Source of the DNA: Prochlorococcus sp. AG-459-B06
Lineage (GTDB): Bacteria > Cyanobacteriota > Cyanobacteriia > PCC-6307 > Cyanobiaceae
Length of the DNA stretch: 36,153 nucleotides
Assembly (NCBI GenBank): GCA_003209475.1
Contig: QCQY01000012.1
Coordinates: forward strand, 1-36,153
Direction of reading: 5' to 3'
Below, piece after piece: positions 1-36,153 of the stretch. The position numbers and the translations under genes were made by a program. The notes beneath the pieces are model-generated. The model worked only from the letters and a program-made list of their open reading frames with translations, did not search any database and was not told the origin of the DNA. Position 1 is the stretch's first letter. Each line of letters opens with the position of its first letter.

Positions 1-1
1 A

Positions 2-919
2 GATGAAAGTGATAATTTACAAATAAAAACTTGGGGGGATCCTTTAATAAAAGAGAATATAAAATCACATTGGGAATTAGGAGAAAGTCTTAATATTTTT
101 GACTCTGTAAAATCAACAAAAATATCAAAAAGTCGATTTATCACTCTTATAGGCAATGGTGCCAGATTAGAGAGGGCATTAATTAATTTTATGCTAGATA
201 TGCATACTAAAAATGGTTACTTGGAGTTAATGCCGCCAGCGTTAGTAAACTCAGAAAGTCTTACCGGATCTGGTCAATTACCTAAGTTTTCAAATGAAAG
301 TTTTAAGTGTTCCAATGACGATTTATGGCTTTCTCCAACAGCTGAAGTTCCACTAACTGCTTTTCATAGAAACGAGCTTATTGATCCTAAGCAGTTACCT
401 ATTAAGTATGTTGCATATAGTCCATGTTTTAGGAGAGAAGCTGGAAGTTATGGAAGGGATACTAAAGGTTTAATAAGACTTCATCAATTTAATAAGGTTG
501 AACTCTATTGGTTTTGTGATCCAAGAAAATCTTTTGAAGCTCATGAAAAAATTTTATCTGATGCAGAAAGCATTTTAAAAAAGCTCAACTTACCCTACAG
601 ATTAGTAGATATTTGTACTGGAGACTTAGGCTTTTCTTCTAGTAGAACTTTTGATCTTGAAGTTTGGCTTCCCAGTAGTAAAAGTTATAGAGAAATTTCA
701 AGTTGCAGTAATTGCCTTGACTTTCAAGCACGTAGATCATCAATAAGATCAAAAATTGATAAAAAAAATACATATATACATACCTTAAATGGCAGTGGTC
801 TTGCTATTGGAAGAACAATGGCAGCGATTCTTGAGAATGGCCAACAAACAGATGGTAGCGTTAAGATTCCAGATGCTCTGGTTCCATATTTTGGATCAAA
901 TTTTTTAAAAACTGCTTAA
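2..919 (+). CDS. serS: Seryl-tRNA synthetase, 5' end outside the window
   Basis: Charges tRNA-Ser with serine in the cytoplasm. The reading frame is open from base 2, so the gene enters from the left edge; 305 residues are visible against roughly 425 usual for the family, and the N-terminal tRNA-binding coiled coil is what is missing. Class II synthetase motif 2 is seen around [14 protein letters not shown], with the following LHQFNKVE segment, and motif 3 around [15 protein letters not shown] near the C-terminus. The internal ATG at 191 is not the start, because the frame reads upstream through typical SerRS sequence. It is followed after 9 bp by the site-2 protease gene on the same strand. 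Confidence 0.96.
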
Positions 920-928
920 TATAAAAAA

Positions 929-2008
929 ATGAATGTTTTAACCTCAATAACAGTACTTGGATTCCTCATATTTTTTCATGAGATGGGGCATTTTCTTGCG
1001 GCCATTTTACAAGGTATTTATGTTGATGGATTTTCAATTGGCTTTGGGCCTTCAATTATTCAAAAAAAATTTAGAGATGTTACTTATTCATTCAGAGCTT
1101 TTCCTCTTGGAGGCTTTGTATCCTTCCCTGATGAAGAACTAAATAATATTGACCCTAAAGATCCAAATCTTTTAAAAAATAGACCAATAATTCAAAGAGT
1201 TATTGTAATTTCCGCTGGAGTATTTGCTAACTTAATACTTGCTTACTCAATATTGATTATAAATGTAACTACTGTTGGAATACCATTTGATCCAGAACCA
1301 GGTATTTTAGTTTTAGCTACTCAACCTGAGAAGGCCGCCTCTCTTGCTGGTTTAGAACCAGGGGATAAAATAATAGAAATCGAAACTAGTACATTAGGAG
1401 TTGGGGATCAAGCCGTTTCCACTTTAGTAAAAGAAATTCAAAATTCATCAGACGAACCAATTTCAATCAAAATTGAAAGGGATGGAAATTTCAAAGATTT
1501 AACTTTAGTACCAAAAAATATTGATGGGAAAGGAACAATAGGTGCTCAATTGCAACCGAATATAAGGAAAGAAACTAAAAAGACAAAAAACGTTTTCGAA
1601 CTTTTTAAATACACCAATAATGAATTTTCATCACTTTTGGTAAAAACAATTCAAGGTTATAAAGGTTTAATAACAAATTTCTCCTCAACAGCTCAACAAT
1701 TAAGTGGGCCTGTAAAAATCGTTGAAATCGGTGCACAATTATCTCAACAAGGTGGAACAGGCATATTATTATTTGCGGCTTTAATTTCTATTAATTTAGC
1801 AGTACTTAATTCGTTACCTTTACCATTGTTAGATGGAGGACAACTTGTTTTCACTTTAATTGAAGGTTTTAGGGGGAAACCTGTTCCAGTCAAGGTACAG
1901 ATGGTTGTTACTCAGTCCAGTTTTTTTCTTTTAGTTGGACTAAGCGTTCTGCTTATTGTCAGAGATACTAGTCAATTATTAATTGTACAAAGATTATTAA
2001 ACCAATAA
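929..2008 (+). CDS. rseP: RseP/MmpA-type site-2 zinc metalloprotease
   Basis: Membrane-embedded protease of the site-2 (M50) family, which cuts transmembrane segments of anti-sigma factors or leftover signal peptides. The zinc motif HEMGH is at residues 17-21 inside the first hydrophobic segment, and the second metal-ligand motif LDGG is at residues 301-304 inside a C-terminal membrane segment. Between them lies a single PDZ-like domain (about residues 120-205, with GLEPGDKI). At 359 aa it has the length usual for cyanobacterial one-PDZ members, shorter than the two-PDZ E. coli RseP. The ATG is 9 bp after serS, suggesting co-transcription. Its substrate cannot be told from this window. Confidence 0.92.
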   Translation: MNVLTSITVLGFLIFFHEMGHFLAAILQGIYVDGFSIGFGPSIIQKKFRDVTYSFRAFPLGGFVSFPDEELNNIDPKDPNLLKNRPIIQRVIVISAGVFANLILAYSILIINVTTVGIPFDPEPGILVLATQPEKAASLAGLEPGDKIIEIETSTLGVGDQAVSTLVKEIQNSSDEPISIKIERDGNFKDLTLVPKNIDGKGTIGAQLQPNIRKETKKTKNVFELFKYTNNEFSSLLVKTIQGYKGLITNFSSTAQQLSGPVKIVEIGAQLSQQGGTGILLFAALISINLAVLNSLPLPLLDGGQLVFTLIEGFRGKPVPVKVQMVVTQSSFFLLVGLSVLLIVRDTSQLLIVQRLLNQ

Positions 2009-2041
2009 ATAAATTTTAAAATCTGTTCTCCAAGCTGTTAA

Positions 2042-2047
2042 TATAAT
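2042..2047 (+). promoter_or_regulatory. Candidate -10 box upstream of rpsN
   Basis: A perfect TATAAT lies 25 bp before the rpsN ATG in the short gap after the protease gene. No good -35 hexamer is seen 17 bp upstream. TATAAT is easily met by chance in DNA this AT-rich, so this rests mainly on its position. Confidence 0.4.
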
Positions 2048-2072
2048 AATTAGTTTCAAATATTCTGACTAA

Positions 2073-2375
2073 ATGGCGAAAAAGTCCATGATTGCGAGAG
2101 AAGTTAAACGCAAAAAACTTGTGAAGAAATATGCTGCAAAAAGGAAAGCATTATTAGATGAATTTTATGCTGCAAAAGATCCAATGGAAAGGTTAGAAAT
2201 TCATAGAAAGATTCAAGCTCTGCCAAGGAATTCTGCACCAAATAGAGTAAGAAATAGGTGTTGGGCAACTGGTAAACCTAGAGGAGTATATAGAGATTTT
2301 GGTCTTTGCAGGAATCAGTTAAGACAAAGAGCTCATAACGGTGAACTTCCTGGAGTAGTTAAATCAAGTTGGTAG
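2073..2375 (+). CDS. rpsN: 30S ribosomal protein uS14
   Basis: Small-subunit ribosomal protein S14 of the 30S head. It is 100 aa, the length of the long form lacking the zinc ribbon. The N-terminus is strongly basic ([15 protein letters not shown]) and the C-terminal half carries the family signature around [20 protein letters not shown], ending in VVKSSW. It stands alone between the protease and pnp rather than in the S10/spc ribosomal operon. Identification is from direct resemblance over the full length. Confidence 0.97.
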
Positions 2376-2541
2376 TATAAGTTTTTAATTTAAGTACGAT
2401 ATTTCTCAAAAAATAATACTTTTAGGAATTAAATCATTTGAAGGACATTTTTAAAAATTTTTATAGCTTATCTAAATAATTTACTCAATATGTCCCGATT
2501 AAATGTAAGAATAAACTATGTATAGATTTATAATTTAAAAA

Positions 2542-4707
2542 GTGGAAGGACAAAATAAGTCGATCACGTTTGACGGACGAGAGATACGACTAACTACAGG
2601 ACTATATGCTCCTCAAGCAAGTGGATCAGTAATGATTGAGTGTGGTGATACCTCACTATTAGTTACAGCGACAAAAACTGCCAAAAAAGAACCATCAGAC
2701 TTTCTACCTCTGATATGCGACTATGAAGAAAAACTTTATGCTGCAGGGAGAATTCCTGGTGGCTTTATGAGGAGAGAAGGTCGCCCACCAGAAAGAGCGA
2801 CTTTAATTGCAAGATTAATTGATAGGCCGATGAGGCCACTTTTTCCTACATGGATGAGGGATGAGATTCAAATAGTCGCATCATGCCTTTCTCTAGATGA
2901 AAGAGTTCCAGCAGATGTTTTAGCCGTTACTGGGGCTTCAATAGCAACTTTAGTTGGAGAGATTCCATTTTATGGGCCAATGGCCGCGGTAAGAGTTGGT
3001 CTTATAGGGGATGATTTCATCTTAAATCCTAGCTATAGAGAGATTGAAAAAGGAGATTTAGACATTGTTGTTGCAGGATCTCCAGACGGTATCGTCATGA
3101 TTGAAGCAGGTGCAAATCAATTATCAGAGCAGGATACAATCGAAGCTATAGATTTCGGATATGAGGCTGTTACTGAACTTATTAAATCGCAAGAAGATTT
3201 ATTACAAGATTTAGGAATAAAACAGATTAAGCCATCTGACCCTGAAGAAGATAAAACATTACCCTCTTATTTAGATAAAAATTGCACAAAACCTATTGAG
3301 TTAGTTTTAAAGAAATTTGACCTTTCAAAGGAAGAGAGAGATCTTGAACTCGAAAAAATTAAAACTGAAACTCAAAGCAAAATTGATTCACTTAAAGATG
3401 ACAATCAAATAAAGGTTCTAACTTCAGAAAATGAAAAATTAATTCATTCTGACTTTAAAAAATTAACAAAAAAATTAATGAGGTCGCAAATCATCAATGA
3501 TGGGAAAAGAGTGGATGGGAGGGATCTCGATGAAGTTAGAAAAATATCAGCCTCTGCAGGAATTCTTCCAAAAAGAGTTCATGGTTCTGCATTATTCCAA
3601 AGAGGTTTAACCCAAGTTTTATCTACAACCACATTAGGTACACCTAGTGATGCTCAAGAAATGGATGACCTGAATCCAAGCACTGAAAAAACTTATCTAC
3701 ATCACTACAATTTCCCTCCTTATTCAGTGGGAGAAACAAGACCAATGAGAACTCCTGGGAGAAGAGAAATTGGCCATGGCGCATTAGCAGAGAGAGCAAT
3801 AATCCCTGTATTGCCTGGCAAAGAAACATTCCCTTATGTACTCAGGGTAGTAAGCGAAGTTTTAAGTTCTAACGGATCAACTTCTATGGGGTCTGTATGT
3901 GGAAGCACTCTTTCATTATTAGATGCAGGAGTTCCTCTTAAAGCACCTGTAAGTGGGACTGCTATGGGTTTAATCAAAGAAGGTAAAGAAGTTCGAATTC
4001 TCACAGATATTCAAGGAATTGAAGACTTTCTTGGAGACATGGATTTTAAGGTTGCTGGCACTGATAAAGGAATTACAGCGTTACAAATGGATATGAAAAT
4101 TACAGGTTTACCAGTCTCTATTATTTCTGATGCAATTAAAAAAGCTCGACCTGCAAGATTACATATTTTAGAAAAGATGCAAGCGGCAATAGATAAACCT
4201 CAAGAATCACTCTCTCCGCACGCTCCAAGACTTTTAAGCTTTAGAATTGATCCTGAGCTTATAGGAACCGTAATTGGCCCTGGTGGAAGAACTATCAAAG
4301 GAATTACTGAGAGAACCAATACAAAAATAGATATAGAAGATGGAGGAATTGTAACTATTGCATCTCATGACGGAGCTGCAGCAGAAGAGGCTCAAAAGAT
4401 AATTGAGGGATTAACACGCAAGGTTCATGAAGGTGAAATCTTCTCTGGTGTCGTAACCAGAATAATACCTATAGGTGCCTTCGTAGAAATACTTCCTGGG
4501 AAAGAAGGTATGGTTCACATTTCTCAATTGTCTGAAGCGAGAGTTGAAAGAGTCGAAGATGTAGTGAGACAAGGTGATGAAGTAACAGTTCGAGTTAGAG
4601 AGATCGATAGCAGAGGAAGAATTAATCTTACTCTGAGAGGTGTAGGACAAAATAATGGAATGTCTTATCCCGAACCAACTCCAACTCCAGTAGCACCGCT
4701 GAATTAA
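2542..4707 (+). CDS. pnp: Polyribonucleotide nucleotidyltransferase (PNPase)
   Basis: Phosphorolytic 3'-to-5' exoribonuclease of RNA decay, usually a trimer. The 721 residues show the full layout: first RNase PH-like domain, an all-alpha linker (about 230-310), second RNase PH-like domain with [10 protein letters not shown] as part of the active site, a KH domain beginning near residue 570 ([11 protein letters not shown]), and an S1 domain from about residue 630 ([15 protein letters not shown]). It ends in a short proline-rich tail. The start is taken as GTG at 2542, because the protein then begins at the usual family N-terminus. The 166 bp gap before it probably holds its promoter, but no clear motif could be fixed. 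Confidence 0.97.
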
Positions 4708-4709
4708 AA

Positions 4710-5609
4710 TTAAAGAAGATATATTCTATTCTTCTTTATAATTTCTCGTATTTCAAAGCAAATACTTCCGTGGGTTTTCTTGTCATTTGTAGCAATGATA
4801 ATGCCCCCTTGTTCGAAACTACCTTTTCCGTAGGATAGTTCTTGATTATCTAAATTTGTAATTGCTCCACCTGCTGCTTTCAGGATAGAATCTGGGGCTG
4901 CAAAATCCCAATCTTTTGGTGAGCTTTTAGCCGGCAAACTAAGACATATATAAATATCACTTTGTCCATTAACTATAGATGCTATTTTGCAACCAATGCT
5001 GCCCATAATTGTGACTCTAGAAAAATTAATTTTCTGAATTAATTTTCTTAAAACCTCATTACTATGATTTTTACTTGTTACTAAAGTCATTTCTTTAAGA
5101 TTCTTATTATCTAAAAGAATTGGTTCATATTTTGATCCATCTCTTTTTTCACACCATGTTTTTTCTCCGTCTGAAATCCATAATTGATTCTTATCTGGGA
5201 TCAAAACAAAACCGATATAAGGTTTTCCCTTAAAGTTTAAAGCCAAATGCATGGCATAGTCACCTGTCCCTTGGATAAAGTCCTTAGTTCCATCAAGAGG
5301 ATCAAGAACCCAGATCCAGTCTGTATTATTGTCAAAATTTTCTGAAGAAATTTTTACACTTTCTTCACTCAAGATATCCCAATTAATATTTTTATATTTT
5401 TCATTTATTCTTTTTATCATAAGTTCATTAACTTTTAAATCAGCCAAAGTTACTGGGTCTTCTTCATCATTATTTTCTAGTATTTTTCTCTTATCATCTG
5501 CATCTTCTAACAATTTAGAGTAATAAAGCAAAATATCTGCTGCTTGCCAGCTGAAAATTCTTACATCATCGATAAGATTATTAATATCGACTCCAGAAGG
5601 TAACTTCAT
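4710..5609 (-). CDS. cysQ: CysQ/inositol-monophosphatase family 3'(2'),5'-bisphosphate phosphatase
   Basis: Metal-dependent phosphatase. The CysQ branch removes the 3'-phosphate from PAP (or PAPS) made during sulfate assimilation. The family metal-binding motif DPLDGTKDF is near residues 100-108, an upstream acidic SEES occurs near residue 77, and the C-terminal WDFAAPDSILKAAGG motif is near residue 233. Length (299 aa) fits. The ATG at 5607-5609 is only 3 bp from the divergent rsmI start, so its promoter must lie inside the rsmI coding sequence. Substrate choice within the family (PAP, inositol phosphate or fructose bisphosphate) cannot be proved from sequence alone. Confidence 0.85.
   Translation of the reverse strand: MKLPSGVDINNLIDDVRIFSWQAADILLYYSKLLEDADDKRKILENNDEEDPVTLADLKVNELMIKRINEKYKNINWDILSEESVKISSENFDNNTDWIWVLDPLDGTKDFIQGTGDYAMHLALNFKGKPYIGFVLIPDKNQLWISDGEKTWCEKRDGSKYEPILLDNKNLKEMTLVTSKNHSNEVLRKLIQKINFSRVTIMGSIGCKIASIVNGQSDIYICLSLPAKSSPKDWDFAAPDSILKAAGGAITNLDNQELSYGKGSFEQGGIIIATNDKKTHGSICFEIREIIKKNRIYLL
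4711..4738. terminator. Candidate bidirectional terminator between pnp and cysQ-like gene
   Basis: A perfect inverted repeat, TAAAGAAG (4711-4718) and CTTCTTTA (4731-4738), sits exactly where the two convergent genes meet and overlaps the last codons of the minus-strand gene. The stem is AT-rich and weak, so position is the main argument. Confidence 0.4.
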
Positions 5610-5612
5610 TAA

Positions 5613-6473
5613 ATGAATAATAATTCCTTATTATCCCATAGAAATGAAGAACCGGAAAACGGTATTTTATATATGGTTGGTACTCCAATTGGTAATTTAA
5701 ATGATATATCCCAAAGAGCATTAAATATTCTCAAGAATGTCTCATTTATTGCATGTGAGGACACAAGACAAACAAAAAAAATAATGAACAAGTTTAATAT
5801 TTCAAATAAACTTATAAGTTTTAACAAACATAATTCATCAATTAAGATTCCCAAAATTATTAAAGATCTTAGAGAAGGAAAATCCATAGCGATTGTAAGT
5901 GATGCTGGCATGCCGGGAATTTGCGATCCAGGGGAAGATATCGCTAGGTGCTTAAAATGCGAAGGGATAGATATAATTTGCATTCCTGGAGCATGTGCTG
6001 CAATAACAGCACTTGTTTCAAGTGGCTTACCCTCTTCTAATTTTGTATTTGAAGGCTTTCTTCCTAAAAAACAAATTGATAGAGAAAAAATTCTTTTAGA
6101 TATCAGTAAGAATGAAAAAACAACTATAATTTACGAATCACCTAAGAGATTAAGAAAATTATTAAAGCAATTATTTGAATTCTGTGGAGGGGATAGAGAA
6201 ATTATTGTAGCCAGAGAATTGACAAAGAAATTTGAAGAACATGTTGGGAATAATATTAACGATGTTATAGATTTCTTTAAAGATAAGGATATTATTGGTG
6301 AAATAACAATTGTGATAAAAGGTATCAATAAAGGGGATTTAAAGATAGATAAATTAACTATAAAAAAAGATCTTAATGATTTAATAAATGCAGGCCTAAG
6401 TTTATCAGCAGCATCAAAATACTTAGCAAAGAAAAATGGTATTAAAAAAAGCGAAGTTTACAACATGATTTAG
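5613..6473 (+). CDS. rsmI: 16S rRNA (cytidine-1402 2'-O) methyltransferase RsmI
   Basis: SAM-dependent ribose methylation of C1402 in 16S rRNA, near the P site. The N-terminus has the family hallmark VGTPIGNLNDISQRAL (from residue 22) followed by ACEDTRQTKK. The middle has VSDAGMPGICDPG, the SAM-binding loop of the tetrapyrrole-methylase fold, and PGACAAITALVSSGLP. Length (286 aa) is usual. Divergent from the phosphatase gene with a 3 bp gap, an arrangement forcing overlapping promoters. Confidence 0.94.
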   Translation: MNNNSLLSHRNEEPENGILYMVGTPIGNLNDISQRALNILKNVSFIACEDTRQTKKIMNKFNISNKLISFNKHNSSIKIPKIIKDLREGKSIAIVSDAGMPGICDPGEDIARCLKCEGIDIICIPGACAAITALVSSGLPSSNFVFEGFLPKKQIDREKILLDISKNEKTTIIYESPKRLRKLLKQLFEFCGGDREIIVARELTKKFEEHVGNNINDVIDFFKDKDIIGEITIVIKGINKGDLKIDKLTIKKDLNDLINAGLSLSAASKYLAKKNGIKKSEVYNMI

Positions 6474-6498
6474 AATTTAATAAATACGATAAATTTAT

Positions 6499-6714
6499 AT
6501 GAGTATCTTAATTAAAAAATTATTCTTTACTGCAATTTTCAATTCATGTTTGTTCTTGCTCTTATTTATTGGGATTCAAAATAGTTCAAATAAAAGCAAG
6601 GTGAACTTCTTAATCGACGAAACTATTGAACTCCCAATAAGTTTTGTAGTAGGGTCTAGTTTTATATTAGGTTCTATTTTGGGGACCTTTATTGATTTTA
6701 AAATTAATAAATGA
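6499..6714 (+). CDS. Small LapA-like (DUF1049) membrane protein
   Basis: 71-residue protein with two hydrophobic segments, about residues 8-26 (FTAIFNSCLFLLLFIGIQNS) and 47-65 (ISFVVGSSFILGSILG), and a short charged tail. A first helix ending in a GIQN-type turn, then a VGSSFILGSILG helix, is the pattern of the LapA/DUF1049 family, linked in enterobacteria to lipopolysaccharide assembly. The match is by pattern only. It starts 25 bp after rsmI and converges with the following minus-strand gene. Confidence 0.6.
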   Translation: MSILIKKLFFTAIFNSCLFLLLFIGIQNSSNKSKVNFLIDETIELPISFVVGSSFILGSILGTFIDFKINK

Positions 6715-6726
6715 ATATAAAATAGC

Positions 6727-7422
6727 TCAAAGAGCTATTAGATTTTCTGCGCAAACTATTCTTGAAATACCTTTAGCAATAAGATTAGGTCTTGCGATTC
6801 TAAATACATCAACATTTGGGACTTTAAGTACCTTTTGCTCTTTAGTGCAAGATCTTTTAGCAAGATTTAAATCAAAAAAAATTTCTATAGCTTTTCTGCT
6901 CAAATCATCTTGAGGTAAAAATTGCCATTCTGGAAAATCTTTTAAAAGTTTTATCTCTAACTCAATTTTTTTATCAACAACCATGTAAACAACTTTAGGG
7001 AAATCTATCTCGGAAATAGGAACTGAAGATAATTCCTTTCGAGATGAATTATCTATTTCAAAATCAATAGGTGCAATTTCAAAGAAAGAATTAATTTCAG
7101 CAATGTTTGCAGCAGTTGAATTTTCATTTAAAACTTTGGAATTAATAGAGTCATTCTTTAAATCTTTATTATCAATATTTAATTCTAATAAACCATTATT
7201 TTTATTTTGATTTTTATTTTGATTTTTTCTTGATTTTTCTTCTAAGGATTTACCTATATCTAAAAACTTCTTATATTCAACATCTCCAAGACTTTTCTTC
7301 AAATTTCTTATAATTGTTGAAACAGTGCAAGCATACTTTTCTGATAACACATCAATAGCTATACCAGATTGAAAACTTTTCACTATTTCTTCTTTTTGTT
7401 TTTCAGTAAGTCTTTTAGTCAA
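6727..7422 (-). CDS. Conserved helix-turn-helix protein of unknown function
   Basis: 231 residues. The N-terminal 50 form a resolvase/transposase-like helix-turn-helix (KQKEEIVKSFQSGIAIDVLS, then EKYACTVSTIIRNLKK), the kind that recognises DNA. Residues 60-100 are a low-complexity Lys/Asn/Glu linker containing repeated NQNKNQNK. The C-terminal half is compact and better conserved in character, with a FPKVVYMVVDKKIELE strand and the ending FRIARPNLIAKGISRIVCAE. I do not recognise the C-terminal domain. The start chosen is TTG at 7420-7422; an upstream ATG is in another frame. It is divergent from the tRNA-Arg gene. A DNA-binding regulator is the simplest guess. Confidence 0.75.
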   Translation of the reverse strand: MTKRLTEKQKEEIVKSFQSGIAIDVLSEKYACTVSTIIRNLKKSLGDVEYKKFLDIGKSLEEKSRKNQNKNQNKNNGLLELNIDNKDLKNDSINSKVLNENSTAANIAEINSFFEIAPIDFEIDNSSRKELSSVPISEIDFPKVVYMVVDKKIELEIKLLKDFPEWQFLPQDDLSRKAIEIFFDLNLAKRSCTKEQKVLKVPNVDVFRIARPNLIAKGISRIVCAENLIAL

Positions 7423-7517
7423 GATTAAAGTGCATTTTTTCTAATTTTAAATTATTTCTTCTTGAAAGAAAATAAAAAAGATATTTTTACTATAACCATA
7501 AAAAGAATTTACTTAGA

Positions 7518-7546
7518 TTGTTTAGGCTGTTGGTGTCAGATATAAT
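7518..7546 (+). promoter_or_regulatory. Promoter of tRNA-Arg
   Basis: TTGTTT at 7518-7523 and TATAAT at 7541-7546 are separated by exactly 17 bp, and the -10 box ends 8 bp before the mature tRNA sequence. This is the best sigma-70-type promoter seen in the window. Confidence 0.7.
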
Positions 7547-7554
7547 GGGTAGAT

Positions 7555-7628
<74 letters not shown>

Positions 7629-7715
7629 CTAACATTAAATCGTTCAACAAAAATGCCAAGATGACTAAAGTAATATGTTTTTAATTTTTTTTTAAAGAAA
7701 TACTTTAATTAATAA

Positions 7716-9011
7716 ATGTTTAAAAAAATAATTCTTTTTAATCAAGGAATAATAAGTTCAAGTAATTTAGGTTTAAAATTACTATATATAGGTGTTTTTT
7801 TATTGCCTACTGCACCGGCTGTAGCTGGATTTATCTTATTTCTATCTTTATTATTTAGTAAGAATAATAATCCTATTGATTACTTAAAAGAAAAAACAAA
7901 TAAAGTATTTATTATTGTCACTATTTTAATGATTTTAAGTTGTATATATAACAACTTTACTAATACAATATTTCTTCAGAAAGGGCTTAGTAGTTTATCT
8001 TGGATAAGTTTAGTTAATTGGATTCCATTCTTTTGGTGTTTTTGGGGATTTCAGCCTTATCTTGAAAAACAAAATATAAGAAAAATGATCGCAAAGTTAT
8101 TAGTTATTGGTTCAATACCTGTTATCATTTCTGGTTTTCTCCAATATTTCTTTAACATAACAGGACCATTTCAAATATTAAACGGATTAATTATTTGGTA
8201 CCAAAAGCCAATAAGTTTAACGGATGGATTAACAGGACCTTTTAATAATGCTAATTATGCTGGATCTTGGTTGACCCTTGTTTGGCCTTTTTCTCTCTAT
8301 TATTTTCTTATAAATAAAAAAAAATCTAAAAAAATCATTACTGCGATAATTTGTTTTTTATTTATAACCTCTATTTTGCTCACCAATTCAAGAAACTCAT
8401 GGCTAGGAATGTTGATTTCAATTCAAATAATGCTGGGCTTTGAGACAATTTTCATACTGATTCCTTTAATTTTGATAGCATTCATACTCATAACTTTTCT
8501 TATTTCTGTCTTGCCAACTTCAATAAGAAATGATTTTGTATTATTTGTTCCAATAAATATATTCAACAATTTTCCAGATAAATCCATAGATTTTAGAGAA
8601 GCTTATCCAAGACTTGAGATATGGAAATTTAGTATCGAGAATATTTTTAAAAGACCACTTCTTGGATGGGGAGGAGGTTCTTTCCCTATTGTTTATGAAA
8701 CATTCAAAGGTAAATGGATAGGACATCCACATAATATTATTTTTGAACTTGCTTTCAATTATGGAGTTTTAACTGCTTTAATTATTTCTTCTAAAGTCTC
8801 TCAATATTTATATAAATATTATAAATTAATCGCAAATTATGCAGTGTTAAAAATCAACATTAGTAAACGTAATTTAATTTTTGAGAAAACTTGGTTTTCA
8901 TCAATTTTATTTATTACTTATTCTCATCTATTTGATATGCAGTATTTTGATTTAAGAATAAGTATGATAACTTGGATTCTATTGTCAGGGTTAAGAGCTG
9001 CAATGATCTAA
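7716..9011 (+). CDS. O-antigen ligase/polymerase-type membrane protein (Wzy_C family)
   Basis: 431-residue polytopic membrane protein with about ten hydrophobic segments. It carries a large loop between late helices with RLEIWKFSIENIFKRPLLGW, GGGSFPIVYE, and GHPHNIIFELAFNYG near residue 335. These are the hallmarks of the WaaL/Wzy O-antigen ligase family, which joins or polymerises lipid-linked glycans on the periplasmic side. LTNSRNSWLGM earlier in the chain is also typical. The family also contains the cyanobacterial IctB proteins, so ligase, polymerase and IctB-like roles cannot be separated by sequence; the surrounding sugar genes favour ligase or polymerase. It is the first gene after the tRNA. 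Confidence 0.82.
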   Translation: MFKKIILFNQGIISSSNLGLKLLYIGVFLLPTAPAVAGFILFLSLLFSKNNNPIDYLKEKTNKVFIIVTILMILSCIYNNFTNTIFLQKGLSSLSWISLVNWIPFFWCFWGFQPYLEKQNIRKMIAKLLVIGSIPVIISGFLQYFFNITGPFQILNGLIIWYQKPISLTDGLTGPFNNANYAGSWLTLVWPFSLYYFLINKKKSKKIITAIICFLFITSILLTNSRNSWLGMLISIQIMLGFETIFILIPLILIAFILITFLISVLPTSIRNDFVLFVPINIFNNFPDKSIDFREAYPRLEIWKFSIENIFKRPLLGWGGGSFPIVYETFKGKWIGHPHNIIFELAFNYGVLTALIISSKVSQYLYKYYKLIANYAVLKINISKRNLIFEKTWFSSILFITYSHLFDMQYFDLRISMITWILLSGLRAAMI

Positions 9012-9047
9012 AATTAGCCTGCAAGCATAAATTTTTGTAGTTTTTAT

Positions 9048-10481
9048 ATGAGTGATGAGGTGAAAACAATTTGTTGTATTGGAGCTGGATATGTAGGGGG
9101 GCCTACGATGGCTGTAATTGCATATAAATGTAGACATTTAAAGGTCATAGTTGTTGATTTAAATAAAGATAAAATTGATTCTTGGAACAACGAGGACTTA
9201 TCAAAATTACCGGTTTATGAACCAGGATTAAAAGATTTAATAAAAACATGCAGAGGTAAAAACTTATTTTTTAGCACAAAAATACAGCAATCAATTGCAG
9301 AATCAGATATGATTTTCATCTCTGTAAATACACCAACTAAGCAGAGCGGTTTAGGAGCTGGAGAGGCAAGTGACTTAAAATATATTGAGAGTTCTGCCAG
9401 ATCAATTGCTGAATTTGCTGTTGGGCATACAATAGTTGTTGAAAAAAGTACAATCCCAGTCAAAACAGCTGAAGTAATCAAAACAATACTAATTTCTTCT
9501 CAAAAAGATTTAGAAAAGAACCCTTCAAAATCTTTTACTGTTTTGTCAAGTCCAGAATTTTTAGCCGAAGGTACTGCAATAGATGATTTAATTAATCCAA
9601 GCAGAGTATTAATTGGAGGAGATAGTAAGACTTCAACAAATGCCTTAGTAAATATATATAAAAACTGGGTTAGCGAAGAAAAAATCATAACAACAAATAT
9701 TTGGAGCTCCGAGTTATCAAAATTAACAGCAAATGCTTTTTTAGCTCAAAGGGTGAGTTCAATTAATTCTATTTCAGCATTATGCGAAAAAACTGGCGCA
9801 GATATAAGAGAAGTTTCAAAGGCAGTTGGCATGGACTATAGGATTGGGAGACACTTTCTAAAATCAGGCCCTGGATTTGGAGGTAGCTGCTTTAAGAAGG
9901 ATATTTTAAATTTAGTATACTTATGCAAATTATACGGTTTAAAAGAGGTAGCGAATTACTGGAACGAAGTTCTAAAGATAAATCGATGGCAACAAAATAG
10001 ACTTACTAACATTATTATAAAAAAATTATTTGGAACAGTAGCAAACAAAAAAATTGGAATTTTGGGTTTCGCATTTAAGTCAAATACAAATGACACTAGA
10101 GAATCACCAGCTATAAATATTTGCTCCAATTTATTACTAGATGGAGCAAAGTTATCCATTTACGATCCAAAAGTTAAATTTCATGAAATATGCAATAATC
10201 TTAAGGATTTAAAGAATGAAGTAGAAAATTCATTTAACGTTGAAGATCGTATAAGTATGGCTTCTTCTTATATAGAACTAGCAAATGGTGCAGATGCTAT
10301 TCTAATTTTAACTGAATGGGATGAATTCAAGAAAATTAAATGGTCAAAGATTTCAAAATTAATGCGTAAACCATCATGGATTTTTGACTGCAGAGACATA
10401 ATTGATCTTAATGATTTTAAGGAAAGTGATTTAAATATTTGGAAACTTGGATTTGGATCAAATATCGATAATTTTAAATAA
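9048..10481 (+). CDS. ugd: UDP-glucose 6-dehydrogenase, animal/plant-like long form
   Basis: Oxidises UDP-glucose to UDP-glucuronate with two NAD+. The N-terminal NAD motif is CCIGAGYVGGP (residues 9-19), the central region includes FLAEGTAI and WSSELSKLTANAFLAQR, and the catalytic cysteine lies in GFGGSCFKKD near residue 281. At 477 aa it is longer than typical bacterial Ugd, and stretches such as FISVNTPTK, LKYIE and SSINSISALCE closely resemble the animal and plant enzymes as I know them. The next gene begins at the base after its stop, so they share an operon. With the UXS-like gene downstream it predicts UDP-glucose to UDP-glucuronate to UDP-xylose. Confidence 0.93.
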   Translation: MSDEVKTICCIGAGYVGGPTMAVIAYKCRHLKVIVVDLNKDKIDSWNNEDLSKLPVYEPGLKDLIKTCRGKNLFFSTKIQQSIAESDMIFISVNTPTKQSGLGAGEASDLKYIESSARSIAEFAVGHTIVVEKSTIPVKTAEVIKTILISSQKDLEKNPSKSFTVLSSPEFLAEGTAIDDLINPSRVLIGGDSKTSTNALVNIYKNWVSEEKIITTNIWSSELSKLTANAFLAQRVSSINSISALCEKTGADIREVSKAVGMDYRIGRHFLKSGPGFGGSCFKKDILNLVYLCKLYGLKEVANYWNEVLKINRWQQNRLTNIIIKKLFGTVANKKIGILGFAFKSNTNDTRESPAINICSNLLLDGAKLSIYDPKVKFHEICNNLKDLKNEVENSFNVEDRISMASSYIELANGADAILILTEWDEFKKIKWSKISKLMRKPSWIFDCRDIIDLNDFKESDLNIWKLGFGSNIDNFK

Positions 10482-11369
10482 ATGACTCAAAATAATTTAA
10501 AGGGGATAGTTCTCGCAGGGGGAAATGGTACAAGACTTGCTCCATTAACTAATTCATTAAGTAAACAACTTTTGCCAGTTTATGATAAACCTATGATTTA
10601 TTATCCTTTAAGCACTCTAATGCTTATGGGTATAAAAGATATACTTTTGATAACGACAAAAAGAGATAAGCCTCTTTTTAAAAATTTAATAGGAACAGGC
10701 GAAAACTTAGGAATAAAAATTTCTTACGAAGTCCAAGAAGAACCTAAAGGAATTCCACATGCTTTTATCCTGGCTGAAAAATTTATAGGAGATTCAAAAG
10801 TAGTTTTAATTCTAGGGGACAATATATTTTATGGGCATGATTTAACAAATCAATTAGTTTGCTCCGCTGCAAAGGAATGCGATTCAACTATATTCGCATA
10901 TCGTGTACAAGATCCAAGTAGATTTGGAATAATAAATTTTGGTAAAGATAACCTGCCTACTCATATAGAGGAAAAACCAAAATCATCTAAAAGTGATTTT
11001 GCAATAACAGGTTTATATATTTACCAAAATAATGTTGTCGAATATGCCAAACAACTAAACCCATCAGAAAGAGGAGAATTAGAAATTACAGATCTAAATA
11101 ATATTTACATGGAACAAAATAAACTTAATGTAGAAATCTTGGGTAGAGGAATAGCCTGGCTTGATACAGGTACTTTCGAATCGTTACAAGATGCTAGTTT
11201 CTTTATAAAAACATTAGAAATGCGTCAAGGTTTAAAGATAGGCTGTCCTGAAGAAATTGCCTGGAGGTTGAATTATATTAACAACAAAAAATTTGAAGAT
11301 ATTGCAAAAAATTATGTTAACAGCCCATATGGAAACTACCTAAAAAAAATACTGAGAGAGAATAAATAA
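10482..11369 (+). CDS. rfbA: Glucose-1-phosphate thymidylyltransferase
   Basis: Makes dTDP-glucose from dTTP and glucose-1-phosphate, the first step toward dTDP-deoxysugars. The nucleotide-binding signature GIVLAGGNGTRLAPLT is at the N-terminus, followed by SKQLLPVYDKPMIYYPLS, with the metal/sugar motif LGDNIFYG near residue 110. GEREITD-like GELEITDLNN and IAWLDTGT near residues 195-230 are standard for the family. Length (295 aa) is normal. It abuts ugd with no gap. The usual partners rfbB, rfbC and rfbD are not in this window, so the fate of dTDP-glucose is not shown here. Confidence 0.93.
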   Translation: MTQNNLKGIVLAGGNGTRLAPLTNSLSKQLLPVYDKPMIYYPLSTLMLMGIKDILLITTKRDKPLFKNLIGTGENLGIKISYEVQEEPKGIPHAFILAEKFIGDSKVVLILGDNIFYGHDLTNQLVCSAAKECDSTIFAYRVQDPSRFGIINFGKDNLPTHIEEKPKSSKSDFAITGLYIYQNNVVEYAKQLNPSERGELEITDLNNIYMEQNKLNVEILGRGIAWLDTGTFESLQDASFFIKTLEMRQGLKIGCPEEIAWRLNYINNKKFEDIAKNYVNSPYGNYLKKILRENK

Positions 11370-11474
11370 ATACAGAAGTCAAATTATCAAATTTTCTATA
11401 AATCCATTAAATAGTTTGTGTTATTATGTTAAATCACTCAAGAAAGAAAATAGCTAGTATAAATTCTTGTGCAT

Positions 11475-12416
11475 ATGACTAATCACAAATCAAATACAGT
11501 TAATTTAATTACCGGAGGGGCTGGTTTTCTAGGGTCGCATTTAATTGATAAATTAATGGCGAAAGGGGAAGAGGTTATTTGCATAGATAATTTTTTTACA
11601 GGAACCAAAAATAATTTAATTCAATGGTTAGGTAATTCTAGTTTTGAATTAATAAGACATGATATAACTAAACCCATAACTCTTGAAGTAGATAAAATTT
11701 GGCACTTAGCTTGTCCTGCATCACCAATTCACTATCAGTTTAATCCAATTAAAACAGCTAAAACAAGTTTTCTTGGAACCTACAACATGTTAGGTATGGC
11801 TAAAAGAGTAGGTGCAAAATTTCTTCTGGCAAGTACAAGTGAAATATATGGAGATCCAGAAGTACACCCACAACCAGAAAGTTACAGGGGCAATGTAAAC
11901 CCAATAGGGATAAGAAGTTGTTACGACGAGGGTAAAAGAATTGCTGAGACATTGTCTTTTGATTACAAAAGAGCACATAATCTAGATATTAGGGTTGCAA
12001 GAATTTTCAATACTTATGGTCCAAGGATGCTACCAAATGATGGCAGAGTAGTAAGTAATTTAATTATGCAAGGATTAAGAAATGAAAACATGACGCTTTA
12101 TGGAGATGGGCAACAAACTCGTTCTTTTTGTTATGTAGATGATCTAATTAATGGACTTATTAAATTAATGAATGCGAATACTAATGGGCCAATAAATTTA
12201 GGAAATCCTAAAGAAATAACAATACTAGAATTAGCAAAAATCATTTCTAAAAAATTAAATATTTCTGAAAACTTTATATTTAAAGACTTACCACAAGATG
12301 ATCCTTTACAAAGAAAGCCAATAATTCTAGAAGCAAAAAATAAATTAAATTGGTCTCCTTTAGTAAATCTTGATAAAGGACTTGAAAATACAATAAATTA
12401 TTTCAAAAATCTTTAA
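11475..12416 (+). CDS. UDP-glucuronate decarboxylase (UDP-xylose synthase)
   Basis: Short-chain dehydrogenase-type enzyme predicted to convert UDP-glucuronate into UDP-xylose. The NAD motif is [10 protein letters not shown]; the segment [14 protein letters not shown] is characteristic of the UXS group; the catalytic YxxxK is YDEGK near residue 150; and [10 protein letters not shown] follows. I take ATG at 11475 as the start; a GTG two codons upstream (11469) is the alternative. A 99 bp gap separates it from rfbA and may hold its own promoter. Its substrate would come from the UDP-glucose dehydrogenase gene upstream. Confidence 0.9.
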
Positions 12417-12427
12417 ATGAATTTGAT

Positions 12428-13297
12428 ATGAATCAATACCTATCAAGACAAGAAGTTTCAGATTATTGGGAAAATTTAATTAAAAGAGATGTAGATCTTT
12501 TTGTTTATTCCTTATCCACAAATAACCTTTCAACTAACTGGTCATTCTCTTTTAGGAATAAAATTGTAAAGTTACTTATGCCAGAAGAAGTAAAAATTGG
12601 GACTTTAGAATTTAATAAAAAGTATTGTGAGTTGGATTCATCAAGATCTAAATCTGAATCTAAATCTGATTATTTAAGTATTCATTCAGTAATGATTAGA
12701 GATTTAATAAGAAATCTAAATTCAAATAGTTTTTGTTTAATACTTGATCTAGATGCTTTTCCTTTAAGTAAATATGCAATAAAACTGACATTTGTTCTTG
12801 CTATGCTTAAAGGTATAAATGGTAATATCCAGCGGACTAATTGTATTGATAATGGCAAACATCTTTTTATAGGTCCTTCTTATATTTGTTTCAATACTGA
12901 TGTAATGCAAAATCTAAACGAATCAGCTTGGATTGCTAACGAAAGATCAGATGTAAGTGAAGAAATTACCTGGGTAAAACCTGATTTAATTGATCAAAAC
13001 TTATTCAGGCCCATCAAAACTTTATCTAAACCTATTTGGGCCTTAGAGGGCAAAAAGAAAGTATACGGTTTAGGTACTACATTTGGATACAATAATTTAC
13101 CAGTAAATTATCACCATTTTTATTCAAGAAACTTCATAGCAAGATTGCATTTTTTCTCAATAAGTTTTATTAAATATATAAAAATAAAATTGGCTATTAA
13201 TAAAAATAAAAAGATAAATCTAAAAAATAAAATTAAGAGTCTTATAAGTGAAACTAAATTTTCTATCAAATATATATTAGGTAAAGTTTCCCAATGA
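12428..13297 (+). CDS. Unrecognised protein, possible GT-A glycosyltransferase
   Basis: 289 residues, with no family I can name with certainty. The centre has CLILDLDAFPLS, a DxD on a beta strand as in GT-A glycosyltransferases, and the following region ends in LEGKKKVYGLGTTFGY and YHHFY. The C-terminus is hydrophobic then very basic, as if binding the membrane surface. Residues about 74-81 are SKSESKSD, encoded by a 12 bp tandem repeat (12647-12670). It starts 11 bp after the UDP-xylose synthase gene and overlaps the next gene by 4 bp, so it is translated with the glycosyltransferase run. Confidence 0.6.
   Translation: MNQYLSRQEVSDYWENLIKRDVDLFVYSLSTNNLSTNWSFSFRNKIVKLLMPEEVKIGTLEFNKKYCELDSSRSKSESKSDYLSIHSVMIRDLIRNLNSNSFCLILDLDAFPLSKYAIKLTFVLAMLKGINGNIQRTNCIDNGKHLFIGPSYICFNTDVMQNLNESAWIANERSDVSEEITWVKPDLIDQNLFRPIKTLSKPIWALEGKKKVYGLGTTFGYNNLPVNYHHFYSRNFIARLHFFSISFIKYIKIKLAINKNKKINLKNKIKSLISETKFSIKYILGKVSQ
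12647..12670 (+). repeat. 12 bp tandem duplication inside the unrecognised gene
   Basis: TCTAAATCTGAA is followed directly by TCTAAATCTGAT, encoding SKSE and SKSD. Two units, one mismatch. In frame, so copy-number change would add or remove four residues without breaking the protein. Confidence 0.7.
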
Positions 13298-14121
13298 AAC
13301 ATATTTCTTTTTATATAATCCACAACAATTCTGAGGATAGATTTCATCTCAGAAATAAATTAAAAAATCTTGCTAATAAATTTAATATAGATCTCATTGA
13401 AATCTATAAACAGAGAAAAAATTTAAAAATAAAATATTCTCTAAAGTATAAATTAATGATCTTAAGAAGTTTTTTTCTGCGATGCTTTTATGATTTAATA
13501 CATAAAAAAGATTTCTCCTTAAACTTTTGTTTTTTAATATTAAGTTATTTTTTTAAGTTGATTAAATACACAACTATTTTGGCTTTTAAAAATAAAAATG
13601 AGGTTATAAAATCTTATAGTCATATAAAAATAGAATCATTAGTTACGCAAAAACATATTAGAGCATGGAAGCATTTTATAAAAAGTGAAAAAGAAATATT
13701 AATCGTATTTGAAGATGATGCCATTTGTAAAAAAGATACAGAGGTAAGATTAAAAAATTTATTAGAGAAACTAGAGAATTTTAATTTAGATAATATTTTC
13801 ATTGATTTAGCTGGAGGTTATAAAACAAAGCAGATTATCCCACTTAGAAAAATAAAAAAATTAGAAGATGGATTTTTGATTGTAGAAGGTATATATACAA
13901 ATACAGCTTGCAGTTATTTAATTAATCGAAATTTAATTTTAAAACTTTTTGAAGAGTACAAGAAATCAAAATTAAATAATTCTTTGCCTATAGATCACCT
14001 TATAAATAAATTGGGACTAAGAATTAATAGAAACCTTAATACCTCAAGCATCCATTATTCTAAACCTTTATTTACTCATGGATCCTTTGAAGGTAATATA
14101 AAGTCGTGGCAAATTAATTAA
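13294..14121 (+). CDS. GT25-like (LPS biosynthesis) glycosyltransferase
   Basis: 275 residues resembling family 25 glycosyltransferases of lipopolysaccharide synthesis. It opens with a beta strand and SEDRFHLRNKL, as in the family where an NxxxR element follows the first strand. It has LVTQKHIRAWKHF, then the acidic motif IVFEDDAICKKD, which would hold the metal and nucleotide sugar. It ends with TACSYLINRNLILKLF and PIDHLINKLG, also seen in the family. Its start overlaps the previous stop (ATGA), indicating translational coupling. Donor and acceptor sugars are unknown. Confidence 0.78.
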   Translation: MKHISFYIIHNNSEDRFHLRNKLKNLANKFNIDLIEIYKQRKNLKIKYSLKYKLMILRSFFLRCFYDLIHKKDFSLNFCFLILSYFFKLIKYTTILAFKNKNEVIKSYSHIKIESLVTQKHIRAWKHFIKSEKEILIVFEDDAICKKDTEVRLKNLLEKLENFNLDNIFIDLAGGYKTKQIIPLRKIKKLEDGFLIVEGIYTNTACSYLINRNLILKLFEEYKKSKLNNSLPIDHLINKLGLRINRNLNTSSIHYSKPLFTHGSFEGNIKSWQIN

Positions 14122-14140
14122 TCTTTTAATTAAATAATGA

Positions 14141-15124
14141 ATGAAAAAAAACAATAATTTTAATACTCCAATCTTAATAATAGCTTGGAGAAGACCAAAG
14201 CAAACTCAAGAATTAATTAATAAAGTTAAACTTATCAATCCAAAAAATTTATATATTGCTTGTGATGGGCCTAGACAAGATAACGAAGAAGATAAAAAGA
14301 AAGTTAAACATACTAGAGAGATTCTTTTAAAAAGTTTTGAAAAAGAAACTTCAAAAAAGTATCTTTTTAGTGATAATAATCAGGGTTGTAAAGTTGGAGT
14401 AACTAATGCAATAAATTGGATGTTTAAGTACGAGAAAGAGGGGATAATTTTAGAAGATGATTGTATACCTCATTTAGATTTTTTTATTTTTTGTCAGGAG
14501 ATGCTTGAAACCTACAAAAATGATTATAGAATTTGGTCAATAACTGGACATAATCAACAAAGAAATATTCAAGTTGGAAATGGGACATACTACTTTAGTA
14601 AATTTCCTCGAAGTTGGGGCTGGGCAACATGGAAAAGATCTTGGGAAAAATATGATAGAGATATAACTGATTGGCCACAAATTAAAACAAAAGGTATTTT
14701 AAAAAATAAACTTATATCTAGAAGAGAATTAAAATTCTGGGAAAAAATCTTAGATAAAATATACTATTATAATTCGCCGAATACTTGGGACTATCAATGG
14801 TCACTAAGTGCTTTTTTGAACTCTGGATTAACAATTGTTCCAAATAAAAATCTTATCCAAAATATTGGTTTTGATGAAGACGCAACTCATACTTTTTTGG
14901 GTAAAGCAGATAATATTATTGATATAGATAAAGAAAATAGCAACAGAATTTTTCCAACTAAACATCCTGATTATTTTGTAATTAATAAAAAAGCTGATGA
15001 TTTGGTAGATATTTTGGAATATTCAGGTGGGAATAGATTTTCCAAAGTATATATTTTCAAGAAGATAAAAAATTTAAAATTAAAAGTTTTCAAATTTATA
15101 GAAACTTTTTTAAATCTAAAATGA
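14141..15124 (+). CDS. GT-A fold glycosyltransferase (GNT-I/GT2-like)
   Basis: 327 residues. The N-terminus TPILIIAWRRPKQTQELI is the first nucleotide-binding strand, then YIACDGPR, and the metal motif ILEDDCIPHLDFF near residue 108. The segment SKFPRSWGWATWKRSWEKYD (about 150-170) marks a family of bacterial glycosyltransferases related to GNT-I and often found in polysaccharide loci. The C-terminal tail is basic and amphipathic. It follows the GT25-like gene after 19 bp and overlaps the next by 4 bp. The sugar is unknown. Confidence 0.82.
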   Translation: MKKNNNFNTPILIIAWRRPKQTQELINKVKLINPKNLYIACDGPRQDNEEDKKKVKHTREILLKSFEKETSKKYLFSDNNQGCKVGVTNAINWMFKYEKEGIILEDDCIPHLDFFIFCQEMLETYKNDYRIWSITGHNQQRNIQVGNGTYYFSKFPRSWGWATWKRSWEKYDRDITDWPQIKTKGILKNKLISRRELKFWEKILDKIYYYNSPNTWDYQWSLSAFLNSGLTIVPNKNLIQNIGFDEDATHTFLGKADNIIDIDKENSNRIFPTKHPDYFVINKKADDLVDILEYSGGNRFSKVYIFKKIKNLKLKVFKFIETFLNLK

Positions 15125-16383
15125 TTAGGATCTTACATCTTTCTTATAGCGATGGAATGACAGGGGCAGGTATTGCTGCTAAAAGAATACATCAATGTAT
15201 TGCTGATTACGATAAGTCAAGTATTAAAAGTTTTTTCATCTCAAATACCCATGGAATTAAAAATATAAAAACTTGTAGAAAAAAAAAGTTATTTCCAAAA
15301 TTTTATAACTTTTTTAAAAAATATTTTGAGAGAATTATTATTAAAATAATTAAGTATGAAGACAATGTTTTTCATTCTGTTTCTGTTTTTCCAACTCTAA
15401 AGCATCATGAAATAAATAAATTAGATATTGATATTGTTCATATGCATTGGGTACAACATGAAACGATCTCTATTGAAGAAATAGGCAAAATAAAGTTTCC
15501 TATAGTTTGGACACTTCATGATTGTTGGCCTTTTAGTAGTACTGAACATTATCAAAAAGATAAATTTGATGAAAGATATATGAATGAATATAAAATAAAA
15601 AAGCGATTTAATTTTTCTGAATATATTGATAAATTATGTTTTCTCAGAAAAAAATTTAGTTGGAAAAATAATATTAGTTTAATAGCTCCCAGTAAATGGA
15701 TTGCTAATTGTGCTTTAAGATCATCCTTAATGAAGGATAAAAAATTAGAAATTATTCCAAATCCAATAGATACGGAAATATTTAAACCAATCAACAAAAA
15801 TAATGCTAGAAAAACCTTAAAAATTAACAAAGACAAAAAAGTTATTTTGTTTGGGAGTATTGATGGAGGTATAGACCCAAGAAAAGGAGCAGATCTTCTG
15901 AAAAATGTCTTAGATATTTTAAGAATTACAAAAAAAGATTTTCAACTGGTTATTTTTGGGGGGGGAAGTAGAAATCAAAATATATTTAACAATAATTATT
16001 TTGAAATTATTCACTTGGGCAAAATAAAATCAATTAATAAGATGGCTACAATATATTCTGCAGCAGATATATTTGTTATTCCATCGAGAATTGAATCATT
16101 TGGCCAAACTGCCTCGGAAGCTCAAAGTTGCGGAACACCAGTGATTGGATTTGATATTGGTGGATTGAAAGATATTGTAGTTAATAAAGAAAGTGGTTTA
16201 TTAATTGAGCCATATAATTGTGAGAAAATGGCCAAGGGTATAGAAGATATTTTAAGTGATGAAAATAAAATTTCTAAATTTTCTGAGGCATCTAGAGCTA
16301 ATGCTTTGAAGAAATTTAATTATAAGAAAGTAGCAATGTCACATTTAGTCTTTTATCAAAATATCTTAAATTATGGCAAATAA
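15121..16383 (+). CDS. GT4-family glycosyltransferase
   Basis: 420 residues with two Rossmann-like halves (GT-B). The N-terminal half begins MIRILHLSYSDGMTGAGIAA and contains WTLHDCWPFSSTEHY. The C-terminal half contains ILFGSIDGGIDPRKGADLL, the late E-x7-E-type segment IESFGQTASEAQSCGTPVIG (about residues 325-345), and IVVNKESGLLIEP. These are standard GT4 elements for retaining transfer from a nucleotide sugar. It overlaps both neighbours, by 4 bp upstream and 11 bp downstream. Confidence 0.9.
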   Translation: MIRILHLSYSDGMTGAGIAAKRIHQCIADYDKSSIKSFFISNTHGIKNIKTCRKKKLFPKFYNFFKKYFERIIIKIIKYEDNVFHSVSVFPTLKHHEINKLDIDIVHMHWVQHETISIEEIGKIKFPIVWTLHDCWPFSSTEHYQKDKFDERYMNEYKIKKRFNFSEYIDKLCFLRKKFSWKNNISLIAPSKWIANCALRSSLMKDKKLEIIPNPIDTEIFKPINKNNARKTLKINKDKKVILFGSIDGGIDPRKGADLLKNVLDILRITKKDFQLVIFGGGSRNQNIFNNNYFEIIHLGKIKSINKMATIYSAADIFVIPSRIESFGQTASEAQSCGTPVIGFDIGGLKDIVVNKESGLLIEPYNCEKMAKGIEDILSDENKISKFSEASRANALKKFNYKKVAMSHLVFYQNILNYGK

Positions 16384-17104
16384 TATATTTACTAATAATC
16401 TAACAATAATAACCCCCTTTAAAGATATAAGTAATGTAAATTTGTATCAAACGATTAATGATTTATATAAACAAAATTTAAAAATAATTGTTAGACACTT
16501 AATTATATATGATATTTCTTGCCCTGACTTATCTCGTATAAAAGATCTTTTTATTAATAAAAGTAATTATTACATAGAGTTCATAAGAACCGATAAAAAA
16601 GGAATTTATAACTCAATTAATGAAGGTCTAAAATATTTAAAAAATAATGATTACTATATTGTATTAGGAGCAGGAGATCTAATATTTTTAGAAAATATAA
16701 AAAAATTAAAAATTCAAAAATTGATATTTTGTAAATACAAATTATCTAATAAAAAAACACAATTCATAAACTGCAGAAATCTATATTCTGGAATGCCATA
16801 TTGTCATAATGCAATAATATTTAAACATAATAAACTGATTTACAGTAATGATTACTCTATTTCTAGTGATTACGATTATTTCATTAAGTTTATTAGAATG
16901 GAGGATGTAAATATTTTTGATAGAAGAAATTATAATGAAAAAATTAATGTAGTATTTGAATCCGAAGGAGGTATAAGTTCAAGATCTCTCATAAAAAAAA
17001 ATTTACAGAATTTGTCAATTTTAAATCAGAACTTTGGTATCAAATATACATTTATTTATATAATTATAAATATTAGAAAAATAATAAAAATACTCAATGA
17101 ATAG
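16373..17104 (+). CDS. Small GT2-like glycosyltransferase
   Basis: 243 residues. NLTIITPFKDISNVNLYQTI at the N-terminus is the GT2 opening strand and helix. DKKGIYNSINEGLKYLKNND leads into VLGAGDLIFLENI, where GAGD takes the place of the usual DxD and resembles the AGD motif of WcaA-type GT2 proteins. YDYFIKFIR later matches the acceptor-side D-x2 segment. It overlaps the previous gene by 11 bp and the next by 8 bp. The sugar is unknown. Confidence 0.8.
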   Translation: MANNIFTNNLTIITPFKDISNVNLYQTINDLYKQNLKIIVRHLIIYDISCPDLSRIKDLFINKSNYYIEFIRTDKKGIYNSINEGLKYLKNNDYYIVLGAGDLIFLENIKKLKIQKLIFCKYKLSNKKTQFINCRNLYSGMPYCHNAIIFKHNKLIYSNDYSISSDYDYFIKFIRMEDVNIFDRRNYNEKINVVFESEGGISSRSLIKKNLQNLSILNQNFGIKYTFIYIIINIRKIIKILNE

Positions 17105-17909
17105 AAATAGCACGGACATTATTATCCCCTTTTGGGAAGGAACATCAGAAGAAGAAATTAATATTTCAATTTCTTCTTTGACGAAAGAAATAGAATTAAT
17201 TAATAATGTGATAATAGTATGTGATGGAGAAAATTCATTTTTCAAGAAAATAAAAGGAAATAAAGCCATTAACAATAAGATTTTAATGATATATATTAAG
17301 AAAAATATGGGTCCTGGGATCGCAAGAAATATTGGTGCAGTTTTTTCAAAAGCTGATAACTTATTGTTTTTAGATGCTGGAGATATTTCTATGAATCACA
17401 GAATGGGCTCTCAAATAAATGCTTTAAAAAAAAATGATGTTTCTATAGGAGCAATAAATGAAAAAAATTCAGTTGGAATAAATCGACTAAAATTTTCTTG
17501 CCAAAATTTAAATAGAGCAAAAAGTCTTTTGCCTTATAAAAATCCTTTTAATAATGTAACTATAGGAATTAAAAGAAATTTTTTTAATTCAATTGGTGGT
17601 TATGGAGAAACAAGAGTAGGTGAAGATTGGATATTAAGTGGGAAAATTTTAAAAGAAACTAACAGAATTGATATTAAAAATGAAGTTTTTGTTTTGGTTA
17701 ATATAAAAGAAGACTTTATTTCGAGAAGAAAAGGTAAATTAGTTTACAGAGAAATTAAAAGTAGTCTTGAAAAACTTTATGATTTAAAAATCATAAATTT
17801 TTATCAACTTATAATATCTAAAGCTATACAGAAAATTTCAAGAGTTTATTTATCTAGGCTATTTTTGAAATTAATTTATAAGTTTAATAGAAAAGAATTT
17901 AAGCTTTGA
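17097..17909 (+). CDS. GT2-family glycosyltransferase
   Basis: 270 residues. The GT2 fold is indicated by TDIIIPFWEGTSEEEINISI, then NMGPGIARNIGAVFSKADNL, then LFLDAGDISM with the metal-binding DAGD near residue 99. GGYGETRVGEDWILSGKI (near 175-190) carries the GGY/EDW acceptor and catalytic-base region. The last 60 residues are basic and amphipathic, suggesting attachment to the inner membrane. It is the final gene of the left plus-strand run and overlaps the convergent initiating-transferase gene by 11 bp at the 3' ends. Confidence 0.88.
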   Translation: MNRNSTDIIIPFWEGTSEEEINISISSLTKEIELINNVIIVCDGENSFFKKIKGNKAINNKILMIYIKKNMGPGIARNIGAVFSKADNLLFLDAGDISMNHRMGSQINALKKNDVSIGAINEKNSVGINRLKFSCQNLNRAKSLLPYKNPFNNVTIGIKRNFFNSIGGYGETRVGEDWILSGKILKETNRIDIKNEVFVLVNIKEDFISRRKGKLVYREIKSSLEKLYDLKIINFYQLIISKAIQKISRVYLSRLFLKLIYKFNRKEFKL

Positions 17910-18822
17910 ATGGTAAAGCATATCTTTTTTCTAAGTAAATACCAAAAATAATTAATAAAATCACAAAGGTATACATCATAATTAAGTTATTTAAATGAGA
18001 TAATATCAATAAAAGAAAAGTAGAAAAAGTATATATTAATGTAACTTCAGAATGTTTCATCCCATTTCTTTGAAGTCTTTGATATAAATGCTTTTTATGA
18101 GCGGAAAATATATTCTCACGATTTAAAAGTCTTCTAAGAATACATATAATACTATCCATTAACAATGGAGAAACAGTTAAAAACATAGTTAAAGAAGAAT
18201 CAAAATTTTTATTTGTAAAAATCATATAAAATAAAATAATTCCTAAAAATGTGCTTCCAGAATCACCCATAAATAGTTTTGCAGGACACCAATTATAAAA
18301 TAAGAAAATAAATAAACAGATTGTAATTCCTAAAAAATCCCTATTATTAATAAAAGCATAATTCAAAAATATAAGAGCCATATTACTAGCCACTAATCCA
18401 TCAATTCCATCCATAAAGTTTATACAATTGATCAAAAACAAGCCTAGAAATAAAGTTATTAAAAAATTAACGCTGCTAGATAATTGAATTGTATTAAAAA
18501 TAGAAAAATTTATATATGAGAAATAAATAATAGATATATTCAATACTTGAAAAATTAATCTATAAAGCTGTTTTAAATTAAATAAATCATCAAAAAAACC
18601 CAAGATCCCAATAGGTAATAAAATTAATAATTTATAATTACCAGTAATAAATATATTTATTAAGTGTATTAATAAGAATACTAACCCTCCACTGGTAGGT
18701 ATATCCTTATAGTGAGAGCTACGGGAAACGGGCTTATCAAGAATAAGTTTTGAAAAATATTTCTGAAAGATTTTAAAAATAATGGTCGATAAAAAAATGT
18801 ATAAAAAAATTTCTTTTACCAC
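17899..18822 (-). CDS. WecA/TagO/MraY-type undecaprenyl-phosphate sugar-1-phosphate transferase
   Basis: Integral membrane enzyme that starts a glycan by moving a sugar-1-phosphate (commonly GlcNAc-1-P) from a UDP-sugar to undecaprenyl phosphate. The 307 residues have about nine to ten hydrophobic segments. They show the family motifs DIPTSGGL, GFFDDL (Asp pair), NCINFMDGIDGL, KLFMGDSGSTFLG and the cytoplasmic HKKHLYQRLQRNGMKHSEV. GTG is the start. It is the only initiating transferase in the window and lies opposite to its neighbours, as in many cyanobacterial polysaccharide loci. The exact sugar is not predictable from the motifs. Confidence 0.9.
   Translation of the reverse strand: MVKEIFLYIFLSTIIFKIFQKYFSKLILDKPVSRSSHYKDIPTSGGLVFLLIHLINIFITGNYKLLILLPIGILGFFDDLFNLKQLYRLIFQVLNISIIYFSYINFSIFNTIQLSSSVNFLITLFLGLFLINCINFMDGIDGLVASNMALIFLNYAFINNRDFLGITICLFIFLFYNWCPAKLFMGDSGSTFLGIILFYMIFTNKNFDSSLTMFLTVSPLLMDSIICILRRLLNRENIFSAHKKHLYQRLQRNGMKHSEVTLIYTFSTFLLLILSHLNNLIMMYTFVILLIIFGIYLEKRYALPFKA
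17903..17919. terminator. Weak candidate bidirectional terminator at a convergent overlap
   Basis: GCTTT (17903-17907) and AAAGC (17915-17919) form a 5 bp stem with a 7-base loop where two genes overlap tail to tail. On the plus strand a T-rich stretch (TATCTTTTTTC) follows. The stem is short, so this is only suggestive. Confidence 0.3.
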
Positions 18823-18987
18823 TATAAATTTATATATTAATAAACTTTATTATAATGAATCCTAAAAATAAATCTTAAAAGCTAAATTTAATAATGATTA
18901 TCTAAATAAATTACATTTAATTAAATCTGACTTTCAACAGTAAATAGATTAGTTAATCTTTATATTGATTTGATAAGTTAATAAATC
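18823..18987. promoter_or_regulatory. Divergent intergenic region with overlapping -10-like boxes
   Basis: 165 bp between the minus-strand initiating transferase and the plus-strand CgeB-like gene. TATTATAATGA at 18848-18858 contains TATAAT on the plus strand (18851-18856) and, overlapping it, TATAAT on the minus strand (18854-18849). The minus-strand box is 27 bp from that gene's start. No clear -35 boxes are seen, and the AT content makes chance matches likely. Confidence 0.35.
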
Positions 18988-19881
18988 GTGTCTAAAGATA
19001 CATGGTGTTTTGTTTACCATCATAACCCAGAATATGAATGGAGCTTGCCAAAAGGATTTGCTGAAGAGCTTGAGAATCAAGAAATAAAAGTGATAAGAAA
19101 TGAATGTAGTGATCCCAATTTTTTTAGATTGCCATCAGCAAAAGAAATTGAGAAACAAAATATTAAGGTAGTCCTTATTTTCTATGCAGGTTATAATAAT
19201 CAATTAAACAATAATCTAATTAATTTTAAAAAGGAATTTCCTCAAGTCATCCTTATAAATGAGTTAGGTGATGAGCCTCAAACTAGAAAGCTAAATTATA
19301 TTAGAGCAGCTGTTTCAGATATTTCTCTTACTCCTGATTATGAATGTTATAAATATTGGAAGGAAAAAGATTTTAATTGCTATTGGTTTACACACTGGGC
19401 TGATAGCAAAATTTTCCATTTAAAGAATGAAGGGAAGCGAAAAATTTTTATTGGCACCTCTATGGGGAATAGAAGTTATTCAATAATTTTAAAATTATTA
19501 CTTGGTAAATTTTTTGTAAATAAAAGACTTAAAGATTATGAGAACACCTTTTTTTATAATGAAACACAGATTTGTTTTCAATATGCAAGGTGGTCAGAAA
19601 TAACAAGAAGAATATTTGAGTCTGGAGCATGTGGCTGTTGTATATTGACGAATAAAATTCCAGATGAAAAGATGTTAGGGAAAATATTTCATCATAATGA
19701 AAGCATTATTTTTTATACAAATATTTTTTCTTTAATCAAACAACTATTTCTAATCTTAAAGGATAAAAAAAAGATTAAAAGAATCTCGCAACATTCATAT
19801 CATATTATAAAGAACAACCATACAGTAGAAAAAAGAGTTGAAAGATTAATAGGAATTGTCGAAGAGTATCAATCAAGATGA
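18988..19881 (+). CDS. CgeB-like glycosyltransferase family protein
   Basis: 297 residues starting at GTG. The last third contains RRIFESGACGCCILTNKIP, followed by the segment IFHHNESIIFY and helices ending HHxxxxRVE-like (NHTVEKRVERLIGIV). This is the C-terminal pattern of Glyco_trans_1_2/CgeB proteins, GT-B-fold sugar transferases. The N-terminal half has VLIFYAGYNNQLNNNLINFK and ILINELGDEPQTRKLNYIRA, a plausible first Rossmann half. No signal peptide is present. It starts the second plus-strand run, 28 bp before a GT4 gene. Confidence 0.72.
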   Translation: MSKDTWCFVYHHNPEYEWSLPKGFAEELENQEIKVIRNECSDPNFFRLPSAKEIEKQNIKVVLIFYAGYNNQLNNNLINFKKEFPQVILINELGDEPQTRKLNYIRAAVSDISLTPDYECYKYWKEKDFNCYWFTHWADSKIFHLKNEGKRKIFIGTSMGNRSYSIILKLLLGKFFVNKRLKDYENTFFYNETQICFQYARWSEITRRIFESGACGCCILTNKIPDEKMLGKIFHHNESIIFYTNIFSLIKQLFLILKDKKKIKRISQHSYHIIKNNHTVEKRVERLIGIVEEYQSR

Positions 19882-19909
19882 TTATTAAGAAAATCTTTTT
19901 ATTAAAAAA

Positions 19910-21151
19910 ATGAGAATACTGATTTACCTAGAACAATCAAAAATACTTGAAAAAATGATTAACGAATATCAAGTTAATCCAGGAGTAGGAGGAACAACTT
20001 ATACATCGGCAAGACTAGCTATTGAAATACAAAAAGAATCTGATAATAATAATCTTAATTTTCAAATTACTTTATTTACAAAAAACCCCATAAAAGATAA
20101 ATTTTTTAATCTCAGAGTTATCAGTGAAAAAGATGCATTCAAAGAGAATTGGGATATTACTTTATTGACTGGAAATATAATTGAGAATATTTATAAAAAT
20201 AAAATTAAACTTTTTTCTAAAAGGACTTTTATTTGGACTAGGCATCCTTTTGATAAAAACATGATTAAGGTTGCAAAAGATTTAAATTTTGAATTAATAT
20301 CAGTCGGTAAAAATCAATACTTATCAAATTATTTTTTAATTGGTCCTCATAATCATATTGATAATTTATTTTGCGCTAAAAGGATAAGAAAAACTGCTTT
20401 CAACAATGAAAATTGGTTATCTCTTCAACCTAAAGAAGATAAAACCAAACTTAGGATTGGATATATGGGAGCATTAGTACCTAGTAAAGGCTTCCATTTG
20501 ATCGCTGAAAACTGGAATTCAATTTCATCATCATTGAAAGATATAGGATTAACTCCTATTTTAGAAGTTATTGGCGGATCAGATCTTTATGATTTCGAGA
20601 AAGGGCATAAATTTATTCCTTGTGATAAAGAATATGGTAAAAAAATTTATAAATATATAAAAAATGAAATAGATAAAACAATCTTCTTTCATGGAACTCT
20701 TAATTCAAATAGATATGAAATAATGAAGAAATGTGATATAGCTTTATTTAATCCAAGAGGCCATGGTGAAGCATTTCCTGCTTCAATACTTGAATGGATG
20801 GCTCTTTCAATTCCAGTAATTAGTTGTTTAAATTATGGTTGTGCAGATGTTATGTCTTATAATAAATCTTTAGTAATAAATAATGAAAAAGAAATTGCTA
20901 ATAAGCTGCAGGAATTCGCAATGCTTGATAAGCATGAAAAAAAGGAATTAAAAAAATTGAGTTATACAATATCAAATTATTTCTCCTCAAATCAAGACTC
21001 TATTATTTATCAATGGATTTTATTATTTACTCAGAAAAACAAATTAATTAATGAATATCTAGAAATAGATATTGTAAAAAAAACAATTTTTAACAAATTT
21101 ATTATTTCAATTAAAAGTACAATTCATAAACTTATTTCACTTTTCAAATAA
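19910..21151 (+). CDS. GT4-like glycosyltransferase
   Basis: 413 residues with GT-B organisation. The N-terminal half begins MRILIYLEQSKILEKM and contains NPGVGGTTYTSARLAIEIQ, the glycine-rich acceptor-side loop. The C-terminal half has RIGYMGALVPSKGFHLIAEN, then DIALFNPRGHGEAFPASILE (about residues 275-295) in place of the usual E-x7-E region, and ALSIPVISCLNYGCADV. Basic amphipathic residues close the protein. Its stop is directly followed by the start of the amidotransferase gene, so the two are probably coupled. Confidence 0.83.
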   Translation: MRILIYLEQSKILEKMINEYQVNPGVGGTTYTSARLAIEIQKESDNNNLNFQITLFTKNPIKDKFFNLRVISEKDAFKENWDITLLTGNIIENIYKNKIKLFSKRTFIWTRHPFDKNMIKVAKDLNFELISVGKNQYLSNYFLIGPHNHIDNLFCAKRIRKTAFNNENWLSLQPKEDKTKLRIGYMGALVPSKGFHLIAENWNSISSSLKDIGLTPILEVIGGSDLYDFEKGHKFIPCDKEYGKKIYKYIKNEIDKTIFFHGTLNSNRYEIMKKCDIALFNPRGHGEAFPASILEWMALSIPVISCLNYGCADVMSYNKSLVINNEKEIANKLQEFAMLDKHEKKELKKLSYTISNYFSSNQDSIIYQWILLFTQKNKLINEYLEIDIVKKTIFNKFIISIKSTIHKLISLFK

Positions 21152-22591
21152 ATGTGCGGTTTTATAATTTCAATATCAAAAAAAGAAATTTCTAATTCTG
21201 ACCTTTTGAAAGCAAATTCATTGATTTCAAGTAGAGGACCTGATCAAACAAATAGATTAAGTTTCAAAAAAGATGGATATTATTATCAATCTATTCATAA
21301 TCTTTTAGATATTTCGAATTTTTTTATATCTCAGCCTATTTTTACAGATTTAAAAAATTTGTTATTATTTAATGGTGAAATATATAATCCTCAAAACAAC
21401 AAACCTGATACTTTAAATTTATACGATGAATTAACAAATAATAATTTATCAAATTATTTAAAAAATGCCAGAGGTGAATACGCCATTTGTACCGTAAATA
21501 TAGAAAAAAAAATAATCTCAATTTACACAGATTTAATAGGCACTAAACCAATCTTCATTGGTACTAGGAATGACTCAATTTGCATATCTTCCTATAAGTC
21601 TGCAATATCTAATTTACTTTATGATGAAATTAAAGAAGTCCCTCCAAATAAAAAAATTGAAATAAAATATATTAATTTAGAAAGTCCAGAAATTAGTTAT
21701 GAAGATTTTTTTATTCTCGATCTTAATCAATTCAAATCAACATATGATTCATGGATTGAAGTCTTTAAAATAAGTGTAAAAGAAAGATCAGTTCATTTTA
21801 AATCTAAAATTTGCGTACCTTTATCATCGGGTTATGATTCAGGAGCAATATGTTGCGTATTAAATAAATTAAAAATTCCATACTCAACTGTTACTGTTGG
21901 TAATGCTGAAAATAAGGCTATTCTAAAAAAAAGAATATCGATTAATAAAAAATTTTCATGTATAAAACATTATCAAATTCCTGCACTTACAAAAAATGAA
22001 TCAGCAAAAGTTTCCTTATTTTTAAAAGATAAATTAGGCAATATAAAATATGATCATAAAGATACACCCCAAAAAGAAGCAATTATGTTGCATGAAGATG
22101 GAGGAGCTTTAGGTTTAGCAGTTCTATGTAAAGAGATGTCTAGTAAAGGATTCAATGTAATAATCTCAGGTGGAGGAGCAGATGAAATAATTTCAGATTA
22201 TGGCTTTAATGGTAAAAAGATTTATTCGCATTCTGAATTTGGCGGTAAATTTCCAAAAAATCTAGAAACAATTTTTCCTTGGAAAAAATTCTATGGTGAT
22301 AGTCAAAGAAGTTATTTAAAAAAAGACGAAATGGTTTCTGGTTTATATGGAATAGAAGGAAGATATCCTTTTTTAGATTTAAACGTTATTCAGGAGTTTC
22401 TCAATTTAAGTTCTGAATTGAAAAATGAAAAATATAAATCCTGCATATCAGAGTTTTTAGAACGTGAAAACTATCCTTTTGAAAAAAATTCGAAAGAAGG
22501 ATTTAATCCTATGAAGTCTAATCTAAGTATCTTAAAAAAATTATTCATTAAGTCAAAAAAATTATTAGAAACCATATCACTTTTAAATTGA
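21152..22591 (+). CDS. Asparagine-synthetase-like glutamine amidotransferase
   Basis: 479 residues with the two AsnB domains. N-terminal class II glutaminase: catalytic Cys2 (MCGF), SRGPD near residue 30, FNGEIYN near residue 72. C-terminal ATP-pyrophosphatase synthetase domain: PLSSGYDSGAICCVL near residue 223 and SGGGADEIISDYGF near 340. It is shorter than housekeeping AsnB (about 550-630 aa). The arginine of the usual RLSIVD segment, which holds the glutamine carboxylate, is not seen; the aligned stretch reads HNLLDIS. In sugar loci such proteins (for example WbpS-type) can amidate a uronic acid, which fits a UDP-glucuronate-making locus, but that is inference. Confidence 0.82.
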   Translation: MCGFIISISKKEISNSDLLKANSLISSRGPDQTNRLSFKKDGYYYQSIHNLLDISNFFISQPIFTDLKNLLLFNGEIYNPQNNKPDTLNLYDELTNNNLSNYLKNARGEYAICTVNIEKKIISIYTDLIGTKPIFIGTRNDSICISSYKSAISNLLYDEIKEVPPNKKIEIKYINLESPEISYEDFFILDLNQFKSTYDSWIEVFKISVKERSVHFKSKICVPLSSGYDSGAICCVLNKLKIPYSTVTVGNAENKAILKKRISINKKFSCIKHYQIPALTKNESAKVSLFLKDKLGNIKYDHKDTPQKEAIMLHEDGGALGLAVLCKEMSSKGFNVIISGGGADEIISDYGFNGKKIYSHSEFGGKFPKNLETIFPWKKFYGDSQRSYLKKDEMVSGLYGIEGRYPFLDLNVIQEFLNLSSELKNEKYKSCISEFLERENYPFEKNSKEGFNPMKSNLSILKKLFIKSKKLLETISLLN

Positions 22592-24489
22592 TGTACATAA
22601 ATAAGATAAAAAATTTTCTTCACGGTAAAAGGATAGGAAAAAAAGGAAGAGTATTTTTACTTATGACCATGGATGCAGTCCTTATTTTTCTATCTGTATC
22701 AATTGTTTTTTTTATTCTAAGGAATGAGATTCTATACCCTGTTATTCCTGTGAGTAAATGGTTGATACCAACTATTATTTTAATTGGTTTACCATTTTAT
22801 ATTTTCAGTAATCAATATAAAAGTCTTACGAGATATGTTGGAGCAAAATCTTTCTTTTTATTAACTTGTAGAAATGGGATTTTACTTCTAATAATATCAT
22901 TCTTTTCTAATTTTTTTGGATTGCCTAGACCTTCAAATAGTAGCTGGATTCTTATTTGGTTTACACTCTCCACACTAACAAGTTTAACAAGACTATTAGC
23001 AAGAGATATATTAGTGAATTTCGATAAATCAAAATTAAAAGTCAAAAGAATTGCTATTTATGGATCAGGAACTGAAGCTATTCAATTAGCTGCTTCTCTA
23101 AAAATTTCTAAAACTTATGAAATAATATGCTTCATAGAGGATCTAAAAGCTTTACATAATAGAACTATTTGGGATCTGCCTATTAAATCAATTGAATATA
23201 TTGATAAAATTAATAATATTGACGAGATTTTTCTTGCTAAGCCAAGCCTAAACAAAGAAACAATTAGAAAAGTTTATTTAAAGGCAAAAAAGAAAAATAT
23301 CGGCATTTCTGAAATACCTTCAATTGAAGATATTACAACAGGAAAGACGAAAATTGATTCTTTGAAACCCATTTCAATAGAGAGCTTACTTGGGAGAGAT
23401 GAAATATATGTAAATCTAGAATACGCAAAATCTGTTATCGAAAACAAGTCTATCTGTGTAACAGGTTCAGGAGGATCAATAGGTTCTGAATTATGTGAAC
23501 AGATAATTAAATTAAAACCCAAAAAAATTATTTTGTTTGAACAAAGTGAGATTAATTTGTATAAATTATTAGAAAAATTAAAAGACAGTACTACAAAAAA
23601 CTCACAATTAATTCCAATATTAGGTTCTGCAAATAATCTCTTCTTATTAGAAAAAGTTTTAAAAAATGAAAATATTGAAGTTATTTTTCATACAGCAGCT
23701 TATAAACATGTTCCATTGGTTGAAAGTAATCCTATTTCAGGAATAGAGAATAATGTTTTAACTACTCTTACTGTTTGCAAGGCAGCTTTAAAGACAAAAG
23801 CTAAACAGGTGATATTAGTTTCTACAGATAAAGCGGTAAGGCCTAGCAATGTTATGGGTGCATCTAAGAGACTAGCAGAAATAATTTTCCAAGCATTTGC
23901 ATCTGAAGAAACTAGTCTAGGTAAAGCGGATAAAGATTATATTCCAACTCTATTTTCAATTGTAAGGTTTGGGAACGTATTGGCTTCGTCGGGATCAGTT
24001 GTACCACTTTTTAAAAGACAAATTAATAATGGTGGGCCTATTACATTAACCCATAGAGACATTGTTAGATATTTTATGACAATTAAAGAAGCCGTAAGGC
24101 TAATTTTAATAACAACAACAATGACAAATGGTGGAGATGTATTTTTGTTAGATATGGGAGAGCCAGTAAAAATATTTTCTTTAGCAGAGCAAATGATTAA
24201 ATTAAGTGGTTTAACAATCAAAAACAAAGAAAATCCAGAAGGTGATATTGAAATTTTAGAGACAGGTTTAAGACCAGGAGAGAAGCTTTTTGAAGAGTTA
24301 CTAATTAATGCTGAAGCGATCCAAACTGAACATCCACTTATATATAGAGCTAATGAAAATTATATTGAATATGATGAATTAATAGTAAAATTAAAACTTT
24401 TAGAGAAAGCAATTAATCAAAATAATTTGAAAGAAGTATTAAAAAATCTCTCAATTTTAGTTCCAGAATGGAAAGCAAATTATAGATAA
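22591..24489 (+). CDS. Membrane-bound nucleotide-sugar 4,6-dehydratase/epimerase (PglF/FlaA1/CapD family)
   Basis: About 632 residues. The N-terminus has four hydrophobic segments (roughly 20-42, 52-73, 88-108, 115-135). A first Rossmann-like domain follows (KRIAIYGSGTEAIQLAASL), then an SDR catalytic domain (CVTGSGGSIGSELCEQI near 290). The active-site region STDKAVRPSNVMGASKR has the TDK and Met-x3-Lys form typical of this family's long dehydratases, which act on UDP-GlcNAc and start routes to diamino or deoxyamino sugars. I use ATG 22591, overlapping the previous stop by one base (TGATG); TTG at 22588 would add one residue. With the WecA-like protein it suggests an amino-deoxysugar in the glycan. 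Confidence 0.91.
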   Translation: MYINKIKNFLHGKRIGKKGRVFLLMTMDAVLIFLSVSIVFFILRNEILYPVIPVSKWLIPTIILIGLPFYIFSNQYKSLTRYVGAKSFFLLTCRNGILLLIISFFSNFFGLPRPSNSSWILIWFTLSTLTSLTRLLARDILVNFDKSKLKVKRIAIYGSGTEAIQLAASLKISKTYEIICFIEDLKALHNRTIWDLPIKSIEYIDKINNIDEIFLAKPSLNKETIRKVYLKAKKKNIGISEIPSIEDITTGKTKIDSLKPISIESLLGRDEIYVNLEYAKSVIENKSICVTGSGGSIGSELCEQIIKLKPKKIILFEQSEINLYKLLEKLKDSTTKNSQLIPILGSANNLFLLEKVLKNENIEVIFHTAAYKHVPLVESNPISGIENNVLTTLTVCKAALKTKAKQVILVSTDKAVRPSNVMGASKRLAEIIFQAFASEETSLGKADKDYIPTLFSIVRFGNVLASSGSVVPLFKRQINNGGPITLTHRDIVRYFMTIKEAVRLILITTTMTNGGDVFLLDMGEPVKIFSLAEQMIKLSGLTIKNKENPEGDIEILETGLRPGEKLFEELLINAEAIQTEHPLIYRANENYIEYDELIVKLKLLEKAINQNNLKEVLKNLSILVPEWKANYR

Positions 24490-24503
24490 TTATTTTACGA
24501 AAC

Positions 24504-25517
24504 TTATTCAGCAAATTTTTTAAAAAACACAATTTTTACATTCTTTTTCTTAGAGTAATCATATAAAACAAACAAACTAAAAAGAAAAATTGATATTACT
24601 AAATTTGCAGAGAAAATACTTGCGTTTCCTGCTGTTACGAGAATATTGGAATTTATTTTAGGTAATATATGTAAAAATAAAAAATATAGACTTGTTAACA
24701 AACTAATTATTGATGATAAAAGGAAAAAAGATCCCAAACTTAATTTGTAAATATATTTATAAAGAATATCTCTTAAGAAATTGAAACCCCAAAATTTTAA
24801 GAGAGGGTAAATCATATTTGAAGATTTCATTGAACTTCTCCATTCTTTGCCATATATTGTATGCATCGGAAACTGATGCAAATTAGCTCCTAAATTGCTA
24901 CATCTTTTTATAATACTACATTCGAAAAGATATCTTGACTCAATATTAGTTTTAAATTTTTTAGATATTAAATACTTTAGAGTGATTTGATTCATGGAAA
25001 AAAATCCATTAGAAATATCAGTTAAACCTTTATAAACTAAACACATCCTGGAAAGTGGCTCAAGCAGGAAAGAACCTAATCTTCTATCAAAAGGGATATT
25101 TTTATTATTAATAGGGAAATGGAATCTAGTTCCCTTAACAAGAGTTAATTCATTTAATGGCAGATTTAATAAATAAGGTACCAATTCAAGAAGGTATTCT
25201 GGTGGATGTTGCCCATCTGAATCCATCTTTATAAAAAATTGGTTTTCTGAATTTAATGCCTCTTTAAAACCTATTAAAGAAGAAGCTCCAACTCCCAGAT
25301 TATTTTTATTATGAATTACATTAAATATCTCTGACTTTGGTATTTCCTTATATGAGTAATCTGGGCAAAAATCATCAACAATATATACTGAAATTGAACA
25401 AATGTTAGATAATTCAGAAGCAATTTTAATTAATTGATTACATAAAGTACCTACTTTATTTTTTGCCCTATAACAGGGAATAATTACAGCTACTTTTGCT
25501 CTCAATTTATGTTGCAT
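24504..25517 (-). CDS. GtrB/DPM1-type polyprenyl-phosphate glycosyltransferase
   Basis: 337 residues. The GT2 catalytic domain has AVIIPCYRAKNKVGTLCNQL, YIVDDFCPD, NNLGVGASSLIGFKEAL and the metal motif FFIKMDSDGQHPPEYL near residue 95. RRLGSFLLEPLSRM and the conserved DISNGFFSMN follow. The C-terminus has two membrane helices (about residues 255-285 and 298-322). That layout matches GtrB, ArnC and dolichol-phosphate mannose synthase, which load a sugar on undecaprenyl phosphate for use outside. GtrA-like and GT-C-like partners occur near 30.6-32.1 kb on the same strand. Convergent with the dehydratase gene (14 bp apart). Confidence 0.86.
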   Translation of the reverse strand: MQHKLRAKVAVIIPCYRAKNKVGTLCNQLIKIASELSNICSISVYIVDDFCPDYSYKEIPKSEIFNVIHNKNNLGVGASSLIGFKEALNSENQFFIKMDSDGQHPPEYLLELVPYLLNLPLNELTLVKGTRFHFPINNKNIPFDRRLGSFLLEPLSRMCLVYKGLTDISNGFFSMNQITLKYLISKKFKTNIESRYLFECSIIKRCSNLGANLHQFPMHTIYGKEWRSSMKSSNMIYPLLKFWGFNFLRDILYKYIYKLSLGSFFLLSSIISLLTSLYFLFLHILPKINSNILVTAGNASIFSANLVISIFLFSLFVLYDYSKKKNVKIVFFKKFAE

Positions 25518-25560
25518 TTTAAATTATGGGAATTAGAAAATACATAAATGAATATATTAC

Positions 25561-25728
25561 TATAACAGAAATTAATTTCTCTAATAATATTGATTTTAGA
25601 TAACTATAGTTCCAATTTTTAGCAAATTTATTTAAAAATCTACCTAATAGAATAAAAATTTCAATTGGTTTGTTAATTGACTTAATTATAGTCAGTAGCA
25701 TTAGCGAAATAATAACTCTTTCATCAAT
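25561..25728 (+). pseudogene. Decayed copy of the 5' end of the ABC flippase gene
   Basis: This stretch matches 27078-27261, the promoter region and first 50 codons of the intact ABC transporter gene. The last 48 bases (25681-25728) differ from 27214-27261 at only two positions and still encode LIIVSSISEIITLSSI against LIIVSSISEILTLSSI. The earlier part is more diverged and has lost about 12 bases. The start codon is gone, and in-frame TAG/TAA codons follow the DNY codons. The match ends abruptly at 25728, so only this fragment survives. The -10-like TATAAT of the intact gene corresponds to TATAAC here. An antisense open frame across it is a by-product. Confidence 0.85.
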
Positions 25729-25873
25729 AAAGATATTTTCCATAAAAAACTAGAAGAAGGCTATTAAAGATAAAATAAGATGATTTTGTTTCTTATTATT
25801 AATATTTTTACCTTACCGATTAGCTTTTTAAATTAACCATATAAATTAGAATTTAAAATGGACAAAAACAATT
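25729..25873. other. Non-coding stretch between the ABC fragment and the FkbM gene
   Basis: No gene of any length could be supported. It is AT-rich, and an ATG at 25858 opens a ten-codon frame (MDKNNFERK, stop) just out of frame with the following methyltransferase gene. Together with the ABC fragment it forms a 356-base stretch without an intact gene. Confidence 0.5.
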
Positions 25874-26692
25874 TTGAAAGGAAATAACTTTTTTAAAAAA
25901 ATTATAAATAGATTTAAATTAATCATCTTTAAATCAACATCATATATTAGATATATTTCTTGTTCTTTTTTAGAAAGTAATGGAATCAAAAATATAGGTA
26001 ATTTAATTTTTATCTCAAATTTTAAATACAATTACCAAATTATAAAATTTACCCAAAATGATCCAACTATTGTAAATTTAAAGAAATTAGTATCAAAGGA
26101 TAGTATTTTTATTGATATTGGAGCGAATATTGGAATAGTCACTTTAATTATCTCAAAATTTGTTGAAAAGGTTTATAGTTTTGAGCCAGTTATCTCAAGT
26201 TATATTAATCTATGCAGAAATATTGAAATAAATAATATAAAAAATATTGTTCCTTTAAACATGGCATTGTCTGAAAAATGCTCACTACTTGAAATTACAA
26301 ATATCCCGTATGGGGAAACTAATAAAGTTGTTAAAACGCATATCTTAGAAAATGAAATTTGTAGAGTGTATGACTTTTTAAATGTATTTGCATCAACATT
26401 AGATAATTTAAATAAATATTATTTGCATTTAAAAAATGATAAGAAAATAATTATTAAAATTGATACTGAATCACATGAACTATATGTTCTAAATGGTGCT
26501 AAATCTTTTCTAATGAATAAAGCCCCAATACTAATTTGTATGGAGCAAAATCCAAGGACAAAAGAACCTTTAATAAAATTTATGAATTCTTTGAAATTTA
26601 AAAAAATTGATACTTATAATTTCCAAGGGTTTGTAAAAGACGAAGAAAATATGTATTTTGCTAATGATTATTTTCTTAAGGAAAAAAAGTAA
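25874..26692 (+). CDS. FkbM-family SAM-dependent methyltransferase
   Basis: About 272 residues. The SAM-binding core is IFIDIGANIGIVTLIISKF (about residues 76-94), followed by VYSFEPVISSYINLCRNIEI and the FkbM-type acidic IIKIDTESHELYVLNGA near residue 197, with FLMNKAPILICME after it. FkbM enzymes O-methylate sugars or polyketides, so methylation of a glycan hydroxyl is the likely role here. The start is weak: TTG at 25874 is the best in-frame choice, with no clear ribosome site. An ATG 16 bp upstream is in another frame, so a small start-region frameshift is possible. It lies between two direct repeats of the ABC gene start. Confidence 0.82.
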   Translation: MKGNNFFKKIINRFKLIIFKSTSYIRYISCSFLESNGIKNIGNLIFISNFKYNYQIIKFTQNDPTIVNLKKLVSKDSIFIDIGANIGIVTLIISKFVEKVYSFEPVISSYINLCRNIEINNIKNIVPLNMALSEKCSLLEITNIPYGETNKVVKTHILENEICRVYDFLNVFASTLDNLNKYYLHLKNDKKIIIKIDTESHELYVLNGAKSFLMNKAPILICMEQNPRTKEPLIKFMNSLKFKKIDTYNFQGFVKDEENMYFANDYFLKEKK

Positions 26693-27112
26693 ATTTATTG
26701 TAATATTTAATAATGTTATTAAGTTTTAGTCAAACACCAAGACTAAATTTCCTAAAATTCATAAAATCTCTAGTGATTTAGTTGATCATCAAAATAAAAT
26801 GCCGGTTGCAAGGGGTATTAATCCCATAGAGTAATTAAATAAATTTTCTATTAAATATAATTGCATTTTTTTATAATTAAAAAAATAATCTTTATTAAAA
26901 AAACTATTAAAAATTCTCGAATAATTAAAATTAAAGCATTATTTAATAATTGATTTTTAAAATTATATATTTTAGATTTCACCATAACTTGTGATCGAGG
27001 AATAATGATAACCAATTTTGATCTCCATTTTTTTGATTTTAAAATTATAGAAATTGGTAAAAAAACATAAATTTATTTATAATGACAGAAATTAATTGCT
27101 AAAATAATCTAA
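26693..27112. other. 420-base gap before the ABC flippase: gene remnants and promoter
   Basis: No intact gene. At 26730-26834 a stop-free frame of 34 codons ends in VDHQNKMPVARGINPIE then TAA; its mixed amino-acid make-up contrasts with the AT-only surroundings and looks like the tail of a lost gene, but I cannot name it. At 27005-27070 an ATG preceded by GAGG encodes a possible 21-residue peptide (begins MITNFDLHFF); nothing else supports it. The rest is AT-rich with no strong hairpin. Confidence 0.4.
27078..27083 (+). promoter_or_regulatory. Candidate -10 box of the ABC flippase gene
   Basis: TATAAT 30 bp before the ATG. The equivalent place in the decayed copy (25561-25566) reads TATAAC, so this promoter segment was duplicated along with the coding start. 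No convincing -35 hexamer. Confidence 0.4.
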
Positions 27113-27261
27113 ATGGTAGATAACTATAAAAAGATATCTTTAGTTGAGATTATTAGCAAATTATTTAAAAATTTATCTCCCAGAAGAAAAAATCAACTGG
27201 GTTTGTTAAGTGCCTTAATTATAGTAAGTAGCATTAGCGAAATATTAACTCTTTCATCAAT
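27085..27261 (+). repeat. Intact member of the direct repeat shared with 25564-25728
   Basis: Covers the leader and first 50 codons of the ABC gene. The two members are direct repeats about 1.5 kb apart and enclose the FkbM methyltransferase gene. Best-preserved block: 27214-27261. Confidence 0.85.
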
Positions 27262-28849
27262 TCAGCCACTATTAATTGCTCTTGAACAATCCGATAAAAA
27301 TAATATTTTAATAAGAGGTAATGCAACATTATTTTCAAAACTAATTATAAATAATGAACAGATTTTAATATCGCTTTTATTTATCTTTATAATTCTCTTA
27401 ATAATTTCATCATCTTTGAGATTATTGAATATTTATTTGAATAATTATTTTGCAGCTATTCTTGGTAATGAATTAGGAAGTTCAGCATATTTAAATTCAT
27501 TATCTCAACCTTACGAATATCATTTAAAAACAAACACAAGTAATATAATTTCCACGATAGTTACCAAAACAAGTTCCTTAACTGACACTATTAGATATTT
27601 AATGTCATTTATTAGTTCTTTATTTATATTCTTGGCTATTTTCTTTAGTCTTTTAAAGATAAATTATTCAATTACTTTGATCATTTCATTTTCATTTATT
27701 GTTTTTTATGGAATCTTAATTTTTTTTATAAATCAAAGAATAGATAATATTTCCAAAATTAAATCAGATCTTGTAAGACAACAAACACAATCACTGCAGG
27801 AAGGATTAGGATTTATTAGAGATATTATATTGGATAAATGTCAAAAAGCATTTGAAAAAGAATTCAAGTGGAAAGATAGAAAACTTAGATTAATTGATGC
27901 TAAGAGTAATTTTCTAGAGGCCTCGCCAAAATATTTCCTAGAAGTCATAGGAATTACTATATTAATATTATCAGCATTGTTTTACTCAAGAAATAATCCC
28001 ATAGAAATCATTCCGATATTAGGCACATTCGCTTTTGGTATTCAACGTTTATTGCCCCCTTTACAACAAATTTATGGATCTTATGTATTTATAGAAACTC
28101 ATAAATATTCTACTTTTAGTGTTCTATCCATACTTGAAAAAGAAAGAAAGAAAGAATTAAAAATCAATAAAAATTATAAAGAAGATTTTAAAAATGAAAT
28201 TTGCTTTAAAAGCGTATATTTTCAATATAATCCTGATTCAAATTATATCTTGAAAGACTTCGACCTTAAAATAGTTAAGGGTGAAAAAATTGGTTTAATT
28301 GGTAAATCAGGAGCTGGTAAAAGTACTATTTTAGATTTGATAATGGGATTGACAATGCCTAATAAAGGTGAAATATTAGTTGATGGAAAAAATATGCATG
28401 GAAATAATTTCAAACTTCAAGGATGGCATTCGCAAATATCCCATGTTCCTCAGAATATCTTTCTTTCAGATCAATCTTTAGCAGAAAATATTGCTTTTGG
28501 GATTGATAAAAAAAATATAGATATGAACAAATTAAAGAAAGCTATAAATATATCTCAATTAAATAAACTTGTTGAAAACTCTAAAAATGGATTGTTCACG
28601 AAAGTAGGAGAAAGGGGTATGCAAATAAGTGGAGGCCAAAGACAACGAATTGGAATTGCAAGAGCAATTTATAAAGGGGGGAAAATACTGATACTTGATG
28701 AAGCGACAAGTGCTTTAGATATTAATACGGAAAATTCTATATTAGAATTCATAAAAAAGTTAAATGAAGAATATACTTTAATAATTGTTTCTCATAGAAA
28801 AAACACACTTAAGTTTTGTAATAGGACTATAAATCTTAAAGAAAATTAG
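27113..28849 (+). CDS. MsbA/PglK-type ABC transporter, predicted lipid-linked glycan flippase
   Basis: 578 residues combining a membrane domain (about 1-320, six helices, for example SLLFIFIILLIISSSLRLL and FLAIFFSLLKINYSITLIIS) with an ATPase domain. The ATPase shows Walker A GKSGAGKST, Q-loop VPQNIF, signature ISGGQRQRIGIARAI, Walker B KILILDEATSALD and H-loop SHR, so it should be active. Fused half-transporters of this kind flip lipids or lipid-linked sugars across the inner membrane; PglK of Campylobacter is the closest concept given the PglF-like dehydratase and WecA-like transferase here. No Wzx flippase is seen in the window. Its first 50 codons are duplicated at 25.6 kb. Confidence 0.9.
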   Translation: MVDNYKKISLVEIISKLFKNLSPRRKNQLGLLSALIIVSSISEILTLSSIQPLLIALEQSDKNNILIRGNATLFSKLIINNEQILISLLFIFIILLIISSSLRLLNIYLNNYFAAILGNELGSSAYLNSLSQPYEYHLKTNTSNIISTIVTKTSSLTDTIRYLMSFISSLFIFLAIFFSLLKINYSITLIISFSFIVFYGILIFFINQRIDNISKIKSDLVRQQTQSLQEGLGFIRDIILDKCQKAFEKEFKWKDRKLRLIDAKSNFLEASPKYFLEVIGITILILSALFYSRNNPIEIIPILGTFAFGIQRLLPPLQQIYGSYVFIETHKYSTFSVLSILEKERKKELKINKNYKEDFKNEICFKSVYFQYNPDSNYILKDFDLKIVKGEKIGLIGKSGAGKSTILDLIMGLTMPNKGEILVDGKNMHGNNFKLQGWHSQISHVPQNIFLSDQSLAENIAFGIDKKNIDMNKLKKAINISQLNKLVENSKNGLFTKVGERGMQISGGQRQRIGIARAIYKGGKILILDEATSALDINTENSILEFIKKLNEEYTLIIVSHRKNTLKFCNRTINLKEN

Positions 28850-28919
28850 AACTAATTTTAATTTAACTACCTGTTTAATGAACTTAAAAACATGATAGAT
28901 TTAACAAATACAATTTTAA

Positions 28920-29720
28920 ATGATGCGGTATAAATTACTTTTGAAAAAAATTTTAGTTTTTCCTTTTAGGAAAGTAAAAGAAGTTCTTTGCCACTTTAAA
29001 TACAAAAAAGAAATTTCGAAAATTTATAAAAATAATTTTATTTGGTCAGCACAAATTGGTATTGTTGATGATGTTGGAGTTAAACGAGGTCTTAAAATGT
29101 CAGAGACAATAATCAATTCAATATCTAATGCATTTAAAATAGATTTAAAATATAACCAAACTAAGATAGATAGTAAATACTTTAATATTTTCCCTGGAGA
29201 GCACTATAGAATTCTCGCAGGTTTAATTGAATATGAAAAACCCAAAACTATTATAGATATTGGAACTAGTTCCGGAATGTCATCAAGAATAATGCTTGAT
29301 TACTCTAATAAGGATTCTGAAATAGTTACTTTTGATTTAATAAGATGGGACAAATTTGATTCGCATCTTAATAAAAACGATTTTAAAGATTCCAGATTAA
29401 CTCAATATCTTGATGATCTCTCAAATATTGAAACATTTAAAAAGCATCTAATTTTAATAGATAAAGCAGATTTAATTTTTTTGGATGCCCCTAAGGATGG
29501 AATTTTTGAGTATTTATTCGTAAAAAATTTAGCCAAATCAAAATTATCAAATAAGAAAAGATTTCTTATATTGGATGATATAAAGTTTTTAAATATGGTT
29601 AAATTATGGAGGTCAATAAAATCTCCGAAATTTGACATTACATCATTTGGGCATGCTTCAGGAACAGGGCTAGTTGATATATCTTCTAATATTGAATTAG
29701 ATCCGATAGCATTTATTTAA
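28920..29720 (+). CDS. Class I SAM-dependent methyltransferase, possibly sugar-directed
   Basis: 266 residues. TIIDIGTSSGMSSRIMLDYS (about 103-122) is the SAM-binding motif I. IVTFDLIRWDKF gives the acidic end of strand 2, DLIFLDAPKDGIFEYLF the metal/catalytic region and FLILDDIKFLNMV the following strand. This arrangement resembles O-methyltransferases of the Methyltransf_24/cephalosporin-hydroxylase type, often in glycan loci. Two ATG codons begin the frame at 28920; a 13-codon frame from 28892 (MIDLTNTILNDAV) overlaps the start and may be chance. Substrate unknown. Confidence 0.75.
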   Translation: MMRYKLLLKKILVFPFRKVKEVLCHFKYKKEISKIYKNNFIWSAQIGIVDDVGVKRGLKMSETIINSISNAFKIDLKYNQTKIDSKYFNIFPGEHYRILAGLIEYEKPKTIIDIGTSSGMSSRIMLDYSNKDSEIVTFDLIRWDKFDSHLNKNDFKDSRLTQYLDDLSNIETFKKHLILIDKADLIFLDAPKDGIFEYLFVKNLAKSKLSNKKRFLILDDIKFLNMVKLWRSIKSPKFDITSFGHASGTGLVDISSNIELDPIAFI

Positions 29721-29767
29721 AGATCGAATAAGCTCTAAATTTATAAAATTAAATTTTTAAATGTCTA

Positions 29768-29787
29768 AATATTTTTTACAAAATATT
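29768..29787. terminator. Weak AT-only inverted repeat after the methyltransferase gene
   Basis: AATATTTT (29768-29775), loop TTAC, AAAATATT (29780-29787): a perfect 8 bp stem 48 bp after the stop codon. It contains no G-C pair, so termination activity is doubtful. Confidence 0.2.
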
Positions 29788-29891
29788 AAAACCCACAAAT
29801 TACCAAACTATTTAAAGAATTACAAATTTCTCTAAAATTATTATTAATTCATTAGAATAAAATATAATTTAATTCAGTTTTGTTTTGGTTA

Positions 29892-30615
29892 ATGAATAAA
29901 AAACATATTTGGACAGATGAACAAATAACAACATTTTGGAATTATGAATCTAGATTTCCAGAGAATTATTGGTCAAGAACTTTTGGAAAGGATTTAATTA
30001 GAAAATATGCAAATTATTTAAATGAAAAAAAAATAATATTAGATCTTGGATGTGGTGATGGGGGATTAATAGAATCACTTATTCCATTTGCACAAAAAAA
30101 TTTAATAAATTCTAAAATTTTCGGGATTGATACTTCTGATTCTTCTATTAAAAAAATAAACAAGAAATTCTCGCAAAACAGTTACTTTGGAGAGGCGATT
30201 TTATCTACAGATAAAAAAGTTTAACATATTGAATGGGGCTTTAGATTTTATTTTTTGTTGCGAAGTAATAGAACATCTTTATGAAAAAAATTTAACTAAA
30301 CTTTTCAAAACTGCAAAATCCCTACTAAACGATAAAGGATTAATATTGTTTACAAATCCAAATAATGAAGATTTACAAAAATCATTAATATGCAATCCAA
30401 TAGATGGCTCACTTTTTCATAGATGGCAACATGTTAGATCATGGAATAGAAGCTCTCTTACAAAAAAACTTGAGGAATTTAACTTTGAAACTTTTAATGT
30501 AATTGAAACTAATACATGGTGGTGGTCTAAATTTCCCAAGAATTTAATAAATCGATGGAGATATAGAGAAAGGGGAAGTTTATTCATTTTGGCAAAAAAA
30601 AGAATTATTAATTAA
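29892..30615 (+). pseudogene. SAM-dependent methyltransferase broken by a frameshift
   Basis: Two frames together make one Methyltransf_11/23-type protein of about 240 residues. The first (ATG 29892) has ILDLGCGDGGLIESLIPFA, motif I, and IFGIDTSDSSIKKINK, but stops at 30222-30224. The second continues with FNILNGALDFIFCCEVIEHL, the expected LDFIxxxEVIEHL segment, then SLLNDKGLILFTNPNNED and a WWWSKF tail, ending at 30615. The break is at a run of six A (30213-30218): removing one base, or a +1 shift, joins TDKK to FNILNG. Either a recent pseudogene, a sequencing error, or recoding. A TTG at 29880 could add four residues at the front. Confidence 0.85.
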
Positions 30616-30649
30616 GATTTTTAGATAGTTTAATTCTATATCTTCTTAA
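30612..30649. terminator. Weak candidate terminator between convergent genes
   Basis: TTAAGA (30612-30617) and TCTTAA (30644-30649) plus imperfect inner pairing (AGATAG with CTATATCT) form an interrupted hairpin over the tail-to-tail junction. AT-rich and imperfect. Confidence 0.25.
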
Positions 30650-31730
30650 GAATCTGGAAATTTTTAGGTAAGAATTGAACAAAAATTAAAAAAGGTAATA
30701 AAGGATATAGATACCTCATATGTGCTGTCCCATAAAGAGTTGGCAAAAGTATTGAAAAAGGAAATAATAAAGTCAGTTTTCTTATATCAAAATCTTTAGA
30801 AATATAAATTAAAAGTCTTATTAAAAGAAAAGAATGGAAAAGTAAAAACAAAAATGTTGTTAATAAATTAATAAAGTTATTTGAAGCATATTCAGAAGGT
30901 AGATTTAAGCAATATATAGCTATTCCCTCTCTAGCACCTAAATTTAAAATTAAATGGACTATAGGTGTAAAAATTAGACTTAATATCTTACTTAAATTGG
31001 GACTTATAATTTCTTGAAAAAATTTATCTATATTTTCGTATGAATAGCAACCAAAATTTTGCGATATATATTCAACACCATAAAAAATTTGAGAAGAGGT
31101 AAAAGATAATGTTAAGAGAAATAGAGAGAATATTCCAAGAAGTTTAATTTTAGTAAAATCTCGCTTGAATAAAAAAATCAAGAAAAATTGGATCCATAAT
31201 AATGGGATTAATGCATTCCTGAAAAGGGTACAAAAAACATTGAATATTATTGATAAATTGAAAGTATATTTATTCGAACAAAATATCCATAATGCATATA
31301 CTGAAACTCCTAAAGTTGCAAAAAGATTTGAATCTAATTTTAATGAATATAAAGCTAAATATGGATGGATAGATAAAAGGATAATAAAATAAAAGGAATT
31401 TTTTTTAGAAAGAAATTTTATACATAAAAATAAAAAAGGAGAAATTGTAATAAAGGATATTATGAAAGATATAAAAATAAACTTAAAGGACAATAAAGTT
31501 TCTGAATTATATCCAATTATCCTTACAAAAAAGCTATAAAAGAAATTTGATGAAAAAATATTTAAATTGCTTTTACTATAAACTTCTAAATCAGTAAAAG
31601 AAAAGATCCTAGTGTCATAAATTGAAAGAAATTTAAAAATTATTAAAGCGCTTAATGTCCTAAAGAAGAAAAATATACTTGATAATATAAAAAACTCTTT
31701 GAAGGTTTCATTTTTTATTCTGATTATCAT
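30636..31730 (-). CDS. Polytopic membrane protein, GT-C glycosyltransferase-like
   Basis: 364 residues with about nine to ten hydrophobic segments. An acidic site follows the first membrane helix (DTRIFSFTDLEVYSKS, near residues 39-54), as in GT-C enzymes that use polyprenyl-phosphate sugars outside the membrane. LSIHPYLALYSLKLDSNLFA and the late AHMRYLYPLLPFLIFVQFLP also have a GT-C/PMT-like look. The next gene upstream on this strand is GtrA-like (41 bp), supporting a Gtr-style system. Family membership is by pattern only; a Wzy-like polymerase is the main alternative. Confidence 0.6.
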   Translation of the reverse strand: MIIRIKNETFKEFFILSSIFFFFRTLSALIIFKFLSIYDTRIFSFTDLEVYSKSNLNIFSSNFFYSFFVRIIGYNSETLLSFKFIFISFIISFITISPFLFLCIKFLSKKNSFYFIILLSIHPYLALYSLKLDSNLFATLGVSVYALWIFCSNKYTFNLSIIFNVFCTLFRNALIPLLWIQFFLIFLFKRDFTKIKLLGIFSLFLLTLSFTSSQIFYGVEYISQNFGCYSYENIDKFFQEIISPNLSKILSLIFTPIVHLILNLGAREGIAIYCLNLPSEYASNNFINLLTTFLFLLFHSFLLIRLLIYISKDFDIRKLTLLFPFSILLPTLYGTAHMRYLYPLLPFLIFVQFLPKNFQILKKI

Positions 31731-31771
31731 AAATAGCCTTATCTCTTTTTTATATTAGTATTTAAAGTATA

Positions 31772-32143
31772 TTATTTTCTAAAAACTAGATATTTTTGAC
31801 TAACAAAAGAGAACAATACTAGAAAAGGGATAACAATAATAACTGAAAAGATGTAAGAAAAACCTAAATTACTTAAGGTCTTTATCAAGAACCATTGCAG
31901 AAGCCAACTTACTATTACCAAGAGTATATAGGCAATAGGTTTACCTTTTCTTTTAAATACACTGTATTTATTAGCTAAGTAGCCCAAATAAGCATGAAAA
32001 ATTCTACTAAGAAAAGTTGATAAACCTAGAGGTAATACATAAAGCATTAAAAGAAGAGAACCATTACTTAAAATGGTTATTAAGCCACCTAGAAAAACAA
32101 ATTTTATAAAAGAGTTTAGTTTTAGAATTTTTAAATTATTCAT
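31772..32143 (-). CDS. GtrA-like small membrane protein
   Basis: 123 residues with four hydrophobic segments. The GtrA hallmarks are present: KFVFLGGLITILSNGSLLL in helix 1, the polar NKYSVFKRK after helix 2 and the C-terminal FSFVSQKYLVFR. GtrA proteins are thought to flip polyprenyl-phosphate sugar, made by GtrB, to the outer face where a GT-C enzyme uses it. A GtrB-type enzyme is at 24.5 kb and a GT-C-like protein is the adjacent gene. Both gene ends are clear: ATG start and a TAA just before the downstream GT-C-like start. Confidence 0.8.
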   Translation of the reverse strand: MNNLKILKLNSFIKFVFLGGLITILSNGSLLLMLYVLPLGLSTFLSRIFHAYLGYLANKYSVFKRKGKPIAYILLVIVSWLLQWFLIKTLSNLGFSYIFSVIIVIPFLVLFSFVSQKYLVFRK

Positions 32144-32200
32144 ATTAATTTATAAATTAATTAAAATTATTTTTTTATTTAATTTTAGATTTAATGTGTT

Positions 32201-33274
32201 TTAAAAAATATCGAAATCAGCCATATTAATTTTCCATTTATTTATATCAAATATTTGAGATGAAGTTTCCTCTTTTGTAACTATAAATAATTCTAATGGA
32301 GTGGGCAATAGAAATTTAGGCACTTTAGGGAATAAAAAAATTGATAAAGGGTTTGACTTCTGTATAGTTCTCAAAGATAAAATTAAATCACATTTTTGCT
32401 TTATAGCAACAGATACTAACTTGAAAAAAATTGTTAATTCTATTAAAAAATTCTTCTTTATAAGAACAATTTCCATTATCACTAATATTTCAAAACCATA
32501 TTTCTCTATCCTCCTATAAGCAACGTAACCTATAAGTTTATTTTTAAAAAATATATACTCAAAAAAATAGTTTATTTCACTATTAGAACTATACCTCCAC
32601 TGCATCCATTTTTTGCTTCTTTCTCCTTGAATAAGATTCTTTTCATAATAATTTTTTATCATTTTTTCATATTCATCATTATCAACATCCTTTTTAGAAA
32701 AATTTATTTTAGATATAAGCTGGAAATTTTTATTTAAAAATGAAAAAAAATTATAAGAAAAAGAATTTAGAAAATTTAGAATTTTAAAATTTAATTTTTT
32801 CTGAATTATTGAATTAATTATTGGGAATAATCTTAACTCAAGAGATCCAATAGGATCTAAATTTAATATCTTCTTATAAAGATTTATAGAAATTTCATTT
32901 GGTAACATTATGCCTAAATCTGATTCGGGAATATCTTTTTTTATAAAAAATTGATTTGTAAGTTTGAAAAATTTATCTAAATTTCTATTATTTTTATTTA
33001 TAAGCAAATCACAGAGATTTGCACCTTTAATTGTCTTATTTTTAAAAAAAAATTTTTTCTTTTGATAACTAATTCTAGCTATCAATTTGTCCTCGCAATA
33101 TCCATTAATTCCATAAGATAAACCTTCAGGGTTTTGTAAATATTTCCATCTCAAATGCTTCTCCTGAGATATGGGATTTTTTTTTGAGTATTCTGTTTGA
33201 CTTAATAAAGTATATTTTTTTATTATTTGATAATTTATTAATTCTTGATCAAGAATAAATTCTCTTTCGTTCAT
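32201..33274 (-). CDS. GNAT-like acyltransferase, probably double-domain
   Basis: 357 residues. EKHLRWKYLQNPEGLSYGI at residues 39-57 and a second KKWMQWRYSS near residue 220, each followed by a strand-turn-strand (CEDKLIARISYQKKKF; FKNKLIGYVAYRRIEK), look like two GNAT-type N-acyltransferase halves. The W-K/R-Y pattern is common in GNAT proteins of polysaccharide loci. It lies 6 bp after the phosphopantetheinyl transferase stop and downstream of the acyl carrier set, so an acyl-ACP or acyl-CoA donor and a sugar amine acceptor are likely. This is inference; no catalytic residue is certain. A FemAB-like role is the alternative. Confidence 0.6.
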   Translation of the reverse strand: MNEREFILDQELINYQIIKKYTLLSQTEYSKKNPISQEKHLRWKYLQNPEGLSYGINGYCEDKLIARISYQKKKFFFKNKTIKGANLCDLLINKNNRNLDKFFKLTNQFFIKKDIPESDLGIMLPNEISINLYKKILNLDPIGSLELRLFPIINSIIQKKLNFKILNFLNSFSYNFFSFLNKNFQLISKINFSKKDVDNDEYEKMIKNYYEKNLIQGERSKKWMQWRYSSNSEINYFFEYIFFKNKLIGYVAYRRIEKYGFEILVIMEIVLIKKNFLIELTIFFKLVSVAIKQKCDLILSLRTIQKSNPLSIFLFPKVPKFLLPTPLELFIVTKEETSSQIFDINKWKINMADFDIF

Positions 33275-33280
33275 AGTATT

Positions 33281-33916
33281 CTAATATACGCAAATAATAG
33301 GATTATCTATTTCTAGATTATTAGAACATGCTACAGAAATATACCAATTTTTATAATTGATAAAAAATGATTTTAGTTTATATCCATAATCCTTATTTTC
33401 TAATATATTTGTTTCTAATTTAAAATTCCATTTTGAAAGATCATTAAAAATACTTCCTTTTTGCCACTTAATTGCAGCTTCTTTTCTTACCCAAAGTTTT
33501 AGAACCTCAGAATTTAGTTGCATGCCCTCTAGATCATTCAATGATTTTTTTTCATTTTTAAAAAATCCATCCAATATTTTTTTTGCTTCAATAGACCTAT
33601 CTGATCTTTCTATATCTACTCCAATATTATGTGATGACCAGCCTATTAGCAAAATATCTCTACAATGACTAAAACTCACACAACCCATGTCTTCAGGCAA
33701 TCCCGGAGGTAATCCTGGAGGAGATTTTAAAGGAATTTCTAAAGCAGGGATTCCCAAAATATTTGACAGGGCTTCACGAACATATCCTCTTGAATGTGCA
33801 TATTGTGAAGATCTACCAGAAGATAGTTCTTTTTTCCATGCTATTTCTTGTAGAGTTATTGGTTTTAAGTAAGAATCTATTGGGACACTCCAAAGTGCAA
33901 TTAAATTTTTATTCAT
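33281..33916 (-). CDS. Sfp/HetI-type 4'-phosphopantetheinyl transferase
   Basis: Moves the phosphopantetheine arm of coenzyme A onto the serine of a carrier protein. The 211 residues contain both family motifs: GVDIE at 99-103 and WVRKEAAIK at 142-150, with CVSFSHCRD before the first. An odd PPGLPPGLPED repeat is at 67-75. It may be the cell's only such enzyme, serving fatty-acid ACP as well, or be dedicated to the adjacent carrier protein. It seems less AT-biased than its neighbours, which hints that it is core rather than accessory. Encoded 6 bp upstream of the GNAT-like gene. Confidence 0.92.
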   Translation of the reverse strand: MNKNLIALWSVPIDSYLKPITLQEIAWKKELSSGRSSQYAHSRGYVREALSNILGIPALEIPLKSPPGLPPGLPEDMGCVSFSHCRDILLIGWSSHNIGVDIERSDRSIEAKKILDGFFKNEKKSLNDLEGMQLNSEVLKLWVRKEAAIKWQKGSIFNDLSKWNFKLETNILENKDYGYKLKSFFINYKNWYISVACSNNLEIDNPIICVY

Positions 33917-33989
33917 TTGTCGAATCTAAATCAATTAAAAATATCTTTGGAAAGATAATCATAAAAATAAATATAAAAAAATTTTTAGG

Positions 33990-33995
33990 ATTATA
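33990..33995 (-). promoter_or_regulatory. Candidate -10 box of the phosphopantetheinyl transferase gene
   Basis: TATAAT on the minus strand, 73 bp before the ATG, inside the 117 bp gap separating this gene from the ketoreductase. The leader also contains a small inverted repeat (TATCTT/AAGATA, 33942-33957). No clear -35. This would give the transferase its own transcription. Confidence 0.35.
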
Positions 33996-34033
33996 AATTT
34001 TAATTTTGAAAGTTTGATTATTAAAAATAACAT

Positions 34034-34711
34034 TTATTTACCACCATTTAGTTTAAGTACTTCTCCATTATAAAAGTCTGATTTTTGAATAAATTTTATA
34101 GCATGAATTATGTCATCTGTTACACCAAGTCTTCTAATAGATGTATTAGAAATTATATTTTTAATTTTTTCTTGATTAAAACTCTCTATTAATCCTTTTT
34201 CAAAGTAACCTAATTCAATTATATTAGAAGTAATCCCAAACCTTCCATATTCTTTTGATAAAGTTTTACTGTAACCAATAAGAGCAGACTTACTTGCGGC
34301 ATATATTCCAGCACCTGTAGCTCCTTCATTACCAACAATTGAAGAAAAGTGGATAATTCTTCCCCATTTTTGATTTATCATCATTGGTAGAAGAGCTTGT
34401 ACTAAATAAAGGTTTGAGAAAAAATTCAATTCAAACGTCTCTCTAACTTTTTCTATTGGATAGTTTGCTAATAATCCATCAAAACTTTTTACTGCAAGAT
34501 TAAGAACTGTTATTTGATCTAAATTTTCTTTGTTTTTATAAATTAATTGATCAATCTCTTTATGATTAAGAAGATTAACATTTACACAAATACCATTTTC
34601 ATTATTTTCTAATTTATTTCTATTACTAATTGCTATTACCTTATTTTCTAGTGATAGTTTTTTAAAAACTTCGTACCCAATCCCACCTGAAGCACCAGTT
34701 ATAATTAGCAT
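34034..34711 (-). CDS. FabG-like short-chain dehydrogenase/reductase (predicted 3-ketoacyl-ACP reductase)
   Basis: 225 residues from ATG at 34709-34711; this start puts the cofactor motif TGASGGIG at residues 5-12, whereas a start 16 codons upstream would overlap the ketosynthase gene. The catalytic serine is in IIHFSSIVGNEGA, and the YAASK motif is near residue 136. NLAV replaces the usual NNAG strand motif. A FabG role is favoured by the adjacent ketosynthase III (stop 4 bp upstream of this start, which places the ribosome site in the ketosynthase tail), so it would reduce a 3-ketoacyl-ACP to 3-hydroxyacyl-ACP. Sugar-directed SDR activity is the alternative. Confidence 0.83.
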   Translation of the reverse strand: MLIITGASGGIGYEVFKKLSLENKVIAISNRNKLENNENGICVNVNLLNHKEIDQLIYKNKENLDQITVLNLAVKSFDGLLANYPIEKVRETFELNFFSNLYLVQALLPMMINQKWGRIIHFSSIVGNEGATGAGIYAASKSALIGYSKTLSKEYGRFGITSNIIELGYFEKGLIESFNQEKIKNIISNTSIRRLGVTDDIIHAIKFIQKSDFYNGEVLKLNGGK

Positions 34712-34715
34712 ATAA

Positions 34716-35690
34716 TTACCACCTAATAATTGTAGATCCCAATGAATAACCAACACCAAAACCTATGATTAAAACCTTATCTCCAGGTAATAATTTTTTT
34801 TTCAAAACGGCATCCTTCAAAGCAATAGGAATTGAACAAGAAACAGTATTGCCCTTTTTCTCTAAATTACTATATGTTTTATTTTTTTCTATCCCTATTT
34901 TTTTACATAATAAATCCAACACCAATTTACTTGCTTGATGAAATATAAATAGATCAATATCATTTAAGGTATATCCATTTTTTTTTAAGGTTTTTTTTAA
35001 AAGTATTGGTACTTCGCTAAGTGTAAATAACAAAATTGCAGGCCCATTCATAAAAAGTTTTTGATCCTTACGCTCTAGATTGCCTCTTACACCACTTCCT
35101 TCAACAATTAATTCTCTTGCACCCTTACCATCACAGCCAAAGCTGAAATTTCCTATGGAGGAATTATAATTATCTTTTTCAACAAGACAAGCAGAAGCAG
35201 CATCACTAAAAATCATTTTGTTAGTTCTGTCATTTTGATTAATAAATTTAGAATATGTCTCAGCACAGATAATCAAGCAATTATTAATCGCTTCAGATTT
35301 CAATAGTGAAGATGCAACTGCAAGGGAATTTACAAATCCTGAACATCCTAAGTTTATATCTAAGGCAAGAATGTTGTTACTCATGGAAAGCCTTTCTTGC
35401 AAAATACAAGACGATGGTGGTAGAGCATAATCAGGAGTTTGAGTAATAAATAGCAAAGCATCTATTTCTTTAGGTTTAATATTGTATTCTTTGAAAAAAC
35501 TTTTGCATGCAAAAAACCCTAAATCCACGCTGGTTTCATCTTCATTTGCAATGTATCTTTGCAAAATTCCTGTTTTTTCTTGAACTTTGTCAACATCCCA
35601 ATCAGGATGAATAGACTTTAATTGCTCATTGTTCTGGACATTATTAGGTAAGTAATAACTAATTTTTCTTAAACTTAAACCAGTAAACAT
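34716..35690 (-). CDS. 3-oxoacyl-ACP synthase III (FabH-like)
   Basis: 324 residues of the thiolase fold. Catalytic Cys in DINLGCSGFVNSLAVA near residue 115, His in IFHQASKLV near 249 and Asn in KKGNTVSCSIPIAL near 280 form the complete Cys-His-Asn triad of ketosynthase III, so decarboxylative condensation of an acyl-CoA starter with malonyl-ACP is predicted. FTGLSLRKISYYLP opens the protein much like FabH. A separate housekeeping FabH is expected elsewhere in the genome, which makes this a dedicated copy. It is 7 bp downstream of the carrier-protein gene. Confidence 0.9.
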   Translation of the reverse strand: MFTGLSLRKISYYLPNNVQNNEQLKSIHPDWDVDKVQEKTGILQRYIANEDETSVDLGFFACKSFFKEYNIKPKEIDALLFITQTPDYALPPSSCILQERLSMSNNILALDINLGCSGFVNSLAVASSLLKSEAINNCLIICAETYSKFINQNDRTNKMIFSDAASACLVEKDNYNSSIGNFSFGCDGKGARELIVEGSGVRGNLERKDQKLFMNGPAILLFTLSEVPILLKKTLKKNGYTLNDIDLFIFHQASKLVLDLLCKKIGIEKNKTYSNLEKKGNTVSCSIPIALKDAVLKKKLLPGDKVLIIGFGVGYSLGSTIIRW

Positions 35691-35697
35691 TTAAATT

Positions 35698-35940
35698 TCA
35701 ATCTTTATAGAGATTATTTAATTTCAATACTTCTTTAATTGAATCTATACTAACGGCTTTAGATAATTCTTTTATTTCTGAGCACTTCCCATCAAGTACT
35801 TGATCCAATTTTACAAGTATTGATAAATGACCGAGAGAGTCCCATAGTGAATACCAATCTTTGTCTCCACTACTTATAGTTCCTTTTCTTAACTCTAGTG
35901 CTTCTTCAACTATTTCTACAAGTTTTTTTTCGTCTAACAT
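35698..35940 (-). CDS. Acyl carrier protein
   Basis: 80 residues. DSLGHL at 34-39 places the phosphopantetheine-accepting serine at Ser35 at the start of helix II. Acidic helices surround it (KLVEIVEEALELRKG before, LVKLDQVLDGKCSEIKEL after), with SIDSIKEVLK as the last helix. The preceding DKDWYSLW differs from the usual fatty-acid ACP sequence, as seen in specialised carriers. The ATG lies 5 bp after the upstream gene's stop. Position and size suggest it feeds the ketosynthase and reductase that follow. Confidence 0.87.
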   Translation of the reverse strand: MLDEKKLVEIVEEALELRKGTISSGDKDWYSLWDSLGHLSILVKLDQVLDGKCSEIKELSKAVSIDSIKEVLKLNNLYKD

Positions 35941-35945
35941 AAAAT

Positions 35946-36153
35946 CTAATTTGCACAGTATATATCAGTCCAACATATCAATTCACCAAACTTTTGACAA
36001 TAGTCTATACACCCATCTTTTTTTAACTTATCTAGTAATTTTAAATTGCTACTTAATTCTTTTGGTAGAAACCACTTATTATGTGAAATTCTTTTTATAT
36101 TTTTAAAATTGCTTTTTGCAATATCTATAATCTTATTTGTATTTGAAAGAGAT
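35946..36153 (-). CDS. C-terminal end of an unrecognised protein, cut by the right edge
   Basis: A stop-free minus-strand frame runs from the window edge to TAG at 35946-35948, giving the last 68 residues. The stop is 5 bp upstream of the acyl carrier protein start, so this is the preceding gene of the same operon. Visible features are a basic start (KSNFKNIKRISHNKWFLP), a helical LSSNLKLLDKLKKDG and a Cys-rich ending (CIDYCQKFGELICWTDIYCA, four Cys). I do not recognise the family. Its start lies outside the window. Confidence 0.7.
   Translation of the reverse strand, partial: SLSNTNKIIDIAKSNFKNIKRISHNKWFLPKELSSNLKLLDKLKKDGCIDYCQKFGELICWTDIYCAN

Follow-up and report, generated by a model that had tools for sequence, protein, structure and literature searches.

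Gene Content of the Locus

The window analyzed here, a stretch of 36,153 nucleotides, is one entire contig of a Prochlorococcus genome (G000) that is 75% complete. Near its end lie five genes that a first-pass annotation had described as a set in order on one strand, and they were found there, tightly packed on the minus strand. They encode a specialized acyl carrier protein (ACP; 35698..35940), an accessory beta-ketoacyl-ACP synthase III (KSIII; 34716..35690), a FabG-type SDR reductase (34034..34711), an accessory Sfp-type phosphopantetheinyl transferase (PPTase; 33281..33916), and an orphan 357-aa protein (32201..33274), a proposed acyltransferase whose C-terminal half appears GNAT-like in a structural model. 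A sixth gene, absent from the first-pass annotation, belongs to the same run and is the first known gene of the cassette. It encodes a class I SAM methyltransferase (MTS type), of which the window holds the C-terminal 68 aa (35946..36152, minus strand), as the contig end cuts the gene. This fragment shares 73% identity with the terminal part of L070:14499-15218, itself a PF05175 match. The gene is truncated in two of the three genomes that carry the cassette, in G058 by a contig end; in the third, the complete genome G031, the methyltransferase has 239 aa.

The genes from the methyltransferase to the SDR are separated by gaps of 4–7 nt, as are the PPTase and GNAT-like genes, and a gap of 117 nt lies between the SDR and the PPTase. 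A scan of the locus for promoters and terminators gave nothing above chance level. Two membrane protein genes follow on the same strand. The flippase-type GtrA-like protein (31772..32143) scored slightly under the PF04138 cut-off (24.5 versus 26.1); its G031 orthologue is over it, and the gene adjoins the cassette in 3/3 cassette genomes. The label GT-C-like, given to a multi-pass membrane protein (30636..31730), comes from hydrophobicity only, and that protein had no Pfam match. It is adjacent in G000, G031, and G040, with identities to the window protein of 81% (G031) and 79% (G040).

An Acyl-ACP Gene Set Separate from Housekeeping Genes

The PF00550 profile does not detect the window ACP alone; the link to this family runs through the ACP of another genome of the genus, G246, to which it is 36% identical. 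The motif D34-S35-L36 is invariant among its relatives, and in the predicted structure (pLDDT 83) Ser35, the residue singled out earlier, is at the start of helix II. Structure comparison returned ACPs in nearly all rows, with a best Z of 7.0, a value that by itself is middling for a helical bundle, and by Foldseek E-value alone there was no significant match.

The KSIII scored far over the cut-offs of PF08545 and PF08541. It was also over the cut-off of the NCBIfam KAS III subfamily NF006829 and under that of TIGR00747 (fabH; 236.7 versus 292.1), and it is therefore a KAS III that, by score, is no housekeeping FabH. The full catalytic triad that had been reported, Cys116-His251-Asn281, lines up with those of core FabHs. 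In a tree the KSIII fell outside the core FabHs (support 100/100), together with other accessory KSIIIs whose deep branching is without resolution. It is 83% and 82% identical to its counterparts in G031 and G058, and 30% identical to the housekeeping KSIII of its own genome (contig C13). Since this genome also has a separate housekeeping ACP (contig C6), the cassette is an extra set.

The SDR is FabG-type and has the YAASK motif. It likely starts at ATG 34711 rather than TTG 34759, because its homologues start there. The gene run has no elongating KAS I/II and no dehydratase, from which we infer that the product is short.

The PPTase is over the PF01648 cut-off (33.7 versus 25 bits), in line with its earlier Sfp-type assignment, and its GVDIE and WVRKEA motifs are intact. 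We considered whether it is the sole housekeeping copy, as it is alone in this incomplete assembly. This was rejected, as it is a paralogue of a core PPTase that lies at another conserved site in the genus and has a match in 217/266 genomes. The proposal of a dedicated, extra acyl-ACP set is thus borne out by the housekeeping KSIII and ACP of this genome and the core PPTase of the genus.

Distribution and Inheritance of the Cassette

Among 266 genomes of the genus, the order methyltransferase-ACP-KSIII-SDR-PPTase-GNAT-like-GtrA was found only in G000, G031, and G058 (AG-449-J16, 81% complete). The methyltransferase was present in exactly these genomes, as was the full-length GNAT-like gene. 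This shared distribution in 3/266 genomes, together with dN/dS values of 0.08–0.29 across the genes tested, indicates that the cassette is more than a chance assemblage. The co-occurrence that the first-pass annotation wished to see checked holds: three genomes inherit the genes together as one block, and the genes tested are under purifying selection.

Some genomes show signs of loss. G040 retains the PPTase, the GtrA and GT-C genes, and a 47-aa remnant of the GNAT-like gene, and has lost five genes; in G058 the PPTase is frame-shifted at a run of 8 C, where the core PPTase could substitute for it. These losses would suit an explanation that treats the set as decaying or non-functional remains of an island. 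We consider this very improbable, as G000 and the complete genome G031 both have an intact cassette, and dN/dS stayed far below 1 in all genes tested.

The GNAT-Like Protein

The orphan protein had been described as a two-part GNAT-like protein, a description that may fit its C-terminal residues (about 190–330) in a low-confidence model and found no echo in sequence. In the model (pLDDT 37), residues 190–329 align to GNATs with a best Z of 9.2 (123 residues, rmsd 3.7), and the amino-sugar acetyltransferase PseH is among the rows matching this half. No Pfam family was matched up to an E-value of 10, the classical P-loop R/QxxGxG/A was not visible in either half (alignment A1, by eye), and one comparison of the two halves with each other gave a weak internal-repeat signal (E 0.016). 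With no GNAT sequence match, a poor model, and no P-loop for CoA, the protein may be inactive or have another role.

Tandem GNATs such as 2WPW/2WPX of clavulanate biosynthesis resemble the protein in length (about 330–360 aa), and their C-terminal domain aligns with its low-confidence model (Z 8.0, 128 residues). They differ from it in that no sequence similarity was detected and their P-loop motif was not seen in the window protein. Searches of the order, the phylum, viral contigs, GTDB contigs, plasmids, and phages found no relatives beyond the cassette genomes. Against the 357-aa GNATs from KSIII clusters of Deinococcus, profile comparison gave no significant match (E 0.38), although the short aligned stretch was in register. 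Proteins beside the accessory KSIIIs of G164, G060, and G160 look GNAT-like by eye, with no Pfam support, and the one in G164 (347 aa) has no similarity to the window protein.

The Deinococcus clusters raise the question of whether the acyl-ACP is instead destined for a small lipid or secondary metabolite, with a GNAT-like partner that transfers no acyl group and glycan genes that are mere neighbors. Those plasmid KSIIIs, the next-best relatives of the window KSIII (37%), are clustered with genes for a thioester reductase and a class III aminotransferase, one cluster having an adenylation-domain gene as well, and the GNAT activity of the window protein is putative. Nevertheless, every cassette lies within a glycan island with GtrA kept alongside, and the gene run contains no adenylation or elongation gene and no reductase other than the SDR. 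As vio-type sets also occur in the same genus, we regard a metabolite product as unlikely.

Comparison with Vio-Type Islands

The viosamine island of P. syringae pv. tabaci 6605 comprises vioA, vioM, vioT, vioS, vioB, vioR, and acp; orfA-E/orfG, from the glycosylation island of P. aeruginosa PAK, are a further close system (PMC3927599). In the viosamine island, vioM is a methyltransferase, vioS a KSIII, and vioR a reductase; the acylated sugar depends on vioR, and its methyl group on vioM (PMC3927599). Judged by gene content, the cassette would work most like the ACP/VioS/VioR/VioM part of this island. The parallel with Pseudomonas that had been drawn earlier is sound, as both sets combine a dedicated ACP, a KSIII (VioS/OrfC), a FabG-type reductase, and a methyltransferase in a glycan island. 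The window SDR appears, on sequence features, to fit the VioR/OrfD role, and the methyltransferases are similar in length (241 aa in Pseudomonas and 239 aa in G031). In contrast to the Pseudomonas islands, the cassette is without the VioA aminotransferase, the VioB acyltransferase, and flagellin, and it adds its own PPTase and the GNAT-like protein. No hexapeptide N-acyltransferase of the VioB/OrfE type was present among the cassette genes, and no sugar aminotransferase like VioA was found in scans of the window or near the cassette in G031.

Related sets occur elsewhere. On plasmid pBGF3 of Burkholderia glumae BGR1 (L125), a KSIII 36% identical to that of the window (97% covered) is followed by an ACP and an SDR, beside flagellin genes, in the order vioA-KSIII-ACP-KSIII'-SDR-acetyltransferase. 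Unlike the cassette, this set has a linked vioA, a second KSIII (unannotated and split across frames), and a hexapeptide acyltransferase, and no PPTase or GNAT is annotated. Within the genus, G246 and G066 have KSIII-(ACP)-KSIII-SDR-hexapeptide acyltransferase sets, nearer to the vio type than the cassette is, in the same order as B. glumae and, unlike the cassette, DegT aminotransferases in the same region. G164 has a KSIII-SDR-PPTase set, and G060 and G160 have KSIII/PPTase sets. These five genomes share with the cassette a surface-glycan setting, accessory PPTases, and KSIIIs that are 37–42% identical; their terminal enzymes and gene orders differ from it.

The Proposed Acceptor Sugar

The first-pass annotation had proposed an amino sugar made through a PglF-like dehydratase. 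That link did not survive the comparison of genomes, as the PglF-like gene and the cassette are separable in both directions: G058 carries the cassette and has no strong PF02719 match (best 1.9e-18 versus about 1e-111 in others), and G040 has a PglF-like gene (92% identical) without the full cassette. The same chemistry could still act on a 4-amino sugar supplied, along the lines of the classical vio pathway, by a nucleotide-sugar 4,6-dehydratase and an aminotransferase. The window encodes a PglF-like PF02719 protein (22588-24489) and an RmlA; all genomes tested have a core DegT-type aminotransferase, and contig C35 of the window's genome carries another, in a nonulosonate-like cluster. The separability just described stands against this route, and G031 has no strong DegT other than the core gene, which neighbors a photolyase-like gene some 780 kb from the cassette. 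We therefore hold it to be rather doubtful.

Another source of an amine would be PIG-L-type deacetylation of an N-acetylhexosamine, followed by re-acylation by the GNAT-like protein. In G031 a PIG-L-like gene lies directly before the methyltransferase on the same strand, and in G060 another adjoins the accessory PPTase and KSIII. Both have Pfam scores under the curated cut-off, the relatives of the G031 gene are weak and confined to two unrelated genomes, and PIG-L is absent from G000 (75% complete) and G058 (81% complete). This source of the amine is consequently improbable in our view.

Proposed Function and Significance

Overall, our data support the view that the cassette is probably an extra short-acyl pathway, a 3-oxo/3-hydroxyacyl-ACP module dedicated to decoration of an envelope sugar. 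This is because vio-type sister sets occur in the genus, the genetics of vioR and vioM link such genes to sugar modification (PMC3927599), and the C-terminal half of the last protein is GNAT-like in the model. In the proposed pathway the Sfp-type PPTase would arm the special ACP at Ser35, and the KSIII would join a short acyl-CoA (probably acetyl-CoA) to ACP-bound malonyl. The SDR would then give a 3-hydroxyacyl-ACP, most simply 3-hydroxybutyryl-ACP, and the GNAT-like protein would transfer the acyl group from the ACP to a sugar, with an amine as the most likely acceptor. The methyltransferase may methylate the same sugar or the acyl group, and GtrA and the neighboring membrane protein may handle the lipid-linked product or polymer. 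Most likely, the cassette is a variant of the Pseudomonas flagella system in which a different and little-known enzyme attaches the acyl group.

The surface-glycan genes of Prochlorococcus are located in hypervariable islands that have been associated with resistance to phage. The literature searched held no Prochlorococcus glycan structure and little on surface-glycan chemistry. A more far-reaching possibility, which we put forward tentatively, is that the usual hexapeptide acyltransferase is replaced by an orphan GNAT-like enzyme of the tandem type, which would receive the acyl group straight from an ACP that is dedicated to this task and armed separately. With no tie to any aminotransferase, such a module could be fitted to a range of surface glycans and act as a mobile decoration, for example against phage.

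For the dedicated envelope pathway that we favor, the six-gene acyl module predicts that a surface sugar bears a short, perhaps methylated, hydroxyacyl group. The GNAT-like protein, if active, would represent a new acyltransferase family. As vio-type sets with hexapeptide acyltransferases are also found in Prochlorococcus, two solutions to the last step of the pathway could be compared within one genus.

The cassette and its island setting

The genome assembly of AG-459-B06 has 56 contigs with a combined length of 1.18 Mb and a completeness of 75.5%, and the window, of 36,153 bases, is the whole of contig C12. Its left end carries PNPase and other genes in an order held in common with the complete genome G031. 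A glycan island starts at ~7.7 kb and continues rightward with genes for an O-antigen ligase-like protein, a UDP-glucose dehydrogenase type enzyme, RmlA, an epimerase, glycosyltransferases, a WecA-like transferase, an asparagine-synthase-like protein, a PglF/CapD-like dehydratase and an ABC exporter. At the right end, interrupted by the contig end, lies a minus-strand cassette in the order methyltransferase (last 68 aa only), ACP, ketosynthase III (KSIII), SDR, PPTase and GNAT-like protein, followed by GtrA and membrane protein genes. Gaps of 4–7 nt separate the methyltransferase, ACP, KSIII and SDR genes and also occur at the PPTase/GNAT-like junction; the SDR-to-PPTase gap is 117 nt, and the next two downstream are 57 and 41 nt. 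The first-pass annotation had described five of these genes, an observation that was confirmed with small corrections and to which the methyltransferase is added.

The profile scores of the KSIII and PPTase exceeded curated cut-offs, and the best structural matches of the SDR were FabG. In the KSIII the triad is complete, and the tree places this protein apart from core FabHs with full support. The ACP is divergent and had no Pfam match, although its relative in genome G246 (36% identical) matched PF00550. Its D34-S35-L36 is invariant among relatives, its confident model (pLDDT 83) shows a bundle of helices with Ser35 at the beginning of helix II, and a structural second look with this model returned ACPs in almost all rows.

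Other features of the islands were noted. An eight-G run at 15958–15965, within a glycosyltransferase ORF (15121–16383), is a possible slippage site. Overlapping ORFs of 114 and 142 aa at 29880–30615 can be read jointly as one frameshift-split SAM methyltransferase, either a pseudogene or an assembly error. In G031 (locus L070, 4977–9137) and the partial-set genome G040 (L072, 5001–9149), the stretch from a glycosyltransferase to a GT-C-like gene is occupied by genes for DUF2142, HAD, methyltransferase and UbiA prenyltransferase proteins, which together look similar to a polyprenyl-phosphoribose (arabinose donor) set; at this place the window instead has an FkbM methyltransferase and the ABC exporter. 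NeuB-like and nucleotidyltransferase genes (L104 1–3921, on contig C35 of AG-459-B06; L091 13942–19101; L117 15074–17781) suggest nonulosonic-acid synthesis in the islands of AG-459-B06, G031 and G040.

Conservation of the cassette

The genes co-occur: among 266 genus genomes, the full set was found with identical order and strand in AG-459-B06, G031 (1.70 Mb, one contig) and AG-449-J16, the methyltransferase being interrupted by contig ends in the first and last. At E <= 1e-10 the methyltransferase was restricted to exactly these three. The GNAT-like gene was found in the same genomes and as a C-terminal remnant in G040, which retains the PPTase (74%), GtrA-like and membrane protein genes. 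Values of dN/dS were 0.08–0.29 across the genes tested, which are therefore under constraint now or were formerly. The accessory PPTase of AG-449-J16 (L071 14744–15383) is frame-shifted at an eight-C run. This may be an assembly or sequencing error; phase variation at the run is also possible. Runs of at least eight C or G are rare in these AT-rich loci (7 in 927 kb).

The set is extra to housekeeping genes. AG-459-B06 has a second KSIII on contig C13 (30% identical) and a second ACP on C6, and 217 of the 266 genomes have PPTase matches, mostly ~35% identical and 220 aa long; the cassette therefore does not hold the sole fatty-acid copies. Both PPTase kinds are present in G031, AG-449-J16 and G040. 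That the window PPTase is the only one in the AG-459-B06 assembly is most likely due to the incompleteness of that assembly.

Proposed product, transferase and acceptor

The first-pass annotation proposed that the GNAT-like protein moves a 3-hydroxyacyl group to an amino sugar whose synthesis involves the PglF-like dehydratase. Of this proposal, the dedicated module for short acyl-ACP inside a glycan island was upheld, and a 3-hydroxyacyl product is plausible. The GNAT-like protein had no Pfam match, and none of the collections searched contained a relative outside the cassette genomes. Its AlphaFold model, for which two sequences were used, is poor (pLDDT 37); GNATs made up nearly all of the top rows in Foldseek, residues 190–329 aligned with GNATs at Z up to 9.2, and the strand-helix order of the C-terminal half is compatible with a GNAT. 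The CoA-binding P-loop motif was not seen in its sequence. The name is a fair lead to a putative acyltransferase, and acyl transfer by this protein is weakly suggested.

The link to the PglF-like dehydratase was not supported: its gene, conserved in G031 and G040, had no strong match in AG-449-J16, which has the cassette, and G040 has it without the cassette. No sugar aminotransferase was found anywhere in the window, nor in the surroundings of the cassette of G031, whose only strong DegT match is a core gene adjoining a photolyase-like gene. Deacetylation followed by re-acylation is a possible source of the acceptor amine, because PIG-L-type deacetylase genes immediately precede the G031 cassette and lie beside the accessory PPTase of genome G060; however, the G031 gene was not found in the other two cassette genomes. 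At the G060 locus (L073 8596–12442), the deacetylase, PPTase, KSIII and a 293-aa protein of no assigned family are adjacent, the last being 30% identical to a protein beside the KSIII of genome G160.

Comparison with viosamine-type sets

The viosamine island of P. syringae pv. tabaci comprises vioA, vioB, vioS, vioR, acp, vioM and vioT; a vioR mutant was without modified viosamine, a vioM mutant lacked the viosamine methyl group, and N-(3-hydroxy-1-oxobutyl)-2-O-methylviosamine has been put forward as the product (PMC3927599). Adjoining flagellin genes, B. glumae pBGF3 has vioA-KSIII-ACP-(second KSIII)-SDR-hexapeptide acyltransferase, the second KSIII lacking an annotation and lying in more than one frame. 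Between the KSIII of this B. glumae set and that of the window, identity is 36%. Prochlorococcus genome G246 has KSIII-ACP-KSIII-SDR-hexapeptide acyltransferase in the same order, and G066 has a near copy, so vio-type sets are present in Prochlorococcus. These two sets (L076 3703–7381 and L077 5411–9078) have two KSIIIs, the SDR and the hexapeptide acyltransferase, with the ACP seen in G246 and DegT aminotransferases in the region of both. In contrast, the window cassette has a single KSIII, its own PPTase, a methyltransferase, and the GNAT-like protein in place of the hexapeptide enzyme, and because of this we did not file it as a vio-type member. In gene content, the cassette is built differently from these vio-type sets.
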